From positions 1 through 64,000 of IMG/VR virus record IMGVR_UViG_3300022752_000057: a DNA stretch of 64,000 bases; one strand, 5' to 3'. Every line of letters starts with the position of its first letter. The stretch's first letter is position 1. The stretch comes from a virus. The notes under the pieces were generated by a model. The model searched no databases, had not been told where the DNA came from, and worked only from the letters and a program-made list of their open reading frames with translations. Of this stretch, positions 1 through 64,000 are shown piece after piece. The translations under genes were made by a program, and so were the position numbers.

Positions 1-1
1 C

Positions 2-3000
2 TATTCTGATATTACGAATGATAGAGTTGGTATAGGAACAACAGTACCAACATCAAAGTTGACTGTTGTAGGTGATGTAAGAGTATCTGGAGTCGTAACA
101 GCATCAAGTTTTTCTGGCAATGCTTCTTTAAGTCAATTAAATGTCACTGGATTCTCTACATTATCCAGTGCCAGTGCAGCAAACTTAACTCTTGTTGGAG
201 TTACAACAGGACTTAATGTTCCAGGTATTAGTACCTTTGGAGATGTTATCATTAGTGACTTATTCTTATCTGGAATCACCACAGGACTTAATTCTCCAGG
301 CATTAGTACCTTTGGAGATGTTACTATCAGTGATTTATTCTTAGCAGGAATCACCACTGGTCTTAATGTTTCTGGAGTTTCTACTTTATCTTCGGCAGTA
401 GTTGGATCAGCAGTTACAATTAACGGTGGAGGAATTAATGTAACTGGTGTCGTAACAGCGTCAAGTTTTTCTGGTAATGCTTCAACCGCAACGGCATTAC
501 AAACAGCAAGAACTTTTGAAATCACTGGTGATATTGTTGCATCACCAATTAGTTTTAATGGTACTGGAAACGTATCACTAGCAGCAACAATACAACCAAA
601 TTCAGTTGGACTTGGAACAGATACAACTGGAGATTATGTAGCAAACATCACTGGAACATCAAACCAAATCACGGTTACTTCTGGAACTGGTGAAGGTTCT
701 ACACCAACATTAAGTCTTCCATCAAACTTAGTTGTTCCACAAGACTTAACTGTTACGAGAGACCTACAAGTCAATCGCAATTTAAATGTTACTGGCAATA
801 TTACAATTGGTGGAACATCCGCAACTTTATTTACAACTGAATTAAAAGTAGCAGATCCAGATCTTGTTCTTGGATTTAGAACTGATGGAAGTGGTAATGA
901 TGTTTCAAACGATACAACAGCAAATCATGGTGGTATTGCAGTTGCATCTACGGAAGGAAATCCATTAATATCACTTTATAATCCTGGTATTGGTGAATCT
1001 ACTCTTGCCACATATAAGAAAATTATGTGGTTTAAGTCAGGTTCCTTTACTGGACTTAATACCGATGCTTGGTTAATTAACTATGCTGTTGGTATTGGTT
1101 CTACTCAATTCCCAACAGGAACAAGATTTGCTGCTGGAAATGTACAATTTACCCAAAATGATTTAGCAGTTGTAAGAAATATTAATGCTTCAGGAATTGT
1201 CACAGCATTAAGTTTTTCAGGTAATGCTTCTATAAGTCAATTAAATGTCTCTGGATTCTCTACATTATCCAGTATAAGTGCAGCAAACTTAACTCTTGCT
1301 GGAATCACTACAGGACTTAATGTTCCTGGAATCAGTACTTTAGGATTTATTACTTCATCATCATTAAATGTCTCTGGATTCTCTACATTATCCAGTATAA
1401 GTGCAGCAAACTTAACTCTTGCTGGAGTTACTACAGGACTCAATGTTCCTGGTATTAGTACTTTAGGATCAGTCTCTAATACTAACTTAAGTGTCTCTGG
1501 TGTCTCTACGTTCTCTGGAGGTGTTAATGCATCTCAAGGTGCTGATCTAGCCAGACTTAGAGTTACTGGTATTACAACATTAGGATTTATTACTGCAACA
1601 TCTTTGAATGTTCCTGGAATCAGTACCTTAGGATTTATTACTTCATCATCATTAAATGTTTCTGGAGTCTCTACGTTCTCTGGAGGAATCAGTGGTTCCG
1701 AAGGTGCTGATCTATCCAGACTTAGAGTTACTGGAATCACAACTCTTGGACAAACCAATACCACTGGATTCTCTAATGCTGGTTTAAGTACGTTAGGTAA
1801 TGCCACAGCATCAACTTTAGTAGTCTCTGGATTTTCTACGTTATCTAGTGTCAGTGCAGCAAACTTAACTCTTGCTGGAGTTACTACAGGACTTAATGTT
1901 CCTGGTATTAGTACCTTAGGATTTGTTCAAAACACTACTTTAAATGTCACTGGAGTCTCTACATTTTCTGGAGGAATCAATGGTTCTGAAGGTGTTGATT
2001 TAGCTAGACTTAGAGTTACGGGTATTACAACTCTAGGATTTATTACTGCAACATCTTTGAATGTTCCTGGTATTAGTACTTTAGGATTTATTACTTCATC
2101 ATCATTAAATGTCTCTGGAGTCTCTACGTTCTCTGGAGGAATCAGTGGTTCCGAAGGTGCTGATCTATCCAGACTTAGAGTTACCGGTATTAGTACTTTA
2201 GGACAAACGAATACAACTGGATTCTCTAATACTGGATTAAGTACTTTAGGAAATGCAACTGCATCAACTTTAGTAGTCTCTGGATTCTCTACGTTATCTA
2301 GTGTCAGTGCAGCAAACTTAACTCTTGCTGGAGTTACTACAGGACTTAATGCTCCTGGTATTAGTACTTTAGGATTCGTTCAGCACACTACTTTAAATGT
2401 ATCTGGATTCTCCACATTAGGAAGCATCAGTGGAGCAAATCTAACACTTGCTGGAGTTACTACAGGACTTAATGCTTCTGGAGTTGTTACTGCAACCTCA
2501 TTCTCTGGTTCTGGCGCAAACTTAACATCACTTAATGCCACTCAGTTAACAACGGGTACAGTTCCAGCAGCACGTATTACTGCTTCTTCTGGCGATTTTA
2601 CTGTAGGTAGTAATTTATACGTTAATGGTATATTAAGTGTTGGTGGTACAACCGTTATTTTAAATGTTCAGCAGTTACAAATTAGTGACAGAGACATTAC
2701 TCTTGGTGTCACAACAGACGCAAATGGTGTTGATATTTCCACAGACAACACTGCAAATCACGGTGGCATTTCTGTTGCATCTACTGTTGGAACACCACTG
2801 ATTAATATTCCAACAGACGCAGTTAACAATAGTCCATCCACATATAAACAGATTATGTGGGTTAAGCAGGGACATTACACTGGACTTGCCACCGATGCTT
2901 GGATATTTAATTATGGAGTATCAATTGGTAATACATCAACAGTACAAAATGGTAGCAGATTAACTGTTGGCGCTGGATTTACCGTATATGATAATTACTT

Positions 3001-5359
3001 AGATGCTCAAGATATTCGTGGAAGAAATCTTAATATTGTTGGTGTCAGTACTTTAGGAACTGCTAGTGCATCATCATTAAGTGTTTCTGGGACTTCTTCT
3101 TTCATTGGAGGAATCAGTGGTTCTGAAGGTGCTGATTTAGGAAGACTTAGAGTTACAGGTATTGCAACATTAGGTCAAACCAATACCACAGGATTCTCTA
3201 ACGCTGGTGTATCTACTTTAGGCAATGCTACTGCATCAACTTTAGTAGTTTCTGGATTCTCAACACTAGGCATCACATCAGCAACAAACTTAACAGCACA
3301 GCAACTTAATATTTCTGGTGTTTCTACATTTGGTGGTAATCTTATTCCAAGTTCATCATCAGTGAATATTGGTGGTATTTCAAATCGTTTTGGTGTTGGA
3401 TACTGGTCTGATGGATCTCATTATTATGGTACTAATAAATTATTTGTTTCCAGTGGTAGTGGTTTTGGTTTGGAAGCATATGTATCTAATGCGGCGTATC
3501 TGTTATCAAATGCTGGAGGTGGATCCTCTGGTAATGTTTATATTGACACCGTTGTTGGTGGTAAAGTTATTGCATATGGATCTGGGTCAGTACAAGTTTT
3601 ACATAGTCAAAATGTAAAACTTCAAACTTCTGGTGTGGGTGTAACAGTCACTGGAATCACACAAACTGATAATTTAAGTGTAGGAACCGGTGGAACTGTA
3701 ATTACCACAACTTCTTCTGGTCTTGTTGGCATAGGAACCACAAATCCAACATCTAAACTTCATGTTGTTGGTAGTGCTCTAATTACTGGTGTCTCAACAA
3801 TTGCTAATTTCTCAATCACACCTGTAGGAACTGGAGCAACTGTTGGAGGTATTGGAGTTACTTATTATGGTGATGGTTCTCAACTCACAGGTATTTCTGC
3901 TTCTGGTGGTGTTTCTATATCAACAAACACTACCAATGCAAATCAGTATATACCTTATGCAACTTCTTTTGGATCAACCACTGGATTCGGTGCTACTACA
4001 TTATTAGTTTATAATCCTTCATCGGGTAATCTTGGCATAGGAACCACAAATCCAACATCATCACTTACAGTTCAGGGTAGCACAAGAATTACTGGCATCA
4101 CAAGCATTCGTGATGTTACAATAGACAAGAGCATTGCATCTCCAAACGCAACTGTTCCCGTTGCGATTATCGGCGTCACAACATCAGGAATTTCTACAGA
4201 GACAAATATTGATGTTGTTCTATTAGCAAAGGGCACAGGTGCAACGCTGGCTCAGGTGCCGGATGGGACGGTTGCGGGTGGGGATAAGCGGGGAACGGGT
4301 GCGACGGATTGGCAGAAAAGCCGTACTGCTGCCGCACGAGTGGCGTCAGGTGCTTACGCAACTATTACTGGGGGATCGGAAAACACTGCTTCTGGTACTT
4401 ATGCCATTGCAGGTGGATACTTAAACACCGTTTCTGGGTCATACGCAACAGTTGCTGGAGGTCAAAACAATCAAGCTAGTGGTTCTCATAACAGTGCATT
4501 AGGAGGATATAACAACAATGCTTCCGGCACAATTAGAGCAACTATTGCCGGTGGCGACAGCAACACCGCCTCCAGCAACTACAGTTTCGTCGGCGGCGGC
4601 CTGAACAACACCGCCCAAACCAACACGCACGCAACGGTGTGTGGGGGGCAAAGCAATACGGCGAGCGGGCAGAATGCGTTTGTGGGGGGTGGGGGAAGCA
4701 ATAATGCTACTGCTGCCTACGCCTTTATCGGTGGTGGATTCAGTAACACAGCTAGTACCGGTACTGCACCTACTGTTGCTGGTGGAAACAATAACAATGC
4801 ATCAGGAAATTATGCGTTTATTGGAGGTGGTGAAGCTCATATTGCCAACGCTAATCACTCCGTTGTTCTTGGTGGAAATGCAGGAACTGTTCGTTCTATT
4901 GTAGGTAATTTTGTTTTTCCTGCTTGTGCTCAACCAATTTCAGCAACTCAAGGTGTCACTCAATCCGCCCTCCTTCTGCTAGCCCGCCAAACCACTAACG
5001 CTACCGCAACAGTTCTCACAAGCGATCAAAGTGCCGCCAGCACCACCAACCAAGTCATCCTGGCCAACAACGCCGCATATTTCTTTAAGGGGTCTTGTAT
5101 TGCTGGTGTGACTGGTGCTGGTGATACAAAAGCATGGGAATTTAAAGGAGCAATCAAACGTGGTGCAAATGCTGCAGCAACATCTATTGTTGGTTCAGTC
5201 ATCAAAGATGTGATTGCTTCTGATTCTGGTGCATCTGCTTGGGACATTACCATTACTGCTGATACAACAAACGGTGGTATTGCTGTCACTGTGACTGGAC
5301 AAGCATCCACAACTATAAGATGGGTTTGCAAAATTGAGACCACCGAAATGACTTACTAA
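2..5359 (+). CDS. Giant repetitive tail fibre protein, 5' end outside window
   Basis: Tail-fibre-like protein, probably host-recognition or distal fibre. The reading frame is open from the first bases of the window: the residues before the first possible start (TTG at 59) read VGIGTTVPTSKL, the same motif that recurs inside the protein, so the gene starts upstream. At least 1785 residues are visible. It is built from short glycine/serine/threonine-rich repeats of the type SGxSTLSS, AANLTLAGxTTGLN and VPGISTLGFI. Two copies of a larger non-repeat domain (around residues 260-370 and 860-970 from base 59) share the motifs TANHGGI and YKxIMW. Near the C-terminus (4370-4860) the repeats change to GG-x-NNxASG units resembling YadA-type trimeric adhesin heads, followed by a non-repetitive C-terminal domain. 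Three GC-rich patches stand out. Function is inferred from composition and position next to a second fibre gene. Confidence 0.8.
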   Translation, partial: YSDITNDRVGIGTTVPTSKLTVVGDVRVSGVVTASSFSGNASLSQLNVTGFSTLSSASAANLTLVGVTTGLNVPGISTFGDVIISDLFLSGITTGLNSPGISTFGDVTISDLFLAGITTGLNVSGVSTLSSAVVGSAVTINGGGINVTGVVTASSFSGNASTATALQTARTFEITGDIVASPISFNGTGNVSLAATIQPNSVGLGTDTTGDYVANITGTSNQITVTSGTGEGSTPTLSLPSNLVVPQDLTVTRDLQVNRNLNVTGNITIGGTSATLFTTELKVADPDLVLGFRTDGSGNDVSNDTTANHGGIAVASTEGNPLISLYNPGIGESTLATYKKIMWFKSGSFTGLNTDAWLINYAVGIGSTQFPTGTRFAAGNVQFTQNDLAVVRNINASGIVTALSFSGNASISQLNVSGFSTLSSISAANLTLAGITTGLNVPGISTLGFITSSSLNVSGFSTLSSISAANLTLAGVTTGLNVPGISTLGSVSNTNLSVSGVSTFSGGVNASQGADLARLRVTGITTLGFITATSLNVPGISTLGFITSSSLNVSGVSTFSGGISGSEGADLSRLRVTGITTLGQTNTTGFSNAGLSTLGNATASTLVVSGFSTLSSVSAANLTLAGVTTGLNVPGISTLGFVQNTTLNVTGVSTFSGGINGSEGVDLARLRVTGITTLGFITATSLNVPGISTLGFITSSSLNVSGVSTFSGGISGSEGADLSRLRVTGISTLGQTNTTGFSNTGLSTLGNATASTLVVSGFSTLSSVSAANLTLAGVTTGLNAPGISTLGFVQHTTLNVSGFSTLGSISGANLTLAGVTTGLNASGVVTATSFSGSGANLTSLNATQLTTGTVPAARITASSGDFTVGSNLYVNGILSVGGTTVILNVQQLQISDRDITLGVTTDANGVDISTDNTANHGGISVASTVGTPLINIPTDAVNNSPSTYKQIMWVKQGHYTGLATDAWIFNYGVSIGNTSTVQNGSRLTVGAGFTVYDNYLDAQDIRGRNLNIVGVSTLGTASASSLSVSGTSSFIGGISGSEGADLGRLRVTGIATLGQTNTTGFSNAGVSTLGNATASTLVVSGFSTLGITSATNLTAQQLNISGVSTFGGNLIPSSSSVNIGGISNRFGVGYWSDGSHYYGTNKLFVSSGSGFGLEAYVSNAAYLLSNAGGGSSGNVYIDTVVGGKVIAYGSGSVQVLHSQNVKLQTSGVGVTVTGITQTDNLSVGTGGTVITTTSSGLVGIGTTNPTSKLHVVGSALITGVSTIANFSITPVGTGATVGGIGVTYYGDGSQLTGISASGGVSISTNTTNANQYIPYATSFGSTTGFGATTLLVYNPSSGNLGIGTTNPTSSLTVQGSTRITGITSIRDVTIDKSIASPNATVPVAIIGVTTSGISTETNIDVVLLAKGTGATLAQVPDGTVAGGDKRGTGATDWQKSRTAAARVASGAYATITGGSENTASGTYAIAGGYLNTVSGSYATVAGGQNNQASGSHNSALGGYNNNASGTIRATIAGGDSNTASSNYSFVGGGLNNTAQTNTHATVCGGQSNTASGQNAFVGGGGSNNATAAYAFIGGGFSNTASTGTAPTVAGGNNNNASGNYAFIGGGEAHIANANHSVVLGGNAGTVRSIVGNFVFPACAQPISATQGVTQSALLLLARQTTNATATVLTSDQSAASTTNQVILANNAAYFFKGSCIAGVTGAGDTKAWEFKGAIKRGANAAATSIVGSVIKDVIASDSGASAWDITITADTTNGGIAVTVTGQASTTIRWVCKIETTEMTY
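3831..3876 (+). repeat. 46-bp exact repeat shared by the two fibre genes (copy 1)
   Basis: This 46-bp stretch is identical to 5775-5820 in the next fibre gene and encodes GATVGGIGVTYYGDG. The flanking codons diverge but encode LTGISA in both. Confidence 0.85.
4240..5090 (+). other. GC-rich mosaic patches inside the fibre gene
   Basis: Three short stretches (about 4240-4340, 4545-4695 and 4965-5090) are conspicuously GC-rich, with G/C-ending codons, while the rest of the gene is AT-rich with A/T-ending codons. The reading frame continues through all three. This looks like segments acquired by recombination from a GC-richer phage or host fibre gene. Confidence 0.6.
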
Positions 5360-5374
5360 TAAAGGAGATTAAAA

Positions 5375-5650
5375 ATGGCATTACAATCATCACTTACAGA
5401 AACAAACATTGGTATTCCTCTCAATGATACTTATGCTCGTATCACTTTGATGCGTTGCGATAAAGAACAAACTTTATTGCAAGTTTCTCATTATGCAAAT
5501 GCTGATGCTAGAAACAATAATGCATCACCAGTTTATGACAGAACTTTTATGATTCCATTTGCAGAATTGCAACCTGCATCCGACCCATTAGCAATGGGTT
5601 ATAACTGGTTAAAAACACAATCAGAATATTCTGATGCAATTGATTGCTAA
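5375..5650 (+). CDS. Small conserved protein between fibre genes
   Basis: A 91-residue protein beginning MALQSSLTETNIGIPL, with an AAAGGAG ribosome site just before the ATG and 15 bases after the preceding stop. It has no signal peptide or membrane segment and no motif I can name; its composition is that of a small soluble globular protein. Lying between two long fibre genes in the same orientation it may be a fibre-associated or chaperone-like factor, but that is inference from position only. Confidence 0.7.
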   Translation: MALQSSLTETNIGIPLNDTYARITLMRCDKEQTLLQVSHYANADARNNNASPVYDRTFMIPFAELQPASDPLAMGYNWLKTQSEYSDAIDC

Positions 5651-5652
5651 TC

Positions 5653-5660
5653 AATAAATA
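5653..5660 (+). promoter_or_regulatory. Late-promoter-like octamer AATAAATA
   Basis: AATAAATA in the gap between the small gene and the second fibre gene, 23 bases before the ATG. It matches the T4-type late octamer (TATAAATA) with its usual cyanophage variant first base. Confidence 0.5.
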
Positions 5661-5683
5661 CCTAAAAGGAATATACTACTCCA

Positions 5684-8600
5684 ATGGCTATTAATATTAA
5701 TCATTATACAGATAATATTGTATCTTCTGGATCTACTGCGGTTATTAATAACTTCAGAATCACTTCAGTTGGATCTGGAGCAACTGTTGGAGGTATTGGA
5801 GTTACTTATTATGGTGATGGCTCAGGACTTACTGGTATTTCTGCTGGTGGAGTCTTTGCTGCTGATAATACAACTAATTTATATTCCTGTGCGATTACTT
5901 CATTCCCATCAAGAACCACAGGAGTTAATAACTTCTTTGTTGGATTTAATGCTGCAAAATCTTTAACATCAGGAAGTAATAATATTGGCATAGGAACCAG
6001 TGCTGGTGCGTCTATTACTTCTGGAAGTAATAATAACTTCTTTGGTCTATGTGCAGGAGTAAACAACACCTCTGGATATGATAACAATTTCTTTGGTCAA
6101 CGTGCAGGATTTTGTAACACTACCGGATATTATAACAATTTCTTTGGTTATGAAGCAGGACGATCTAACACTAGTGGTATTAATAATGTCTTCATTGGAT
6201 ATGTTGCAGGACGTTCGAATACTACTGGATCTGATAACAATTTCTTTGGTTGTATTGCAGGACGATATAACTCCAACGGATCTTGCAACAATTTCTTTGG
6301 TCTTTGTGCTGGATCTACTAATACCTCTGGATGTGATAACAATTTCTTTGGTCAACGTGCAGGAAGATATCATACCACTGGACTTGATAATACCTTTATT
6401 GGACAAAATGCTGGCAGAGGTAGAAGTGGATTTAATGTTACTGGAGACAGTAACTTCTTTGCGGGTGTTGGAGCAGGTTATAGTGCAACAACAGCAAGAC
6501 AGAATGTTGCTATAGGACATAGTGCATTACATAGAAACGAAACTGGAATTCATAACGTTGCTATTGGTGCAAGTGCTGGATTTGGCAATTTGAGTGGAAG
6601 TTTTAATAACTTCTTTGGTATTTTTGCAGGACGTTACAATACCACTGGATGTGATAATAATTTCTTAGGTCGTGCTGCAGGAAGATGCAACACCACTGGA
6701 AGTTGTAATAACTTTTTAGGTGTTTATGCAGGAATATACAACACTACCGGATCTAGACACAATTTCTTCGGATTCCGTGCTGGATTTAATAATACAACTG
6801 GATATTCAAATAATTTTATTGGGCAATATGCTGCACATCAAAATACAACTGGACAGTATAATAACATCTTTGGAGCCTTCGCAGGATATTGCAATACCAC
6901 TGGATCTTACAACAATTTCTTTGGACGTTGTGCTGGATGGTATCATAGCACTGGTCAAAATAATACTTTTATTGGTGGATGTGCGGGAAGAGGTAGAAGT
7001 GGATTTAATGTTACTGGAGACAGCAACTTCTTCGCTGGTGTTGGAGCAGGTAATAGTGCCACAACAGCAAGACAAAATGTTGCTATAGGACATAGTACTC
7101 TTCATAGAAACACTACTGGAAGGCATAACGTTGCAATTGGTGCAAGTGCTGGATTTGGTGACGCTGCTGGATTAACTGGATCTCATAACTTCTTTGGTGG
7201 TTATCAAGCAGGATACTGCAACACCACTGGATCATATAATAACTTTTTTGGTCGCAACGCAGGATGTTGCAATTCTAGTGGAGGTTGTAATAACTTCTTT
7301 GGTACTGCCTCTGGAAGAAATAATACCACTGGAGGTCGCAATAACTTCATTGGTCGTTATAGTGGATTTAGTAATAGTACTGGAACTTATAATAACTTTT
7401 TTGGCAATATTGCAGGATATAACAACACCACTGGATGTAATAATAACTTCTTTGGTTATTTTGCAGGATACTACCATACCACTGGACTTGATAATACCTT
7501 CATTGGCAGATGTTCAGGTTGCGGTAGATTTGGATTTAATATCACTGGAGACAGCAACTTCTTTGCGGGTGTTGGAGCAGGTCTTAGTGCAACAACAGCA
7601 AGACAAAACGTTGCGATAGGTCATAGTGCATTACATAGAAATGAAACTGGAATTCATAACGTTGCCATTGGTGCCAGTGCTGGAGTCAATCAAACCTCTG
7701 GACAAAATAACATTCTTTTAGGCAACAATGTTAATTCTCCAGATCTTGCAGGAAGTAATCAATTAGTCATTGGTGTTGGAAATAGTGTTTGGATCTATGG
7801 AAACACTTCATTTAACGTTGGATTAGGAACCACAAATCCAACATCAAAACTTCATGTACTTGGTGATGTACGGGTTGTTGGAACTGTAACTGCAACAGCG
7901 TTTGTTGGAGATGGTTCTGGACTTACTGGTATTTCTGCTGGTTCTGGTAGTACAGCAAACATTAGTGCCACTACCTTAGTAGTCTCTGGATTCTCTACGT
8001 TAGGTAGTATCAGTGGAGGAAACTTAAGACTCACCGGCATCACCACAGGTCTCAGTATTCATGGATTTATAGGATTTACAACCAACAATAACATTAGAAT
8101 TGGTAATGTATCTACTGGTTCTTCTATTACTTCTGGTACTAATAACTTCTTTGGTGGTAATAGTGCAGGTCAATTTACTACTACTGGAATTAATAATAAC
8201 TTCTTCGGATGTAATGCAGGTCAGTGTAATGTGGGTGGAAATAATAATAACTTCTTTGGTGCTAGTGCAGGTAAATATAATGTGGGTGGATTAAATAATA
8301 ACTTCTTTGGACCTAATGCAGGACTGCAAAATGTTGGTGGAAATAATAATAATTTCTTTGGTAGTTATGCAGGATTTAAAAGTACTGGATGTTTTAATAA
8401 CTTTTTTGGTATTCGAGCGGGATTCTATAACACTACTGGATGTAATAATAACTTCCTAGGCCAAAATGCCGGAAGATATAACTCAACTGGAGGTGATAAC
8501 AATATCTTTGGTAGTTCTGCAGGATATTGTAATGGATCTGGATGTCAAAACAACTTCTTTGGACCTGCTGCAGGATACTTTAATACCACTGGAAGTTATA

Positions 8601-9385
8601 ATAACTTCTTTGGTAATGGTACAGGATTCAATAACACCACTGGATCTAATAATAACTTCTTTGGTAATTGTGCAGGAAATTTAAACACCACAGGAAGTAA
8701 TAATAACTTCTTTGGTTCTTTTGCAGGAACTTTTAACGATTCTGGATCTGATAATATATTTTTGGGGCAAAGTGCCGGTAGCACTAATGTAACTGGATCT
8801 CAAAATATTGCTATTGGTTACAATCAACAAACGCCAATCACTTCTGGTTCCAATCAGTTAGTCATTGGTGCTGGTAATACTGCTTGGATTACTGGTAATA
8901 GATCTTATAATGTTGGTATCGGAACCACAAATCCAATCACAAAACTTGATGTCATCGGATCATTTAAGGCTGCAGAAACAAGAATACAAAATGTTGCAGA
9001 AAAACTTACAAGAGTTGATGGTAATACAGTTTCGATTGCCTATACTGGTGGAGGTGGAAATATTGGATTTGCAACCAATCCAACAGGAGACATTACACTT
9101 AATGTAACTGGAATTCCGACTGATAGTTCTTTTGATAATTACAGCATTACTTTCAGTGTAGTTGTAAATCAAACTGGAACTGCAAGATCTTGTACTGCAG
9201 TGAATTTAAATGGTGTTTCTAGAACAATTAGATGGTCTGGAGGATCCCTGGCAAGTGCAATAGTGGGAGTTACTACAACAAGTGGATACGATATCTACAA
9301 TTTTACGGGCATTAATACTGTTGGATCAGCAAGCACCACATCAAATTATCAAGTTCTTGGAGTTGTAAATGGAGGTTTTAGATAA
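5684..9385 (+). CDS. Giant tail fibre protein made of 16-residue NNFFG repeats
   Basis: A 1233-residue protein, probably a tail fibre or adhesin. Residues about 85-690 and 810-1060 are tandem 16-residue units with the consensus NNFFGxxAGxxNTTGx. Such regular G/N/F spacing suggests a repetitive beta structure such as a beta-solenoid or trimeric fibre; Cys occurs repeatedly at variable positions. A 70-codon super-module containing the GDSNFFAGVGAG motif and ending HNVAIGASAG recurs three times. VGLGTTNPTSKLHV-type linkers, also present in the preceding fibre, separate the two repeat arrays, and the C-terminus (about 1070-1233) is non-repetitive. The ATG follows AAAAGGAA and a late octamer. The stop overlaps the next ATG by one base. 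No chaperone domain is recognised. Confidence 0.8.
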   Translation: MAININHYTDNIVSSGSTAVINNFRITSVGSGATVGGIGVTYYGDGSGLTGISAGGVFAADNTTNLYSCAITSFPSRTTGVNNFFVGFNAAKSLTSGSNNIGIGTSAGASITSGSNNNFFGLCAGVNNTSGYDNNFFGQRAGFCNTTGYYNNFFGYEAGRSNTSGINNVFIGYVAGRSNTTGSDNNFFGCIAGRYNSNGSCNNFFGLCAGSTNTSGCDNNFFGQRAGRYHTTGLDNTFIGQNAGRGRSGFNVTGDSNFFAGVGAGYSATTARQNVAIGHSALHRNETGIHNVAIGASAGFGNLSGSFNNFFGIFAGRYNTTGCDNNFLGRAAGRCNTTGSCNNFLGVYAGIYNTTGSRHNFFGFRAGFNNTTGYSNNFIGQYAAHQNTTGQYNNIFGAFAGYCNTTGSYNNFFGRCAGWYHSTGQNNTFIGGCAGRGRSGFNVTGDSNFFAGVGAGNSATTARQNVAIGHSTLHRNTTGRHNVAIGASAGFGDAAGLTGSHNFFGGYQAGYCNTTGSYNNFFGRNAGCCNSSGGCNNFFGTASGRNNTTGGRNNFIGRYSGFSNSTGTYNNFFGNIAGYNNTTGCNNNFFGYFAGYYHTTGLDNTFIGRCSGCGRFGFNITGDSNFFAGVGAGLSATTARQNVAIGHSALHRNETGIHNVAIGASAGVNQTSGQNNILLGNNVNSPDLAGSNQLVIGVGNSVWIYGNTSFNVGLGTTNPTSKLHVLGDVRVVGTVTATAFVGDGSGLTGISAGSGSTANISATTLVVSGFSTLGSISGGNLRLTGITTGLSIHGFIGFTTNNNIRIGNVSTGSSITSGTNNFFGGNSAGQFTTTGINNNFFGCNAGQCNVGGNNNNFFGASAGKYNVGGLNNNFFGPNAGLQNVGGNNNNFFGSYAGFKSTGCFNNFFGIRAGFYNTTGCNNNFLGQNAGRYNSTGGDNNIFGSSAGYCNGSGCQNNFFGPAAGYFNTTGSYNNFFGNGTGFNNTTGSNNNFFGNCAGNLNTTGSNNNFFGSFAGTFNDSGSDNIFLGQSAGSTNVTGSQNIAIGYNQQTPITSGSNQLVIGAGNTAWITGNRSYNVGIGTTNPITKLDVIGSFKAAETRIQNVAEKLTRVDGNTVSIAYTGGGGNIGFATNPTGDITLNVTGIPTDSSFDNYSITFSVVVNQTGTARSCTAVNLNGVSRTIRWSGGSLASAIVGVTTTSGYDIYNFTGINTVGSASTTSNYQVLGVVNGGFR
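5775..5820 (+). repeat. 46-bp exact repeat shared by the two fibre genes (copy 2)
   Basis: Identical to 3831-3876 of the preceding fibre gene. It is a likely crossover point for exchange between the two fibre genes. Confidence 0.85.
6371..6580 (+). repeat. 210-bp fibre super-module, copy 1
   Basis: Encodes a 70-residue block from H(T/S)TG through the GDSNFFAGVGAG motif and the TTARQNVAIGHS motif to HNVAIGASAG. It recurs at 6944-7153 and 7475-7684 with exactly the same length. Confidence 0.85.
6944..7153 (+). repeat. 210-bp fibre super-module, copy 2
   Basis: Second copy of the 70-codon block, 573 bp after copy 1. The sequence has diverged slightly (for example HRNTTGRH instead of HRNETGIH) but the length is unchanged. 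Confidence 0.85.
7475..7684 (+). repeat. 210-bp fibre super-module, copy 3
   Basis: Third copy, 531 bp after copy 2. It ends the first array of NNFFG repeats. Confidence 0.85.
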
Positions 9386-10095
9386 TGTCTCCGATAATTA
9401 GTCGAGTAAGTTCTAGTTTTGGATTTGGCGCAATAAAAAAAATCATAGTTCCTTCGGGTGGTGGTGGAAGTGTATACAGTATTGTTTCTGGAAATAAAGC
9501 ACCAGTTTACGGTTCTGGTGGAGGAAGTTATCCTCCAACTGGTAGTTGGACTGGATTGCAGAATGGATCTGTTGATGATGCATTTGTCACTGTTTCATTA
9601 CCATTCAATTGGGCAATTAATAGTGGATTATGGGCAGTTGCGTATGTTGGATCAAATACTTATATTACTTTTGGAGCTGGTTCATCTCTTTATGCCAGTT
9701 TAAGTTCATCAAATCCAGGTTTAAATAAACTTATGCTTGGTGCAGCAGATAATTCCTATCAAAGAGTATCATCTATTAGTAATACAGCAGGTGGGCAAAG
9801 TTATGTAAGAATAAGATATGAAGGAAACAATACTACTGTTGGGACAGTAGGATCTCCTGGAATTGTTTATGAATGTACATTTTTTAACCCATCTAGTTTT
9901 GGAAATAAAAATGTCGTTGAAGTTTTAGTTGGTAATCATAACCAAACAAGTGGACAGTTTGGTGTTGCTAATACGGCCACATATTATGCATCAGGAACCA
10001 TAGCCGCAAATAAAAGTTATGTTTTTGAGGGAGATAGTTCGGGAACTTCTTGGACGATATGGACAGATTATAGAGTTTCTGGAACAGATTACTAA
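9385..10095 (+). CDS. Fibre-associated structural protein, function unknown
   Basis: A 236-residue protein whose ATG overlaps the stop of the giant fibre gene (TAATG), so it is translationally coupled to it. The N-terminal 40 residues are Gly/Ser-rich (GGGGS and GSGGGS). The rest is rich in Ser, Thr, Gly, Asn and aromatic residues with the alternating pattern of a beta-sandwich. I recognise no enzyme motif. The coupling and composition suggest a fibre tip, adhesin or accessory protein. Confidence 0.65.
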   Translation: MSPIISRVSSSFGFGAIKKIIVPSGGGGSVYSIVSGNKAPVYGSGGGSYPPTGSWTGLQNGSVDDAFVTVSLPFNWAINSGLWAVAYVGSNTYITFGAGSSLYASLSSSNPGLNKLMLGAADNSYQRVSSISNTAGGQSYVRIRYEGNNTTVGTVGSPGIVYECTFFNPSSFGNKNVVEVLVGNHNQTSGQFGVANTATYYASGTIAANKSYVFEGDSSGTSWTIWTDYRVSGTDY

Positions 10096-10116
10096 TTCTA
10101 AATATTAATAAAAATC

Positions 10117-10290
10117 ATGACAACATTTAATGTTTATAAATCTCAAGATGATGGTAGTAGAACACTTCTTTATTCCACTGAAAATGAAGAAGATGCTAAA
10201 TCCGAAATGGATAAATTGGCACAAGAACTTATTAATGCAAACGATCCTTCAGTGATTTTCTATGAGGGAATAGATTATTTTGAGAAATAA
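10117..10290 (+). CDS. Small acidic hypothetical protein (57 aa)
   Basis: A short frame beginning MTTFNVYKSQDDGSRTLLYS and ending EGIDYFEK. It starts 21 bases after the fibre-accessory stop and ends one base before the next ATG, so it fits the tightly packed transcription unit. It is acidic, and its first half resembles a small beta-sheet domain. No family is recognised. Confidence 0.55.
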   Translation: MTTFNVYKSQDDGSRTLLYSTENEEDAKSEMDKLAQELINANDPSVIFYEGIDYFEK

Positions 10291-10291
10291 A

Positions 10292-10447
10292 ATGAAAACT
10301 TTTAAACAATTCCAAGAAGAGTGGAGTAATAAATATAAAAAGAGTATTGATTGCTCAAATCCGAAAGGTTTTTCTCAACGTGCTCATTGTGCAGCGAGAA
10401 GAAAAAGAGCAAAGGGTGAAGAAACTAAATCAAAACCAGTTGAGTAA
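10292..10447 (+). CDS. Small basic protein with capsid-targeting-like N-terminus (51 aa)
   Basis: A 51-residue basic protein beginning MKTFKQFQEEW. The first ten residues match the pattern of the T4 capsid-targeting sequence (MKTYQEF-type) that directs internal proteins into the prohead and is cut by the gp21 protease. The cut-site match (Q-E-E) is weaker than in its relatives at 44582 and 55947. The middle carries CSNPKGFSQRAHCAARRKR, a Cys/His/Arg-rich motif. The stop overlaps the ATG of the next gene (TAATG). It may be packaged in the head; this is inference. Confidence 0.6.
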   Translation: MKTFKQFQEEWSNKYKKSIDCSNPKGFSQRAHCAARRKRAKGEETKSKPVE

Positions 10448-13218
10448 TGCCACAGATCAAGACACATAAAACAGTTGAGCAAATTGCAAAGAAGCATCGT
10501 CTTGATGTGTCTTTTATACAAAAGCAACTTGAAATGGGCGAACCAATTGAGCATGAGCATACAAAAGATCATGACTTAGCAAAAGACATTGCACTGCAAC
10601 ATCTTGATGAAATTCCGGACTATTATACACGTCTGAAAAAAATGGAGGCAGATGCTAAAAAGCATCATAAAAAATTTAAAGATGTAAAAGAGGATGCAGA
10701 TGCTGGCGTAGATGATATGGATTCACCTTTTCATGCAGTACATTCTGTTCATGTCGATCATGACAAAAGATATTGCCCGAAATGCAAAAGGGTTGAAATG
10801 AGAAAAGAATGTAAATATGGTCCAATGTATTGGGACATGTTTTCTTTACCAAAAGAACTGAAAGAAGAAACAAAGTCTGGTGATGAAGGTCTTCATGATT
10901 GGTTTAATAAATCAAAGTCAAGTGATGGTAAAAAAGGATGGGTTCAGTTAGGTGGAAAGTGGGCAGGGAAACCATGTGCTCGTCAACCGGGACAAACTTC
11001 TACACCAAAATGTGGAAGTTCCGAAATGAAGAGATCACTTTCCAAAGATGAAGAAGAATCGGCAAGAAGAAGAAAAAATATTCAAGATCCAAATCAACCA
11101 CAAAAAACAGGTGCTGCCAAACCAACAAATGTAAGAACTGAGGACATGGATTTACAAGAAGTCAAAGACAAACCAAGTAAGGGTAGTGGTAAAAAAGACG
11201 CCTGTTACAATAAAGTAAAATCAAGATATGATGTTTGGCCAAGTGCTTATGCATGTGTTCCCGAAAAAACATCAAAATCTTTAACTAAAGAAGGATGGAA
11301 AGGTATTGATGAATTAAATATTGGAGATGATATATTAACTTATAATATTCAAAAAGATGAATTGGAATTTAAACCAATAATTAATTTACATAGATATAAA
11401 AATGTAAAAACAAATATTATCAAAAGTGGAAATAATGGATTTATTTTTGAGTCAACAGATAATCATAAATGGGTGGTAAAATTACCAGAAACTACTGGTA
11501 ATCGGATTTGTAAATATGAAAGGATAAATGATAAATCTTTAATTGAAACTAGTGAAATTTTATTAAATAAAAATAATAAACATTTAGTAGTATCAGCACC
11601 ATATTTTGGAGGGACTCCAACTAAAAGTGATAAAATTTTTAAATATGGTTCTAACTGGATTAAATATATTTTAGATATAACTCAGGAACAAAGACAATCG
11701 TGGTTATTCAGTGCTATTGTATATGATGGGAATCAACAAAAAATACAAAGATTGACAGAAAATGATGAGAATGTTAATGAGTTAGACTGGATGTATACTA
11801 GTTCTTGTGAAAACAAGCAAACTTTTGGACTTAAACAAAAAGATATTCAACACAGAGATGCATTCTTATTAGCAGCTTTTTTAAATTCGGGTTTGGTGAC
11901 TTGGAAAAAATCTCCAAATAAGAATATATATTCTTGTCATTATACAAGTAATAAAAGATTCAAAAATACATCCAACTTTAAATTAATTAAAGAAAATATT
12001 TCAGATGTTTGGTGTCCAGAAACAGAAAATGGTACTTGGGTTATGATGCAAGAAACTAATGGAAATGGCATTATAACTATAACTGGTAATTCTGGAGCAC
12101 TTGTTAAGTGTCGTAAAGTTGGTGCAGACAATTGGGGAACTAAATCGGAGGCGACCATGCACGAAGAAGAAAGATATTGCCCTTTGTGCAATAAAAGAGA
12201 AACAAGATCTGAGTGTTCCTATGGTGAAAAGGCATGGGATAAAGTTTCTGTAAAAGACCACGAATACTCAATGGTTCGTTCAGAACTTAAAACAATCATG
12301 AATGCAGCGAAAAGACTTAATGCAAAAGTAGGAAAGGGTGAAGGAAATCTTGAGGCATGGGTGCAGTCAAAAATTACTAAGGCAGCAGATTATATTGATA
12401 CAGCAGCTGATTATGTTACAAGTGGAGAGATGGAAGAGCAAAGATTAACAGATAAAATTATTGATGAAATTTTAAATGAAAAATGTTGGTCTGGTTATAA
12501 GAAAAAGGGAATGAAGACAATGTTTGGAAAAAGATATCCAAATTGTGTAAAAGCAGAAGATGTATCACTAGAAGATGCAGATGGAAATACTTTTGCAGAA
12601 GTCATTGATTTAATTAAACCAGATCCAATTCAGGGTACGGCATCACAACCAGAAAAAGTCGAAGAAATGGTGAGACTTCAGTCAGAAAATGGAAACGTTG
12701 TTGCAATTACATTATCTTGGAGAGGAAAGTATTATGCAATTCAGATGTTCTTTCCACAATCAAAACTTCCAAGTCGTCAAGAAATAGCAGCAGAAATTCA
12801 GAAGATTTATCCAGACTCAAGATTAGTTCATCATTCAGTATCTGAAATTCAACCAGGTCAACCAATTATTAGAGTTGGATATCAGGGAGGAAGTCCTGCA
12901 AAATTAGGACCAAATAAAAATTATGTAAAACCAATGGGAGAAGAAGTTGAGATTGATGAGGATTGGCAATCAGTTAATCGTAAGGATAAAACTGATGGAT
13001 TAAGTCAAGCAGCAGTAAATGCTTATCGTCGTGAGAATCCTGGTTCAAAACTCCAAACTGCAGTGACTGAAAAGAATCCATCAGGTAAAAGAGCAAAACG
13101 TCGTGCATCATTTTGCCGTAGAATGAAGGGAATGAAATCAAAACTGACTTCTGCAAAAACTTCAAGAGATCCAGATTCAAGAATTAACAAAGCACTTCGC
13201 CGTTGGAATTGTAGTTGA
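10447..13218 (+). CDS. Probable virion protein with zinc-ribbon repeats, interrupted by an intein
   Basis: A 923-residue precursor. Residues 270-548 are an intein, so the spliced product would be 644 residues. The host protein has two copies of a Cys-rich motif of the form RYCPxCxK...ExRxECxYG followed by WD (near residues 110-135 and 578-603), which look like paired zinc-binding knuckles. It also has a CWSGYKKKGMKTMFGKRYPNC motif. Its C-terminus is strongly basic (FCRRMKGMK, SRINKALRRWNCS) and resembles a small domain seen at the ends of several phage proteins (DUF6321-like, from memory). The splice junction would join PSAYA to SGALVKCRKVG. No catalytic residues are recognised. Between fibre genes and terminase, a structural or packaged role is plausible. 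Confidence 0.65.
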   Translation: MPQIKTHKTVEQIAKKHRLDVSFIQKQLEMGEPIEHEHTKDHDLAKDIALQHLDEIPDYYTRLKKMEADAKKHHKKFKDVKEDADAGVDDMDSPFHAVHSVHVDHDKRYCPKCKRVEMRKECKYGPMYWDMFSLPKELKEETKSGDEGLHDWFNKSKSSDGKKGWVQLGGKWAGKPCARQPGQTSTPKCGSSEMKRSLSKDEEESARRRKNIQDPNQPQKTGAAKPTNVRTEDMDLQEVKDKPSKGSGKKDACYNKVKSRYDVWPSAYACVPEKTSKSLTKEGWKGIDELNIGDDILTYNIQKDELEFKPIINLHRYKNVKTNIIKSGNNGFIFESTDNHKWVVKLPETTGNRICKYERINDKSLIETSEILLNKNNKHLVVSAPYFGGTPTKSDKIFKYGSNWIKYILDITQEQRQSWLFSAIVYDGNQQKIQRLTENDENVNELDWMYTSSCENKQTFGLKQKDIQHRDAFLLAAFLNSGLVTWKKSPNKNIYSCHYTSNKRFKNTSNFKLIKENISDVWCPETENGTWVMMQETNGNGIITITGNSGALVKCRKVGADNWGTKSEATMHEEERYCPLCNKRETRSECSYGEKAWDKVSVKDHEYSMVRSELKTIMNAAKRLNAKVGKGEGNLEAWVQSKITKAADYIDTAADYVTSGEMEEQRLTDKIIDEILNEKCWSGYKKKGMKTMFGKRYPNCVKAEDVSLEDADGNTFAEVIDLIKPDPIQGTASQPEKVEEMVRLQSENGNVVAITLSWRGKYYAIQMFFPQSKLPSRQEIAAEIQKIYPDSRLVHHSVSEIQPGQPIIRVGYQGGSPAKLGPNKNYVKPMGEEVEIDEDWQSVNRKDKTDGLSQAAVNAYRRENPGSKLQTAVTEKNPSGKRAKRRASFCRRMKGMKSKLTSAKTSRDPDSRINKALRRWNCS
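11254..12090 (+). mobile_element. Intein (279 aa) in the 10447 gene
   Basis: It begins with Cys (CVPEKTSKSLTKEGW), followed by IDELNIGDDILTYN, a typical intein block A. Block B has the TDNH (TxxH) motif. The C-terminal block reads ITITGN followed by Ser +1 of the extein. The residue before the terminal Asn is Gly instead of the usual His. Between the splicing halves, segments such as LFSAIVYDGN and LLAAFLNSG look like a diverged LAGLIDADG endonuclease. Base composition is even more AT-rich than the host gene. The boundaries place a continuous SAYA-SGALVKC extein at the junction. Confidence 0.85.
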
Positions 13219-13220
13219 TT

Positions 13221-13874
13221 ATGTCAAATGAACTTTCCGATCTTTTTAAGTTAGTTGCTGAAGAAAAAAGAAGAAAAAAAGAAGAATTGGAATCTTTGAT
13301 TGGAGATTCTTTTGAGAAACTTTTCATCGAACAACTTCAACCAAAAAAGAAAAAAGAGATTAAAAAAAATAAAGAAGAAATCAAAATAATCAAAGAAGAA
13401 GTAATTACTGAAGGTCTTCTTAATATTCCACCAGAAGAAAAAACTCCAGATCCATTAACTCCCCTAAATCAAAATTTTGTAACTTTAGATGATCTGAATA
13501 GACATTATAACTTATTCCTTTCTCGTATTCAACAACAACTATCAACATTAGGTGGTGGTGGAGAGACAAATTTGGCATATATGGATATGCCAGTTACTTA
13601 TGTAACATCATCTTCATATACAATAACTTCACGGGATTATTATATTGGTGTTAATTATGCTGGAGCAGTTACTATAACACTCCCAACACCAAGAAAGAAT
13701 GGAAAGGTATACATAGTAAAAGATGAACTTGGAGAAGCATCCAAGGGAACGAATAGATATATAACAATTCTCCCATCAGGATCCGATTTAATTGATGATG
13801 AGGATAGAGTAATTCTTGCATATGATTTTGGTTCACTTACTTTTGTTTATAGAAACGGTTGGAGGGTAGTTTAA
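13221..13874 (+). CDS. Structural protein with charged coiled-coil N-terminus
   Basis: A 217-residue protein from the ATG at 13221 (a TTG six bases earlier is the alternative, overlapping the upstream stop). Residues 1-75 are very rich in Lys and Glu and probably form a helix or coiled coil. Residues about 115-217 are Ser/Thr/Gly/Tyr-rich beta-type sequence with TITLPTPRKNGKVYIVKDE, typical of a C-terminal beta domain in cyanophage structural proteins. Stop and next start overlap (TAATG). It is probably a tail or neck accessory protein; no named family recognised. Confidence 0.65.
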   Translation: MSNELSDLFKLVAEEKRRKKEELESLIGDSFEKLFIEQLQPKKKKEIKKNKEEIKIIKEEVITEGLLNIPPEEKTPDPLTPLNQNFVTLDDLNRHYNLFLSRIQQQLSTLGGGGETNLAYMDMPVTYVTSSSYTITSRDYYIGVNYAGAVTITLPTPRKNGKVYIVKDELGEASKGTNRYITILPSGSDLIDDEDRVILAYDFGSLTFVYRNGWRVV

Positions 13875-15094
13875 TGTCTCATTTATATAAACCAAGTCAA
13901 GAACAATTTGATGCTTTTGGACGCTTAAGAACTTCAAGTCCATTAACACTTTTTGATTCTTCTCATAGATATAGAGATAATAATCTTTTTACCAGTTTGA
14001 TTGTAGGAACTGGTTCAACAGTTGGATTTGTAACGACTCAAGGTTTAGTAGATATAACTGTTGGTGTTGGAAGCACTGCATCAGTTATCAGAGAAACTAC
14101 AAAAGTATTTTCATATCAACCAGGAAAGTCATTGCAAATAATCAACACATTTGTAATGAATGCGCCAAAAACAAATCTTCGCCAAAGAGTTGGATACTTT
14201 GGTGCCGATAATGGAATTTATTTTGAGATTGATGGTTCTACTGTAAATTTTGTAGAAAGAAGTATTGTAAGTGGAACACTTACAGAAACTCATGCTCCAC
14301 AATCATCTTGGTTATATGATAAGATGGATGGAACAGGTCCTTCTGGATATACACTTGATCCATCTAAAGGACAAATTATGTGGACGGATATTGAGTGGTT
14401 GGGATTGGGAACAGTCAGAGTTGGATTTGTAATTGACGGTCAATTTATTCACTGTCATTCATTCCATCACGCAAATCTTATCCAATCAACTTATATTACA
14501 ACAGCAGCATTACCAATAAGATATGAGATTACAAACACTGGCGTTACAACCAGTGCAAGTACATTAAAACAAGTTTGTTCTACTGTATTGTCAGAAGGTG
14601 GTTATGAACTTCGTGGATTGCAACAAGCAGTTGGAACGGCAGTTACAAGCCCTGTAACTTTAGCAACAGTTGGGACAGATTATACTGTAATTTCACTTCG
14701 TTTAAAAGCATCACCAGATAGATTGGACGCAATTGTAATTTTGACTGCAGTTTCAATGTTAGGAACTACAAATAATGCAAACTATAACTGGAAAGTTGCG
14801 GCAAGTGGTATAACAAGTGGAGGAATTTGGGTAAGTGCAGGTTCTGATAGTGCTGTGGAATATAAGATTGATGGTGGAACTCATAGTGGTGGCAGAGTCC
14901 TTGCATCAGGATTTTTTAATTCATCTCAACAATCTTCAGTTCCAGTAGATATTCTAAAAGAAGCATTATTTAAATTTCAGTTAGAAAGAGATAGATTAAC
15001 TAACACACCTTATGAACTTACTTTGATATGTTCTGGTAGTACTATAAACGCACAACTTTTTGCATCAATGGATTGGGAAGAGATTAGTAGGTAA
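13874..15094 (+). CDS. Virion structural protein upstream of terminase
   Basis: A 406-residue protein beginning MSHLYKPSQEQFDAFGRLR. The ATG at 13874 overlaps the preceding stop and is preferred over in-frame codons upstream. The whole protein is beta-rich with many Gly/Thr/Ser residues, no membrane segment and no enzyme motif. The N-terminal FDAFGRLRTSSP motif is one I associate with cyanophage and other marine phage structural proteins of unknown place in the particle. It lies six bases before gene 17. Confidence 0.65.
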   Translation: MSHLYKPSQEQFDAFGRLRTSSPLTLFDSSHRYRDNNLFTSLIVGTGSTVGFVTTQGLVDITVGVGSTASVIRETTKVFSYQPGKSLQIINTFVMNAPKTNLRQRVGYFGADNGIYFEIDGSTVNFVERSIVSGTLTETHAPQSSWLYDKMDGTGPSGYTLDPSKGQIMWTDIEWLGLGTVRVGFVIDGQFIHCHSFHHANLIQSTYITTAALPIRYEITNTGVTTSASTLKQVCSTVLSEGGYELRGLQQAVGTAVTSPVTLATVGTDYTVISLRLKASPDRLDAIVILTAVSMLGTTNNANYNWKVAASGITSGGIWVSAGSDSAVEYKIDGGTHSGGRVLASGFFNSSQQSSVPVDILKEALFKFQLERDRLTNTPYELTLICSGSTINAQLFASMDWEEISR

Positions 15095-15100
15095 TTTACT

Positions 15101-16966
15101 ATGAGTGATGTATACCTTGGTAATCCGCTTTTAAAAAAAGCAAATACACAAATTGAATTTACTCAAGAACAAATACTTGAATTTGTCAAATGTAAGGATG
15201 ATCCTGTTTATTTTGCAAACAATTATGTCAAGATTGTAACTCTTGATCATGGACTGCAAACTTTTAAACCATATCATTTTCAAGAGAAATTAATTAATAA
15301 TTTCCACCAAAACAGATTTAATATCTGCAAGATGCCTCGTCAGACAGGCAAAGCTTTGTCATTAGATACACCAATTCCAACTCCAAATGGTTGGACAACT
15401 ATGGGAGATCTTAAAGTTGGCGATGACATTTTATCACCAACTGGAGATTCTGTTTCAGTTATAATGAAGACCGAAACAATGTATAATCATGATTGTTATA
15501 AAATATATTTTGATAATGGTGAAGAAATAATTGCCGATGCTGAGCATTTGTGGGAAGTGAATAGTTCGTATTGGAGAACTGGAAAAAAAGTTATAACTTC
15601 TAAGGATATATTTGACCAGTATCAATCAAAAATAAAAAATAAAAGGGGAAGAGGATTTCAAGGATCTTTATTTGTAGATAAATCAAAACCAATCAACTTT
15701 ATCAAAAATGTATTAAATATTGATCCATATCTTCTTGGTGTTTGGTTGGGTGATGGATATTCTTATGATGGAAGAATAATTGCACATAAAGACGATTACT
15801 ATTTCTATAAAGAAAAGTTTAATATAGAACATGAAAGAGAATCTAATAATTGTATTAGATTTAAAATTAAAAATTTACATTCCAAGTTAAAAGAGTATAA
15901 CTTAATTAAAAATAAACACATTCCACTAAAATATCTCCGTTCATCCTATGAAGACAGATTGGAACTTCTTCGTGGTTTAATGGATACTGATGGATCTGTT
16001 AGAAAAAACAGCAGATCATTTGAATTTTATCAAAAAAATTATGATTTAATCTTACAGGTTGTTGAGTTACTTTCTTCTCTTGGTATAAAATCAACTGTAA
16101 GACGAAAAGAAATTAAAGGAAATTTTTATTACACTGTATCTTTTTCAACTAAAGAAAGAGTATTTAATCTTCCAAGAAAGATTAAAAATATAAATTTAAA
16201 AAAGTCAGAAAGAAAGCAAGAAAGTAGACATTATATTCATAGAATAGAAAAAGTTGATAGTGTACCAGTTGCATGTATACAAGTTAATAGTGAAGATCAT
16301 TTATTTTTGTGTGGTAAAACTTTTATTCCTACACATAATTCAACAACTGTTGTTGCATTTCTTTTGCACTATGCAGTTTTTAACGATAATGTAAATATTG
16401 GTATTCTTGCAAACAAAGCAGCTACTGCAAGAGAACTTTTAGATAGATTGCAGACTGCATATGAGAATCTACCAAAGTGGATGCAGCAAGGTATTATTTC
16501 TTGGAATAAAGGTTCTTTAGAGTTAGAAAATGGATCAAAGATTTTAGCAGCATCCACATCAGCATCTGCTGTTCGTGGTATGTCTTTTAATATTTTGTTC
16601 TTGGATGAATTTGCATTCGTTCCAAATCATATTGCTGATTCTTTCTTCGCATCCGTTTATCCAACAATTACTTCAGGTAAACAAACTAAAGTTATTATAG
16701 TTTCCACTCCACATGGTATGAATCACTTCTACCGAATGTGGCATGATGCAGAAAAAGGAAAAAATGAATATGTTTATACTGATGTTCATTGGTCTGAAGT
16801 TCCTGGTAGAGATGATGAGTGGAAAAAGCAAACAATTGCAAACACATCTGAACAACAGTTTAAAGTTGAGTTTGAATGCTTGGGTGGAGAAACTTTAATA
16901 GAAATACAAGATGATAATGAAAGTATCAGTAAAATATCTATGGAAGATTTATATGATAGAATGTGA
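15101..16966 (+). CDS. 17: Terminase large subunit gp17, N-terminal part with internal intein and N-half of a split intein
   Basis: ATPase half of the DNA-packaging motor. The 621-residue polypeptide contains, in order: N-extein 1-84, ending in the P-loop MPRQTGK; a complete intein 85-413; the rest of the ATPase domain 414-592, restarting STTVVAFLL, with Walker B ILFLDEFAF near residue 500 and the coupling motif VIIVSTPHG; and a 29-residue N-terminal half-intein 593-621 starting CLGGETLIE. The stop at 16964 is therefore not the end of the terminase: the nuclease half lies at 17556-18719. Two excisions (one in cis, one in trans) are needed to make a functional protein of about 547 residues, a normal size for cyanophage gp17. 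Confidence 0.92.
   Translation: MSDVYLGNPLLKKANTQIEFTQEQILEFVKCKDDPVYFANNYVKIVTLDHGLQTFKPYHFQEKLINNFHQNRFNICKMPRQTGKALSLDTPIPTPNGWTTMGDLKVGDDILSPTGDSVSVIMKTETMYNHDCYKIYFDNGEEIIADAEHLWEVNSSYWRTGKKVITSKDIFDQYQSKIKNKRGRGFQGSLFVDKSKPINFIKNVLNIDPYLLGVWLGDGYSYDGRIIAHKDDYYFYKEKFNIEHERESNNCIRFKIKNLHSKLKEYNLIKNKHIPLKYLRSSYEDRLELLRGLMDTDGSVRKNSRSFEFYQKNYDLILQVVELLSSLGIKSTVRRKEIKGNFYYTVSFSTKERVFNLPRKIKNINLKKSERKQESRHYIHRIEKVDSVPVACIQVNSEDHLFLCGKTFIPTHNSTTVVAFLLHYAVFNDNVNIGILANKAATARELLDRLQTAYENLPKWMQQGIISWNKGSLELENGSKILAASTSASAVRGMSFNILFLDEFAFVPNHIADSFFASVYPTITSGKQTKVIIVSTPHGMNHFYRMWHDAEKGKNEYVYTDVHWSEVPGRDDEWKKQTIANTSEQQFKVEFECLGGETLIEIQDDNESISKISMEDLYDRM
15353..16339 (+). mobile_element. Class-3-like LAGLIDADG intein in the gp17 P-loop
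   Basis: 329 codons inserted between Lys and Ser-Thr of the Walker A motif (RQTGK / STTVV). The first residue is Ala rather than Cys or Ser (ALSLDTPIPTPNGW). The class 3 signature Trp-Cys-Thr can be read: Trp in block B (AEHLWEV), Cys in block F (VPVACIQV) and Thr in block G (IPTHN). Two dodecapeptides, LLGVWLGDGY and LLRGLMDTDGS, identify a LAGLIDADG homing endonuclease domain. It ends His-Asn with Ser +1. The class assignment follows the published Trp-Cys-Thr rule and would need splicing tests. Confidence 0.88.
16877..16963 (+). mobile_element. N-half of split terminase intein (29 aa)
   Basis: Begins with the nucleophile Cys after VEFE and runs only 29 residues (block A, CLGGETLIEI) to the stop. 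A very short N-half paired with a roughly 100-residue C-half matches the atypically split AceL-TerL intein described from a viral metagenome, also in a terminase. Confidence 0.85.
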
Positions 16967-16976
16967 ATTTCTTGGA
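16959..16976 (+). repeat. Relic copy of the terminase extein junction in a shifted frame
   Basis: In the +1 frame, overlapping the stop of the N-half gene, the sequence reads GAA TGT GAA TTT CTT GGA = ECEFLG. This is exactly the peptide of the uninterrupted terminase at this site (E from 16874-16876 plus CEFLG at 17865). It looks like a duplicated target site left by the insertion. Confidence 0.6.
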
Positions 16977-16977
16977 T

Positions 16978-16985
16978 TATAAATA
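16978..16985 (+). promoter_or_regulatory. T4-type late promoter for the GIY-YIG gene
   Basis: A perfect TATAAATA octamer, 8 bases before the endonuclease ATG at 16994. It gives the endonuclease gene its own late promoter inside the broken terminase gene. The short distance leaves a very short leader. Confidence 0.55.
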
Positions 16986-16993
16986 GTAATAAA

Positions 16994-17563
16994 ATGTATT
17001 ATATCTATTTTCTTAAAGATTTAAATAACAAAGTTCAGTATATTGGACAAACTCAAAATCCAGATACTAGAAGAAGAGAACATAAAAGAAATAAACCACC
17101 ACATACTTTTGAATTGATAGAGCAACTTCAAGTTTCATTGGAAGCAAAAAATTTGGAAATCGAATACATAAAAAAATATGATACTTATAAAAATGGATGG
17201 AATAAATCTCCAGGAGGAGAAGGATTTGAAAACTATGATAGAAGTGGTATTGGTGGCGTAAAGAAAGGGAATATACCTTGGAATAAAGATGTTAAGCATT
17301 GTTTTTCCGAAGAAACAATCAATAAAATGAAATCTGCGAGAAAAGGTAGAGTTTTTAGTAGAAAAATAACTGATGATCAAATTAAAGAAATAAGAGATTT
17401 ATATGAAAAAAGTCCTCATTTGAATGATGTTGGTTTAATAATGAAAAATGGCAAAAAAATGTCATATATACAATCATTTTGTAAAGAATATTGCAGTAAA
17501 TATAATATAACTCCACAAGGAATGAAAAGAATTATTTTGAGAGAGTGTTGGAAAAATGTTTAA
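16994..17563 (+). CDS. GIY-YIG homing endonuclease between the split intein halves
   Basis: 189 residues. The first 30 residues carry the GIY-YIG module: YIYFL, then VQYIGQTQNPDTRRREHKR with the catalytic Arg and the conserved Gly-x-Thr. The middle has SEETINKMKSARKGR, a NUMOD3-like DNA-binding motif, followed by a Lys-rich C-terminal region with a possible helix-turn-helix. It starts 27 bases after the N-half stop, and its end overlaps the ATG of the C-half gene by 8 bases, so translation of the C-half may be coupled to it. A free-standing endonuclease here would cut intein-less or uninterrupted gene 17 in co-infecting phages and spread the whole cassette. Fusion to the intein is excluded by the stops. 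Confidence 0.88.
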   Translation: MYYIYFLKDLNNKVQYIGQTQNPDTRRREHKRNKPPHTFELIEQLQVSLEAKNLEIEYIKKYDTYKNGWNKSPGGEGFENYDRSGIGGVKKGNIPWNKDVKHCFSEETINKMKSARKGRVFSRKITDDQIKEIRDLYEKSPHLNDVGLIMKNGKKMSYIQSFCKEYCSKYNITPQGMKRIILRECWKNV

Positions 17564-17864
17564 ACTTAATAAAAAATTTCAAGTAAAAACTCCAACGGGG
17601 TTTAAATATTTTTCAGGAATTCAAAAAGTCTATAAACCATTTTATCATCAAATAATTTTTGATGATGGTACTGAAATAAAGTGTTCGGATAAACATGCTT
17701 TTGGGGCAGAAAAAATAAGAGCAGATTCAATAAAAGTAGATGATATTATACAAGGAAAAAAAGTTGTATATAATGAAATTGTAGAAAAAGGAATATATCT
17801 TTATGATCTACTTGATGTTGGAGAAGATAATCTTTACTATTCAAACAATCTTATCTCACACAAT
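17556..17864 (+). mobile_element. C-half of split terminase intein (103 aa)
   Basis: Begins MFKLNKKFQVKTPTGFKYF and ends NLISHN with Cys +1 of the extein. Block B reads CSDKH, so Cys stands where Thr is usual. Block F has LYDLLDV and the penultimate His is present. Length and sequence feel closely match the 104-residue C-half of AceL-TerL (from memory). Confidence 0.85.
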
Positions 17865-18719
17865 TGTGAATTCTTAGGATCTGTTGATACACTAATTGCA
17901 CCATCTAAACTCAGAAACCTCGTCTACGACCACCCCAAGACCCGTAGTGCAGGTTTAGATGTTTATGTGGATCCTGAAGAGAATCATGACTATTTGATTA
18001 CTGTAGACGTTGCTAGAGGTGTAGGGAATGATTATTCAGCATTTACCGTAATTGATATTACACAATTTCCTCATAGAGTTGTAGCAAAATATAGAAACAA
18101 TGAAATTAAACCAATGCTGTTTCCAAGTATTATTAGTGAAATTGGAAAAAGTTACAGCGATGCATATATTTTATGTGAGGTAAATGATGTTGGAGATCAA
18201 GTAGCAAGTATTCTTCAGTATGACTTGGAATATAAAAATCTTTTGATGTGTTCTATGCGGGGAAGAGCAGGACAAATTGTTGGACAAGGATTTTCTGGAA
18301 AGAAAACTCAACTTGGAGTTAAGATGTCCAAGACTGTAAAAAAAGTTGGATGTCTCAATCTTAAAACAATGATTGAGGAAGACAAGTTATACTTAAATGA
18401 TTATGAGATTATTTCAGAATTAACAACATTTATACAAAAACATAATTCATTTGAGGCAGAAGAAGGTTGCAATGATGACCTAGCAATGTGTTTAGTCATA
18501 TATGCTTGGTTAGTTGCACAAGATTATTTTAAAGAACTTACGGATCAAGATGTAAGAAAACGTTTATATGAAGAACAAAAAAATCAAATTGAGCAGGATA
18601 TGTCTCCATTTGGATTTATATCTGATGGATTAGACTCAAATAGTTTTGTTGATGTTGATGGCGATAGATGGTTTGTTGATGAGTATGGTGATCGTTCTTA
18701 CATGTGGGAGTACATGTAA
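17556..18719 (+). CDS. 17: Terminase large subunit gp17, C-terminal part: C-half of split intein plus nuclease domain
   Basis: 387 residues. Residues 1-103 are the C-terminal half-intein, and residues 104-387 are the terminase C-extein starting CEFLGSVDTLI. The RNase H-like nuclease domain that cuts concatemeric DNA is visible: Asp in YLITVDVARGVGNDYSAF, Glu in ILCEVNDVGDQ and the distal Asp in CNDDLAMCLVIYAW. Trans-splicing with the protein encoded at 15101-16966 would fuse ATPase and nuclease. The ATG lies inside the end of the GIY-YIG gene. Without splicing the two enzymatic domains stay on separate polypeptides, each with a half-intein attached. Confidence 0.92.
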   Translation: MFKLNKKFQVKTPTGFKYFSGIQKVYKPFYHQIIFDDGTEIKCSDKHAFGAEKIRADSIKVDDIIQGKKVVYNEIVEKGIYLYDLLDVGEDNLYYSNNLISHNCEFLGSVDTLIAPSKLRNLVYDHPKTRSAGLDVYVDPEENHDYLITVDVARGVGNDYSAFTVIDITQFPHRVVAKYRNNEIKPMLFPSIISEIGKSYSDAYILCEVNDVGDQVASILQYDLEYKNLLMCSMRGRAGQIVGQGFSGKKTQLGVKMSKTVKKVGCLNLKTMIEEDKLYLNDYEIISELTTFIQKHNSFEAEEGCNDDLAMCLVIYAWLVAQDYFKELTDQDVRKRLYEEQKNQIEQDMSPFGFISDGLDSNSFVDVDGDRWFVDEYGDRSYMWEYM

Positions 18720-18950
18720 ATGGACTTAGATGATCAAATCAAATTGGGGCATCTTCTTCTTGTTGATAGAAAATGTAGGTCATGTGGCGAATTAAAAAAT
18801 TTAGTAGATGAATTTTATCGTACAAGAAAAAATAGAGGACATGTCGCATCTTCATATTCTTACGAATGTAAGGATTGTACTAAAAAAAGAATAGTTAAAG
18901 GGAGAGTAAAAACTGTAGTTTTTGATAGATGGCAATATCCTGACTGGTAG
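18720..18950 (+). CDS. Small zinc-finger-like protein downstream of terminase
   Basis: A 76-residue protein whose ATG directly follows the terminase stop. Four cysteines in two pairs, CRSCGE near residue 19 and CKDCTKK near residue 55, suggest a zinc-binding treble-clef or ribbon fold. The region between is basic (RTRKNRGH). Cys pairs about 30 residues apart resemble HNH-associated or HicA-like zinc knuckles, but no HNH histidines are seen. It could assist packaging or bind nucleic acid; this is unproven. Confidence 0.65.
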   Translation: MDLDDQIKLGHLLLVDRKCRSCGELKNLVDEFYRTRKNRGHVASSYSYECKDCTKKRIVKGRVKTVVFDRWQYPDW

Positions 18951-18992
18951 TGCTTGTTCATGCACGGTTTCCCCTATGAAAAGTATTTTTTT

Positions 18993-19000
18993 AATAAATA
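18993..19000 (+). promoter_or_regulatory. Late-promoter-like octamer before gp18
   Basis: AATAAATA in the 85-base gap between the zinc-finger gene and the tail sheath gene, 35 bases before the sheath ATG, which has its own GGAG site. Confidence 0.5.
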
Positions 19001-19035
19001 TTTTTTAGATAAACTGAGAATTTACGGAGAAAAAC

Positions 19036-21252
19036 ATGGCGACTCCTCAATTATCTCCAGGCGTACTCGTCAGAGAGGTTGACTTAACAGTAGGAAGAGC
19101 TGATAATGTTTTAGATAATATTGGTGCAATTGCTGGACCTTTTCCAATTGGACCTGTTGACTACCCAATTGATATTACTACGGAACAAGATTTAATCAAC
19201 GTATTTGGCAAACCACTGTCTACAGATGCTCAATACGAATATTGGATGTCTGCAGCATCTTACCTTTCATATGGTGGAGTTCTTAAGGTTGTTAGAACTG
19301 GTGGCAATGCTTTAAGAACTGCAACTGCTGGTGTAGGATCTGCATTAACAACATTACAATTAGATAACTATGATGATTATCAAAATAATCATCAAAATGA
19401 TACAACTTGGTATTATGCTGCTAAGAATGAAGGAACTTGGGCAAATAACTTAAAAGTATGTGTGATTGACGATCTTGCAGATCAAAGAATCGCAATTACA
19501 ACAGCAGCTGCTTCTTTAAATGCCGCAGTTGGACTTGGAGTTAGTTTAAGTCTCTCAAATGTCACTATTGCTGGAGTTGGAACAACATCATCATTCAGTG
19601 GATATTTAAAAGGAATTATCACTGGTATTTCCACAAGTTCATCTACTGGAACTTCCACTCTTGATGTTAAAATTGTTTCCAGAGTATCCTCTACAGGAAC
19701 GGAAACCAAAATCACTTATGCAGAAAATACTGCATATGCAGCATTTGGCACTGGATCTGTTAGTGGAGTAGGAACGACTTTTAGTATCGTAAGTGCCGCT
19801 GGTACAATCCTTGGTCTTACTACAATTTCATCAGTCTCTGACTGGTATAATGAGCAAACTTTAGGATTAACAAACTCAACAATTTATTGGAAGTCAATTG
19901 CACCAAAACCAACTACAACTCAGTATGCAGCAAATAGAAATGGCAGAAATGATGGCATTCACGTTGTTGTAGTTGATGATCTTGGAACTATCACAGGAAT
20001 TCAAGGAAATATTATTGAAAAACATGTAGGACTCTCAAAGGCAGTTGATGCAGTTTCTGCAGTCAATTCTCCACAAAAAATATGGTATAAAAATTACATC
20101 GCAGATTTCTCTGCAAATATTTTTGCTGGACACAATCCTTCTGCTGCTGCAGATTCCCATCAAGGTACAACTCCAACAGCAACTGGATTTACAACATATT
20201 CTGGAGTTGCTTCTGCATCATTTGTTGCAATATCAACAGCAAATGGTCTTTGGAATCAAAATGCTCAAGACGTAACATTCAGTTCTGTAGGAAACAAAAC
20301 ATACACGTTAACGAGTGGTGTTGATTATTCTTCTGGTGGTGGAATGGCAGCAGATCTTGGAAGTCTTGTCACATCTTATAATTTGTTTAGTAATAAAGAT
20401 CAAATTGCAGTTGATTATTTAATCATGGGACCTGGATTGGGAAGCAAAGATCTTTCTCAAGCAAAAGCTAATCATTTAATTAGTGTTGCGGAGGCAAGAA
20501 AAGACTGTGTTGCATGTATTGGTCCGCACAGAGCAGACCTAGTTAACATCACAAATACAACAACTCAAACAACAAATCTTGTTACATACTTTAGTCCGAT
20601 TAGTTCTTCGTCATACGCAATTTTTGACAGTGGATATAAGTACACATACGACAGATTTAATAACCAATTTAGATATATTCCATGTAATGCAGATGTTGCT
20701 GGTTTAATGTGTCGTACAAATATTGTTGCATATCCTTGGTTCTCTCCAGCAGGACAGCAAAGAGGTGTTCTAAACAACGTTGTTAAACTTGCATACAATC
20801 CATCAAAGGCTCAGAGAGATCAACTTTATCCTCAAAGAGTGAATGCGATTATCACAAAACCAGGTGTTGGAACGATTCTATTTGGTGATAAAACTGCACT
20901 TGGTTATGCATCAGCATTTGATAGAATCAATGTTCGCCGTCTGTTCCTCACAATTGAGCAAGCACTCCAAAGAGCTGCAGATGCTCAACTATTTGAGTTA
21001 AATGATGAATTAACAAGAGCCAACTTTAGAAATATTGTTGAGCCATACCTGAGAGATGTTGAGGCAAAACGAGGACTCTATGGATTCCTGGTTGTTTGCG
21101 ATACATCAAACAATACTCCTGATGTTATCGATAACAATGAGTTTAGAGCAGATATTTATCTGAAACCAGCTAAATCAATTAATTATGTAACGCTTACTTT
21201 TGTTGCTACAAGAACTGGCGTAAGTTTCGAAGAAGTAGCAGGTAGAGTTTAA
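19036..21252 (+). CDS. 18: Tail sheath protein gp18
   Basis: 738 residues, near the length of T4 gp18 (659) and typical for cyanophage sheaths. It starts MATPQLSPGVLVREVDLT, the conserved sheath N-terminal arm motif (SPGVxVxExD). The C-terminal third contains the conserved core, with SPAGQQRG, VNAIITKPGVGTILFGDKT, INVRRLFLTIEQAL and a C-terminal strand before EEVAGRV. It polymerises around the gp19 tube and contracts on infection. The middle (about residues 110-330) is Ser/Thr/Gly-rich and is likely the variable surface domain. It is followed by the tube gene after 35 bases, as in T4. Confidence 0.95.
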   Translation: MATPQLSPGVLVREVDLTVGRADNVLDNIGAIAGPFPIGPVDYPIDITTEQDLINVFGKPLSTDAQYEYWMSAASYLSYGGVLKVVRTGGNALRTATAGVGSALTTLQLDNYDDYQNNHQNDTTWYYAAKNEGTWANNLKVCVIDDLADQRIAITTAAASLNAAVGLGVSLSLSNVTIAGVGTTSSFSGYLKGIITGISTSSSTGTSTLDVKIVSRVSSTGTETKITYAENTAYAAFGTGSVSGVGTTFSIVSAAGTILGLTTISSVSDWYNEQTLGLTNSTIYWKSIAPKPTTTQYAANRNGRNDGIHVVVVDDLGTITGIQGNIIEKHVGLSKAVDAVSAVNSPQKIWYKNYIADFSANIFAGHNPSAAADSHQGTTPTATGFTTYSGVASASFVAISTANGLWNQNAQDVTFSSVGNKTYTLTSGVDYSSGGGMAADLGSLVTSYNLFSNKDQIAVDYLIMGPGLGSKDLSQAKANHLISVAEARKDCVACIGPHRADLVNITNTTTQTTNLVTYFSPISSSSYAIFDSGYKYTYDRFNNQFRYIPCNADVAGLMCRTNIVAYPWFSPAGQQRGVLNNVVKLAYNPSKAQRDQLYPQRVNAIITKPGVGTILFGDKTALGYASAFDRINVRRLFLTIEQALQRAADAQLFELNDELTRANFRNIVEPYLRDVEAKRGLYGFLVVCDTSNNTPDVIDNNEFRADIYLKPAKSINYVTLTFVATRTGVSFEEVAGRV

Positions 21253-21287
21253 TTTATCAATCTAAATAACAAAAGGAGGATTTAACA

Positions 21288-21878
21288 ATGGCAACAACAA
21301 GAGAAAACAAAACAATCTCTCAGTTTAAATCAGCACTTATTGGTGGCGGTGCTCGCCCCAATTTGTTTGAAGTAGAGATGACAACTTTACCTTCTGGCAT
21401 TGCTTGGAATGCTGACAACTTTAGATTCATGTGCAAAGCGGCTGCTCTTCCTGCACAAAATATTGCATCAATTGATGTTCCATTTAGAGGAAGAATTTTT
21501 AAAGTTGCCGGAGATAGAACAATTGATACTTGGTCTGTAACAGTTATTAATGACGAAGGTTTTATTCTAAGAAATGCATTTGAGCAATGGGCAGATTTAA
21601 TTGCCAGATTAGACAATAACATTGGTGCTACTGATCCAGTAGCATATATGACAAATGCAACTGTTTATCAGTTAGGAAGAGGATCAACTCCCAATAGCAC
21701 AACAAATACAGGGAACGCTAATGCAGTATTAAAAGAATATCAATTTATCGATATTTTTCCAACTCAAGTTTCTCAGATCGATCTTTCATATGATTCGGGA
21801 GATACGATTGAGGAATTTACTGTCGAGTTCCAGGTTCAGTCCTTCACTGCTGCTGGAGCTGGTGGTCCAAACGGTTAA
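21288..21878 (+). CDS. 19: Tail tube protein gp19
   Basis: 196 residues. An unusually strong ribosome site (AAGGAGG at 21273-21279) fits a protein made in many copies. Conserved tube features include NLFEVEMTTLP near the start, FKVAGDRTIDTWSVTVIND in the middle, and DIFPTQVSQIDLSYDSGDTIEEFTVEFQVQ at the end, the beta-barrel shared with T4 gp19 and Hcp. It forms the inner tail tube beneath gp18. Confidence 0.94.
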   Translation: MATTRENKTISQFKSALIGGGARPNLFEVEMTTLPSGIAWNADNFRFMCKAAALPAQNIASIDVPFRGRIFKVAGDRTIDTWSVTVINDEGFILRNAFEQWADLIARLDNNIGATDPVAYMTNATVYQLGRGSTPNSTTNTGNANAVLKEYQFIDIFPTQVSQIDLSYDSGDTIEEFTVEFQVQSFTAAGAGGPNG

Positions 21879-21885
21879 TAAATAG
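21878..21885 (+). promoter_or_regulatory. Late-promoter-like octamer before gp20
   Basis: AATAAATA overlapping the stop codon of the tube gene, 20 bases before the portal ATG. Confidence 0.5.
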
Positions 21886-21905
21886 TATTAAAGATACAAT
21901 AAATT

Positions 21906-23585
21906 ATGTCAAAGTTATTTGGGTTCTCAATTGAGGACACTGAAAAGTTATCACCATCTTCGGTTTCCCCCGTTCCTCAAAATAATGAGGACGGGGTTGA
22001 CCACTATTTAAGCAGTGGATTTTTTGGATCTTATGTAGATTTAGAAGGTGTATATAGAACTGAATTTGAACTTATCAAAAGATATCGTGAAATGGCACTT
22101 CATCCAGAATGCGATAGTGCTATTGAGGATATTGTAAATGAAGCAATTGTTTCCGACAGTAATGACGTTCCCGTTCAACTTGATTTAGATAATCTAAACG
22201 CAAGTGACGGCATTAAGAAGAAGATAAGACAAGAATTTAAATATATTTTAGACTTATTAGATTTTGATAAAAAGTGCCACGAGATTTATAGAAATTGGTA
22301 TATTGACGGCAGAATTTATTATCATAAAATTATAGATTTTAAAAATCCACAAGAAGGAATTCAAGAACTGCGATACATTGACTCAATGAAAATGCGTCAT
22401 GTTCGCCAACAAAAAAAAAGTTCTGAAAACAAACTTGCACCAATACAAAGGTTGCAGGGTGAAAATCCAATGGATTATGAATTTCCAGAAATTGAAGAAT
22501 ATTTTATTTACAATCCAAAAACTCCATTTCACTCAACAAATCCAACTTTAACTGGTGCTGGTCAAGGAATTAAAATTGCCAAAGATGCAGTTACATATTG
22601 CACTTCAGGACTTGTAGATAGAAATAAAGGAAATACCTTATCATATCTCCATAAAGCGATTAAGTCACTCAATCAACTTCGCATGATTGAGGATTCTCTT
22701 GTCATTTATCGTTTATCTCGTGCTCCAGAAAGAAGAATTTTCTATATTGATGTAGGCAATCTTCCCAAGATTAAGGCAGAACAATATCTTCGTGATGTAA
22801 TGATGCGTTATCGCAATAAACTTGTGTATGATGCAAACACTGGTGAAATTCGTGATGATAAAAAGTATATGGCAATGTTGGAAGATTTTTGGCTTCCACG
22901 TAGAGAAGGTGGAAGAGGAACTGAAATCTCGACTCTTCCAGGTGGTCAAAATCTTGGAGAAATTACTGACATTGAGTATTTTAAGAAAAAACTCTACCGT
23001 TCACTCAATGTTCCACCATCAAGAATGGATGGTGAAGGTGGATTTAATCTTGGACGTTCTTCGGAAATTCTGCGCGACGAACTTAAATTTACTAAGTTTG
23101 TTGGTCGTTTAAGAAAAAGATTTTCAAATATGTTTAATGATATGTTAAGAACTCAATTGATTCTTAAAAATATTATTACTCCAGAAGATTGGGAATCAAT
23201 GAGTGAGCATATTCAGTATGATTTTCTGTATGACAATCATTTTTCAGAACTTAAAGATGCAGAACTTTTAAATGAAAGATTGGCAATGGTAGCAACTGCA
23301 GAACCATACATTGGAAAATATTTTTCTCAAGACTATGTAAGAAGAAAAATTCTTCGCCAAACGGATGAAGAAATTTTAGAGCAAGATAAACTCATTGAAA
23401 AAGAAATTAAAGACGGAATTATTCCAGATCCAAACACTCCCGTTGATCCGATGACTGGTATGCCATTGGATGCTGCAGGAGCACCATCAGGAATGGATCT
23501 TGGACAACCAGTTATGGAACCAGATTTGGAATCTCAGGGAAAGGCAACTGAAGCGCCAAGTATTCCAAAGGGTGGAGAGATATAA
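21906..23585 (+). CDS. 20: Portal vertex protein gp20
   Basis: 559 residues (T4 gp20 is 524). The dodecameric portal through which DNA is packaged and ejected. Recognisable segments: YRxMALHPECDSAIEDIVNEAIV near residue 60, YHKIIDFKNPQEGIQELRYID near 140, IYRLSRAPERRIFYIDVGNLP near 270, VPPSRMDGEGGFNLGRSSEI near 375, and an acidic tail. Residues near 320-340 contain EDFWLPRREGG, a core portal motif. It sits between the tube gene and prohead core genes as in T4. Confidence 0.95.
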   Translation: MSKLFGFSIEDTEKLSPSSVSPVPQNNEDGVDHYLSSGFFGSYVDLEGVYRTEFELIKRYREMALHPECDSAIEDIVNEAIVSDSNDVPVQLDLDNLNASDGIKKKIRQEFKYILDLLDFDKKCHEIYRNWYIDGRIYYHKIIDFKNPQEGIQELRYIDSMKMRHVRQQKKSSENKLAPIQRLQGENPMDYEFPEIEEYFIYNPKTPFHSTNPTLTGAGQGIKIAKDAVTYCTSGLVDRNKGNTLSYLHKAIKSLNQLRMIEDSLVIYRLSRAPERRIFYIDVGNLPKIKAEQYLRDVMMRYRNKLVYDANTGEIRDDKKYMAMLEDFWLPRREGGRGTEISTLPGGQNLGEITDIEYFKKKLYRSLNVPPSRMDGEGGFNLGRSSEILRDELKFTKFVGRLRKRFSNMFNDMLRTQLILKNIITPEDWESMSEHIQYDFLYDNHFSELKDAELLNERLAMVATAEPYIGKYFSQDYVRRKILRQTDEEILEQDKLIEKEIKDGIIPDPNTPVDPMTGMPLDAAGAPSGMDLGQPVMEPDLESQGKATEAPSIPKGGEI

Positions 23586-23588
23586 ATA
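23581..23588 (+). promoter_or_regulatory. T4-type late promoter before gp67
   Basis: A perfect TATAAATA that overlaps the portal stop codon, 25 bases before the gp67-like ATG. Confidence 0.6.
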
Positions 23589-23613
23589 CTAAAGAATTTA
23601 ACGCAAGAATATC

Positions 23614-23769
23614 ATGGATGATCTTTTAGATATGATTGTTTCAGATGAGTCACCATCAGAAATTAGCGACAAAATTAAAGAAATTTTGTTTGCAAAATCT
23701 GCAGAAAAAATTGATAATTTTAGACCTTATGTGGCAGATTCTTTTTTTGGTTCAGATGAGGAAGAATAA
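23614..23769 (+). CDS. 67: Prohead core protein gp67-like
   Basis: A 51-residue protein beginning MDDLLDMIVSDESPSEISDK, followed by IKEILFAKSAEKID and ending in an acidic tail (GSDEEE). Size, position between portal and protease, and the ILFAKSAEKI segment match the cyanophage gp67 group. In T4, gp67 is a minor prohead core component cleaved by gp21 during maturation. It has its own late octamer. Confidence 0.75.
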   Translation: MDDLLDMIVSDESPSEISDKIKEILFAKSAEKIDNFRPYVADSFFGSDEEE

Positions 23770-23776
23770 TTAAAAC

Positions 23777-23784
23777 AATAAATA
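23777..23784 (+). promoter_or_regulatory. Late-promoter-like octamer before the 23810 gene
   Basis: AATAAATA 25 bases before the ATG, in the gap after the gp67-like gene. Confidence 0.45.
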
Positions 23785-23809
23785 ATTATTAAATGAATTA
23801 TAAAGAATA

Positions 23810-24367
23810 ATGGCACATAGACCAGTTGGGGCGGGAGTCTCTGTTAGTACAAGCACTGTAGCTGCTGCTACAACATCGTTTCCAATTCAAAGTGATACTT
23901 TGAGAGTTGTTGCTCTTGGAGCAAATGCTTTTGTCTCTGTGGGAACAAATCCAACAGCAACTCTTGCAGATTATCTGATTCCTGCAGGAACTTCAGCAAC
24001 TCTTGCTCTTACAAAAGCATCTCAAAGAGTTATTGGAATTACGACAGGAACAACAACGGTGATTACTTGTCCAGAGGGAACTCAAATGCCTTTTGGTGTT
24101 GGAGATAAAGTTACTCTTTCTGGTGCAAATTTTGCACAATATAATACATTAATTACTGATGCAGAAGTTTTATCTGTAAATACGAATACATCGTATAACG
24201 GAAACTTCCAAACATCTATTACTGTAGATGCTAACACGAGTGGAATTACAACTGCATTTAGTTCTCCAGATGCAACACTAAGGAGATCCAATAGAATTTC
24301 TGCAATTACTAATGGTGGAGCAGGATCTATTTTTGTACAACAAGTTCAAATCTCAGGACAAGCGTAA
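23810..24367 (+). CDS. Structural protein in the prohead gene block
   Basis: 185 residues beginning MAHRPVGAGVSVSTSTVAAA; beta-rich, with VVALGANAFVSVGTNPTATLADYLIPAGT and a C-terminal VQQVQISGQA. It occupies the position of T4 gene 68 between gp67 and gp21 but looks unlike a scaffold protein; a capsid decoration or head-associated role is plausible. Its stop overlaps the protease ATG (TAATG). Confidence 0.6.
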   Translation: MAHRPVGAGVSVSTSTVAAATTSFPIQSDTLRVVALGANAFVSVGTNPTATLADYLIPAGTSATLALTKASQRVIGITTGTTTVITCPEGTQMPFGVGDKVTLSGANFAQYNTLITDAEVLSVNTNTSYNGNFQTSITVDANTSGITTAFSSPDATLRRSNRISAITNGGAGSIFVQQVQISGQA

Positions 24368-25017
24368 TGAAACTCATCAGAGAAGAAATCGAAAAAGTTG
24401 AAGTTCTTACAGAGAATGTAAATGGAAAGAAATCCCTTTTCATTAAAGGTATTTTTCTCCAAAGTGAGTGCGTTAATCGCAATGGAAGAATGTATCCATT
24501 TTCGATTATGGAAAGAGAAGTGAAACGTTATAATGAAAATTATGTACAAAAAGGTCGTGCTCTTGGAGAACTTGGTCATCCAGATGGACCAACGGTAAAC
24601 CTTGATAGAGTTTCCCATAAAATTACTGAGCTTTATCAAAATGGCAACAACTTTGTAGGTAAGGCACAAATTTTATCAACACCAATGGGAAAAATTGCAG
24701 AGTCTCTTCTTAAGGATGGAGTAACTCTTGGTGTATCATCTCGTGGTATTGGTTCTCTTAGAGAAAATACTAAGGGTTACAAAGAAGTTGGTGAAGATTT
24801 TATGTTAGCAACTGCTGCTGATATCGTTGCAGATCCATCTGCACCTGATGCTTTTGTTCAGGGAATTATGGAAGGAAAGGAGTGGATATGGGATGGTGGA
24901 ATCTTAAGAGAAAAGTTTGCAGAAAATACTAAAAAAAGAATAAATACATTTGTTGATCAGGGTATTCTTGAGGAATACAAGCTGTCACTCTTTAATGAGT
25001 TTTTAAATTCATTGTAA
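24367..25017 (+). CDS. 21: Prohead maturation protease gp21
   Basis: 216 residues, matching T4 gp21 (212). Serine protease that cleaves scaffold, capsid precursors and internal proteins at sites of the type Leu/Ile-x-Glu. Candidate catalytic residues are visible: His in LGELGHPDGP and Ser in LGVSSRG. The N-terminal LFIKGIFLQSECVNRNGRMYP and the ADIVADPSAPDAFV segment are family hallmarks. It lies directly before its main substrate, the scaffold gp22. It should also process the capsid-targeting peptides found elsewhere in this window. Confidence 0.93.
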   Translation: MKLIREEIEKVEVLTENVNGKKSLFIKGIFLQSECVNRNGRMYPFSIMEREVKRYNENYVQKGRALGELGHPDGPTVNLDRVSHKITELYQNGNNFVGKAQILSTPMGKIAESLLKDGVTLGVSSRGIGSLRENTKGYKEVGEDFMLATAADIVADPSAPDAFVQGIMEGKEWIWDGGILREKFAENTKKRINTFVDQGILEEYKLSLFNEFLNSL

Positions 25018-25027
25018 TTTCTTAATT

Positions 25028-25035
25028 TATAAATA
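25028..25035 (+). promoter_or_regulatory. T4-type late promoter before gp22
   Basis: A perfect TATAAATA 36 bases before the scaffold ATG, followed by a GGAGAG ribosome site. Confidence 0.6.
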
Positions 25036-25071
25036 AATATAGATTTAATACAGGAAAATCGGAGAGTTCAA

Positions 25072-26298
<1,227 letters not shown>

Positions 26299-26341
26299 GT
26301 TTAATATTAATCAAACACAAACTTCACAAAGGTAAAAGCAA

Positions 26342-27772
26342 ATGTTCTATTCCGAACAATTGCAGGAAAAGTGGGCACCTCTCCTCAACTATGAGGGTCT
26401 TGATCAAATCAAAGATTCCCATCGTAGAGCGGTAACCGCTGTCCTGCTAGAAAACCAAGAAAAATTTTTAAGAGAGCAATCTGCATTTGAGCATGGCTCA
26501 ATGAGTATGCTCATGGAATCACCAACCAACAGTGGTAATGCTGCTGGTGCCTCTGGTGGATTCGGTGGTGGTGCTACCCCAGGTGGTCCTGTTGCAGGTT
26601 TCGATCCTGTTCTGATCTCACTGATCAGACGTTCAATGCCTAACCTGATCGCATATGATCTGGCAGGTGTTCAACCAATGAGCGGTCCTACTGGACTCAT
26701 CTTTGCAATGCGTTCTCGCTATACCAATCAGAGTGGAACTGAATCCTTCTACAACGAAGTTGATTCAGCATTCTCTGGTGAGGACGCAGGTCGTGACCAA
26801 ACTGCAGGATTTAGTGATACTGCAGCTGGTATGGGTACAACCTCACAGTCAGGTTCTAACCCATCAGTTCTCAACCCAGTTTCAACTGCAACCTCAACTG
26901 CATATAATGTAGGTCAAGGTTTAGTAACTGGTGATGCAGAAAACCTGGATGGTACTGGAGGTAATGCCTTCAACCAGATGGCATTCTCGATTGAGAAAGT
27001 CACCGTTACCGCTAAGTCAAGAGCTCTGAAAGCTGAGTACTCATTAGAACTCGCTCAAGACCTCAAGGCAATCCATGGTCTGAACGCTGAAGCGGAATTA
27101 GCAAATATTCTCTCAACTGAGATTCTTGCTGAAATCAACCGTGAAGTTATCAGAACCATCTACAAGGTTGCTGAGCAAGGTGCAGTACAGAACACTGCAA
27201 CTGCTGGTATCTTCGACCTCGACGTTGACTCCAACGGTCGTTGGTCAGTTGAGAAGTTTAAGGGTCTTCTGTTCCAAATTGAGAGAGATGCTAACGCTAT
27301 CGCTCAGAGAACTCGTCGTGGAAAGGGCAACATCATCCTGTGCTCTGCTGACGTTGCTTCAGCACTGACCATGGCTGGTGTTCTCGATTACACCCCTGCA
27401 CTCAACGCTAATCTGAACGTTGATGACACTGGTAACACCTTCGCTGGTGTTCTCCAAGGTAAGTATCGTGTATATATCGATCCATATGCTGCTAACCTGA
27501 CTGCAGGCAATGCTTCACCAGGCAACCAGTACTATGTTGTTGGATACAAGGGTTCGAGCCCATATGACGCAGGTATTTTCTACTGCCCATATGTTCCTCT
27601 CCAAATGGTACGTGCCGTTGGTGAGAACTCCTTCCAGCCTAAGATTGGCTTTAAGACCCGTTATGGTCTTGTTGCTAACCCATTTGCTGAAGGAACCACT
27701 CAGGGTCTTGGTGCTCTTACAATTAACGCAAACCGCTACTATCGTAGAGTTGCTGTAAAAAATCTAATGTAG
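26342..27772 (+). CDS. 23: Major capsid protein gp23
   Basis: 476 residues. HK97-fold major head protein. Conserved landmarks are RRSMPNLIAYDLAGVQPMSGPTGLIFAMR, the ALKAEYSLELAQDLKAIHGL helix and the C-terminal FKTRYGLVANPFAEG. The N-terminal about 65 residues contain the prohead propeptide, normally removed by gp21. Codon use is richer in C-ending codons than any neighbour, as expected for the most abundant protein. Tandem hairpins follow the stop. Confidence 0.97.
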   Translation: MFYSEQLQEKWAPLLNYEGLDQIKDSHRRAVTAVLLENQEKFLREQSAFEHGSMSMLMESPTNSGNAAGASGGFGGGATPGGPVAGFDPVLISLIRRSMPNLIAYDLAGVQPMSGPTGLIFAMRSRYTNQSGTESFYNEVDSAFSGEDAGRDQTAGFSDTAAGMGTTSQSGSNPSVLNPVSTATSTAYNVGQGLVTGDAENLDGTGGNAFNQMAFSIEKVTVTAKSRALKAEYSLELAQDLKAIHGLNAEAELANILSTEILAEINREVIRTIYKVAEQGAVQNTATAGIFDLDVDSNGRWSVEKFKGLLFQIERDANAIAQRTRRGKGNIILCSADVASALTMAGVLDYTPALNANLNVDDTGNTFAGVLQGKYRVYIDPYAANLTAGNASPGNQYYVVGYKGSSPYDAGIFYCPYVPLQMVRAVGENSFQPKIGFKTRYGLVANPFAEGTTQGLGALTINANRYYRRVAVKNLM

Positions 27773-27819
27773 AAATTTACTACATTAGATTCAGGAGACC
27801 CGAAAGGGTCTCTTTTTTT
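27761..27819 (+). terminator. Tandem hairpins after gp23
   Basis: First a 12-bp perfect inverted repeat, 27761-27772 with 27780-27791 (7-base loop), which includes the gp23 stop. It is followed at once by GAGACCC-GAAA-GGGTCTC (27795-27812) with a run of T. The second is a canonical intrinsic terminator; the first may protect the capsid mRNA 3' end. Confidence 0.85.
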
Positions 27820-27838
27820 ATCTAAATAATTAGAAAAA

Positions 27839-28393
27839 ATGGCAGGACAGTCATCTCAAATTGAGAATAGAAACTTTCTTTCTCCAACAGGATTTAAATT
27901 TATTCTTAAAAGAAGCCCAAAAGTTGCTTTCTTTTGCAATCAAGCAAATATACCCGATTTAAATTTAGGAATTGCAATTCAATCAAACTATCTGAGAGAT
28001 ATACCAACACCTGGAGACAAAATTGAATTTGGAGATTTAAATTTAAGATTTTTGGTTGATGAAAATCTTGAGAATTTTATGGAAATACAAAAATGGATAC
28101 GTGGATTAGGATATCCAGAAAGTGTTCAGGAGTTTAGAGATTTGGCATCTGGTGGAATTATTAAAGCACCTTATGTCCAAGACAGGCAAGATATTTACTC
28201 CGATGGCACACTTCAGGTTTTAAGCAGCAATTTAGTTGCTAAATTTAATGTAAATTTTAAGGACTTATTTCCATACTCTTTGGCAACTTTAACATTTGAC
28301 GCTACTGATACAGATATTCAGTACTTTACAGCAGACGTAAGTTTCAAGTATACTTCATATAATATAACCACGTTGTCTGGAAATCCTTTATGA
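27839..28393 (+). CDS. Tail completion protein, gp3-like (tentative)
   Basis: 184 residues beginning MAGQSSQIENRNFLSPTGFKF. The LSPTGFKFILKRSPKVAFFCNQANIP and LTFDATDTDIQYFTADVSFKYTSYNI segments resemble cyanophage proteins annotated as gp3 (tail tube terminator) that follow gp23; I recall that neighbourhood but cannot verify it. The fold is probably a tail-tube-like beta barrel. Its stop overlaps the uvsY ATG. Confidence 0.6.
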   Translation: MAGQSSQIENRNFLSPTGFKFILKRSPKVAFFCNQANIPDLNLGIAIQSNYLRDIPTPGDKIEFGDLNLRFLVDENLENFMEIQKWIRGLGYPESVQEFRDLASGGIIKAPYVQDRQDIYSDGTLQVLSSNLVAKFNVNFKDLFPYSLATLTFDATDTDIQYFTADVSFKYTSYNITTLSGNPL

Positions 28394-28827
28394 TTATTGA
28401 TCTTGACAAAATTCAAGAAATGTGGGAAAAAGACTCAAAAATAGATCCTGACAATTTACATACTGAGTCTTTAAGCATTCCATCTTTACATGCAAAATAT
28501 TTTGATTTATATAATACCATTGTTCTTTTGAGAAAAAAAGCAGAGCAACAAAAAAGAAATATTCGTCACGAAAGATATGAGTACTATTCTGGAAAAGCAG
28601 ACCCAGAAACTTATCATGACAATCCTTTTCCCAAAAAAATCAGAGATAAAGATACCATGCAAAAATATCTTGATGCCGATGAAAAACTTTCAGCAATTTG
28701 TTTAAAAATAGATTACTACGATACTATCTTGACATACATCGAAAGTATTTTAAAGATGATTCAAAATCGCACGTATCAAATTAAAAATGCAATAGAGTTT
28801 ATTCGTTTTAACGCTGGATTGGGGTGA
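28390..28827 (+). CDS. uvsY: Recombination mediator UvsY
   Basis: 145 residues (T4 UvsY is 137). Loads UvsX onto single-stranded DNA covered by gp32. Begins with the conserved MIIDLDKIQEMWEKDSKID; further conserved is HAKYFDLYNTIVLLRKKAE, and the C-terminus has the hydrophobic oligomerisation helix (IQNRTYQIKNAIEFIRF). ATGA overlap with the upstream gene. It is next to uvsW as in other T4-like cyanophages. Confidence 0.92.
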   Translation: MIIDLDKIQEMWEKDSKIDPDNLHTESLSIPSLHAKYFDLYNTIVLLRKKAEQQKRNIRHERYEYYSGKADPETYHDNPFPKKIRDKDTMQKYLDADEKLSAICLKIDYYDTILTYIESILKMIQNRTYQIKNAIEFIRFNAGLG

Positions 28828-28835
28828 AATAAATA
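28828..28835 (+). promoter_or_regulatory. Late-promoter-like octamer before uvsW
   Basis: AATAAATA directly after the uvsY stop, about 20 bases before the uvsW ATG. T4 uvsW is known to be a late gene. Confidence 0.55.
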
Positions 28836-28856
28836 CATATAGATGAATTTATATGT

Positions 28857-30332
28857 ATGCCCAATTTGAGCATCCAAAAAATAAACGAAGTATATTTCAG
28901 AATAACCACAGAACCGCATATTGAACATGAACTTAGAGATAAGTTTACATTTCAAGTAGAATCTGCAAAGTTCATGCCACAATATCGAAGTCGATATTGG
29001 AATGGAGAAATTCATTTGTTTGATATTCGAACAAAACAAATTTATATTGGGTTGTTGGACAAAATTATTAATTTCTGTGATCAAAACGGATATACTTATA
29101 ATTTTGAGAATAACAAGTTTTATGGCACACCATATGAAGAAAATGAAGAAATATCATATGAGGGTGTTAAAGATTATATGAATTCTATTTGCTCTCACAC
29201 TCCAAGAAAATATCAAATTGAGGGAGTATATGATGCTTTAAAGCATAATAGAAAACTATTGATAAGCCCCACTGCGAGTGGCAAATCTCTGATGATTTAT
29301 TCAATCGTGAGATATTATGTGAGCAAAGAACAAAAAATCCTTTTAGTTGTCCCAACGACATCTCTTGTAGAGCAGATGTATAAGGATTTTCAAGATTATG
29401 GTTGGGATGCTGAGTCATATTGTCACCGCATTTATTCTGGAAGAGAAAAAAGTAACGATGCTCCGGTGACAATCACAACTTGGCAATCCGTATATAAATT
29501 GGAAAAATCTTTTTTTGATGAATACAACGTTATTATTGGTGATGAAGCTCACTTGTTTAAGAGCAAGTCATTAGTATCTATAATGACAAAACTCCATCAT
29601 GCAAAGTATCGTTTTGGATTTACTGGAACTTTAGACGGAACACAAACTCACAAATGGGTTTTAGAAGGTTTGTTTGGACCATCATATAAAATTACAAAAA
29701 CTGAAGAATTGATGAGACAGGGACATCTCTCACAATTAGACATTCAGTGTCTTGTTCTTAAACACCCACCTCAGAAGTTTAACACATATGAAGATGAGAT
29801 ACAATATCTAATATCTCATGACCAAAGAAATAAATTTATTAAAAATTTGTCATTGGATCTCAAAGGAAACACACTTGTACTTTTTAGTAGAGTTGAGGCA
29901 CATGGAGCAATACTCTATGAAAGCATAAATAACAATAAGCGAAATGATCGTAAAGTATTTTTCATACATGGTGGTATCGATACTGATGAAAGAGAATTAG
30001 TTAGAGAAATTACAGAAAAAGAAACAGATGCAATTATTGTTGCATCATATGGAACTTTCTCTACTGGAATCAATATCAAAAATCTTCATAATGTTATCTT
30101 TGCTTCACCAAGTAAATCAAGAATTAGAAATCTACAATCAATCGGAAGAGTATTAAGAAAAGGACAAAATAAAACTAAAGCAATACTATACGACATATCA
30201 GATGATTGTACGTATAACTCAAAAAAAAATTATACATTAAATCATTTAATTGAAAGAATCAAAATTTATAATGAAGAAAATTTTAATTATGAAATTATCA
30301 CCGTACAACTTAAAAAAAATGATAGAAGATGA
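28857..30332 (+). CDS. uvsW: RNA-DNA/DNA helicase UvsW
   Basis: 491 residues, close to T4 UvsW (about 500). SF2 helicase that unwinds R-loops and branched DNA and switches replication from origin- to recombination-dependent. Motif I is SPTASGKSLM (near residue 140), motif II GDEAH, motif III FTGTLDG; motifs V-VI are in VIVASYGTFSTGINIKN and QSIGRVLRKGQN. Its end overlaps the start of the next gene by 14 bases. Confidence 0.95.
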   Translation: MPNLSIQKINEVYFRITTEPHIEHELRDKFTFQVESAKFMPQYRSRYWNGEIHLFDIRTKQIYIGLLDKIINFCDQNGYTYNFENNKFYGTPYEENEEISYEGVKDYMNSICSHTPRKYQIEGVYDALKHNRKLLISPTASGKSLMIYSIVRYYVSKEQKILLVVPTTSLVEQMYKDFQDYGWDAESYCHRIYSGREKSNDAPVTITTWQSVYKLEKSFFDEYNVIIGDEAHLFKSKSLVSIMTKLHHAKYRFGFTGTLDGTQTHKWVLEGLFGPSYKITKTEELMRQGHLSQLDIQCLVLKHPPQKFNTYEDEIQYLISHDQRNKFIKNLSLDLKGNTLVLFSRVEAHGAILYESINNNKRNDRKVFFIHGGIDTDERELVREITEKETDAIIVASYGTFSTGINIKNLHNVIFASPSKSRIRNLQSIGRVLRKGQNKTKAILYDISDDCTYNSKKNYTLNHLIERIKIYNEENFNYEIITVQLKKNDRR

Positions 30333-30711
30333 TTTTTATGCAACACTTAAATTAAAATCTGGTGAAGAAATATTTGCCAAAGTAGCTGCTTCTGAAGAGG
30401 ATGACAGAACCTTGTTAATTATTACAAATCCAATTGTAATAAATGAAATTAAATCTCGTATTGATGTAGTAGGATATAAATTAGAACCATGGTTAAAAAC
30501 AACAAAAGATGATATGTTTATCATCAATCTTTCTGATGTTATGACTATTTCTGAATCAAATGATATTGAAATGATTCAGATGTATCAATCATTCGTTAGA
30601 CACTCATACAGAGAAAAAAAGAATCAACCAAAACTTAGTCGTCAAATGGGATATATTTCTACAGTTAATGATGCTAAAGAAGTTTTAGAAAAGCTCTTTA
30701 AGAATAGTTAA
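30319..30711 (+). CDS. Sm-like small protein after uvsW
   Basis: 130 residues from the ATG at 30319 (upstream in-frame starts would overlap uvsW more deeply). It begins MIEDDFYATLKLKSGEEIFAKV. That LKSGEEIFAKV strand pattern looks like an LSm/SH3-type barrel and recurs in the protein at 44850 (LLLKSGEDIIADV). The middle (YKLEPWLKTTKDDMFIINLSDVMTISE) is a cyanophage-conserved segment. It might bind RNA, but no function is established. It ends the late uvsW unit before an inverted repeat. Confidence 0.6.
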   Translation: MIEDDFYATLKLKSGEEIFAKVAASEEDDRTLLIITNPIVINEIKSRIDVVGYKLEPWLKTTKDDMFIINLSDVMTISESNDIEMIQMYQSFVRHSYREKKNQPKLSRQMGYISTVNDAKEVLEKLFKNS

Positions 30712-30749
30712 GCTATAATCTTTTCAACCTCCACAAAGGTTATTATAGC
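30712..30749 (+). terminator. Nested inverted repeat before the gp55 promoter
   Basis: GCTATAAT (30712-30719) pairs with ATTATAGC (30742-30749), and inside it AACCT (30726-30730) pairs with AGGTT (30737-30741). There is no T-run, so it is a weak terminator or an operator rather than a classic intrinsic terminator. Confidence 0.45.
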
Positions 30750-30762
30750 AAGAATTGAGTTC

Positions 30763-30791
30763 TTGTCAAGCATTAGTAAAAGTGTTATAAT
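30763..30791 (+). promoter_or_regulatory. Host-type promoter for gp55
   Basis: TTGTCA (30763-30768), a 17-base spacer and TATAAT (30786-30791). It lies 25 bases upstream of the gp55 ATG. A vegetative-sigma promoter in front of the late sigma factor fits early or middle expression. Confidence 0.8.
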
Positions 30792-30816
30792 GTCTACATA
30801 TTAGTGAAAAGAATTT

Positions 30817-31353
30817 ATGATAACAACGACATTTATGACCAAAAAAAAGAGGTCAGAGCATTATGTTAACAATAAAGAACTTCTAACCGCTATGATAGAT
30901 TATCATAGCAATGTTGAAAATTCTTTTATTCAAAAGTATGGAAGATTACCCACTAAGGATGACCGATCTAAGAAGTGGGATACAAAGCCACCTATTCCAA
31001 GATATATTGGAGAATGCTTTTTAAAAATTGCAAATCATCTTTCCTTTAAACCAAACTTTGTAAACTACATGTTTAAGGAGGATATGATTTCTGATGGGAT
31101 TGAAAACTGCGTTCAGTATATTCATAACTTTGATCCGAATAAGTCATCAAATCCATTTGCTTATTTTACTCAAATTATTCATTATGCTTTTCTCCGTAGA
31201 ATCCAAAGAGAAAAACGCCAATTAGAAATTAAAAATAAAATTCTTGAGCGTTCTGGATACTCAGAAGTATTTGATGACAATTCACTTGACGGAAGTAACT
31301 ACAGCGACTATAATTCAATTAAAGACGCTATTCATAGTAAGTTACGATATTAA
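30817..31353 (+). CDS. 55: Late-transcription sigma factor gp55
   Basis: 178 residues (T4 gp55 is 185). Directs host RNA polymerase to TATAAATA late promoters together with the gp45 clamp. Conserved: the HYVNNKELLTAMIDYH N-terminus and the core FKEDMISDGIENCVQYIHNFDPNKSSNPFAYFTQIIHYAFLRRI, a reduced sigma region 2. A second in-frame ATG lies at 30835. Followed without gap by gp47. Confidence 0.93.
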   Translation: MITTTFMTKKKRSEHYVNNKELLTAMIDYHSNVENSFIQKYGRLPTKDDRSKKWDTKPPIPRYIGECFLKIANHLSFKPNFVNYMFKEDMISDGIENCVQYIHNFDPNKSSNPFAYFTQIIHYAFLRRIQREKRQLEIKNKILERSGYSEVFDDNSLDGSNYSDYNSIKDAIHSKLRY

Positions 31354-32394
31354 ATGAAAGTCGCAATTATTACAGATCAGCATTTCGGTTGTCGTAAAAA
31401 TTCTAAACTTTTTCATGATTATTTTTTAAAGTTTTATAACAATGTATTTTTTCCTACTTTAGAAAAAGAAGGAATTACTACAGTCATTGATATGGGAGAT
31501 ACTTTTGATAGTCGTAAAGGTATTGATTTTTCTGCTCTGTCGTGGGCAAAAAGTAATTATTACGACAAACTTCAACAGATGGGAATCCAAGTTCACACTA
31601 TAGTAGGAAATCATACATCTTATTACAAAAATACTAACGAAGTAAATGCTGTTGATCTTTTACTTCGTGAATATCCTAATGTGATTGTTTATTCCAAACC
31701 AATAGAAATTAAATTTGATAAACTAAATGTTTTATTCATACCTTGGATTAATCAAGAAAATGAACAGGAAACATTAAAACTTATTCAAAAAACATCATGT
31801 AAATGTGCAATGGGGCATCTTGAGCTTCAGGGATTTAGAGTCAATGCCCATATTGTTATGGAACATGGATTGGATAGTAAGTTATTTGATAAGTTTGATA
31901 GAGTTTATTCTGGACATTATCATACAAGGTCAACTAACGAAAAAGTTTTCTATCTTGGAAATCCATATGAAATATATTGGAATGATGTAAACGATACTCG
32001 TGGATTTCATATTTTTGATACTGAGACGTTAGTTCATACTCCAGTCAATAATCCATATAAAATGTTTCATAACATTTATTATGAAGATACTCCATATCAA
32101 ACGTTCGATGTTCGTGAATATGAAAATAAAATTGTAAAGTTAATCGTTCGCAAGAAAACTGATCTAAAAAAATTTGAAAAATTTATCGATAAATTATACT
32201 CTGCAAATATAGCAGAACTGAAAGTTGTAGAAAATTTTGTCATCCAAGAATCTGAAGAGTTTGAGGCATTTGAGTCTGAAGATACTCTTTCTATTCTGAA
32301 TAGATATATTGAAGAATCTGAAATTAATTTGGAGAAATCAATCATCCAAAAAATGATTCAGCGAATTTATCAGGAGGCATGTGAATTAGTTTAA
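31354..32394 (+). CDS. 47: Recombination endonuclease subunit gp47 (SbcD/Mre11-like)
   Basis: 346 residues (T4 339). Metallophosphoesterase nuclease that with gp46 resects DNA ends and degrades host DNA. Metal-binding motifs: TDQHFG (D8, H10), GDTFD near 50, GNHTS near 90 and GHYHTRS near 190. Ends with a TAATG overlap to the next gene, in the order gp55-gp47-x-gp46 usual for cyanophages. Confidence 0.95.
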   Translation: MKVAIITDQHFGCRKNSKLFHDYFLKFYNNVFFPTLEKEGITTVIDMGDTFDSRKGIDFSALSWAKSNYYDKLQQMGIQVHTIVGNHTSYYKNTNEVNAVDLLLREYPNVIVYSKPIEIKFDKLNVLFIPWINQENEQETLKLIQKTSCKCAMGHLELQGFRVNAHIVMEHGLDSKLFDKFDRVYSGHYHTRSTNEKVFYLGNPYEIYWNDVNDTRGFHIFDTETLVHTPVNNPYKMFHNIYYEDTPYQTFDVREYENKIVKLIVRKKTDLKKFEKFIDKLYSANIAELKVVENFVIQESEEFEAFESEDTLSILNRYIEESEINLEKSIIQKMIQRIYQEACELV

Positions 32395-32669
32395 TGTTTA
32401 TTCTAACAATCTTAGGTAAAGAAGACGAAGGTGCATATTCTGTCCAAAATGAAGAAGGAGAACAAGTTCTTTATCTCTTTGAGGAAGAGGATGATGCAAC
32501 TCGTTATGCTTTGATGTTAGAAGAAGATGATTATCCAGAAATGCATGTTATTGAAGTTGAAGATGATATGATGATTAGAATTTGCGAATCTCATGGATAT
32601 GAGTATACTGTAATTACTCCAAATGATATTGTAATTCCTCCAAGAACACAAAAACATGATTACATTTGA
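32394..32669 (+). CDS. DUF3110-like small acidic protein
   Basis: 91 residues, acidic, beginning MFILTILGKEDEGAYSV with LYLFEEEDDATRYALMLEEDDYPEMHV. The FEEEDDATRYALMLE segment resembles the DUF3110 family of small cyanobacterial proteins, which supports a cyanobacterial host (family assignment from memory). It overlaps gp47 by one base and gp46 by 14 bases, so it is in the same translation-coupled unit. Function unknown. Confidence 0.7.
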   Translation: MFILTILGKEDEGAYSVQNEEGEQVLYLFEEEDDATRYALMLEEDDYPEMHVIEVEDDMMIRICESHGYEYTVITPNDIVIPPRTQKHDYI

Positions 32670-34383
32670 AAAAATTAAGTGGAAAAATTTTCTTTCTACT
32701 GGCAATCAATATACTGAAATTAATTTTCAAAATAACTCTACGACTTTGATTGTCGGTACAAATGGTGCTGGTAAAAGTACGGTTCTGGATGCTCTTACAT
32801 TTTCTTTATTTGGAAAACCATTTCGTAGAATTAATAAACCTCAACTGATTAACTCAACGAATGAAAAGGACTGTGTAGTTGAGGTTAATTTTTCAATAGG
32901 GCAGACGAAGTGGAAAGTTATTCGTGGAATTAAACCTAATGTTTTTGAAATTTGGAGAAATGATTCTGCTTTAGATCAATCTGCTGCAACTTTAGATCAG
33001 CAAAAATGGTTAGAGCAAAATGTTCTTAAAATGAATTATAAGTCTTTTACTCAAATTGTAATTTTGGGTAGTAGCACTTTTGTTCCATTTATGCAACTTT
33101 CGGCAGCGCATCGTAGAGAAGTTATTGAAGATTTGCTTGATATTAAAATATTTTCTTCAATGAATACAATCATTAAAGAAAAAATAAGACAGTCCAAAGA
33201 AGATATTAGAGTTCTGGAATTAAAGAAACAAACTCTCAAAGAAAAAGTTGAGATGCAAAAAAACTTTATTGAGGAACTTGAGAATCGTGGTAATGCCAAC
33301 ATAAATGCCAATAAAGAAAAGATTGCCAAGTTAAATGCCGAAATTGACAATTATGAGGCAGATAATGATGCTATAGGATATAGTCTTAAGGGTCATCAAA
33401 AAGATCAAGAAGAACTTATTGGTGCGACTGATAAACTGAAGAAGTTGGGAAATCTCAAAGGTAAAATCTCTCAAAAAGTATCAACAATTACAGAGGAGCA
33501 TAAGTTCTTCACAGAGAATACGGTTTGTCCTACCTGCACTCAATCAATAGAAGAAGTCTTTAGAATAAATAAAATTAACGACGCTCAATCTAGAGCAAAA
33601 GAGTTGCAATCTGGTTATCTAGAACTGGAGGGGGCAATTAAAGAGGAAGAAGAGCGAGAGCGTCAATTCATTTCTCTCTCTAAGGAGATTACAAAACTAA
33701 CACATGACATTTCTCAAAACAATACTAAAATCTCTGGATGCCAAAGACAAATCAGAGATTTGGAAAGTGAAATTCAAACACTTACCAATCAACTTGAAAA
33801 CAGAAATACTGAACATGAAAAGTTAGAAACATTTAAAACAGATCTCCAAAATACATATGAAGAACTAGCAACTCAAAAAGAGTCTATTCAATATTACGAT
33901 TTTACATATAGTTTACTTAAAGACGGTGGAGTTAAAACTAAAATTATCAAGAAGTATCTACCGCTGATAAATCAGCAAGTAAACCGTTATCTCCAGATGA
34001 TGGATTTTTATATTAACTTTACTCTTGATGAGGAGTTTAACGAAACCGTCCAATCTCCAATTCACGAAGACTTTTCTTATAGTTCTTTCAGTGAAGGTGA
34101 GAAACAGAGAATTGACCTTGCGCTTCTTTTTACTTGGAGAGAAGTCGCTAAGTTTAAGAATTCAGTTTCCACAAACTTAATGATTTTAGATGAAGTATTT
34201 GATAGTTCTTTGGACAGCCAAGGAACAGATGAGTTTTTAAAGATTATCCGTTACGTGGTTAAAGATGCTAATATCTTTGTGATTTCTCATAAGTCTGAAT
34301 TGCATGACAAATTTGAAAGTGTCATAAGGTTCGAGAAAGTCAAAGGTTTTTCCCGTATGATGTCCTCACAAGCACAAGACTAA
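32656..34383 (+). CDS. 46: Recombination endonuclease subunit gp46 (SbcC/Rad50-like)
   Basis: 575 residues (T4 560). SMC-type ATPase partner of gp47. Walker A is VGTNGAGKSTVLDAL (near residue 35), then a long coiled coil from about 160 to 430 interrupted by the zinc-hook motif CPTC (near 292). The ABC signature FSEGEKQRIDLAL lies near 480 and Walker B MILDEVFDSSLD near 510. The stop overlaps the next ATG by one base. Confidence 0.95.
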   Translation: MITFEKIKWKNFLSTGNQYTEINFQNNSTTLIVGTNGAGKSTVLDALTFSLFGKPFRRINKPQLINSTNEKDCVVEVNFSIGQTKWKVIRGIKPNVFEIWRNDSALDQSAATLDQQKWLEQNVLKMNYKSFTQIVILGSSTFVPFMQLSAAHRREVIEDLLDIKIFSSMNTIIKEKIRQSKEDIRVLELKKQTLKEKVEMQKNFIEELENRGNANINANKEKIAKLNAEIDNYEADNDAIGYSLKGHQKDQEELIGATDKLKKLGNLKGKISQKVSTITEEHKFFTENTVCPTCTQSIEEVFRINKINDAQSRAKELQSGYLELEGAIKEEEERERQFISLSKEITKLTHDISQNNTKISGCQRQIRDLESEIQTLTNQLENRNTEHEKLETFKTDLQNTYEELATQKESIQYYDFTYSLLKDGGVKTKIIKKYLPLINQQVNRYLQMMDFYINFTLDEEFNETVQSPIHEDFSYSSFSEGEKQRIDLALLFTWREVAKFKNSVSTNLMILDEVFDSSLDSQGTDEFLKIIRYVVKDANIFVISHKSELHDKFESVIRFEKVKGFSRMMSSQAQD

Positions 34384-34529
34384 TGCAAGTCCCCAATCGC
34401 TACCACCACTCTAAGAAGGAGCAGAAGCGGAAACTGAAACCGCAAGCACTCCGACAAGCAAAGGCACGACGCCAAGCACTCAAGAAGCGTCTCTCACAAG
34501 GAGACGCTTCTTATTTTATAAATAACTAA
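34383..34529 (+). CDS. Very basic 48-residue protein encoded over the terminator
   Basis: Begins MQVPNRYHHSKKEQKRKLK, with about one third of residues Lys or Arg, and overlaps the gp46 stop (TAATG). Codon use is GC-rich (CGC, CTC, AAG, CCG) unlike its neighbours. The last 16 codons run through the perfect terminator hairpin and the late octamer. A nucleic-acid-binding peptide is plausible. It could also be a chance frame; the exact stop/start overlap argues for a gene. Confidence 0.45.
   Translation: MQVPNRYHHSKKEQKRKLKPQALRQAKARRQALKKRLSQGDASYFINN
34482..34517 (+). terminator. Intrinsic terminator after gp46
   Basis: A perfect 12-bp stem (34482-34493 with 34501-34512), a 7-base loop, then ATTTT. 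It ends the gp55-gp47-gp46 unit, and the next late octamer begins at its T-rich tail. Confidence 0.8.
34517..34524 (+). promoter_or_regulatory. T4-type late promoter (cassette copy 1)
   Basis: TATAAATA followed by ACTAAAAAGTATTTGTAAA and then the ATG at 34545. The same cassette with the same spacing precedes the paralogous gene at 53291. Confidence 0.7.
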
Positions 34530-34544
34530 AAAGTATTTGTAAAG

Positions 34545-35270
34545 ATGAACTCACAAGAACTTCGTGCCCTTCAAGAAGCTTATAATCAAGTTTATGAACT
34601 TGATGAAACACGCACAGATCCAAGAGGTCGCCCAGCTTCTGGTCCTATGAGTGTCTATGGTGGTCGTGGTCAAGATGCTGGTCCTGGTGGTTCTGGAAAT
34701 GCTAATATTGATAGAATGGATGCTGCTCAAAGAAGAGTGAAGCAAACCCAACCTAAAAAAAAGGGAATGGCTGCTGACAGACTCTTTACAAAGTATTCCG
34801 CTAGACAGAAAGGAATGGAACACGGTGGTGAAGAAGGACCAGGACCAAATGCTCCAAGAAGAGGGGGGCGTTCTGGTCGTGGTGCAAATACTGATAGGGG
34901 GAGTGGAAATGCTGCAGCACGTAGAATGAGAGAAGAGTTTGAAGGTGACCTCTTTGATTTCATTCTTGAGCACCTAGTTGCTGAAGGTTATGCTGATACA
35001 AATGAGGCAGCTCTTGCTATTATGGCGAATATGAGTGAAGAGTGGAGAGAAGAGATTGTTGATGAAGGATATAAAAAACTTCCTGTAGGCAAAATGATAA
35101 ACCAATCTGCAAGGCATAGCAATCCAAAACGAGTTGCAAAAATGGGCAAGGTCGCTGATGCTCATAATCCTGATAGATCTCAAAGAAAAGAGGACGATAA
35201 TAGACGAACAGGAGGACGTAAAAGAGATACTGGAAGACCTAGAAGTAATGAACTTCAGGATAATTGGTAA
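34545..35270 (+). CDS. Probable packaged virion protein, paralogue of the 53291 gene
   Basis: 241 residues, strongly basic and Gly/Arg-rich in the middle. Begins MNSQELRALQEAYNQVY; L-Q-E before Ala fits the gp21 cleavage rule (Leu/Ile-x-Glu), so this may be a capsid-targeting peptide of a second type. Residues about 135-180 (DFILEHLVAEGYADTNEAALAI, NMSEEWREEIVDEGY) match a domain in the 53291 protein (YDIVLSYLLDEGYAETAEAAEAI, NMSEEWRDSILDEAY). C-terminus very basic. Function unknown. Confidence 0.65.
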   Translation: MNSQELRALQEAYNQVYELDETRTDPRGRPASGPMSVYGGRGQDAGPGGSGNANIDRMDAAQRRVKQTQPKKKGMAADRLFTKYSARQKGMEHGGEEGPGPNAPRRGGRSGRGANTDRGSGNAAARRMREEFEGDLFDFILEHLVAEGYADTNEAALAIMANMSEEWREEIVDEGYKKLPVGKMINQSARHSNPKRVAKMGKVADAHNPDRSQRKEDDNRRTGGRKRDTGRPRSNELQDNW

Positions 35271-35315
35271 ATTAAAATCTTAATGGTTGAAGACCACTTT
35301 TCAAACTGGCACACT

Positions 35316-35341
35316 AGAGGGTCTCACCACCCTCTTTTTTT
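35316..35341 (+). terminator. Intrinsic terminator
   Basis: AGAGGGT (35316-35322), 6-base loop, ACCCTCT (35329-35335) and a T-run. Ends the 34545 unit. A TATGAT box (35343-35348) follows closely but has no good -35. Confidence 0.85.
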
Positions 35342-35370
35342 GTATGATAGTTCCATAAGAAATCAAATCT

Positions 35371-37557
35371 ATGACCGTCCGCTACGAAATCAAGTCCCAA
35401 CTTGCTAAACTTCTTGCCACTGAAGACCTTGTGGTTGAGCATAAAAAGGTATCCACTGCTTGCTTTAACGTTCATACCCGTGTGCTGACCCTGCCTCTGT
35501 GGGAGAAGGCAAGCAACACCGTTTATGACCTTTTGGTGGGTCACGAGGTCGGTCACGCTCTCTATACGCCTGATGAGGATTGGTTGCAGGAGCACAAGAT
35601 TCCACCTCAGTTTGTGAATGTGGTTGAGGATGCTCGTATTGAGAAATTGATGAAGCGTCGTTATGCTGGTCTTGCTAAGACTTTCTTTAATGGTTATCGG
35701 GAACTTGCCGACGAAGATTTCTTCCAGATTGGTGATGATAATCTGGAAACTTATAATCTTGCCGACCGTGCTAACCTGTGGTTCAAGATTGGAAACTATA
35801 TTGATATTCCGATTGAGCGTGGTGAAGAGACTGAAATTATCAACCTGATTGCCGATACTGAATCTTTTGCTGATGTTCTGATTGCTGCAGAGGCACTTTA
35901 CAAGTATTGTAAGCAAAAGCAGCAGGAAGAAACCAAAACTTCTTTGGATAATCTTGAATCTCAGCAAAGTGGTGCAGATAATCAACCTGCTTCTGATTTT
36001 AGTAACCAGCAGGAAGGTGAGAATGAACAGGAGCAACCTGGAGAAACTGATTCTTATGGTGGAACTTCCGAACAGGATCAACAATCTACTCCTACTAATC
36101 AGGGTGGTGAGAAGGATGAAGAACCTGAAGTTCGCACCGCAGATTCTTTGGAAGATAAGATTCGTGATTTGGTAAATCAAGATGGTTATGAGAATGTTTA
36201 TGTAGAGATTCCCAAAGTTAATCTTGATACTGTAATTGGTAAAAATGTTGATGTTCATAACGACATTGATTCTTGCTTTGCTCAACAACAAAAATCATAT
36301 GAGGAAAATCTAAAAAGTAATTACAAACACCTTCCTATTGATAGTTTGTTCTTGGATGCAGACGAAGGGTACAAAAAGTTTAAACTGTCCGCACAGAAAG
36401 AGGTCAATTATCTGGTAAAAGAGTTTGAGTGTCGCAAGGCAGCAGATCAATATGCTCGTGCTTCAACTGCTCGCACTGGTGTTCTTGATACGTCTCGTTT
36501 GCATTCTTACAAATATAGTGAAGATCTCTTTAAAAAAGTCACTGTAGTTCCTGATGGAAAAAATCATGGACTCGTATTCATTTTGGATTGGAGTGGTTCC
36601 ATGCAGAACGTTTTACTTGATACTTGCAAACAACTTTTTAACCTTATTTGGTTTTGTAAAAAAGTTTCAATTCCCTTTGAGGTCTATGCTTTTACAAATG
36701 AGTGGCGGCGTGGTGAATATGATTATTCAACGGGAACTGTTAAAGCAGCAGATCGAACCTCTCATTATGAAAAGAAAGAGGGATTGATTTGTGTAGATGA
36801 AACTTTTTCTCTCATGAATCTTCTTACTAGTAAGGTTTCTGGTAAGCAACTTGAGCATCAAATGTTAAATGTCTGGCGTCTTGCAGTATGTTTTTCTAAT
36901 ACTTATCGCTCTGCTTATACATATCCTAATCGTCTATGTCTTTCTGGAACTCCTTTGAATGAGGCACTGATTTCTCTTCATCAAATTCTTCCCAAGTTCC
37001 AAAAAGAAAACAAACTTCAAAAAGTTCAGTGCATTGTGCTGACTGATGGTGAAGCAAATTATCTTCCCTATCATGTTGAGGTAAAACTTGGTTGGGAATC
37101 TGAACCTTATCTTGGTGTTCGTGGAGTAAATCCAGATAAAACTTTTCTTCGAGATCGTAAACTTGGAACAACATATACTGTTGGACGTGGATATCATGAG
37201 TTCACTGAGGTTATTCTTCGCAATTTAAAGGACAAGTTTTCTTCAGTAAACTTTATTGGAATTCGTGTTCTTGAGGGACGTAATGTAAACCGTTTTATTA
37301 GCATGTATCACAAAATTGGTGATAAACAATATGAAAAAATCCAAAATGATTGGAAAAAACTGAGAAGTTTTACCGTTACTAACTCTGGGTATGATGCTTA
37401 CTTTGGACTTTCAGCGTCAGCACTTTCTCAAGATACAGAGTTTGATGTTGCTGAAGATGCCACTAAATCTCAAATCAAATCTGCCTTTGTGAAGTCTCTG
37501 AAGACTAAGAAACTCAATAAAAAGGTTTTGGGGGAATTCATTTCACTCGTTGCATAA
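35371..37557 (+). CDS. VWA-domain protein with HExxH motif (CobT-like partner of the CobS-like ATPase)
   Basis: 728 residues. The N-terminal part has LLVGHEVGHALYTP (HExxH, first His at residue 58), a zinc-metallopeptidase signature. Residues about 190-255 are a Gln/Glu-rich linker. A von Willebrand A domain begins at GLVFILDWSGSMQ (MIDAS DxSxS at residue 406) and includes CIVLTDGEANYL. VWA proteins work with AAA+ ATPases of the MoxR/CobS class; such a gene follows at 38341, with two small genes between. Cyanophage versions are annotated as peptidase or CobT-like. Whether it acts in metal chelation, proteolysis or complex remodelling cannot be told from sequence. Confidence 0.8.
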   Translation: MTVRYEIKSQLAKLLATEDLVVEHKKVSTACFNVHTRVLTLPLWEKASNTVYDLLVGHEVGHALYTPDEDWLQEHKIPPQFVNVVEDARIEKLMKRRYAGLAKTFFNGYRELADEDFFQIGDDNLETYNLADRANLWFKIGNYIDIPIERGEETEIINLIADTESFADVLIAAEALYKYCKQKQQEETKTSLDNLESQQSGADNQPASDFSNQQEGENEQEQPGETDSYGGTSEQDQQSTPTNQGGEKDEEPEVRTADSLEDKIRDLVNQDGYENVYVEIPKVNLDTVIGKNVDVHNDIDSCFAQQQKSYEENLKSNYKHLPIDSLFLDADEGYKKFKLSAQKEVNYLVKEFECRKAADQYARASTARTGVLDTSRLHSYKYSEDLFKKVTVVPDGKNHGLVFILDWSGSMQNVLLDTCKQLFNLIWFCKKVSIPFEVYAFTNEWRRGEYDYSTGTVKAADRTSHYEKKEGLICVDETFSLMNLLTSKVSGKQLEHQMLNVWRLAVCFSNTYRSAYTYPNRLCLSGTPLNEALISLHQILPKFQKENKLQKVQCIVLTDGEANYLPYHVEVKLGWESEPYLGVRGVNPDKTFLRDRKLGTTYTVGRGYHEFTEVILRNLKDKFSSVNFIGIRVLEGRNVNRFISMYHKIGDKQYEKIQNDWKKLRSFTVTNSGYDAYFGLSASALSQDTEFDVAEDATKSQIKSAFVKSLKTKKLNKKVLGEFISLVA

Positions 37558-37561
37558 ATAT
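37554..37561 (+). promoter_or_regulatory. Late octamer CATAAATA (cassette copy 3)
   Basis: Overlaps the stop of the VWA gene and is followed by TCTAAAAAGTATCTACCAAT and the ATG at 37581, a variant of the cassette before the 34545 and 53291 genes. Confidence 0.55.
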
Positions 37562-37580
37562 CTAAAAAGTATCTACCAAT

Positions 37581-38093
37581 ATGAAAACTTTTCAAGAGTT
37601 TGTATCTGAATGTCATTCCATTCAAGAGACTTCTCTTACTCGCGTAATGAGTAAGTCTCAAAAAGGTGGAATGGCAATTATGTCTGCTCAAAGAGGAGAC
37701 AAATCAAAAGCAGAAAACAAAGCACGTTCAAGACAACTTGAGAGAGATGTAAGAGGTGCTGGTCTTCCTGGACCTACCAAAGTTTCTGGTAGATATACTG
37801 AAAATCCTGGAACTCCTCAAGAGACAAAGGTAGGTGAAAAATCTCACATCATTACTCCTGGCAAAAAAGGTAAAAGAAAGTTTAAAAAAACAATTGAAAA
37901 ACTTGGTAAAAAATACAATCAAGATTCCGTATTAATTCAGCGTAAACCTGGTGGAAGTTCAACTCTTAAAGGAACTTCTAAAACATCTTGGCCAGGCAAA
38001 GGTAAAAATGTTACAATAGGAAGTATGAAGCCAGGTAGAACTGGTGAATTTGATACTAAAGTTAAGAACAAAACATTTACAGTTGAACAATGA
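37581..38093 (+). CDS. Basic protein with capsid-targeting-like N-terminus
   Basis: 170 residues, very basic. Begins MKTFQEFVSECHSIQE, nearly the T4 capsid-targeting sequence of internal proteins I-III (MKTYQEF-type); V-S-E is a near match to the gp21 cut site. The rest (KGKRKFKKTIEKLGKKYNQD and VLIQRKPGGSSTLKGTSKTS) has no recognised motif. Predicted to be packaged and ejected with the DNA. Its stop overlaps the next ATG (ATGA). Confidence 0.65.
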   Translation: MKTFQEFVSECHSIQETSLTRVMSKSQKGGMAIMSAQRGDKSKAENKARSRQLERDVRGAGLPGPTKVSGRYTENPGTPQETKVGEKSHIITPGKKGKRKFKKTIEKLGKKYNQDSVLIQRKPGGSSTLKGTSKTSWPGKGKNVTIGSMKPGRTGEFDTKVKNKTFTVEQ

Positions 38094-38275
38094 AATCTAA
38101 ATTTCCATTTGACCATGTAGTCAAGTATGATACCAAAGAGGTTTGGGTAAAGTGTGATAGTGCAATTACCGCAATGGGTATTCCTGCCATGGTTGAAAGG
38201 TACTATCCTGGATACAAGGGTCATTGTGGCAGCAAGGAATATCTTGAGACACTCCGAAACCAGTTGGCAAACTGA
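38090..38275 (+). CDS. Small conserved-looking protein (61 aa)
   Basis: Begins MKSKFPFDHVVKYDTKEVWVK and ends ETLRNQLAN. ATGA overlap with the CTS-bearing gene, so it is translated with it. A short beta-alpha protein with a YYPGYKGHCGSKEY segment. No family recognised. Confidence 0.6.
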   Translation: MKSKFPFDHVVKYDTKEVWVKCDSAITAMGIPAMVERYYPGYKGHCGSKEYLETLRNQLAN

Positions 38276-38281
38276 CCACTA

Positions 38282-38304
38282 GGGGTCTTTGAGACCCCCT
38301 TTTT
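38282..38304 (+). terminator. Intrinsic terminator before the CobS-like gene
   Basis: GGGGTCT (38282-38288), TTG loop, AGACCCC (38292-38298) and a T-run. A perfect TATAAT (38309-38314) follows 10 bases later, 27 bases before the next ATG. Its -35 region inside the hairpin is poor. Confidence 0.85.
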
Positions 38305-38340
38305 GCTTTATAATGACTTCAGTTAAAACAAACACACATT

Positions 38341-39441
38341 ATGTCTCGCATTCAAATGACCGACGATCAAATTATCAACGATTTAAAATCTACCTTTGGT
38401 AAAGAGTTTACTGCTGCTGATGTTCGCGGTTATTGTGTTTCTAAAAATCTTTCCTATCCTACTGTAACCAAACGACTGGAAAACTTTAAAGTAGGTCGTG
38501 GTAAATGGAATCTCGAAGTCACTCAACAAAAAATTCAGCAGATCGAACGCTCTTATCAATCTCCCGCCGTTCTTCCTGTTGTGGAAAAAAACCTTATTCC
38601 CGATAAAGATGATACCTTCGTCAAGTTTGGTAATTTTAATGATATTAAAAAAATTATTCAGTCCCGTCTTTTTTATCCAACGTTTATTACGGGTCTTTCG
38701 GGTAATGGTAAGACGTTTAGCGTTGAGCAAGCTTGTGCTCAACTGAAACGTGAACTAATTCGTGTTAACATTACTGTCGAAACTGATGAAGACGATCTGA
38801 TTGGTGGTTTCCGTCTTGTGAACGGTGAAACTGCTTGGCATAATGGTCCTGTAATTGAGGCACTGGAGCGTGGTGCAATTTTGCTTCTGGATGAGATTGA
38901 CCTTGCCTCCAACAAGATTCTTTGCCTACAATCTGTTCTCGAAGGTAAAGGTGTTTTCCTGAAGAAGATTGGTCGCTTCGTGAAACCTTCTGATGGTTTT
39001 AATGTGATTGCTACTGCAAACACCAAAGGCAAGGGTTCTGATGATGGTCGATTTATCGGCACCAACGTGCTCAATGAGGCGTTCCTGGAGCGGTTCCCTG
39101 TGACCTTTGAGCAGTCTTATCCTGCTCCTGTTGTTGAGCAGAAGATCCTTGAGGGCATCGCTCTGGATCTTGGAGTTGAGGACCGAGACTTCTGCAAGCG
39201 GTTGGTTGATTGGTCGGACGTGATCCGTAAAACGTTCTACGATGGTGGTATTGAGGAAATTATCAGCACCCGTCGCTTGGTTCATATTATCCGTGCTTAT
39301 AGCATCTTTAACGATAAGGCAAAGGCAATCCAAGTATGTGTCAATCGTTTTGATGATGAGACCAAGCAATCATTCTTGGAACTCTATGATAAGATTGATG
39401 TTAACTTCCAACTTCCTGTTGACCAGAAAGACCCTTTCTGA
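38341..39441 (+). CDS. cobS: CobS-like AAA+ ATPase
   Basis: 366 residues. An N-terminal helix-turn-helix-like region (FTAADVRGYCVSKNLSYPTVTKRL) precedes a MoxR/CobS-type AAA+ core: Walker A FITGLSGNGKTFSVEQA (near 120), Walker B GAILLLDEIDLAS (near 185), sensor 1 VIATANTKGKG and an arginine-finger region NEAFLERFPVTF. T4-like cyanophages carry this gene under the name cobS after the cobaltochelatase subunit, but the true substrate in phage is uncertain. The VWA protein at 35371 is the obvious partner. A promoter for the next genes lies inside its 3' end. Confidence 0.85.
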   Translation: MSRIQMTDDQIINDLKSTFGKEFTAADVRGYCVSKNLSYPTVTKRLENFKVGRGKWNLEVTQQKIQQIERSYQSPAVLPVVEKNLIPDKDDTFVKFGNFNDIKKIIQSRLFYPTFITGLSGNGKTFSVEQACAQLKRELIRVNITVETDEDDLIGGFRLVNGETAWHNGPVIEALERGAILLLDEIDLASNKILCLQSVLEGKGVFLKKIGRFVKPSDGFNVIATANTKGKGSDDGRFIGTNVLNEAFLERFPVTFEQSYPAPVVEQKILEGIALDLGVEDRDFCKRLVDWSDVIRKTFYDGGIEEIISTRRLVHIIRAYSIFNDKAKAIQVCVNRFDDETKQSFLELYDKIDVNFQLPVDQKDPF

Positions 39442-39447
39442 TATAAT
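39419..39447 (+). promoter_or_regulatory. Host-type promoter for the 39482-gp45-gp44 block
   Basis: TTGACC (39419-39424), a 17-base spacer and TATAAT (39442-39447), located at the 3' end of the CobS-like gene. Confidence 0.8.
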
Positions 39448-39448
39448 T

Positions 39449-39478
39449 GGGGAAGGTAAATTATGACCCTTCCCCTTT
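39449..39478 (+). terminator. Hairpin over the transcription start
   Basis: GGGGAAGG (39449-39456) pairs with CCTTCCCC (39468-39475), followed by TTTAT. Read-through RNA from cobS can form it. RNA started from the promoter just upstream would begin inside the left arm and escape it. Confidence 0.65.
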
Positions 39479-39481
39479 ATT

Positions 39482-40009
39482 ATGGACGAGTATCCTTATT
39501 CAAACAACGATTGGAATTTAATGCCCAACCTATCAAATCAAGACTTTTGGGAAGAAGATGGAATTAGTTTGACTGGAAATCCCAATGCTTCACCAGACAT
39601 GCTTGTTCTTGGATCTAGACTTCCTGGTGGACTGGGAGATGATCACCTGACTTTGAATTCACCTTACACCTTTAATCTTAATATGAGCGAATCTACAAAT
39701 CATCTTTGGAAATACAATGAGGATAAAATCCTCAAAGATGTTGAGGAGTATGTGACTAGCACTTATCACGGTCATTACTGTGGAGATGAAGATGGCTACA
39801 GCGATATCCAAACTATTGACTTAATGGCAGCGAAGAAACTTGCTGCTGGTTTTTGCCAGGCAAACATTCTCAAGTATGGAAGCCGTTATGGTGATAAGGA
39901 TGGTCGCAACAAGCGTGACTTGATGAAAGTTATTCACTATGCTATGCTCCTGCTCCACTTTGACGGTCATTATACTCGCAAAGATAATGGTCTTACTGAA
40001 TTCCGTTGA
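39482..40009 (+). CDS. DUF3310 (SaV-like/T7 gp1.7-type) protein
   Basis: 175 residues. The C-terminal half carries the DUF3310 pattern: YHGHYCGDEDGYSDIQTIDLM, then FCQANILKYGSRYGDKDGRNKRDLMKVIHYAMLL. Relatives include the T7 gp1.7 nucleotide kinase, so a role in nucleotide metabolism is possible. The N-terminal 85 residues are acidic, low-complexity and unassigned. It is first in the transcription unit that continues with the sliding clamp. Confidence 0.7.
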   Translation: MDEYPYSNNDWNLMPNLSNQDFWEEDGISLTGNPNASPDMLVLGSRLPGGLGDDHLTLNSPYTFNLNMSESTNHLWKYNEDKILKDVEEYVTSTYHGHYCGDEDGYSDIQTIDLMAAKKLAAGFCQANILKYGSRYGDKDGRNKRDLMKVIHYAMLLLHFDGHYTRKDNGLTEFR

Positions 40010-40032
40010 TTATGAAACTGAAACCTCAAATT

Positions 40033-40698
40033 ATGAAACTTTCTGATAAAACTCTTTCTGTTCTGAAAAACTTTTCTTCGATTAATCAATCAATTCTTTT
40101 TAAGCAGGGAAATAAACTTCGCACAATTAGTGTGATGAAGAATATTCTTGCAGAAGCAACAATTTCTGAAGAGTTCTCCAAAGATTTCGGTATCTATGAT
40201 TTAAATCAATTCTTGAATGGATTAAATCTTTATAAGACACCAGAGTTGGATTTCGCTAATGATGGATATGTTGTGATTCGTGAAGGAAAATCACGATCTA
40301 AGTATTTCTTTGCAGATCCAAATGTCATCATCACTCCTCCCGATAAAGATATTGTTTTACCCTCTGAAGATGTTTGTTTTGAGTTGAGTACTGATCAACT
40401 GGATAAACTTCTTAAAGCAGCTGCAGTTTATCAACTTCCCGATATCTCTGCTGTTGGTGAAGCAGGTGTTGTGAAACTGGTAGTTCGTGATAAAAAGAAT
40501 GACACATCAAACGATTTTTCTATTGTGGTTGGTGAAACAGAATCCGATTTTGTTTTTAACTTTAAGGTAGAAAATATAAAGATTCTTCCTGGAACTTATG
40601 AAGTTGTCGTGTCTCAAAAACTTTTGTCACGATTCCAGTCAAAGAATCATGATCTTTGCTATTATATTGCTATGGAACCTGATTCGACATTTGGATGA
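40033..40698 (+). CDS. 45: Sliding clamp gp45
   Basis: 221 residues from ATG 40033; in-frame ATG 40012 would add seven. The later start aligns with the T4 N-terminus (MKLS-DT-ALLKNF). Trimeric processivity clamp for gp43 and coactivator of late transcription with gp55. Conserved: ILAEATISEEF, YDLNQFLNGLNL, and YEVVVSQKLLSRFQSKN near the end. Stop and next start overlap. Confidence 0.93.
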   Translation: MKLSDKTLSVLKNFSSINQSILFKQGNKLRTISVMKNILAEATISEEFSKDFGIYDLNQFLNGLNLYKTPELDFANDGYVVIREGKSRSKYFFADPNVIITPPDKDIVLPSEDVCFELSTDQLDKLLKAAAVYQLPDISAVGEAGVVKLVVRDKKNDTSNDFSIVVGETESDFVFNFKVENIKILPGTYEVVVSQKLLSRFQSKNHDLCYYIAMEPDSTFG

Positions 40699-41204
40699 AC
40701 ATCTTTGTAACTAACCAATTTCCTGCAGAGAGTGCAATCGTACTTCCTGACAAACATATAGTGAAGATGCCTCTTGAATGCTGCCAAATGCTTTCTATCG
40801 TGGCATCCAAGTGGTATCATAACTATGGCACTCTTCCTAAAGCAGATGGTACAACCTATGCAACTGAGAAGGGTGCCTTTCGCAATCATCCCTGCACTCA
40901 ATGGGCAGCAAAAACCATTGATAATGCCTACTGGTTGATTAAGCACGGTATGAATCTGTGTGATGAGTATGCAGTTCGTTATGGTAAGATCCATTCGTGC
41001 TATAATACTCTTTTACAGGCATATTACCTTTTTCCTAAGGGAAAGATTACAGAAGTAACTCCATTTGCCCGTGCAATGCCAGATGAGTATAAACTTGACA
41101 CAAGCATTGACACTTTTACTGCTTACAAGATGTATATCGCATCCAAACCTTGGGTTGCATCTAATTATCTTCGTATGCCGCAACGAAAACCTGATTGGGT
41201 CTAA
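40695..41204 (+). CDS. Conserved protein between clamp and clamp loader
   Basis: 169 residues beginning MNIFVTNQFPAESAIVLPDKHIVKMPLE. The DKH-x-VKM motif followed by CTQWAAKTIDNAYWLIKHGMNLC and YKMYIASKPWV marks a family common in T4-like cyanophages at this place. It is sometimes annotated as pyrimidine-dimer-glycosylase-like, but I see no DenV catalytic N-terminus, so I leave the function open. ATGA overlap with gp45. Confidence 0.65.
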   Translation: MNIFVTNQFPAESAIVLPDKHIVKMPLECCQMLSIVASKWYHNYGTLPKADGTTYATEKGAFRNHPCTQWAAKTIDNAYWLIKHGMNLCDEYAVRYGKIHSCYNTLLQAYYLFPKGKITEVTPFARAMPDEYKLDTSIDTFTAYKMYIASKPWVASNYLRMPQRKPDWV

Positions 41205-41207
41205 ATT

Positions 41208-42152
41208 ATGAATAGTGATTTTATTTGGGTTGAAAAGTACCGCCCTAAAACAATTGAAGATTGTATTCTCCCTGAGAGTACCAAGAAGACATTTCAGGAC
41301 TTTCTAAATAAGGGTGAAATTCCAAATATGCTTCTTGCTGGTCCTCCTGGCATTGGTAAGACCACAGTTGCAAAAGCACTCTGTAATGAATTGGGGGTAG
41401 ATGTTTATGTCATCAATGGATCCGACGAGGGTAGATTCCTCGATACTGTCCGAAACAATGCGAAAAACTTCGCTTCGACCGTTTCGCTTTCGTCAGATGC
41501 TAAACACAAAGTCGTCATCATTGACGAAGCAGATAACACAGGAAACGACGTACAACTCTTACTACGGGCGTTTATTGAGGAATTTGCTGGCAATTGCCGA
41601 TTCATCTTCACCTGCAACTACAAAAACAAAATTATCGAACCCCTCCACTCCCGATGTGCCGTCATCGACTTTGGGATCAAAGGGAAAGAAAAAACCAAGT
41701 TGGCAGGATCCTTCTTCAAGCGTCTACAAGACATCTTGGATGCGGAAGGTGTACGATACGATCCTAAAGTCCTTGCCGAACTGATTAATAAACACTTCCC
41801 CGATTGGCGTAGGGTTCTTAATGAGTGCCAAAGATACTCTGTTGGTGGAGAAATTGATTCTGGTATTCTTGCAAGTTTTTCTGATGTTTCCGTAAATGAA
41901 CTGGTTAAATCTCTCAAAGATAAAAACTTTACTGAAGTCCGAAAGTGGGTGGTCTCCAACCTGGACAACGATGCTTCTCATCTACTCCGCAGGGTTTATG
42001 ACACCGCTTATGATTGCCTTTCACCCGCAACTATTCCCGCTGCCGTTCTTATTATTGCTAAGTATCAATACCAATGTGCGTTCGTGGCTGATCAGGAAAT
42101 TAACCTCTTAGCGGCACTGACTGAAATTATGGTGGAGTGCGAGTTTCGATGA
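41208..42152 (+). CDS. 44: Clamp loader large subunit gp44
   Basis: 314 residues (T4 319). RFC-like AAA+ ATPase that with gp62 opens gp45 and loads it at primer ends. Starts DFIWVEKYRPKTIEDCILPE; Walker A AGPPGIGKTTVAKAL (near 50), Walker B VVIIDEADN (near 103), sensor/arginine finger in SRCAVIDF. The segment 41410-41760 uses more C-ending codons than its surroundings. TGA/ATG overlap with the next small gene. Confidence 0.95.
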   Translation: MNSDFIWVEKYRPKTIEDCILPESTKKTFQDFLNKGEIPNMLLAGPPGIGKTTVAKALCNELGVDVYVINGSDEGRFLDTVRNNAKNFASTVSLSSDAKHKVVIIDEADNTGNDVQLLLRAFIEEFAGNCRFIFTCNYKNKIIEPLHSRCAVIDFGIKGKEKTKLAGSFFKRLQDILDAEGVRYDPKVLAELINKHFPDWRRVLNECQRYSVGGEIDSGILASFSDVSVNELVKSLKDKNFTEVRKWVVSNLDNDASHLLRRVYDTAYDCLSPATIPAAVLIIAKYQYQCAFVADQEINLLAALTEIMVECEFR

Positions 42153-42367
42153 ATTTCTTTAAAATTAATAAAGCATCTCTTTATGAGATTCCAGTCAAGA
42201 CAACTCCTGAAAATGTAAAGGATGCAAATGAAGGTTTATTTCGTGCTACAATGAATCTTCCTGCTGCCGCAAAGCATTGTGGTATGACACAGAAAGAAAT
42301 GAAACTCACTTTTAGAGAGTATTTGAAGTATCACAAACCTGATTATGACCAGTCAAAAGAGTCTTAA
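42149..42367 (+). CDS. Small protein between gp44 and Dam (72 aa)
   Basis: Starts at ATG 42149 (MNFFKINKASLYEIPVKTT), overlapping the gp44 stop; a GTG 12 bases upstream is possible. The C-terminal half (RATMNLPAAAKHCGMTQKEMKLTFREYLKYHKP) looks like a small helix-turn-helix: AAAKHCGMTQKEMKLTFREYL. It overlaps the methylase gene by 23 bases. A DNA-binding or regulatory function is possible. Confidence 0.65.
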   Translation: MNFFKINKASLYEIPVKTTPENVKDANEGLFRATMNLPAAAKHCGMTQKEMKLTFREYLKYHKPDYDQSKES

Positions 42368-43208
42368 AACCTGTCTCCGTTATCCTGGGGGTAAGTCCCG
42401 TGCTTGTGAAAAGATGGGACCTTACTTTCCCGATCTTCGCAACTATAGTGAGTTCAGAGAACCATTTCTTGGTGGAGGAAGTGTTGCAATTTACATCACC
42501 AAAAAATACCCAAGCCTAGATATTTGGGTGAATGATTTGTATGAACCTCTTGTAAACTTCTGGCAGCAACTCCAGATGTTTGGTGTTGATCTTTCCAATG
42601 CACTTACAACTCTTAAAAGCACTTGCAATACTCCAGATAAAGCAAGACAACTTTTCTTAGTTTCTAAGGAGAAGATTAATGATAAAGATGTGTCAAATTT
42701 TGATCGTGCTGTGGCTTTCTATGTTGTTAATAAGTGTTCTTTCAGTGGTCTCACAGAGAGTTCTTCATTTTCAGAACAGGCATCTAACTCCAACTTCAGC
42801 TTGCGGGGGATCGAAAAGTTGCCTGGGTATTCTAAGATAATTGAAAAGTGGCGTATAACTAACTATTCCTACGATTATCTGATGGATGGGAACAAAGGTG
42901 CTTTTATGTATCTCGATCCTCCTTATGACATTAAGGATAATCTCTATGGGAACAAGGGATCAATGCACAAAGGATTTGATCACGATAAGTTTGCTGCTGA
43001 TTGCAATTCCAACAATATGGATATGTTGGTAAGTTATAATACTGATCAACTTGTAAAAAACCGCTTCTTAGGTGGAAAATGGAATGCTGTTGAGTTTGAT
43101 TTGACTTATACGATGCGTTCCGTTGGTGAATATATGCGTGAGCAAAAACAACGTAAAGAACTCTTGCTTTTTAATTATGGAATTGAAGGACTGGTTAAAC
43201 TCAATTAA
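42345..43208 (+). CDS. dam: DNA N6-adenine methyltransferase (Dam/D12 class)
   Basis: 287 residues. Motif order of the D12 class: LRYPGGKSRA near the N-terminus, AdoMet-binding REPFLGGGSVAIYI (near 38), catalytic DPPY (D191) in FMYLDPPYDI, and VSYNTDQ afterwards. Target site unknown, likely GATC-like by family. It is inserted between clamp-loader genes gp44 and gp62, which are normally adjacent, and overlaps both neighbours. It may protect phage DNA from restriction. Confidence 0.9.
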   Translation: MTSQKSLKTCLRYPGGKSRACEKMGPYFPDLRNYSEFREPFLGGGSVAIYITKKYPSLDIWVNDLYEPLVNFWQQLQMFGVDLSNALTTLKSTCNTPDKARQLFLVSKEKINDKDVSNFDRAVAFYVVNKCSFSGLTESSSFSEQASNSNFSLRGIEKLPGYSKIIEKWRITNYSYDYLMDGNKGAFMYLDPPYDIKDNLYGNKGSMHKGFDHDKFAADCNSNNMDMLVSYNTDQLVKNRFLGGKWNAVEFDLTYTMRSVGEYMREQKQRKELLLFNYGIEGLVKLN

Positions 43209-43545
43209 CTTCACAAAGGAAGATCTTTCCGAAAATATTAAGGAATATGCTCCTTACATTATCAATCGTTGTTTGTCTGGACACATTGATTGTGTAATGT
43301 ATGCAAATGAGATGAATATGCGTCATCAACTTGACAAAGATATGCAATATTCGTTCTATCTAAATAGTCTAAGGAAAAAGAAGAGATTTTCTCCCTGGCT
43401 CCGAAAAGAAAGAGTCACAGACTTAGAATGTGTTAAATCTTATTATGGTTATAATAATGAAAAAGCATATCAAGCTCTAAAAATTCTTACTAAGGAACAA
43501 CTTAATTTTATTAAACAACGACTTGAAACTGGAGGAACAAAATGA
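43177..43545 (+). CDS. 62: Clamp loader small subunit gp62
   Basis: 122 residues from ATG 43177 (MELKDWLNSINFTKEDL), overlapping the methylase end by 32 bases; in-frame codons upstream lie deep in dam. Conserved cyanophage gp62 segments: YIINRCLSGHIDCVMYANEMN and SFYLNSLRKKKRFSPWLRKE, then VKSYYGYNNEKAYQAL. It is shorter than T4 gp62 (187), as usual in cyanophages. ATGA overlap with regA. Confidence 0.88.
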   Translation: MELKDWLNSINFTKEDLSENIKEYAPYIINRCLSGHIDCVMYANEMNMRHQLDKDMQYSFYLNSLRKKKRFSPWLRKERVTDLECVKSYYGYNNEKAYQALKILTKEQLNFIKQRLETGGTK

Positions 43546-43973
43546 CGGTAGAACCAACTGTAGAATGGTCTCAGGACAAAATGGTGGAAGTGGTTCTTAA
43601 TGAACCTGATGATTTTCTTAAAGTACGTGAAACTTTAACTCGTATTGGAGTAGCCTCACGTAAAGAAAAAAAATTATATCAATCTTGCCATATTCTGCAT
43701 AAGCAAGGTAGATATTATATTGTCCACTTTAAGGAATTGTTTGCTTTGGATGGCAAACATGCAAACCTGACTGTGAATGATGTTCAGCGCCGCAATCGTA
43801 TTGCTCGTCTTTTGTCTGACTGGGGATTGATTACTGTTGTCAAGGAAGATAATGTTTCAGATATTGCCCCTCTAAATCAAATTAAGGTTCTTTCGTATAA
43901 GGACAAGGGAGATTGGGTTTTGGAGCAAAAGTATAATATTGGTAAAAAAGGAAAAGTAGTAGAAGGCGAATAA
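43542..43973 (+). CDS. regA: Translational repressor RegA
   Basis: 143 residues (T4 122). Binds ribosome-binding sites of replication mRNAs, including gp44 and its own neighbours. The core matches T4 RegA almost linearly: VVLNEPDDFLKVRETLTRIG, YQSCHILHKQGRYYIVHFKELFALDG, and RRNRIARLLSDWGLI. About ten extra residues precede this core. Overlaps gp62 by four bases, the usual gp44-gp62-regA order apart from dam. Confidence 0.94.
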   Translation: MTVEPTVEWSQDKMVEVVLNEPDDFLKVRETLTRIGVASRKEKKLYQSCHILHKQGRYYIVHFKELFALDGKHANLTVNDVQRRNRIARLLSDWGLITVVKEDNVSDIAPLNQIKVLSYKDKGDWVLEQKYNIGKKGKVVEGE

Positions 43974-43976
43974 ATA
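43969..43976 (+). promoter_or_regulatory. Late-promoter-like octamer after regA
   Basis: AATAAATA overlapping the regA stop codon; it is the only such box before the terminator and Hsp20 gene. Confidence 0.35.
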
Positions 43977-44022
43977 TAATTGAGACTTTCGTGCGGTCTC
44001 TACAAAAGTCGGAACACCCTAA

Positions 44023-44056
44023 AGAGAAGTTCGGTTTTTACCTTGCTTCTCTTTTT
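44023..44056 (+). terminator. Intrinsic terminator between regA and hsp20
   Basis: AGAGAAG (44023-44029) pairs with CTTCTCT (44046-44052), then TTTTG. A second small hairpin GAGAC/GTCTC lies at 43982-44000. The remaining bases up to 44130 hold no gene I can support. Confidence 0.7.
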
Positions 44057-44130
44057 GTTTTATGGTTAAATAGTATTGGATGCCTTCGGGGTCCACAAAA
44101 CACAAACTCGCTTTAAAAGGAGCTACCATA

Positions 44131-44565
44131 ATGACTAACCTCACAAGGTATACTACTGCGGATCTTCCTACATTGATGGATAAGATTACCCGCAATAGCA
44201 TTGGACTTGATGAATACTTTGATCGTATCTTCAGTCTTCACGAAACGACTTCTAACTATCCTCCATACAATTTGGTTCAAGTTAGTAATGTAGAGTCAAG
44301 ATTGGAACTTGCACTTGCTGGATTTAAAAAGAAGGAAGTTTATGTCTATACGCAAGATGGGAAACTTTTTGTTGAAGGTCAAAAAGAAGATAAAGAAACG
44401 GAGAGCAACTATCTCCACAAAGGTTTGGCTCAACGGTCATTTACACGTTCTTGGACACTCTCTGATGACACGGAAGTTAGATCAGTTGATTTTGAGGATG
44501 GGCTTCTAACAGTTACTCTTGGTAGAATTGTTCCTGATCATCATAAGAGAAAAGATTATCTCTAA
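44131..44565 (+). CDS. Small heat-shock protein Hsp20
   Basis: 144 residues from ATG 44131, chosen for the AAAAGGAG site 8 bases upstream over an ATG at 44080. An alpha-crystallin domain: YNLVQVSNVESRLELALAGFKKKEVYVYTQDGKLFVEG, then RSFTRSWTLSDDTEVRSVDFEDGLLTVTLGR with the conserved A-x-GFKKEE-like and G-L-L/V-T-V motifs. T4-like cyanophages usually carry one; it may protect capsid assembly or host proteins. Confidence 0.92.
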   Translation: MTNLTRYTTADLPTLMDKITRNSIGLDEYFDRIFSLHETTSNYPPYNLVQVSNVESRLELALAGFKKKEVYVYTQDGKLFVEGQKEDKETESNYLHKGLAQRSFTRSWTLSDDTEVRSVDFEDGLLTVTLGRIVPDHHKRKDYL

Positions 44566-44581
44566 ATAAAATAAAAACAAA

Positions 44582-44752
44582 ATGAAAACCTTCCACCAGT
44601 TTCTTAGTGAAATAAAAACAATTGCGTTTCCTGCAGCAAAACCACACAAAGTTTATCATAAGGGAAGAGTGACCAATGTAGGTGCTGGAAGAGCAGTTCC
44701 GATTAATCCTGGAAGTGGTTCTGGTGGAAGTGGAGATGGAGATGGAGACTAA
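44582..44752 (+). CDS. 56-residue packaged peptide with capsid-targeting sequence
   Basis: Begins MKTFHQFLSEIKT: a T4-like capsid-targeting sequence with a perfect gp21 site (Leu-Ser-Glu). After cleavage about 46 residues remain, basic at first (AKPHKVYHKGRV) and ending in Gly/Ser/Asp repeats (GSGDGDGD). It has no enzymatic motif. It lies between hsp20 and a strong terminator. The smallest clear candidate for an ejected internal peptide here. Confidence 0.65.
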   Translation: MKTFHQFLSEIKTIAFPAAKPHKVYHKGRVTNVGAGRAVPINPGSGSGGSGDGDGD

Positions 44753-44775
44753 ATATAAATGAATATCGTCGGCGC

Positions 44776-44817
44776 GGGAAGCACCTGGCAAAATCCAGGT
44801 TGACTTCCCCATTTTTT
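44776..44817 (+). terminator. Two-tier terminator hairpin overlapping a promoter
   Basis: Outer stem GGGAAG/CTTCCC (44776-44781, 44804-44809) and inner stem ACCTGG/CCAGGT (44783-44788, 44795-44800), followed by seven T. The -35 box of the next promoter is inside it. Confidence 0.85.
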
Positions 44818-44828
44818 TGTTCTATAAT
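44800..44828 (+). promoter_or_regulatory. Host-type promoter for the 44850-gp43 block
   Basis: TTGACT (44800-44805), a 17-base spacer and TATAAT (44823-44828), 22 bases before the ATG at 44850. Confidence 0.85.
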
Positions 44829-44849
44829 GAATAGAGGTATAAATGAATT

Positions 44850-45242
44850 ATGACTATTAAGGTTTTATTGCTAAAATCTGGAGAAGACATCATTGCAGAT
44901 GTGCAAGAAATGGTTGTCGGTGAAGATGAAGAGCGCAGAGTTATTGGATATTTTTTAAATAAACCTTGTGTTGTAAAGTTAAGAACTGCTGCTCCTTTAT
45001 CTGAGGATGAAGTTCATCCAAAAAAACCAGAAAAAAAATCCGAGTTACTTATTTCCATGTATCCATGGATGCCTCTGGCAAGGGAAAAAACGATTCCAGT
45101 TCCATCGGATTGGGTTGTTACAATGGTTACCCCTGTAGAAAAACTTTTTGAACTTTATGAAAAGGACGTACTAAAAAATGACATCGAATCTGATAAAGAT
45201 ACTAGCGTTAATGAACAATCTGATTCTGATCAGTCAGATTGA
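44850..45242 (+). CDS. Sm-like protein upstream of DNA polymerase
   Basis: 130 residues beginning MTIKVLLLKSGEDIIADVQEMVV, the same strand pattern as the protein at 30319, suggesting an LSm/SH3-like barrel. The C-terminal tail is Ser/Asp-rich (SDKDTSVNEQSDSDQSD). The middle, LLISMYPWMPLAREKTIPVPSDWVVTMVTP, is well conserved in my memory of cyanophage genomes upstream of gp43. Function unknown; RNA binding or polymerase accessory is conceivable. Confidence 0.65.
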   Translation: MTIKVLLLKSGEDIIADVQEMVVGEDEERRVIGYFLNKPCVVKLRTAAPLSEDEVHPKKPEKKSELLISMYPWMPLAREKTIPVPSDWVVTMVTPVEKLFELYEKDVLKNDIESDKDTSVNEQSDSDQSD

Positions 45243-45441
45243 GGAAGTTGGTTCTGAAATTGGGGAACCTGACTGTAGGTTAATTAAACCATTTGTGGTA
45301 AGAAGTGACCAAACAATGGAACCATTTCTTTGCGGATATACAAAACAATCTACTTTTATGATGAGTTCGGATAAGATTCTCACTCTTGTCGATCCGACTC
45401 CAACACTTCTTGAAAAATATGAGGATTTGATTAAAGAATGA
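45211..45441 (+). CDS. Small protein before gp43 (76 aa)
   Basis: From ATG 45211 (MNNLILISQIEEVGSEIGEPD); an ATG at 45178 would overlap the upstream gene further. It continues GEPDCRLIKPFVVRSDQTMEPFLC and MMSSDKILTLVDPTPTLLEKYEDL. The ISSDKI-LTLVDP segment is conserved upstream of cyanophage gp43 as I recall. It overlaps both neighbours (ATGA with gp43). No named function. Confidence 0.65.
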   Translation: MNNLILISQIEEVGSEIGEPDCRLIKPFVVRSDQTMEPFLCGYTKQSTFMMSSDKILTLVDPTPTLLEKYEDLIKE

Positions 45442-46919
45442 CACAACGGTTTTATACTAATGTTCAGTTGATTGGAAATCAATTTTTAGTTCGTGGAGTC
45501 GAGAATGGGAAAAGATTTGAAAATAGAGATGAGTTTTTTCCTACATTATATGTAAAAACTAAAAAACAATCTAAGTATAAAACCTTAAATGGAGAATCTG
45601 TGGAACCAGTAAATCCTGGTACAGTTAGAGATTGTCGTGAGTTTTATAGTAAATATGATGGAGTAGATGGATTTGAAATCTATGGCAATGATAGATATAT
45701 TTGCCAATATATTTCAGAAAAATATCCAGAAGATGAAATTAAGTTTGATATTAGTAAAATCAAACTTGTAACTTTGGATATTGAGGTAGCATCTGAATCT
45801 GGATTCCCCGATGTAGAATCTTGTTCAGAGGAGATTCTTTCAATTTCAATTCAGGATTATACAACAAAAAAAATTATTACATGGGGAGTAAAACCTTTTA
45901 ACAATTCTCGTAAGGACGTAACTTATCATTGTTGTCCTTCTGAATACGAACTTCTCAATCATTTTATTAATTATTGGATGGTTGATGTTCCTGATGTGAT
46001 TACTGGTTGGAATATTCAGTTATATGATATTCCCTACATTTGCAAAAGACTGAATCGCGTTCTTGGCGAGAAGTTAATGAAGAGAATGTCTAATTGGGGA
46101 CTTGTTACAGAAGGGGAAGTGTTTATAAATGGGCGTAAACATACTGTGTTTGATATTGGTGGTCTTACTCAATTAGACTATTTGGATTTGTATAAAAAGT
46201 TTACTTATAAAGCTCAAGAATCTTATCGCTTGGATTATATTGCAGAAGTAGAACTTGGGCAGAAAAAATTGGATCACTCTGAGTTTGATACTTTTAAAGA
46301 TTTTTATACTAAAGGGTGGCAAAAGTTTATTGAGTACAATATTATTGACGTAGAACTTGTTGACCGTCTGGAAGACAAGATGAAATTAATCGAACTTGCC
46401 CTAACGATGGCATATGATGCTAAGGTAAATTATGCTGATGTTTTTTATCAAGTTCGAATGTGGGATAATATCATCTATAACTATCTTAAAAAAAGAAACA
46501 TTGTAATTCCTCAAAAGCAAAAAACCGATAAAGATTCTAAGTATGCTGGTGCTTATGTAAAGGAACCTATTCCGGGTAAGTATGATTGGGTTGTAAGTTT
46601 TGATTTAACATCTCTATATCCTTCCCTCATTATGCAATATAATATTTCTCCAGAAACTCTTCTTGATGAAAAATATCCAGGAGTAACTGTTGACAAATTA
46701 TTAAATAAAAAAATTATTATTGAAAATGTTGAGGGGAAGTGTGTGTGTGCAAATGGTTGTTTGTATGATACATCTAAAAGGGGAATATTTCCTGAACTTG
46801 TAGAAAAAATTTTTAATGATAGGCAATATTTTAAAAAAGAAATGCTGAAGGAAAAATCTAGATTGGAAGAGATTGAAAGTGAATTGAAGAAAAGAAAAAT
46901 TGATTTAAATACTTTATAA
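45438..46919 (+). CDS. 43: DNA polymerase gp43, N-terminal subunit (exonuclease and palm motif A)
   Basis: 493 residues of a family B polymerase. 3'-5' exonuclease motifs: VTLDIEVASESGFPD (DxE) near 115, the ITGWNIQLYDIPY motif near 190, and YNIIDVELVDRL near 300. Polymerase motif A, SFDLTSLYPSLIMQYNISPETLL, is near 385. The chain then ends in a Lys/Glu-rich helix (EEIESELKKRK) at a stop codon, in the fingers region before motif B. Motifs B and C are in the gene at 47613. Intact cyanophage gp43 is about 830-860 residues; here 493 + 369. No intein signature at either edge, so the enzyme must work as two chains. Confidence 0.92.
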   Translation: MTQRFYTNVQLIGNQFLVRGVENGKRFENRDEFFPTLYVKTKKQSKYKTLNGESVEPVNPGTVRDCREFYSKYDGVDGFEIYGNDRYICQYISEKYPEDEIKFDISKIKLVTLDIEVASESGFPDVESCSEEILSISIQDYTTKKIITWGVKPFNNSRKDVTYHCCPSEYELLNHFINYWMVDVPDVITGWNIQLYDIPYICKRLNRVLGEKLMKRMSNWGLVTEGEVFINGRKHTVFDIGGLTQLDYLDLYKKFTYKAQESYRLDYIAEVELGQKKLDHSEFDTFKDFYTKGWQKFIEYNIIDVELVDRLEDKMKLIELALTMAYDAKVNYADVFYQVRMWDNIIYNYLKKRNIVIPQKQKTDKDSKYAGAYVKEPIPGKYDWVVSFDLTSLYPSLIMQYNISPETLLDEKYPGVTVDKLLNKKIIIENVEGKCVCANGCLYDTSKRGIFPELVEKIFNDRQYFKKEMLKEKSRLEEIESELKKRKIDLNTL

Positions 46920-46927
46920 TATAAATA
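46920..46927 (+). promoter_or_regulatory. T4-type late promoter for the HNH gene
   Basis: A perfect TATAAATA directly after the first gp43 stop, 21 bases before the endonuclease ATG. The second free-standing endonuclease of the window with its own late octamer. Confidence 0.6.
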
Positions 46928-46948
46928 ATAAAAGAGTATTTAAGTCAA

Positions 46949-47623
46949 ATGAATTATTTAAAGACTTATTGTAAGTTAATTAGAAATGCAGAAAATAGAA
47001 ATTGGAAAAGAAAACATACTAATTTTTATATTGAAGAACATCATACTTTTCCAATTTCAATTTATGGAAAAAATGATAGGATAGTTGGGTTGACTCCAAG
47101 AGAACATTTTCTGGCACATTGGTTACTTTACAAAATTTGTTTAAAACGATATGGAGTAAGAACTGGCAAAACATTTAGTATGGGTTCTGCTTTTGCTATG
47201 ATGTGCGTTACTAATGATTTGCAAGAAAGAAATTATACTTCTAGAAAGTATGAAATAGTTAGAAATTGCTTATCTACCATAAGAACTGGAAAATCTAGAA
47301 ATGATATGAAAGGAAAAAAATACTTTGGGGCGAGTGAAGATGTTATAAAAAAAGGTATAGAAAAAATGAGGGAAAAGAAAACTGGAATGAAAATAGAATA
47401 TCCAAAAAATAGAAAATCTTCTCCCTGTTCGTCAGAAAAGATGAAAAAAATATCAGAAACTAGAAAAAATACAAGAATTAAATTTATTTCTATGAGTGAA
47501 GAAGAATTTAATTTATGGATTTCTAAACAAAATCTTTATAGAAAAGATGGTGCAAGAAATTCAAACGTTACTCGCACATTAATGTGGAGAAACATTCCTT
47601 TGGAGAAATATTATGGAACTTGA
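46949..47623 (+). CDS. HNH homing endonuclease (MobE-like) splitting gp43
   Basis: 224 residues. The HNH core is YIEEHHTFPISIYGKNDRIV followed by LTPREHFLAHWLLYKI, the pattern of T4 MobE-type free-standing endonucleases (EHH, then REHFxAHxLL). C-terminal segments ASEDVIKKGIEKMREK and SSEKMKKISETRKN resemble NUMOD3 DNA-binding motifs. It lies between the gp43 halves and overlaps the ATG of the second half by 11 bases. Base composition is more AT-rich than gp43. It probably entered an intact gene 43 and broke it into two. Confidence 0.88.
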   Translation: MNYLKTYCKLIRNAENRNWKRKHTNFYIEEHHTFPISIYGKNDRIVGLTPREHFLAHWLLYKICLKRYGVRTGKTFSMGSAFAMMCVTNDLQERNYTSRKYEIVRNCLSTIRTGKSRNDMKGKKYFGASEDVIKKGIEKMREKKTGMKIEYPKNRKSSPCSSEKMKKISETRKNTRIKFISMSEEEFNLWISKQNLYRKDGARNSNVTRTLMWRNIPLEKYYGT

Positions 47624-48722
47624 TTATTCTAAAATTTCAACAGATGAATTGAAAAAACTTCGCCAAAATTGCATTAAAAATATTTCAAAATATACCAATA
47701 ATCAAATGGCAAGAAAAATTCAAATTAATAGTTTGTACGGAGCAATAGGAAATCAGTATTTCCGCTATTATAAACTAGCAAACGCTGAGGCAATCACCTT
47801 GTCTGGTCAGGTTTCTATCCGTTGGATTGAGAACAAGATGAATGCCTACCTGAATAAAATTCTCAAAACTGATGGTGTTGATTATGTTATTGCTTCAGAT
47901 ACTGACTCTATCTATCTTAATATGGGTCCTTTGGTTGAAACTGTATACCAAGGAAGAGAGAAAACTACTGAAAGCATTGTTTCGTTCCTTGATAAGATCT
48001 GTCAGGTGGAACTTGAAAAGTATATTGAGAGTTGTTACCAAGAACTGGCTGAGTATGTAAATGCTTATGACCAGAAGATGCAGATGAAGCGTGAGAACAT
48101 TGCTGATCGTGGAATCTGGACTGCTAAAAAGCGTTATATTCTTAATGTCTGGGATAGTGAAGGTGTTCGTTACGAAGAGCCTAAACTGAAAATCATGGGC
48201 ATTGAGGCAATTAAATCATCCACTCCTGCACCTTGCCGTAAAATGATTAAGGATGCTCTGAAATTGATGATGAGTGGAACAGAAGATGATGTAGTTAATT
48301 TTATTGACAAATGTCGTAAACAATTTAAAGAAATTTCTCCGCAAGAGATTGCCTTTCCCAGAACTGCTTCTGATGTTCGTAAGTATCAATCATCATTTGA
48401 AATTTACAACAAAGGAACACCAATTCATGTTCGTGGAGCACTTCTGTTTAATCATTATATAAAAGAAAAGAAATTGACAAATAAATATTCACTTATTGCA
48501 AATGGAGAAAAAATCAAGTTTGTATATTTAAAAAAACCAAATATTATTCATGAAAATGTTATTTCATTTATCCAAGATTTTCCAAAAGAACTTGGTCTTG
48601 ACAAATACATAGATTATGATTTACAATTTGAGAAAGCATTTTTAGAACCACTTAAAACAATTTTAAATTCTATTGGATGGAATATAGAAAAAACTAATAC
48701 TTTAGAGGCATTCTTTCTATGA
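47613..48722 (+). CDS. 43: DNA polymerase gp43, C-terminal subunit (motifs B and C, thumb)
   Basis: 369 residues. Begins MELDYSKISTDELKKLRQN, a fingers helix, then motif B ARKIQINSLYGAIGNQYFRYYK (near 30) and motif C IASDTDSIYL (near 90) with two catalytic aspartates. The thumb with KKRYILNVWDSEGVRY and KIMGIEAIKSSTP follows, and the C-terminal NTLEAFFL is the clamp-binding tail typical of gp43. With the 45438 chain it would rebuild a complete active site: motif A comes from one chain, motif C from the other. Split gp43 is known in some Aeromonas T4-like phages. Confidence 0.92.
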   Translation: MELDYSKISTDELKKLRQNCIKNISKYTNNQMARKIQINSLYGAIGNQYFRYYKLANAEAITLSGQVSIRWIENKMNAYLNKILKTDGVDYVIASDTDSIYLNMGPLVETVYQGREKTTESIVSFLDKICQVELEKYIESCYQELAEYVNAYDQKMQMKRENIADRGIWTAKKRYILNVWDSEGVRYEEPKLKIMGIEAIKSSTPAPCRKMIKDALKLMMSGTEDDVVNFIDKCRKQFKEISPQEIAFPRTASDVRKYQSSFEIYNKGTPIHVRGALLFNHYIKEKKLTNKYSLIANGEKIKFVYLKKPNIIHENVISFIQDFPKELGLDKYIDYDLQFEKAFLEPLKTILNSIGWNIEKTNTLEAFFL

Positions 48723-48916
48723 AAGATCAAAATAGTATAGACGATAATGAATCAAAACAAGTTAAATGGAACAGGGGACTAGATTTGTTTGTTGAGAGTG
48801 TTTTAAAACCTGATAATGAACTTAGACAATGTGCTCACAATCAAAAATGTTATCATGAACTGATGGATGTGAGAGAAAATGTTTTGGATTATTTAAAAAC
48901 TTTGAGGTGGGAATGA
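48719..48916 (+). CDS. Small protein between gp43 and uvsX (65 aa)
   Basis: Begins MKDQNSIDDNESKQVKWNRG and ends ENVLDYLKTLRWE. ATGA overlap upstream; its stop TGA (48914-48916) is directly followed by the uvsX ATG. An acidic helical protein with CAHNQKCYHELMDV. No family recognised; placement suggests co-regulation with replication genes. Confidence 0.6.
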   Translation: MKDQNSIDDNESKQVKWNRGLDLFVESVLKPDNELRQCAHNQKCYHELMDVRENVLDYLKTLRWE

Positions 48917-49921
48917 ATGGATTTTCTTAAAGATATTGTAAAAGAAATTGGTGGAGAATATACGCAACTTGCTGCAGATATTGATGAGACCGAAAAGTAT
49001 GTTGACACGGGTTCATATATTTTTAATGCACTGGTTTCAGGTAGCATATTTGGTGGTGTATCTGGGAATAAGATTACTGCTATTGCTGGAGAGTCTTCTA
49101 CTGGAAAGACTTTTTTCTCTATCGCAGTGGTTAAGAACTTTCTTGATACTCATCCCGATGGTTACTGTCTCTACTTTGACACTGAGGCTGCTATCAATAA
49201 ATCTCTTTTAGAATCCCGTGGAATTGATACTTCTCGTCTCGTGGTTATTAATGTTGTTACTATTGAAGAGTTTCGTGGAAAAGCACTCAAAGCAGTAGAC
49301 CTATACTTAAAAAAACCTGTGGAAGAACGCAAACCCTGCATGTTTGTGCTAGACTCTTTGGGTATGCTCTCAACAGAAAAAGAGATTACTGATGCACTGA
49401 ATGATAAGCAAGTTCGTGATATGACTAAATCGCAACTTGTGAAAGGTGCGTTTAGAATGTTAACTCTTAAACTAGGTCAAGCAAATGTCCCGCTCATTGT
49501 CACAAATCATACATACGATGTCATCGGAGCTTACGTACCAACTAAGGAAATGGGAGGAGGTTCTGGACTCAAGTACGCAGCAAGTACGATCATCTATCTC
49601 AGCAAGAAGAAAGAGAAAGATGGAACAGAAGTGGTCGGAAATATTATCAAGGCTAAGACTGCTAAATCGCGTTTGAGTAAAGAAAATAAAGATGTTGAGA
49701 TCCGTTTATATTATGATGAGCGCGGCCTTGATCGTTACTATGGTCTTTTGGAACTTGGTGAACTTGGTGGACTCTGGAAGAATGTAGCAGGACGCTATGA
49801 GATTGATGGTAAGAAAATTTATGCTAAGCAAATTCTTGCAAATCCCGAAGAATATTTTACTGGTGAAGTAATGCAAAAACTTGATGAGATTGCCAAGGCC
49901 GAATTTAAGTATGGGTCATGA
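48917..49921 (+). CDS. uvsX: Recombinase UvsX (RecA-like)
   Basis: 334 residues, shorter than T4 UvsX (391) but usual for cyanophages. Strand-exchange protein for recombination-dependent replication. Walker A AGESSTGKTFFSIAV (near 55), Walker B-like CMFVLDSLGMLS (near 140), and VPLIVTNHTYDVIG with GGGSGLKYAASTIIYL, RecA loop L2-like. ATGA overlap with the following oxygenase gene. Confidence 0.95.
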   Translation: MDFLKDIVKEIGGEYTQLAADIDETEKYVDTGSYIFNALVSGSIFGGVSGNKITAIAGESSTGKTFFSIAVVKNFLDTHPDGYCLYFDTEAAINKSLLESRGIDTSRLVVINVVTIEEFRGKALKAVDLYLKKPVEERKPCMFVLDSLGMLSTEKEITDALNDKQVRDMTKSQLVKGAFRMLTLKLGQANVPLIVTNHTYDVIGAYVPTKEMGGGSGLKYAASTIIYLSKKKEKDGTEVVGNIIKAKTAKSRLSKENKDVEIRLYYDERGLDRYYGLLELGELGGLWKNVAGRYEIDGKKIYAKQILANPEEYFTGEVMQKLDEIAKAEFKYGS

Positions 49922-50460
49922 TCAAGATTCTCAAGACTGGAATTAATGTATCAAAAGTCGTAGATCAACTTAAAAAATATCCTCAGGACTGGGATCATCA
50001 AAAACATATTAAGGATGTTCAATCTTTAGTTGATAGAGGATTTGCAGACTTGCCTGTAAGTGCTTTGCAACTTATAATGGGTGGAGTCAAAAATAAAGAA
50101 GATTTTGTTGGAGACTCTGAAATTAATATTAAAACGCCAGCATATGCTCATCACAGTGAGATCCGAAAAATTATTCGTAAACATTTTGGAAACAGAGAAA
50201 TTCATCGGTGTGGATTTCTTTCATTACCGATCAATGAAATAGTTGGTGCTCATATTGATGAGGGAACTTATTATCTTACCAGAGATAGGTATCATCTCTC
50301 AATTCTTGGAAGATATCAGTATTTTTGTGGAACTGATACTGTAATTGTTGAACCAGGAACACTACTTTGGTTTAATAATAAGTTACCTCATGGAACAGTT
50401 AACATTGGCGATGAAACCCGAATAACCTTTGTATTTGATATGCCTCATGGACCAAATTGA
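49918..50460 (+). CDS. 2OG-Fe(II) oxygenase / aspartyl-asparaginyl hydroxylase-like
   Basis: 180 residues. Iron ligands: H112 and D114 in GAHIDEGTYYL and a distal His near 158 in LPHGTVNIGDE; a 2-oxoglutarate-binding Arg lies in ETRITFVFD. The pattern fits the aspartyl/asparaginyl beta-hydroxylase branch found in cyanophages between uvsX and gp41. Substrate unknown; it could modify a host or phage protein. Overlaps the gp41 start by 14 bases. Confidence 0.78.
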   Translation: MIKILKTGINVSKVVDQLKKYPQDWDHQKHIKDVQSLVDRGFADLPVSALQLIMGGVKNKEDFVGDSEINIKTPAYAHHSEIRKIIRKHFGNREIHRCGFLSLPINEIVGAHIDEGTYYLTRDRYHLSILGRYQYFCGTDTVIVEPGTLLWFNNKLPHGTVNIGDETRITFVFDMPHGPN

Positions 50461-51823
50461 ATTTCTTATTCTTCGCAATCTCCTTTATAATGAAAATTAT
50501 CTTCGCAAAGTTATTCCATTTATAAAGTCTGAATACTTTCAAGATGTAAATCAAAAAGTTGTTTTTGAGGAAATTTTAAAATTTGTTCAGGATTATAATC
50601 AACTAGCATCAAAAGAAGTTCTTAATATTGAAGTAGAAAAACGTAAAGACATTAATGAATCTTCATTTAAGGAAATTATTCACCTTATTGATTGTTTGGA
50701 TGATGTTCCTTCAGAATTTAATTGGTTAGTTAATACTACTGAAAAGTGGTGCCGTGATCGTGCTATTTATTTGGCACTTATGGAATCAATTCATATTGCT
50801 GATGGAAATAATGAGAACAAAAATCGTGATGCGATTCCAAGCATTCTTTCTGATGCCTTAGCAGTATCTTTTGATAATAATATTGGACACGATTATCTTC
50901 AAAACTACGAGGAACGATATGAGTTTTATCATCGAAAAGAATCCCGAATTGAATTTGATCTTGAATACTTTAACAAAATTACCAAAGGTGGGATTCCCAA
51001 CAAAACTCTTAATATTGCCTTAGCTGGAACTGGCGTGGGCAAATCTTTGTTTATGTGTCACGTAGCATCATCAGTTTTACTCCAAGGTAAGAATGTTCTC
51101 TACATCACTCTTGAAATGGCAGAAGAACGTATTGCTGAAAGGATTGATGCAAACCTTCTCAATGTCCCAATTCAACAATTAGTAGATCTTCCTCGCCAGA
51201 TGTTTGAGAATAAAGTCACGAGTTTATCTAAAAAAACTCAAGGGTCTCTTATAATTAAAGAGTATCCAACTGCTTCTGCTCATGCCGGACATTTTAAGGC
51301 ACTTCTCAATGAACTTGCTCTTAAGAAGTCGTTTAGACCTGATATTATTTTCATTGATTACCTTAATATATGTGCTTCCTCTAGGCACAAGGCAAACAAC
51401 TCTATCAATTCTTATTCATATATTAAAGCGATTGCTGAGGAACTTAGGGGACTCGCAGTGGAGTTTAATGTCCCGATTGTGAGTGCGACACAAACGACAA
51501 GGAGCGGATTTGGATCATCGGACGTAGAATTAACTGATACTTCTGAGTCCTTTGGTCTTCCTGCTACTGCTGATCTTATGTTTGCCCTTATTAGCACTGA
51601 AGAGCTTGAGCAGTTGGGACAGATTATGGTGAAACAATTGAAGAATCGTTATAATGATCCAACAATTTATAAACGGTTTGTAATTGGAATTGACCGTGCT
51701 AAAATGCGATTGTATGATTGTGAACAGTCTGCACAAAAAGATATTGTTGACAGTGGACAAGAGGAAGAGTATAATTATGAAGAAACAAAAATCAAAAAAA
51801 CTTTTGAGGGATTTAAATTTTGA
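50447..51823 (+). CDS. 41: Replicative helicase gp41 (DnaB-like)
   Basis: 458 residues from ATG 50447 (MDQIEFLILRNLL), matching T4 gp41 (475). Walker A ALAGTGVGKSLFMCHVASSV (near 197), Walker B IIFIDYLNICAS (near 300), and VPIVSATQTTRSGFGSSDVELTDTSESFGLPATAD carrying the H4-like motif. No intein here, although gp41 is a known split-intein site in metagenomes. Stop overlaps the TTG start of the next gene. Confidence 0.95.
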   Translation: MDQIEFLILRNLLYNENYLRKVIPFIKSEYFQDVNQKVVFEEILKFVQDYNQLASKEVLNIEVEKRKDINESSFKEIIHLIDCLDDVPSEFNWLVNTTEKWCRDRAIYLALMESIHIADGNNENKNRDAIPSILSDALAVSFDNNIGHDYLQNYEERYEFYHRKESRIEFDLEYFNKITKGGIPNKTLNIALAGTGVGKSLFMCHVASSVLLQGKNVLYITLEMAEERIAERIDANLLNVPIQQLVDLPRQMFENKVTSLSKKTQGSLIIKEYPTASAHAGHFKALLNELALKKSFRPDIIFIDYLNICASSRHKANNSINSYSYIKAIAEELRGLAVEFNVPIVSATQTTRSGFGSSDVELTDTSESFGLPATADLMFALISTEELEQLGQIMVKQLKNRYNDPTIYKRFVIGIDRAKMRLYDCEQSAQKDIVDSGQEEEYNYEETKIKKTFEGFKF

Positions 51824-52125
51824 AATATAAATCCGAAGATTATTTTTCAGTAATTGAAATTAAAACTGGAAGAAAAATTTGTGATTGTGGAGACGAAATT
51901 GATGCCTTAATGATGGTTTCATTTGACCCACAAAACAGAACCATTACAAGAAATCAATTCTTGATGGGACAAGTGGTTGATATTGAAATTCCAAAGCAAC
52001 TTCCTACTTCAAGCATCACAGTTTCTAATACTAAAGAAGGTGGATGTACTACTAGAAAAAAACAAATTGAAGACATCACACCAAATAAACTACCTCAAAG
52101 CAATTTAGAACCATTAAATCTATGA
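51820..52125 (+). CDS. Small protein between gp41 and mazG
   Basis: 101 residues with a TTG start overlapping the gp41 stop (TTGA); the next Met is 32 codons in. N-terminal KYKSEDYFSVIEIKTGRKICDCGDEIDALMM forms a plausible beta domain with CDCG; the tail is polar (NTKEGGCTTRKKQIED). Also overlaps mazG (ATGA). Function unknown. Confidence 0.6.
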   Translation: MKYKSEDYFSVIEIKTGRKICDCGDEIDALMMVSFDPQNRTITRNQFLMGQVVDIEIPKQLPTSSITVSNTKEGGCTTRKKQIEDITPNKLPQSNLEPLNL

Positions 52126-52535
52126 CAAAAATTATTGATACAAACAAATATGTTGAGTTTGTTCGTCAAACCACTAGTCCTGCAAGTAGTGACTTTGCAC
52201 AACTCATTACTCGCATGACAGAACTTGAGGCAAATGATGATGTCGATGTACCTCGTCTTCTGACTGCTGCTTTGGGCATGGGCGCAGAGGCAGGAGAATT
52301 TACTGAGGTTGTAAAGAAAATTATTCTCCAAGGAAAACCTTACAATCAAGAAGCAACATTTCATCTCAAGCGTGAACTTGGTGACATCTGTTGGTATCTT
52401 GCACAAGCCTGTATGGCACTTGATATTACTTTTGATGAAGTTCTGCAGATGAATTTTGAGAAGTTGAGTGCTCGTTATCCTGAGGGAACTTTTAATGTGT
52501 GGAGATCTGAAAATCGTGTGGAGGGAGATCTGTGA
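52122..52535 (+). CDS. mazG: MazG-like nucleotide pyrophosphohydrolase
   Basis: 137 residues. The all-alpha NTP-PPase signature: MGAEAGEFTEVVKKIILQGK (ExxE) and LKRELGDICWYLAQACMAL (ExxD). Cyanophage MazG enzymes hydrolyse dNTPs such as dGTP and dCTP, thought to recycle host nucleotides or alter signalling. Overlaps its neighbours by four bases on both sides. Confidence 0.9.
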   Translation: MTKIIDTNKYVEFVRQTTSPASSDFAQLITRMTELEANDDVDVPRLLTAALGMGAEAGEFTEVVKKIILQGKPYNQEATFHLKRELGDICWYLAQACMALDITFDEVLQMNFEKLSARYPEGTFNVWRSENRVEGDL

Positions 52536-52717
52536 CTAAAGAAAAACAAATAGCAGTTAAAATGGATGCTCGTACTGCTGCTGCAGTTCGTCAAGTTCTA
52601 TTTGATGCACAGAAAGGATATACTTATGATGAAGTAAGTGTTCCTCCTCGTGTTTCTGATATTCGTTCGGTTATTCAAACTATTGATGATGGTATTAGTG
52701 TAGTGCTTGGTGTCTAA
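52532..52717 (+). CDS. Small protein after mazG (61 aa)
   Basis: GTG start overlapping the mazG stop (GTGA); a later ATG at 52562 is the alternative. Begins MTKEKQIAVKMDARTAAAVRQ and ends DDGISVVLGV. Alpha-beta composition; VRQVLFDAQKGYTYDEVSVPPRV is typical of a small cyanophage family without named function. Confidence 0.6.
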   Translation: MTKEKQIAVKMDARTAAAVRQVLFDAQKGYTYDEVSVPPRVSDIRSVIQTIDDGISVVLGV

Positions 52718-52723
52718 TAAATA
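52716..52723 (+). promoter_or_regulatory. Late-promoter-like octamer before the 52745 gene
   Basis: AATAAATA overlapping the upstream stop, 21 bases before the ATG. Confidence 0.45.
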
Positions 52724-52744
52724 CTTAGAAAAAAGAAAAAAACA

Positions 52745-53260
52745 ATGTACTTTTCTGAGTGGAGAAAACAACAAAGGTTGAGAGAAGGTCTCAACCTTTT
52801 TAAACTACCAGCACATCAAATCACAGCAAAAGATTTTGATAAAATTGTGTCAGTGTTTGTTCCTTATGCAAAAAAATATTTGAAACTCAGAACTACACCA
52901 AAAATTAATTTTGTTAAAGATCAAAAATTTGCCAGTAAAGTTGGTGCATTTGGACAAATCAACGGTAAAAATCAAATTACCATTGATATTTTAGATCGGC
53001 ATCCTATGGATATTTTAAGAACTCTTTCTCACGAATTAGTTCATTTAAAGCAGCATGAGAGTGGAAAAAATGGATCTGGACATGTTGGCAGCGATACTGA
53101 AAATGAATCTAATATGATTGCGGGTATACTGTTGAGAAAATTTGGTGCTGAGTATTCGGAACTATTTGAGTTGTCTTCTATAAAAGAAGAAGAGAAAAAG
53201 AAAAGAAAGATTAAGTCAAAAATAGATGACTATGAACATTATCCGGTAGAACTAGTTTGA
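52745..53260 (+). CDS. Zinc metalloprotease-like protein, possibly packaged
   Basis: 171 residues. HExxH motif in LSHELVHLKQHE (H96), with a downstream DTENESNMIAGILLRKFG that could provide a third ligand, as in gluzincin-type peptidases. The N-terminus MYFSEWRKQQRLREG contains Leu-Arg-Glu, which fits the gp21 cut rule, so it may be processed and packaged. The C-terminus is Lys/Glu-rich. Late octamer upstream. Peptidase activity is inferred. Confidence 0.65.
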   Translation: MYFSEWRKQQRLREGLNLFKLPAHQITAKDFDKIVSVFVPYAKKYLKLRTTPKINFVKDQKFASKVGAFGQINGKNQITIDILDRHPMDILRTLSHELVHLKQHESGKNGSGHVGSDTENESNMIAGILLRKFGAEYSELFELSSIKEEEKKKRKIKSKIDDYEHYPVELV

Positions 53261-53262
53261 TT

Positions 53263-53270
53263 TATAAATA
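53263..53270 (+). promoter_or_regulatory. T4-type late promoter (cassette copy 2)
   Basis: TATAAATA followed by ACTAAAAAGTATTTGTAAA and the ATG at 53291, the same cassette and spacing as before 34545. Confidence 0.7.
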
Positions 53271-53290
53271 ACTAAAAAGTATTTGTAAAA

Positions 53291-54223
53291 ATGGATCCTA
53301 AAGAACTGCGTGGTTTAATGGAAGCATATTCAGAAGTTTATGCTCCTGCTGATGAACTTTATGAGGGATATATGAGTCCTGAAAAAAAGATTAAACCATC
53401 TCCAACTCGTGGTGGACGCCCAACTGGAGATATGAGAAAACCATATAATGATACTATGAGAAGACAGGATCAATTGGCAATATCAAAAGGAAAACCATAT
53501 AATGATAAAGTAAAAAAGGACAGTCCAATTCAGTATAAAAGTAATGAAGAGTATGTTGGCGAAGCAAAGAGAGTCCAAATGTATGGACAATCTGGAATGA
53601 GTAGTGATTATGATGAAAGAAACTTAAAAAATAGAGGCGATTTAAGTAAGAGAGATGCTGGATCAATCGCAAGATCACGATTAAAAGGTGAACCATCCGC
53701 AGTAGGTAGAGTAAGAGGATCTTCGCCTCACATTGACGGGCGTCGTATTAATAATGAAGAAGTAGATTTTTACGATATTGTTCTTTCATATCTCCTTGAT
53801 GAGGGATATGCGGAAACAGCAGAAGCAGCAGAAGCCATTATGGTGAATATGAGTGAAGAGTGGAGAGATAGTATTCTTGATGAAGCATATGTTGATTATA
53901 GAAGAGGAAAATTACCTAGTGGTAGAACTCCTCAACAAGCAGCAAAAGGAAGAGAAAGTGCTCTAAAAGCAAGACAAAAAAAAGATGAAGTTCTTGGAAA
54001 AGGGAGCAACCCCGAAACCTACCAACAAAGAGGTAGATTGTCGAAGCAAAGTGATACAGTTTCCCAAATGGATCGCGCCACTACTCTTGGTTCAAGATTT
54101 CCTACCCGTGGGAATCCAGGTATTGTAAGAGGTGAACCAAATACTGGTCGTCATCAATCTGCAATTACTAAGAGAGACGCAATCAAAACATCGAAAGAAG
54201 CAGATAAAAAAACTAGAGGTTGA
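53291..54223 (+). CDS. Probable packaged virion protein, paralogue of the 34545 gene
   Basis: 310 residues, strongly basic. Begins MDPKELRGLMEAYSEVY with Leu-Met-Glu before Ala, matching the gp21 cut rule and the N-terminus of the 34545 protein. Two copies of a KPYNDxx(R/K)K motif lie near residues 40-70. The central domain YDIVLSYLLDEGYAETAEAAEAI and NMSEEWRDSILDEAY is shared with 34545. The C-terminal 100 residues are Lys/Arg/Gln-rich. No enzyme motif seen. Ends at a bidirectional terminator. Confidence 0.65.
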   Translation: MDPKELRGLMEAYSEVYAPADELYEGYMSPEKKIKPSPTRGGRPTGDMRKPYNDTMRRQDQLAISKGKPYNDKVKKDSPIQYKSNEEYVGEAKRVQMYGQSGMSSDYDERNLKNRGDLSKRDAGSIARSRLKGEPSAVGRVRGSSPHIDGRRINNEEVDFYDIVLSYLLDEGYAETAEAAEAIMVNMSEEWRDSILDEAYVDYRRGKLPSGRTPQQAAKGRESALKARQKKDEVLGKGSNPETYQQRGRLSKQSDTVSQMDRATTLGSRFPTRGNPGIVRGEPNTGRHQSAITKRDAIKTSKEADKKTRG

Positions 54224-54244
54224 TATCAATTAGAGGATAATAAA

Positions 54245-54274
54245 AAAGGAGGGGATAAAACCCCTCCTTTAATT
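54245..54274. terminator. Bidirectional terminator between convergent genes
   Basis: AAAGGAGGGG (54245-54254), loop ATAAAA, CCCCTCCTTT (54261-54270), with A-rich left and T-rich right flanks. It serves both the plus-strand 53291 gene and the minus-strand gene. Confidence 0.88.
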
Positions 54275-54478
54275 TTATTTGGAACTTACAAAATCATTAA
54301 TGATTTCTGCTTGTTTAAGAACATGTTCCAAAGTAGGAAACTCTGGAAAATCCATCTTAATAGTATTCCTAGGTTCTTCGTTCCAACAACGAGCAGTATC
54401 ATGTTCAATACTAAATTTATCATTTAGCATGTTATATGCCTGCTTAAAAATTTCAAAGCGTAGTTCGTAAGGTGTCAT
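54275..54478 (-). CDS. Small minus-strand gene (67 aa)
   Basis: The only gene on the minus strand. Begins MTPYELRFEIFKQAYNML and ends KQAEIINDFVSSK. It has an AGGAGAA ribosome site 8 bases before its ATG and a consensus promoter further up, and it converges on a terminator. MTPYELRFEIF and FPEFPTLEHVLKQAE are conserved in my memory of cyanophage small proteins. Function unknown; its own host-type promoter suggests early expression. Confidence 0.75.
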   Translation of the reverse strand: MTPYELRFEIFKQAYNMLNDKFSIEHDTARCWNEEPRNTIKMDFPEFPTLEHVLKQAEIINDFVSSK

Positions 54479-54526
54479 AGGTATTCTCCTGTGTGTTTGT
54501 GTGCGATGTGTAAAACATCAAGGTGT

Positions 54527-54555
54527 ATTTTAAACTAAATATCTAAAAAAGTCAA
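54527..54555 (-). promoter_or_regulatory. Host-type promoter of the minus-strand gene
   Basis: On the minus strand TTGACT (54555-54550), a 17-base spacer and TAAAAT (54532-54527). The transcript leader of about 40-45 bases ends at the AGGAGAA site. It runs divergently from the gene at 54561. Confidence 0.75.
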
Positions 54556-54560
54556 CCGTA

Positions 54561-54794
54561 ATGAAAACCTTTCAGCAATTTTGTGAAGATGCTGCTTCTG
54601 ATTATGAAAGAGGAATGATTGCATATAGTGGGTCACCCCGCGCAAGACTTGCTGCTAGAAGAAGTGCAGCACAACAAAAATCACATACTGCATCATCAAG
54701 ATTTAGAGAAAAATCTTTACAAAAAGCAGCAGAAATAAAAGCAAGGCAACAAAAAGCAAGACAAGATTATGAAGAAAAAATGGGAAATAAATAA
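54561..54794 (+). CDS. Basic protein with capsid-targeting-like N-terminus (77 aa)
   Basis: Begins MKTFQQFCEDAASDYERG: the targeting pattern is clear but the cut site (C-E-D) departs from Leu/Ile-x-Glu. The rest is a Lys/Arg/Ala/Gln-rich helix (EKSLQKAAEIKARQQKARQD), as in small DNA-binding internal proteins. A CTAAATATCTAAAAA stretch resembling the late cassette precedes it. Predicted to be packaged. Confidence 0.62.
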   Translation: MKTFQQFCEDAASDYERGMIAYSGSPRARLAARRSAAQQKSHTASSRFREKSLQKAAEIKARQQKARQDYEEKMGNK

Positions 54795-54810
54795 ATCGCA
54801 AGGTTGCTCT

Positions 54811-54840
54811 AACCCACTTGACTTTTAGTTGAGTGGGTTT
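54811..54840 (+). terminator. Terminator overlapping the tRNA promoter
   Basis: AACCCACT (54811-54818) pairs with AGTGGGTT (54832-54839), with a short T-tract. The loop contains the -35 box of the next promoter. Confidence 0.75.
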
Positions 54841-54846
54841 TATAAT
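54818..54846 (+). promoter_or_regulatory. Host-type promoter for tRNA-Ala
   Basis: TTGACT (54818-54823), a 17-base spacer and TATAAT (54841-54846), 10 bases before the tRNA. Confidence 0.85.
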
Positions 54847-54856
54847 GTTTAAGTGA

Positions 54857-54928
54857 GGGGTGTTCGTATAACGGTTATTACTCTGGATTTGCATTCCAGC
54901 AATAAGGATTCGATTTCCTTACACTCCA
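54857..54928 (+). tRNA. tRNA-Ala (anticodon TGC)
   Basis: Cloverleaf folded by hand: acceptor GGGGTGT with ACACTCC (one G-U pair at 3-70, the classic alanine identity element), D-arm 66-81, anticodon stem CTGGA/TCCAG with loop TTTGCAT (TGC at 54890-54892), a 4-base variable loop, and T-arm AAGGA/TCCTT with loop TTCGATT. The discriminator is A; CCA is not encoded. It would read GCA codons, frequent in this AT-rich genome. Confidence 0.85.
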
Positions 54929-54959
54929 CTTCTAAATACTTGAAAAGTATTTGAGTATT

Positions 54960-55913
54960 ATGTCATCAAACACTCCTGGAGCTGATATTAATGAAATACA
55001 CCTTTCCGTCCTTTTAAATGGAAACTCTTATCCGGATGCTACTACCCAACAAAAATTTTCACAAAGAGTTTCGAGTTTACTAAAACAAAATAAACGATCT
55101 GAAGTTTTAGATCAAGAAGGAAGAGCAGTGGCTCAATATAATAAATTTGTAGAATTTCTTAAAAATAAAAATATGGGATCCCCGGTGAATGCGTGGTGGA
55201 CTGCTAGACCCGGATTTTCATTTAATTCTGTCATTGGATTTTCAGTCGATCAAAGAAAAAACCCTACAGATGTTTTAGTTAAGACAGATAAAGGTATTTT
55301 TTATGGCATATCTGCAAAATCAACTAAGGCAGGAAAAACTGGATTTAAAAATCCAGGGATGGGAGCCATACAAACATCTTTAGGGTTAGGTTCTACAAAA
55401 CCATTCGATGCCATCATATCAAAATATAAATCTCAGTTGCTTTCTTCTGAACCAGCGTTGCAAAGTATTGCTGATAGTGATACTGCTAGAAATGCTTATT
55501 TCAAGAGTAATGAATCCTGGTATAAAACAAATATTATACCTGTGTACGCTTATCCTTGTTATGAAGAATTGAGAGATTATCTATACAATCATTTAACAAC
55601 TAAAATGGAAGTGTGGGAGCAACAGGTATTTTTGGGTCATGATTTTTTAAATGAAGATGAAGAAACTATGAAACTTCCCTACGTTAAAATTACAGGTAGC
55701 GGACAAAATGGAAAATATACTGCATCTCTTTTTGATCCAATAGCAGAATCTAAAATGACAAAAATTATTGCATATGGTGCGACTTTTGAAAAGAAAATTA
55801 CTACTGCACAAAATAGCATTCAAGTAAAGGCAAATAATCAAGACTTATTTCAAATTAGGTGGAAATTTGGCGAAAGAGCTTTTGCCTCTTCTATGAAATT
55901 GGAGGGAGCGTAA
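54960..55913 (+). CDS. Putative PD-(D/E)xK-like nuclease
   Basis: 317 residues from ATG 54960 (MSSNTPGADINEIHLSVLL); a TTG nine bases upstream is the alternative. Residues about 100-130 read NPTDVLVKTDKGIFYGISAKSTK: Asp followed after two strands by S-x-K resembles a PD-(D/E)xK nuclease core with the acidic residue replaced by Ser or shifted. NEIHL near the N-terminus could supply the first acidic residue. GFKNPGMG follows. Not a family I can name with certainty. It sits directly after the tRNA in the packaged-protein block. Confidence 0.6.
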   Translation: MSSNTPGADINEIHLSVLLNGNSYPDATTQQKFSQRVSSLLKQNKRSEVLDQEGRAVAQYNKFVEFLKNKNMGSPVNAWWTARPGFSFNSVIGFSVDQRKNPTDVLVKTDKGIFYGISAKSTKAGKTGFKNPGMGAIQTSLGLGSTKPFDAIISKYKSQLLSSEPALQSIADSDTARNAYFKSNESWYKTNIIPVYAYPCYEELRDYLYNHLTTKMEVWEQQVFLGHDFLNEDEETMKLPYVKITGSGQNGKYTASLFDPIAESKMTKIIAYGATFEKKITTAQNSIQVKANNQDLFQIRWKFGERAFASSMKLEGA

Positions 55914-55919
55914 AAATTA

Positions 55920-55927
55920 ATAAATAA
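55920..55927 (+). promoter_or_regulatory. Late-promoter-like octamer before the 55947 gene
   Basis: AATAAATA 19 bases before the ATG. Confidence 0.5.
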
Positions 55928-55946
55928 AGGTATAAGAACAAACAAT

Positions 55947-57227
55947 ATGAAGAGTTTTTTCCAATTTTTATCTGAAGCAGCTGAGTCGCAAGCAGCGATG
56001 CAGGCGAAGAAACTTGGTTTGCGTGGAGATGGGCATGGCGGATGGGTAGATCGTGCTGGAAAATATGTTGCAAGAACTGAGAAAGGAAAACTTGAATTTA
56101 TTAATAAAAGACAAGCGGGGCAGCAACAACCAACAGCAGAGAAGCAACCTGCAGGATCCGCTCCAACTGCACAACCTCAAGCAGCACAAGCACCAGCCCC
56201 AGCAGCACCACAAGCACCTGGAGCAACCCCACAAGGTCAGGAACAACCACAAGAATTCCCTCCACTGACTGTTGTATTTGGTCGTTTTAACCCACCAACG
56301 GTTGGTCACGAAAAACTTCTGAAGTCTGCAAAGAGAATTTCTGCTGGTGGAGACATTAAGATCTATCCATCAAGAACTGTAGATCCAAAGAAAAATCCAC
56401 TGGATCCCAATAAAAAAGTTTCGTTTATGAAGAAGATGTTCCCTGAGTTTAAGGACAACATCATTAACGATGATGAAATGAAGAGTATTTTTAACGTTTT
56501 AATTACTGCAAATGAAGATGGATATGCTACTGTTAATATAGTAGTTGGTTCAGATCGTCAAGCAGAATTTGAGAATCTTGCACAGAAGTATAATGGAGAT
56601 CTTTACAATTTTGATTTAATTCGTGTCGTTTCTGCTGGTGTTCGTGATGCTGATGCTGAGGGTGTAGAGGGAATGTCAGCATCTAAAATGAGAAAGGCAG
56701 TAATGGATGATGACTTTGATTCATTCCGCAGAGGAACACCAAAAACACTTGATGATGGAGATACACAAAATCTGTTTAATGCAGTTCGTCAAGGAATGGG
56801 AGTAAAGAAAACAAAGGTTAAAAAAGAATCATACTCTCTTTGGGAGATTGCTCCAAAGTATGATATGAGAAATCTTCGTGAGAATTATGTAAGAGGAAAA
56901 ATTTTTAGAATTGGCGATAAAGTTCAGAACTTAAATACTGGATTGATTGGTGAAGTCATGCGTAGAGGAACCAATCATTTAATCTGTGTGACCGAAGAAG
57001 GATATATGTTTAAGTCTTGGATTAAAGATTTGATGGAATATACTGAAGTCAAGATGGATAAAATGTATAGATTACCAGGAAAACCCAATACACTTGCAGG
57101 TACAACTGGATATTTAAAGTATGCAGTCCAACAAACTCCTGGATCAAAACTTGGAAAGGAAAACCTCCAACAGGGTGGTAGAGCATTTTTGGATTTCATA
57201 AATAAGTATAAGGTAAAAAGTAAGTAG
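55947..57227 (+). CDS. Nucleotidyltransferase with capsid-targeting peptide
   Basis: 426 residues. Begins MKSFFQFLSEAAES with a perfect gp21 site (Leu-Ser-Glu). Residues 55-105 are a Gln/Pro/Ala-rich linker. A nucleotidyltransferase fold follows: VVFGRFNPPTVGHEKLL (near 109-125, the T/H-x-GH motif) and SASKMRKAV (near 247, the second signature), as in NMN adenylyl-, cytidylyl- or phosphopantetheine adenylyltransferases. Residues 300-426 are a separate domain with KIFRIGDKVQNLNTGLIGEV, an SH3-like strand set. Predicted to be packaged in the head and ejected as an active enzyme. Substrate unknown; NAD-related is a guess. Confidence 0.75.
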   Translation: MKSFFQFLSEAAESQAAMQAKKLGLRGDGHGGWVDRAGKYVARTEKGKLEFINKRQAGQQQPTAEKQPAGSAPTAQPQAAQAPAPAAPQAPGATPQGQEQPQEFPPLTVVFGRFNPPTVGHEKLLKSAKRISAGGDIKIYPSRTVDPKKNPLDPNKKVSFMKKMFPEFKDNIINDDEMKSIFNVLITANEDGYATVNIVVGSDRQAEFENLAQKYNGDLYNFDLIRVVSAGVRDADAEGVEGMSASKMRKAVMDDDFDSFRRGTPKTLDDGDTQNLFNAVRQGMGVKKTKVKKESYSLWEIAPKYDMRNLRENYVRGKIFRIGDKVQNLNTGLIGEVMRRGTNHLICVTEEGYMFKSWIKDLMEYTEVKMDKMYRLPGKPNTLAGTTGYLKYAVQQTPGSKLGKENLQQGGRAFLDFINKYKVKSK

Positions 57228-57234
57228 AATTGCA

Positions 57235-59526
57235 ATGTCTATCAATCCTCTGAATGATATTTCTAGAGTTTATCTGGAGCAGGTTGCTGTACAAGATGGT
57301 GATCTTGATGAAGGAATGACAATGAAAGACTTCAAGCAACAAAGAAGTCGTCAAAAGCAAAAAGAAAAGAGAGCAGCAGATAAGATTGCTCCAGGGCGTA
57401 GAGCAGGTATGTCTTCATATGAAAGAGCAGTAAGACATCGTGCTAATGTGGACCCTGATTATGATTATGGTGATGAAGAAAGAGATTATCCTGGTGGAAT
57501 GACTAAAAATCCTAAAAAGGTTCGTAAGGCAAAAGCACTTGGAGAACTTGGTGAGTCTTCACATCTTGAGACTGATATGAAGAAACGTGCAGAAGCAAAT
57601 GAAAAGGCACGTAAAGAAATTATGAAAACCAAAGCTCATGCTGATATGGTGAAGGCAGCAAGAAAGCACTTTAATGAAGCAAAGAAAGGCGATGGTAACT
57701 TAGCAAATAACTACCCACCATATGATAAGGTCACCAGAGGAGATGTAATTGCTGGTGCTCTTGGAAAAGATGAAATGGGTGGTAAGAAAAAGAAAAAGGT
57801 AGAGGAAGGTAATGATGGTAACTTAGCAAACAACTATCCTCCATATGATAAGGTTACCAGAGGAGATGTGATTGCTGGAAGACTTGGTAAGGATCAAATG
57901 GGTGGTAAGAAAAAAGTAACTAAAGAAGGTTTCTCAAACTGGAGACAAGATCTTTCTGAGATAGTATCTCAAATTGAAGGGGATAAAAAAATTACAGAAA
58001 AGAAAGTACAAAACAAAATTACTATTAATCCAAAACTTGGCGAATCAGTAGAAGAACTGGGTGGAACTCTTCTTGAGATGGTAGAAATTGATGAGTTTGA
58101 TTTTATTGTTGAGTCTGCATATGATGAACTTCTTGATGAAGGGTATAGTGAGGATGACATTGAGGAAGCACTTGAGTATGCATTGACTGAAGCAAAAGTT
58201 ACCTTTGGGCATGATACTCCTGTTGAGAAAAAAAGAAATGGTCTTTTAGATGCAGCAAGAAAAAAACTTTCTGGAGTTAAAAAGGCAGCAAAGCAAGCAG
58301 TATCAACTGGAGCAAGAAAAGTTGCTAAAGGTGCTTTAAGTGTTGCTCGTAAGATAGAAGGTGGAGATAAATCTCCAAGTGCAGCACATACAAAAACAAG
58401 AAGTGCATCAACTTATCGTGGTGCAGGTACGGGAACAAAGGAAAGAGTAAGTAGTGGTTCTTATACTCCACCTGCTAAGAAGAAAGCAGAGAAACCTGCT
58501 GATCCTTGGGAGGGAAGTGCAACGACTCCTGCAAAACCAAAAACTAAAAAAGCAACAGCACCAAAAGCAAAAGCACCTACTGCAACCAAGAGAAAGAGAA
58601 AGTCTAAGTTGGATGATCTACTTGCTTCAGTAAGAAGTGAGAGTGTAATCAGTGATAGGGCAAAGAGAGTTGTTGGTGCTCAACGAGGTGGTTATCACGG
58701 TGATGATGATGAAATGAATCACCTCCAAAGTGCTGCTCAAAAATCAGTTAACAAAGCAACAAGCGGTAGTAATGTATCCAGAGCATCTGCATCTATTGCC
58801 GCAAAGAGAGCAGAAAAAACTGCAAGAGCAATGCATCCAAAACCAGGTGTTGGTGGTTATCGCATTGAGGGAACTCAGATTGATGAAAAAACTTTAACTG
58901 CCAGTGAGAAAAAAAAGAGAGAAGAAATAGCACAGTCAATGGATCTTGCTGATTTTGAAAGACGTTATCCTGGTCGTGGAATGGAAGTGAAGATGGCTAC
59001 TGCCACAAAAATGGCAAAAAAGATGGTAGAGCAGGCAATGGAACTGCAACCAAAAACACAATCTTCACAAAAACCAGATCAGCAACAAAAAAAAGTGCAG
59101 CAACAACAAGATAGAATGAAACAGCAAGAAGTTCAAATTCTTCAAAGAAAACTTCAGGCTTTGAGATCTGCCCCTAAGGGAACTGATCCATCAATTATGG
59201 CATCATATGAACCAGAAGGTGAAATGGTTGATGAATCAAGAGCAGAAGAAAAGAGAGGTCTTGGTTCCACTGGAGCACTAAGACAAAGACAAAAGACAAA
59301 AATCGGAGGTTATAATCCAGCAACTGGGCATTCTGGAGGACAAAATCCTCATCTAAGAGGTAAAGGTGGTGGAACCAAAGAACAAAGAAGAGCAGCAAGT
59401 CGTAGATATGTAGATCAACCAGGTGGAGTTTATGCTGCACCTGAAAACGAACAGGGTAAAGGTAGATATGTTGGTATGCAATATAAGAAAAGAGATCAAT
59501 CTCATATGCATTCGAGATTTGATTGA
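57235..59526 (+). CDS. Large basic, repeat-containing virion-internal protein
   Basis: 763 residues. Begins MSINPLNDISRVYLEQVAVQ; residues about 150-225 hold two tandem 41-codon repeats (DGNLANNYPPYDKV, then RGDVIAG). A central acidic helix region (ESAYDELLDEGYSEDDIEEALEYAL) resembles the EGYAE-type domain of the 34545 and 53291 proteins. Residues 340-470 are Ala/Lys/Pro-rich and histone-like, and the C-terminus is basic and Gly/Gln-rich. Probably binds packaged DNA. No catalytic motif. Confidence 0.65.
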   Translation: MSINPLNDISRVYLEQVAVQDGDLDEGMTMKDFKQQRSRQKQKEKRAADKIAPGRRAGMSSYERAVRHRANVDPDYDYGDEERDYPGGMTKNPKKVRKAKALGELGESSHLETDMKKRAEANEKARKEIMKTKAHADMVKAARKHFNEAKKGDGNLANNYPPYDKVTRGDVIAGALGKDEMGGKKKKKVEEGNDGNLANNYPPYDKVTRGDVIAGRLGKDQMGGKKKVTKEGFSNWRQDLSEIVSQIEGDKKITEKKVQNKITINPKLGESVEELGGTLLEMVEIDEFDFIVESAYDELLDEGYSEDDIEEALEYALTEAKVTFGHDTPVEKKRNGLLDAARKKLSGVKKAAKQAVSTGARKVAKGALSVARKIEGGDKSPSAAHTKTRSASTYRGAGTGTKERVSSGSYTPPAKKKAEKPADPWEGSATTPAKPKTKKATAPKAKAPTATKRKRKSKLDDLLASVRSESVISDRAKRVVGAQRGGYHGDDDEMNHLQSAAQKSVNKATSGSNVSRASASIAAKRAEKTARAMHPKPGVGGYRIEGTQIDEKTLTASEKKKREEIAQSMDLADFERRYPGRGMEVKMATATKMAKKMVEQAMELQPKTQSSQKPDQQQKKVQQQQDRMKQQEVQILQRKLQALRSAPKGTDPSIMASYEPEGEMVDESRAEEKRGLGSTGALRQRQKTKIGGYNPATGHSGGQNPHLRGKGGGTKEQRRAASRRYVDQPGGVYAAPENEQGKGRYVGMQYKKRDQSHMHSRFD
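57691..57912 (+). repeat. Two-copy tandem repeat, 123-bp period
   Basis: Units start at 57691 and 57814 (41 codons apart). Each encodes DGNLANNYPPYDKV and RGDVIAG with a Gly-Gly-Lys-Lys end. The two differ mainly by synonymous changes and ALGKDE versus RLGKDQ. Confidence 0.85.
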
Positions 59527-59566
59527 TTCCTAAATAAGACAGGATACTCTTCTAACGGAGGTTATT

Positions 59567-59752
59567 ATGTCAATTGCAGCAATTATCGCTTGGGCAAATG
59601 CTAATCAAGCACTTATCGCAACTGTACTTTTTGCAGTTTCGGAAGCACTTGGGGCAAACCCAAAAGTAAAATCAAACGGTATTCTTTCACTCATTCTTCT
59701 TCAGGTGCAAGCACAACTGAAGAATAAGGGTGCTAAAGATTTAACGCCTTAA
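59567..59752 (+). CDS. Small hydrophobic protein (61 aa)
   Basis: A GGAGG site precedes the ATG. The N-terminal 28 residues (MSIAAIIAWANANQALIATV to LFAVSEAL) form one hydrophobic segment, followed by NPKVKSNGILSLILLQVQAQLKNKG. It could be a small membrane or holin-like protein, or an amphipathic virion peptide. Sequence alone does not decide. Confidence 0.6.
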   Translation: MSIAAIIAWANANQALIATVLFAVSEALGANPKVKSNGILSLILLQVQAQLKNKGAKDLTP

Positions 59753-59762
59753 TTTTAAAAAT

Positions 59763-59791
59763 TGGGATTGATTTATCAGTCTCCATTTTTT
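59763..59791 (+). terminator. Imperfect terminator hairpin
   Basis: TGGGATTG pairs with CAGTCTCCA around a short loop with one bulge, followed by a T-run that merges into the next late octamer. Confidence 0.55.
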
Positions 59792-59798
59792 ATAAATA
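59791..59798 (+). promoter_or_regulatory. T4-type late promoter before the 59833 gene
   Basis: A perfect TATAAATA beginning at the end of the terminator's T-run, 34 bases before the ATG. Confidence 0.65.
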
Positions 59799-59832
59799 TT
59801 TCTACGCAATAAATTTAGTAAAGGTAAAAAGA

Positions 59833-60621
59833 ATGGCACTCTGGGGTATTTCAACAACAACTGAAACGGCTGATAATAATTATGCTATTCCAAAATATCA
59901 ACATAGTGTGGATCGTAATAGAAGCCCTTGGAACACATTTGCAGATAGACGTGGTTGGATTCAGAGATGGTATGGAACCACTGAAAACTCTGGTCTTTCC
60001 ACAACATATTATGATGAAGTTCTTGTTCCTGTTGTAGGATTAAATACTGGAGTTGCTCCAGGTGCAGCAGGGCATGGTGCAAATGAAACTGGTTTAGGTC
60101 AAGCAACTCCAGTTGCCGTGTTCTTTGAAGATCCAAATAAGGCATCACCAATTACGCTTGGTGGTGGTGGAACAGCAGGAATTAGCACGGGAACCACTGG
60201 TTACGTTCACGTTGTCTGGACTGAAACTGTTTATTGTTCTGCAGGTGCAACAGTTAATATTTTAAGATCTGCTCCTTCTGGTGGTGCCATTGTTGCTTAT
60301 GCTGTTTCTTATGCAGCTGGTGCTGAAATTCCTGTATATACCAATACTGATGGGTATGTAATGGTTTCAAACTTTAATGGTCAAATCAGCAATCGGGTTG
60401 CATTTGCCTTTACCGCACCTTCTTCACCAGGTTCTGGAATTGGAACAGTATTGAGCATTGATATTGCTCGCGGTGTTGTTGGAACTATTACTGATTTTTC
60501 CGGTGGCGGTACGGCAGCAATTAAGACATTTACTTCTAATATTACCTGTAATGTTGGTGGAGCTGGCACTTATCTATCTGGTGTCGGTATTGGAACAACT
60601 ACTTTAACCGTTGTTGCATAA
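59833..60621 (+). CDS. Virion structural protein
   Basis: 262 residues beginning MALWGISTTTETADNNYAIP. The first 50 residues (YQHSVDRNRSPWNTFADRRGWIQRWYGT) are a conserved motif of cyanophage structural proteins; the rest is beta-rich with Gly/Ser/Thr repeats (SGVGIGTTTLTVVA at the end resembles the GIGTT units of the fibres). It is likely a tail or head surface protein with a strong late promoter. Confidence 0.7.
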   Translation: MALWGISTTTETADNNYAIPKYQHSVDRNRSPWNTFADRRGWIQRWYGTTENSGLSTTYYDEVLVPVVGLNTGVAPGAAGHGANETGLGQATPVAVFFEDPNKASPITLGGGGTAGISTGTTGYVHVVWTETVYCSAGATVNILRSAPSGGAIVAYAVSYAAGAEIPVYTNTDGYVMVSNFNGQISNRVAFAFTAPSSPGSGIGTVLSIDIARGVVGTITDFSGGGTAAIKTFTSNITCNVGGAGTYLSGVGIGTTTLTVVA

Positions 60622-60627
60622 TGATCT

Positions 60628-61041
60628 ATGATTTTTAATGAATTGAATGAAGATAATTTTCTTTTATTTGCCATTAAACATTATGAAAATCCCCAAGCTG
60701 TAACAAAAGAGGACTTCGAAAAAGATCTTAATCACTTTAAATATATTAAAAGGTTGTTAAAGAGATATAGAAGTACAGGAGTCCTCAAGTCACACTTGTT
60801 ATTAAATCACTTTATAATTTTATATAATATTTTTGGAGAAGCCGCGACTCCAATGTTATTTTTTAAAATTGATAAAGAGTTTTGGTCTCCTATGAAAACT
60901 TTTATTTTGTTCTTAAATAGAATTCCAGAATATCCAAAATGTTATGTGCATGATATTGAAATTGATTTAAATTGTCTCAAAGAACTCAATAAAATCTATA
61001 ATGGAAAAGAAGAAACTGGATTGGATCATCTCAATAATTAA
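60628..61041 (+). CDS. Conserved phage protein (DUF7207-like)
   Basis: 137 residues beginning MIFNELNEDNFLLFAIKHYENP. All-alpha; KRLLKRYRSTGVLKSHLLLNHFIILYNIFGEAATPMLFFKI is the recognisable core of a family common in cyanophages (DUF7207 from memory). No function known. Overlaps the next gene. Confidence 0.7.
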   Translation: MIFNELNEDNFLLFAIKHYENPQAVTKEDFEKDLNHFKYIKRLLKRYRSTGVLKSHLLLNHFIILYNIFGEAATPMLFFKIDKEFWSPMKTFILFLNRIPEYPKCYVHDIEIDLNCLKELNKIYNGKEETGLDHLNN

Positions 61042-61216
61042 GGAGCAAATGGTCGCAAATGCTCCTGGGGGAAGTGGTGGATTTTCTGGATCTTCGGATC
61101 CAAAAGGTCCGACAGCAGGATTTGATCCTGTAATTAATATGGGAAAAAGAAAACGTCCACAAATAATTGGTAAAGGAAAATTTCCTGGATTAAGAAAACG
61201 CTGGTCTAAAATCTAA
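61001..61216 (+). CDS. Small conserved protein with VANAPGGSGGFSG motif
   Basis: 71 residues, overlapping the upstream gene by 41 bases; an ATG at 61049 would remove the overlap and N-terminal helix. VANAPGGSGGFSGSSDPKGP and TAGFDPVI recall the Gly-rich segment near the N-terminus of gp23 (GGFGGGATPGGPVAGFDPVL). The tail is basic. It may be structural; function unknown. Confidence 0.62.
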   Translation: MEKKKLDWIISIIKEQMVANAPGGSGGFSGSSDPKGPTAGFDPVINMGKRKRPQIIGKGKFPGLRKRWSKI

Positions 61217-61235
61217 AAATAAAGGAAATCCAAAA

Positions 61236-61658
61236 ATGTTTAATTCATCATCTACCGAAACAAAAATAGCACTTCTTGAAGAACGCATTAATGTTTATGA
61301 GCAGATGATGGAGCGTATTGATACTGCAATACAAAAAATTGGTGAGACTAGTCAAAATATTAGTCAAATGCTTGCTATTCATAATGAGAAGATTGAGCAA
61401 TGTAATAGAACAGATAATATAATTGTTAGAATGATTGAAGATATTAAAGAATCATCAAAGCAACAACACGAAGAAATTAGTAAAAAACTTGGAGAAAGAA
61501 TAGAAAAAGTAGAAGAAAAAATAGAAATAATATCTCAATTTAAGTGGAAGACTGTCGGAGCAATCATAATAATTACTTTTTTAATCGGAATCCTTCCAAC
61601 AGCAATTTCTATCTTGACTCCCAAATCAAACCCTGCTACAATAGAACGTACGAAGTAA
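61236..61658 (+). CDS. Coiled-coil protein with C-terminal membrane segment (DUF7201-like)
   Basis: 140 residues. Residues 5-110 are heptad-rich coiled coil (TKIALLEERINVYEQMMERI); a single hydrophobic segment, KTVGAIIIITFLIGILPTAI, lies near 112-131. The family (DUF7201, from memory) is widespread in cyanophages. A membrane-anchored coiled coil may take part in lysis or superinfection control; no proof. Confidence 0.7.
   Translation: MFNSSSTETKIALLEERINVYEQMMERIDTAIQKIGETSQNISQMLAIHNEKIEQCNRTDNIIVRMIEDIKESSKQQHEEISKKLGERIEKVEEKIEIISQFKWKTVGAIIIITFLIGILPTAISILTPKSNPATIERTK
61614..61642 (+). promoter_or_regulatory. Host-type promoter for primase gp61
   Basis: TTGACT (61614-61619), a 17-base spacer and TACAAT (61637-61642) with an extended -10 TG. 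It is inside the end of the coiled-coil gene, 28 bases before the gp61 ATG. Confidence 0.75.
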
Positions 61659-61670
61659 TAACTTTTTATA

Positions 61671-62642
61671 ATGGATCTGATTGACTCCAAGTATATTGGA
61701 CTCGTATCTTCGCGTCTTCAAAAATTTAAGAGAGTCAAAGCAGATCTCTACAACTTTCGCTGCCCTATTTGTGGTGACTCTCAAAAGAACAAAAATAAAA
61801 CCAGAGGATACTTATATCCAGTTAAGAATAATACAAACTTTAAGTGTCATAATTGTGGAGCAAGTTTATCTTTTAACAATTTTCTCAAAGAGATAGACCC
61901 AACGCTCCATAAGCAATATGCTTTGGAAAAGTTTAAGGAGGGGCATACTGGTAGAAACTTTGTAGTTGAGGAACCTAAGTTTGATTTTGTCAAACCAGTT
62001 TTTAAAAAGAAACTGAATTTGCCCAAGGCATCAGAGATTCCTATTGCTAAAGAGTATCTAGAAAAGCGAAAACTCAATCCAGAAAATTTTTATTTTGCTG
62101 AAAAGTTTAAGGAGTGGACAAATACTCAAAAAGAAACTTTCAGTGTTATTGGTAGAGATGAGAGTCGCATTATTATACCAATGTATGATACAGACTCGAA
62201 TCTTATGGGGTTTCAGGGTAGAGCACTTGGATCTTCTCTCAATAAATACATAACCGTGATGCTTTATGATGATGCTCCAAAAATTTATGGATTGAATTTA
62301 ATTGATAAAAATAAAATAGTTTATATTGTAGAAGGACCTTTTGATTCGACTTTTATTCCAAATTCCATTGCTATGTGTGGAGCTGATGCTGATGTTACTA
62401 AGTTGGGAATTAATAATCCCGTTTGGATTTATGATAATGAACCAAGAAATTCTGAAATACATACAAGAATACTTAAAGTTATTAATCGTGAAGAAAAGGT
62501 TGTTATTTGGCCTTCATCAATAAAAGAAAAGGACATTAATGATATGATTTTGTCTGGACTAAATGTAGAATCTATTGTAGAATCAAACATATATTTTGGA
62601 TTAGAAGCAAAATTAAAATTTACAATTTGGAAAAAGGTATGA
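61671..62642 (+). CDS. 61: DNA primase gp61
   Basis: 323 residues (T4 gp61 is 342). Makes RNA primers with helicase gp41. Zinc-binding N-terminus FRCPICGDSQKNK and FKCHNCGASLSF (near 29 and 60); TOPRIM domain IVYIVEGPFDSTFI with a second motif WIYDNEPRN and acidic residues. ATGA overlap with nrdA. Confidence 0.94.
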   Translation: MDLIDSKYIGLVSSRLQKFKRVKADLYNFRCPICGDSQKNKNKTRGYLYPVKNNTNFKCHNCGASLSFNNFLKEIDPTLHKQYALEKFKEGHTGRNFVVEEPKFDFVKPVFKKKLNLPKASEIPIAKEYLEKRKLNPENFYFAEKFKEWTNTQKETFSVIGRDESRIIIPMYDTDSNLMGFQGRALGSSLNKYITVMLYDDAPKIYGLNLIDKNKIVYIVEGPFDSTFIPNSIAMCGADADVTKLGINNPVWIYDNEPRNSEIHTRILKVINREEKVVIWPSSIKEKDINDMILSGLNVESIVESNIYFGLEAKLKFTIWKKV

Positions 62643-64000
62643 GTAACGGAACTAAAGTTAAAAAGCGTGATGGAAGAATTGAGTCTCTTGACCTAGATAA
62701 GATGCATTTGATGGTAGAAGAGGCATGTAGAGGTCTTGCGGGCGTCTCTGCGAGTCAAGTTGAGATTACCTCAGGTATACAGTTTTACAATGGTATTACA
62801 ACCGAAGAGATTCAGGAGATTTTGATTCGGTCTGCTTCTGATTTGATTGATCTAGATCATCCAAATTATCAATATGTTGCTGCCCGTTTGCTTCTTTTTG
62901 CTATTCGCAAGCAACTTTATGGGAAGATGAAAGAACTTCCTTCACTTGAACAACACATTTATGCTTGCATTAATGCTGAGGTTTATGATAACGATATTTT
63001 TAACAAATACTCTAAAGAAGAAATTGAACGTGCTGATTCGTTTCTTGATCATGATCGTGATTATTTGTTTACTTATGCTGGATTGCGTCAAGTTGTTGAC
63101 AAATATCTTGTGCAAGATAGAAGCACTGGGGGTGTTTATGAAACGCCACAGTTTATGTACATAATGATTGCTTTGACCATTTTTGCAGAATATCCTAAAG
63201 AAGTCCGAATGTCATATGTACGGAGGTACTATGACGCAATCTCCAAACACAAAATCAATATTCCAACTCCTATCATGGCAGGAGTTAGAACACCACTTCG
63301 TCAATTTGCAAGTTGCGTTCTTGTTGATGTTGATGACACTCTCGATAGCATCGGCAGTAGTGATTTGGCAATTATGCGATATGTCTCTCAAAGGGCAGGA
63401 ATCGGCATCAACGCAGGCAGAATTCGTGGTATTAACAGCAAAATCAGAGGCGGAGAAGTTGCTCATACTGGGGTTATCCCATTCCTCAAGAAGTTCGAGG
63501 CAACTGTCAGATGCTGTACACAGAATGGCATCAGAGGTGGAAGCGCAACGGTCCACTTTCCAATCTGGCACCAGGAAATAGAAGATATTCTTGTTCTAAA
63601 AAATAATAAAGGAACGGAGGACAATCGTGTCAGGAAACTTGATTATAGCATTCAAATCAGTAAAATCTTTTATGAAAGATTCATTCAAGATGCTGAGATC
63701 ACACTATTCTCCCCACATGATGTCCCTGGACTTTATGATGCTTTCGGAACAGACAAGTTTGACGATCTCTACGTTTCATATGAAAAAGATTCGTCCGTTA
63801 AGAAAAAAACTGTTAAAGCGCAAGAACTCATTCTTAACCTTCTCAAAGAACGTGCAGAAACTGGTCGTATCTATATTATGAATCTTGACCACTGCAATTC
63901 TCACTCTTCCTTTAAAGACAAAGTTGAGATGAGTAACTTGTGCCAAGAAATTACTCTTCCAACTTATCCAATTCAACATATTGATGACCAAAATGGAGAA
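62639..64000 (+). CDS. nrdA: Ribonucleotide reductase large subunit NrdA, cut by window end
   Basis: 454 codons are visible and the frame is open at the right edge. ATP-cone-like N-terminus (VKKRDGRIESLDLDKMHLMVEEAC). Class I landmarks: ETPQFMYIMIALTIFAEY, FASCVLVDVDDTLDSI with an active-site Cys, RAGIGINAGRIRG, CTQNGIRGGSATVHFPIWH, and CNSHSSFKD. Converts ribonucleotides to deoxyribonucleotides for phage DNA. No intein appears in the visible part. The missing C-terminal half would hold the radical-transfer tyrosines and redox Cys pair. Confidence 0.95.
   Translation, partial: MSNGTKVKKRDGRIESLDLDKMHLMVEEACRGLAGVSASQVEITSGIQFYNGITTEEIQEILIRSASDLIDLDHPNYQYVAARLLLFAIRKQLYGKMKELPSLEQHIYACINAEVYDNDIFNKYSKEEIERADSFLDHDRDYLFTYAGLRQVVDKYLVQDRSTGGVYETPQFMYIMIALTIFAEYPKEVRMSYVRRYYDAISKHKINIPTPIMAGVRTPLRQFASCVLVDVDDTLDSIGSSDLAIMRYVSQRAGIGINAGRIRGINSKIRGGEVAHTGVIPFLKKFEATVRCCTQNGIRGGSATVHFPIWHQEIEDILVLKNNKGTEDNRVRKLDYSIQISKIFYERFIQDAEITLFSPHDVPGLYDAFGTDKFDDLYVSYEKDSSVKKKTVKAQELILNLLKERAETGRIYIMNLDHCNSHSSFKDKVEMSNLCQEITLPTYPIQHIDDQNGE

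What the first reader, a model, noticed from the sequence alone, without database searches (positions are those of the whole stretch)
15101..18719. Terminase gene broken by two different inteins and a homing endonuclease
The gene carries a complete LAGLIDADG intein in the P-loop and, before the nuclease domain, a split intein whose halves (29 aa and 103 aa) flank a separate GIY-YIG gene. Making one gp17 needs one cis- and one trans-splicing event from two polypeptides. The split halves resemble the AceL-TerL atypical split intein; the combination with an intact GIY-YIG gene between the halves and a second intein in the same protein may be new.
Basis: partly seen in the sequence, partly recalled or inferred. 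Interest (0 to 1): 0.9.

Follow-up and report, generated by a model that had tools for sequence, protein, structure and literature searches.

The report
Fractured phage terminase with self-targeting operator
In a virus of marine cyanobacteria the gene for the DNA-packaging motor carries one self-cutting protein insert and is also split in two by a second one with a DNA-cutting mobile gene in the gap; that mobile gene seems to carry a copy of its own target site next to its promoter, probably as an off switch.

Summary
A T4-like cyanophage terminase gene (gp17) holds (i) an intact LAGLIDADG intein in the P-loop (15353-16339) and (ii) an atypical split intein of AceL/Cat-TerL type (29 + 103 aa) around a GIY-YIG gene (16994-17563). 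It is not an assembly error: the layout recurs in 65 distinct public sequences under purifying selection, 13 of which also have the P-loop intein. So the combination is not unique; Vibrio phage VP-1 and Campylobacter phage CP21 show similar ones. Refinements: the P-loop intein is class 3; the element moves between phages (extein and intein trees conflict, AU p=0.0005; empty alleles exist); the HEG has been lost about five times, once with re-fusion into a contiguous mini-intein. New: between the IntN stop and the GIY-YIG start lies a 19-bp near-copy of the uninterrupted homing site (window: 19/19 identical to real empty sites) abutting a T4-type late promoter TATAAATA; 64 of 65 elements carry it (16/19 or more), and most or all of it has gone from every HEG-less derivative. 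This matches the I-TevI autorepressor design, which I did not find described for an intein or fractured gene. Four relatives have terminase in three polypeptides with two split inteins. Splicing, binding and repression are inferred.

The parts
15101..15352 (+). TerL (gp17) extein 1, up to the P-loop ...MPRQTGK
   Evidence: collinear with intein-free TerL
15353..16339 (+). Class 3 cis-splicing intein with LAGLIDADG endonuclease in the P-loop (Ala1; W in HLWEV, C in VACIQV, T in FIPTHN; next residue Ser)
   Evidence: PDB class 3 DnaB inteins 6bs8 E=1e-26 and 6rix E=8e-25, triplet aligned; LAGLIDADG_3 E=5e-13; conserved in relatives
16340..16876 (+). TerL extein 2 (ATPase, Terminase_6N), ends ...KVEFE
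   Evidence: median dN/dS 0.06
16877..16963 (+). IntN, 29 aa, of an atypical class 1 split intein (Cys1); stop TGA follows at 16964
   Evidence: median dN/dS 0.32
16959..16977 (+). Homing-site copy GAATGTGAATTTCTTGGAT (equals ...E|CEFLG of the uninterrupted gene); proposed operator of the GIY-YIG endonuclease
   Evidence: 19/19 identical to empty sites; shuffled copies reach at most 15; 64 of 65 elements at least 16/19
16978..16985 (+). T4-type late promoter TATAAATA, abutting the site copy
   Evidence: NATAAATA: 26 on + strand, 2 on - strand of the window, many about 28-44 nt before start codons; TATAAATA in 62 of 65 elements, abutting in 61
16994..17563 (+). GIY-YIG homing endonuclease gene, 189 aa; C-terminal helical region predicted, likely DNA-binding
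   Evidence: Pfam GIY-YIG E=6e-8; 17 homologues keep GIY, YIG, Arg26, Glu76; median dN/dS 0.16; C-terminal helices at high pLDDT
17556..17864 (+). IntC, 103 aa, of the split intein; start codon overlaps the end of the GIY-YIG gene
   Evidence: 75% identical to engineered CatC, PDB 6dsl, E=5e-49; median dN/dS 0.08
17865..18719 (+). TerL extein 3 (RNase H-like nuclease, Terminase_6C), begins CEFLGS
   Evidence: E=5e-16

Best explanation
This is a 'fractured gene': a terminase whose product is rebuilt by one cis splice (class 3 intein in the P-loop) and one trans splice (AceL/Cat-TerL-type split intein) from two polypeptides. The GIY-YIG gene between the split halves is the mobility engine: it is expected to cut intein-free terL genes at the E|C site so that repair copies IntN-GIY-IntC into them. 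The gene carries its own late promoter, and directly before it a copy of its own target site. I propose that the endonuclease binds this copy and shuts off the promoter, as I-TevI does in phage T4, without cutting efficiently because the copy covers only about -3 to +16 and lacks the outer cleavage determinants. Shown here: anatomy, conservation, mobility by tree conflict, loss of promoter and most of the site copy with the HEG. Inferred: splicing activity, endonuclease target, operator function.
For: Intein halves and class 3 features. Purifying selection on IntN, GIY and IntC. Horizontal transfer: IntC groups window+L001+L002 at 100/99 (in a set with L274 and L276), exteins reject that trio (AU p=0.0005); empty alleles sit among the closest exteins. 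Every GIY homologue detected by its own scan sits in a split terL. Site copy: 64 of 65 elements match a real empty site at 16/19 or better, 61 abut TATAAATA exactly; its noncoding part varies at 0.07 against 0.33 at GIY third codon positions, 1 of 100,000 samples as low. HEG-less alleles L013, L077, L250, L278, L280 have lost the promoter and the copy beyond about +6. Precedent: the I-TevI operator is 15/20 identical to its homing site, overlaps a late promoter and is cut about 100-fold less (PMC2988022).
Against: No splicing, binding or expression data. Positions +1 to +5 of the copy also encode the last IntN codon and stop, so part of the conservation has another cause. TATAAATA lies only 16 nt before the GIY start, leaving almost no leader for that gene (other genes here have about 28). 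The most diverged GIY with a readable spacer (L274, 49% identity) lacks copy and promoter. The match of variable positions between copy and extein is only suggestive (permutation p=0.03). AlphaFold model weak (pLDDT 65), fold search gave nothing.
Confidence: 0.72

Rival explanations
1. Same fractured terminase, but the site copy is a scar of how the HEG entered the intein, kept by linkage to the stop codon and promoter, with no regulatory role.
For: Positions 1-5 supply the IntN stop; the copy is part of the mobile element and inherited with it; L274 does without it.
Against: Noncoding positions +6 to +16 are about 4.6 times less variable than GIY third positions; the copy persists partly in L276 whose GIY is only 52% identical; it shrinks to a few bases when the HEG is lost.
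Confidence: 0.22
2. The conserved spacer is a promoter or RNA element serving expression of the essential C-terminal terminase half, not endonuclease autoregulation.
For: TATAAATA is nearly invariant, and GIY plus IntC-terminase lie downstream as one unit.
Against: HEG-less split alleles have lost promoter and most of the copy while keeping the C half; the spacer RNA folds no better than shuffles, z=-0.19; sequence upstream of other NATAAATA sites in the window does not resemble the copy.
Confidence: 0.1
3. The two halves work as separate subunits without trans-splicing, or the gene is a broken remnant.
For: gp43 in this window is split without any intein, so two-subunit enzymes may occur in this phage.
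Against: Splice-site residues are invariant and both intein halves are under purifying selection; the closest solved homologue CatC belongs to an active engineered split intein.
Confidence: 0.05
4. A group I intron or an assembly error explains the interruption.
For: GIY-YIG genes are common in group I introns.
Against: No Rfam intron match in 14900-19100; flanks are intein halves; 65 distinct sequences agree.
Confidence: 0.01

Closest known systems
AceL-TerL / GOS-TerL / Cat-TerL atypical split inteins
   Same: Terminase host, very short IntN (25, 37, 30 aa) and IntC of 104-115 aa (PMC11766414); IntC 75% identical to CatC, PDB 6dsl
   Different: Here the natural locus is resolved in its phage context with the HEG, promoter, site copy and a second, class 3 intein in the same protein
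Fractured genes with split inteins and HEGs (Dassa et al. 2009; AceL NrdHF)
   Same: HEG placed between the halves of a split intein; AceL NrdHF has a GIY-YIG gene there (PMC7891396)
   Different: AceL NrdHF is split at the canonical site, class 3, in an RNR gene; a site-copy operator was not mentioned in the passages read. Dassa 2009 could not be read here
I-TevI autorepression (T4 td intron)
   Same: GIY-YIG endonuclease, homing-site-like sequence at a late promoter before its own gene (PMC2988022)
   Different: I-TevI sits in a self-splicing RNA intron; here the context is a split intein; binding not tested
Class 3 inteins (Msm DnaBi1, PDB 6bs8)
   Same: Ala1, W/C/T triplet; most class 3 inteins carry a LAGLIDADG domain (PMC7891396)
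   Different: Shares its host protein with a class 1 split intein
Vibrio phage VP-1 terminase (MH363700)
   Same: Split intein at the equivalent nuclease-side site with GIY-YIG, plus a P-loop mini-intein
   Different: IntN is fused in frame to the GIY-YIG domain; IntC about 40% identical; P-loop intein begins with Cys

Membership tests
AceL/Cat-TerL atypical split intein | IntN of about 25-37 aa ending in a stop, IntC of about 104 aa starting its own ORF | tested here: met
   29 and 103 aa
AceL/Cat-TerL atypical split intein | Sequence homology to the family and insertion before C in terminase | tested here: met
   75% identity to CatC; E|CEFLG site
AceL/Cat-TerL atypical split intein | Class 1 residues: Cys1, F-block Asp, His-Asn end, Cys+1 | tested here: met
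AceL/Cat-TerL atypical split intein | Trans-splicing activity | not testable with these tools
   needs co-expression
Class 3 intein | No nucleophile at position 1, WCT triplet | tested here: met
   definition in PMC7891396
Class 3 intein | Splicing through block F Cys | not testable with these tools
   needs mutagenesis
GIY-YIG homing endonuclease | GIY...YIG motif with catalytic Arg and Glu | tested here: met
GIY-YIG homing endonuclease | Cleavage and homing into the empty allele | not testable with these tools
   tree conflict and empty alleles are consistent
I-TevI-type autorepressor | Homing-site-like sequence at the promoter of the HEG | tested here: met
I-TevI-type autorepressor | Protein binds the copy without efficient cutting and represses | not testable with these tools
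   needs gel shift and reporter assay

The most novel reading that the evidence does not exclude
Mobile fractured-gene inteins evolved the same control as intron HEGs: the GIY-YIG endonuclease represses itself, and perhaps the downstream half of the terminase, by binding a maintained copy of its homing site at a late promoter. It would be the first such case found outside RNA introns, as far as the searched library shows.
Probability: 0.55. Interest if true: 0.72.

Novelty: new variant of a known kind. Interest (0 to 1): 0.62.

Why it matters
It gives natural loci for a split intein type used in protein labelling, with dozens of variants. It shows several stages of an intein cycle in one gene: empty site, HEG-bearing split intein, HEG-less split intein, re-fused mini-intein, and three-piece terminases that would need two trans-splices. 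The operator hypothesis predicts that target specificity and self-regulation are tied together in the element, and can be tested with one purified protein and two short DNA probes.

Tried and rejected
Group I intron: no Rfam match. RNA hairpin over the GIY start: not better than shuffles. Readthrough fusing IntN to GIY: in frame in the window, but spacer length changes the frame in relatives. GIY gene elsewhere in genomes: none found; all homologues in split terL. Fold of the GIY protein: low confidence, fold search without usable match. Dassa 2009 not held in the library; literature searches found no site-copy operator for an intein HEG.

Full report
What is there. The window is part of a 71-kb virus record; tail sheath and T4-type portal genes follow the terminase, and its terminase is closest, among named phages, to Synechococcus/Prochlorococcus T4-like phages. 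The terminase large subunit gene is spread over 15101-18719. Pfam finds Terminase_6N and LAGLIDADG_3 in the first, GIY-YIG in the second, Terminase_6C in the third. Leaving out 15353-16339 and 16877-17864 gives a 547-aa protein that aligns end to end with uninterrupted terminases up to 96% identical.

The P-loop intein. It begins with Ala after RQTGK and ends FIPTHN before Ser. Its best solved relatives are class 3 DnaB mini-inteins (6bs8 E=1e-26), and the class-defining Trp, Cys and Thr align. Relatives keep the triplet. Both LAGLIDADG motifs (LLGVWLGDG, LLRGLMDTDG) are readable in the sequence.

The split intein. IntN is 29 aa, IntC 103 aa. IntC is 75% identical to CatC, an engineered consensus intein with a solved structure (6dsl). 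AceL-TerL (25/104), Cat-TerL (30/104) and GOS-TerL (37/115) are reported in PMC11766414. A fractured gene with a GIY-YIG gene inside a split intein is reported for AceL NrdHF (PMC7891396). The kind is therefore known.

Not an artefact, not unique. A scan with IntC returned 80 viral loci; nearly all long enough show IntN, a 189-aa GIY-YIG gene 65-90% identical, and IntC overlapping its end. Counting exact duplicates once there are 65 distinct spacer+GIY sequences, 13 with the class 3 P-loop intein as well. In 34 non-redundant loci median dN/dS is 0.06 (extein), 0.32 (IntN), 0.16 (GIY) and 0.08 (IntC). Residues expected to be catalytic in GIY are invariant in 17 homologues.

Mobility. Empty alleles are common; all 80 fetched were chosen for matching an uninterrupted query, so this says nothing about frequency. 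Extein and GIY distances correlate weakly (Spearman 0.38), GIY and IntC strongly (0.79). IntC places the window with L001 and L002 in a set supported 100/99 (with L274 and L276); exteins reject a window+L001+L002 clade (AU p=0.0005), and the window's extein sits among empty alleles. The group was chosen after seeing the IntC relationships, from other data than the exteins tested.

HEG loss and re-fusion. L013, L077, L250 (same deletion in L253 and L260) and L278 have lost the GIY gene but keep both halves as separate ORFs; L280 reads through in frame as a contiguous mini-intein. Parsimony counts five changes; direction is inferred from nesting within HEG-bearing rows and is least sure for L278 and L280. 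At the same site L242/L243 carry a different, apparently Vsr-like nuclease in the gap (judged from the sequence, not from a family search).

The site copy. Between the IntN stop and the GIY start the window reads GAATGTGAATTTCTTGGAT TATAAATA (the first bases overlap the IntN end and stop). The first 19 bases equal the uninterrupted extein junction (E|CEFLG) of intein-free phages, 19/19; shuffled copies reach 15 at most. Of 65 distinct elements 64 match a real empty site at 16/19 or better, 62 have TATAAATA, 61 with no base between. Noncoding positions +6 to +16 differ at 0.072 per pair against 0.334 at GIY third positions; 1 in 100,000 samples of third positions is as low. NATAAATA occurs 26 times on the + strand and twice on the other, many about 28-44 nt before genes, so it is a plausible late promoter of this phage. 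In HEG-less alleles the promoter and all but the first bases of the copy are gone. In T4 the I-TevI operator has 15/20 identity to its homing site, overlaps a late promoter, binds with equal affinity and is cut about 100-fold less (PMC2988022). I therefore think the copy is an operator. This is inference; a neutral scar is the main rival, and positions 1-5 also serve the IntN stop.

Three-piece terminases. In L041, L189, L052 (=L315) and L055 the P-loop site holds another split intein (IntN about 40 aa, IntC about 115 aa) with a nuclease gene of DUF559/Vsr-like type or its remnant, and the second site holds the GIY split intein. The terminase is then encoded in three ORFs (L055: 985-1359, 2343-3314, 3889-5070) and would need two trans-splices. 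L189 is a fragment that ends before the C-terminal part. L320 seems similar with another nuclease-associated intein at the second site. Engineered three-segment tandem trans-splicing is published (PMC12707363); whether a natural double-split protein has been reported before I could not establish.

Verdict. Observation confirmed, interpretation largely right but the claimed novelty is not; the added points of interest are the conserved homing-site copy at a late promoter and the three-piece relatives.

Noticed in passing
window 45438-46919, 46949-47623, 47613-48722: DNA polymerase gp43 is also fractured: two polB parts with a 224-aa HNH-looking gene (no Pfam match) between, with TATAAATA at 46920, and no intein. 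Two essential genes broken in one window.
   Followed up: partly
window 10447-13218: A DUF5661/DUF6321 protein contains what looks like an intein (starts ...SAYA|CVPEKT, ends ITGN|SGALVK; weak Hint match, Gly where His is usual).
   Followed up: no
L055 985-5070; L041 2782-6215; also L052, L189: Terminase in three polypeptides by two different split inteins, each with its own nuclease gene (a remnant in L041).
   Followed up: partly
L280 3330-3707: Contiguous, HEG-less version of the same intein, apparently re-fused.
   Followed up: partly
L083 2010-4859, L086 2010-4862, L084 3498-4826, L085 1118-5404: Cultured Yersinia, Salmonella and Campylobacter phages have terL split at the Walker B region with intein-like ends; in L083/L086 a nuclease-like ORF lies between; CP21 appears to have three inteins in terL. 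Annotated as separate terminase or hypothetical genes.
   Followed up: partly
L013 4408-4515, L250 3957-3977: HEG deletions in separate lineages end at the same point (TGTGAG) and leave GAGG before the IntC start, perhaps making a new ribosome site.
   Followed up: no

What the first reader, a model, noticed from the sequence alone, without database searches (positions are those of the whole stretch)
15353..16339. Class-3-like intein with Ala1 inside the Walker A motif
The intein starts with Ala and has the Trp-Cys-Thr set in blocks B, F and G (AEHLW, PVACI, IPTHN), the published hallmark of class 3 inteins, which use an internal Cys as branch point. It interrupts RQTGK / ST, the P-loop, so no packaging ATPase exists until it splices.
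Basis: partly seen in the sequence, partly recalled or inferred. Interest (0 to 1): 0.7.

Follow-up and report, generated by a model that had tools for sequence, protein, structure and literature searches.

The report
Class 3 intein in phage terminase
A T4-like phage's DNA-packaging motor gene carries a mobile self-splicing protein insert, of a known kind with an unusual splicing chemistry, exactly in its ATP-binding loop, and a second, split insert further on, so the motor probably has to be pieced together twice before it can work.

Summary
Confirmed. Window 15353-16339 (+) is a 329-residue intein between Lys and Ser of the P-loop (RQTGK^ST) of a T4-type large terminase. It has Ala1, block B Trp67, block F Cys308, block G Thr327, a C-terminal His-Asn, Ser+1 and a LAGLIDADG domain with both acidic residues. 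Its best matches among solved structures are two known class 3 inteins (Msm DnaBi1, Mch DnaB1); a high-confidence model fits Msm DnaBi1 at 1.2 A; a tree with the class-defining columns masked puts it in a 31-row clade with both (93/96, below the tool's strong mark). WCT is complete in 79 of 79 intact IMG/VR relatives. The same site holds class 3 inteins in named phages (B23, RaK2, fENko-Kae01, ECD7) and is empty in 79 of 80 closest terminases. The intein DNA is 94% identical to a relative whose flanks are about 77% identical: lateral movement. New member of a known kind. Open: actual splicing, and whether Cys48/Cys308, redox-active in Msm DnaBi1, is a switch here.

The parts
15101..15352 (+). 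TerL (gp17-like) N-extein, 84 aa, ending in P-loop half RQTGK
   Evidence: ORF; split given
15353..16339 (+). Class 3 intein, 329 aa, Ala1 to Asn329, +1 Ser
15494..15496 (+). Cys48 codon, aligned with Cys48 of Msm DnaBi1, the disulfide partner of the catalytic Cys there
15545..15553 (+). Block B His65-Leu66-Trp67 (W of WCT)
15689..16222 (+). LAGLIDADG homing endonuclease region, about residues 113-290 (borders inferred); acidic Asp134 and Asp213
   Evidence: Pfam PF14528 over residues 202-269; fold match to PI-SceI; acids
16274..16276 (+). Block F Cys308, predicted branch-point nucleophile (C of WCT)
16310..16312 (+). Cys320, an extra Cys invariant in this terminase family (30 of 30 aligned; 79 of 79 intact loci)
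16331..16339 (+). Block G Thr327-His328-Asn329 (T of WCT and terminal Asn)
16340..16876 (+). TerL middle extein, 179 aa, rest of the ATPase domain, starting STTVVAF and ending FE
   Evidence: Pfam Terminase_6N; border
16877..16963 (+). IntN (29 aa) of a second, naturally split intein of AceL-TerL type, Cys1
   Evidence: IntC partner
16994..17563 (+). Free-standing GIY-YIG homing endonuclease gene between the two split-intein halves
   Evidence: PF01541 E 6.2e-8; phrog_314; homolog in 76 of 80 IntC loci
17556..17864 (+). IntC (103 aa) of the split intein; its ATG overlaps the stop of the GIY-YIG gene
   Evidence: CatC 6dsl E 4.7e-49; overlap
17865..18719 (+). TerL C-extein, 284 aa plus stop (nuclease domain), +1 Cys
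   Evidence: Pfam Terminase_6C

Best explanation
The element is a full-length, mobile class 3 intein with a LAGLIDADG endonuclease, sitting at a popular homing site in the Walker A codons of a T4-type phage terminase. Inferred splicing: Cys308, held by His65 and Thr327, attacks the Lys(-1)-Ala1 bond and forms the branched thioester; Ser+1 takes over the N-extein; Asn329 cyclizes; an acyl shift restores RQTGK-ST. Inferred mobility: in a mixed infection the endonuclease cuts intein-less terL alleles and repair copies the intein in. Shown here: anatomy, homology, conservation, purifying selection, empty sites, and intein DNA that is more alike than its flanks. Not shown: splicing, cleavage, branch point. 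A second, AceL-TerL-type split intein further down must trans-splice as well to give the predicted 547-aa TerL.
For: Hallmarks and border; LAGLIDADG_3 E 3.2e-13 for the intein alone; best PDB matches are class 3 DnaB inteins; model pLDDT 93.3 fits 6bs8 Z 21.6, 1.2 A over 125 residues, 41% identity, and PI-SceI 1ef0 Z 26.9 over 314; tree with residue 1 and WCT columns masked; WCT 79/79, endonuclease block C Asp 79/79, block E Asp 77/79; median dN/dS 0.16 in the endonuclease region and 0.037 in the C-terminal splicing part; empty site in 79 of 80; window versus L002 intein 94% nt, adjoining 30-nt flanks 77% each; same site in B23, RaK2, fENko-Kae01 and ECD7 TerL.
Against: No biochemistry. The tree clade with the proven members has 93/96, under the tool's strong mark, its bootstrap had not settled, and several class 1 rows are long branches. 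Across the 40 intein-bearing relatives of equal length with enough flank, intein and C-extein identity to the window have nearly equal medians (80.4% and 80.1%; intein higher in 31 of 40), so the transfer signal rests on the nearest relatives.
Confidence: 0.93

Rival explanations
1. It is a class 2-like or degenerate class 1 intein in which Ser+1 attacks the N-junction directly and the block F Cys is incidental.
For: Ala1 alone also fits class 2, and the branch point was not tested.
Against: Block F Cys and block G Thr are kept in 79 of 79 intact relatives; nearest solved structures are class 3; class 2 inteins as described in PMC7891396 use a Cys at +1 (passage), here it is Ser.
Confidence: 0.04
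2. The intein is a dead or very slowly splicing insert, and packaging relies on another terminase.
For: No expression or splicing data; the terL gene is broken at two places.
Against: Low dN/dS in every part, invariant catalytic residues, intact open frame. No other copy of the intein in the 71,102-base record; a second terL was not searched for, and the record may be incomplete.
Confidence: 0.03
3. Beyond being a class 3 intein, it is domesticated as a redox switch: Cys48 and Cys308 form a disulfide under oxidation and hold back TerL, as reported for Msm DnaBi1.
For: Cys48 and catalytic Cys align with Cys48 and Cys118 of Msm DnaBi1, which form a disulfide under H2O2 (PMC6195587, passages); Cys48 in 79 of 79 intact relatives, extra Cys320 in 79 of 79.
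Against: All Cys48 mutants of Msm DnaBi1 lose splicing, so conservation can be structural; Kae01 and RaK2 have Met and L083 Thr at this place; the site is empty in most near relatives; distances in the model could not be measured.
Confidence: 0.12

Closest known systems
TerL class 3 inteins of Synechococcus phage B23, Klebsiella phages RaK2 and fENko-Kae01, Escherichia phage ECD7
   Same: Same gene and the same P-loop site RQxGK^(S/T)T, Ala1, block F Cys, PTHN end, endonuclease-sized (329-342 aa)
   Different: 68%, 40%, 45% and 37% identity over the intein; +1 is Thr in these four, Ser here
Msm DnaBi1 (PDB 6bs8) and M. chimaera DnaB1 (6rix), solved class 3 inteins
   Same: Splicing domain (1.2 A over 125 residues for 6bs8), Ala1, WCT, Cys48
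   Different: Host is bacterial DnaB helicase; the solved chains (139 and 145 residues) have no endonuclease domain; no Cys at the place of Cys320
Mycobacteriophage TerL inteins (PMC5050341, passages)
   Same: Phage TerL ATPase domain, some class 3
   Different: Terminase_1 and terminase_6-like hosts of mycobacteriophages
AceL-TerL / GOS-TerL / Cat atypical split inteins (PMC11766414, passages; PDB 6dsl)
   Same: The second, split intein of this TerL: short IntN (29 aa; AceL 25, Cat 30), about 103-aa IntC, Cys1 and Cys+1
   Different: Separate element from the one in the finding; here a GIY-YIG gene lies between the halves

Membership tests
Class 3 intein | No Cys nucleophile at residue 1 | tested here: met
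   Ala1; A 70, S 5, P 4 of 79 intact relatives
Class 3 intein | Trp in block B, Cys in block F position 4, Thr in block G position 5 | tested here: met
   W67, C308, T327; 79 of 79
Class 3 intein | Groups with proven class 3 inteins when the hallmark columns are left out | tested here: met
   31-row clade with 6bs8 and 6rix, 93/96, below the tool's strong mark
Class 3 intein | HINT fold like a solved class 3 intein | tested here: met
   Z 21.6, 1.2 A, 125 residues to 6bs8
Class 3 intein | Branched intermediate on the block F Cys | not testable with these tools
   needs biochemistry
LAGLIDADG intein endonuclease | Two LAGLIDADG motifs with acidic residues | tested here: met
   LLGVWLGDG and RGLMDTDG in the window; PF14528
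LAGLIDADG intein endonuclease | Cuts the intein-less allele | not testable with these tools
   needs a cleavage assay
Class 2 intein | Ala1, Cys+1, no block F nucleophile | tested here: not met
   Ser+1 and Cys308 present
AceL-TerL type split intein (second element) | Very short IntN and long IntC in TerL, class 1 residues | tested here: met
   29 aa and 103 aa, Cys1 and Cys+1; CatC match
AceL-TerL type split intein (second element) | Trans-splicing | not testable with these tools
   needs expression of both halves

The most novel reading that the evidence does not exclude
The packaging motor is doubly gated: a redox-sensitive class 3 cis intein in the P-loop (Cys48-Cys308 toggle, with Cys320 as a further partner peculiar to this terminase lineage) and a split class 1 intein that joins ATPase and nuclease halves, so that packaging starts only when two chemically different splicing reactions are allowed, for instance late in infection of a photosynthetic host.
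Probability: 0.08. Interest if true: 0.75.

Novelty: new member of a known kind. Interest (0 to 1): 0.3.

Why it matters
It adds a well-supported class 3 intein in a T4-type terminase from an environmental phage. The P-loop site is held by different class 3 inteins (also with Ser, Pro or Met at residue 1) in this terminase family and by a Cys1, class 1-looking intein in Vibrio phage VP-1, so one site is used by two splicing chemistries. Conservation of the Cys48/catalytic Cys pair makes the redox-switch idea from mycobacterial DnaB testable in an unrelated host protein.

Tried and rejected
Pfam/NCBIfam scans of the intein found only the endonuclease part or intein-bearing proteins; the TIGR01445 intein_Nterm model found nothing in the own record at E 0.01, so the general model misses it although it rings in 4 of 14 control genomes. 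Tori and Perler 2011 is not held. AY500153 and NC_009878 (sought as the Bethlehem phage, numbers recalled) are not in the phage collection. Paper searches: 'split intein, terminase, AceL' 0 papers; 'inteins, terminase large subunit, P-loop, homing endonuclease' 0. Two regular expressions of mine for the block B Trp failed: one search gave 4 '?' and one search gave 72 '?'; the 'W' column printed is one residue off; the counts used come. Whole-structure rows (PI-SceI) outrank class 3 rows in fold searches because they also carry an endonuclease; rank there was not used as evidence of class. I considered a chance motif, an insertion domain of TerL and class 2, and rejected them as given above.

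Full report
What is there. The window lies in a virus record of 71,102 bases with T4-type head and tail genes: portal gp20, capsid gp23, scaffold and UvsW, tail sheath. The terminase ORF 15101-16966 is open through the finding. The 329-aa insert 15353-16339 sits between RQTGK and STTVVAF.

Class. Residue 1 is Ala; Trp67, Cys308 and Thr327 are the WCT set; the end is His-Asn and +1 is Ser. In print, class 3 inteins were defined as lacking Cys at residue 1 and having the block F Cys; 1701 were counted, 82.5% with LAGLIDADG motifs (PMC7891396 section 6). The best solved-structure matches are the class 3 DnaB inteins 6bs8 (9.9e-27) and 6rix (7.6e-25); the class 1 gp41-1 is much weaker (6qaz 9.3e-6; its WCT-engineered variant 6riz 2.4e-8). 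AlphaFold2 gave mean pLDDT 93.3; VIA-align gave Z 21.6, 1.2 A over 125 residues, 41% identity to 6bs8, against Z 17.7, 1.6 A, 30% to gp41-1. The tree of 41 splicing domains, with residue 1 and the WCT columns masked, puts the window in a 31-row class 3 clade with 6bs8 and 6rix (93/96, under the strong mark); all class 3 rows together hang on a weak branch (28/0), the bootstrap had not settled, and several class 1 rows are long branches.

Family and site. The search for related loci in IMG/VR found 104 relatives and kept 80. In 79 with an intact intein, W67, C308 and T327 are all present; residue 1 is A 70, S 5, P 4; +1 is S 55, T 24. All 79 have a R[QL]xGK left flank; that flank was part of the search pattern, which found 79 of 80, L020 being cut off. 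In GenBank phages 761 of 50,697 records match. In B23, RaK2, fENko-Kae01 and ECD7 the intein is at the same P-loop position of TerL; PMC5259590 already notes a Hint plus LAGLIDADG element in the RaK2 and K64-1 terminases. Vibrio phage VP-1 has a Cys1, class 1-looking intein without room for an endonuclease (179 aa) at the same point, RQSGK^TT.

Mobility. The endonuclease region keeps block C Asp in 79 of 79 and block E Asp in 77 of 79. Over pairs among 43 equal-length sequences, median dN/dS is 0.163 in the endonuclease region, 0.164 in the N-terminal and 0.037 in the C-terminal splicing part, 0.084 in the C-extein (pairs with dS under 0.1 or over 2 were left out, and the 36-codon N-extein is mostly saturated). 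The window and L002 share 94% of intein bases but 77% of the adjoining 30 bases on each side; synonymous divergence is 0.16-0.34 in the three intein parts against 0.98 in the C-extein. This is a lateral-transfer signal without a visible co-conversion tract. Over all 40 usable relatives the medians are nearly equal (80.4% and 80.1%), the intein being higher in 31.

The second element. Downstream the terminase is broken again: a 29-aa IntN (16877-16963), a GIY-YIG gene (16994-17563), a 103-aa IntC (17556-17864) whose ATG overlaps the endonuclease stop, and a 284-aa C-extein. IntC matches the consensus atypical intein CatC (6dsl) at 4.7e-49; AceL-TerL has a 25-aa and Cat a 30-aa IntN (PMC11766414 passages). 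A GIY-YIG homolog is found in 76 of 80 IMG/VR loci fetched by IntC (some are cut by contig ends). Of the 80 loci with the P-loop intein, 20 have a split intein at this FE^(C/S) site, 52 none, 3 an intein at a third TerL site, and 5 end too early.

Redox lead. In Msm DnaBi1 the catalytic Cys118 forms a disulfide with Cys48 under H2O2 and splicing stops, yet all Cys48 mutants are dead (PMC6195587 passages). The window intein has Cys48 at the aligned place, kept in 79 of 79 intact relatives, and a further Cys320, also 79 of 79; among 19 other phage inteins aligned as class 3, 11 have Cys at position 48 (count from the rows). A switch is possible, but conservation may only reflect a structural need.

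Verdict. New member of a known kind.

Noticed in passing
window 10447-13218: A further intein candidate in a 923-aa protein with DUF5661/DUF6321 domains: begins CVPEKTSKSLTKEGW after YA and ends TGN before SGALVKC; weak Hint match, E 0.0074.
   Followed up: partly
L039, L043, L062: A third TerL intein site: Cys1 intein in IIVS^C..HQ^TPKG (or VVVS^C), ending in Gln, together with the P-loop class 3 intein.
   Followed up: partly
L265 (Lactococcus phage LW81) and L267 (Staphylococcus phage Alsa_3): Two related inteins share a block F Cys and block G Thr but have Ile in place of Trp; one starts with Cys, the other with Ala: a possible class 1/class 3 intermediate pair. The Alsa_3 one is spread over two annotated genes.
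   Followed up: no
L264 (Escherichia phage PD112) 115-2706: TerL broken at the Walker B region by split-intein-like halves with a free-standing gene between them.
   Followed up: no
L266 (Shigella phage ESh36) 792-3772: Primase/helicase gene broken in the same fashion with another gene between the halves.
   Followed up: no
L175 near 4492-4501: Split TerL intein with only 9 bases between the IntN stop and the IntC start: the GIY-YIG gene is absent but the split remains.
   Followed up: no
L072, L073, L075, L077: P-loop class 3 inteins that begin with Pro (GK^PFSLDT) rather than Ala.
   Followed up: no
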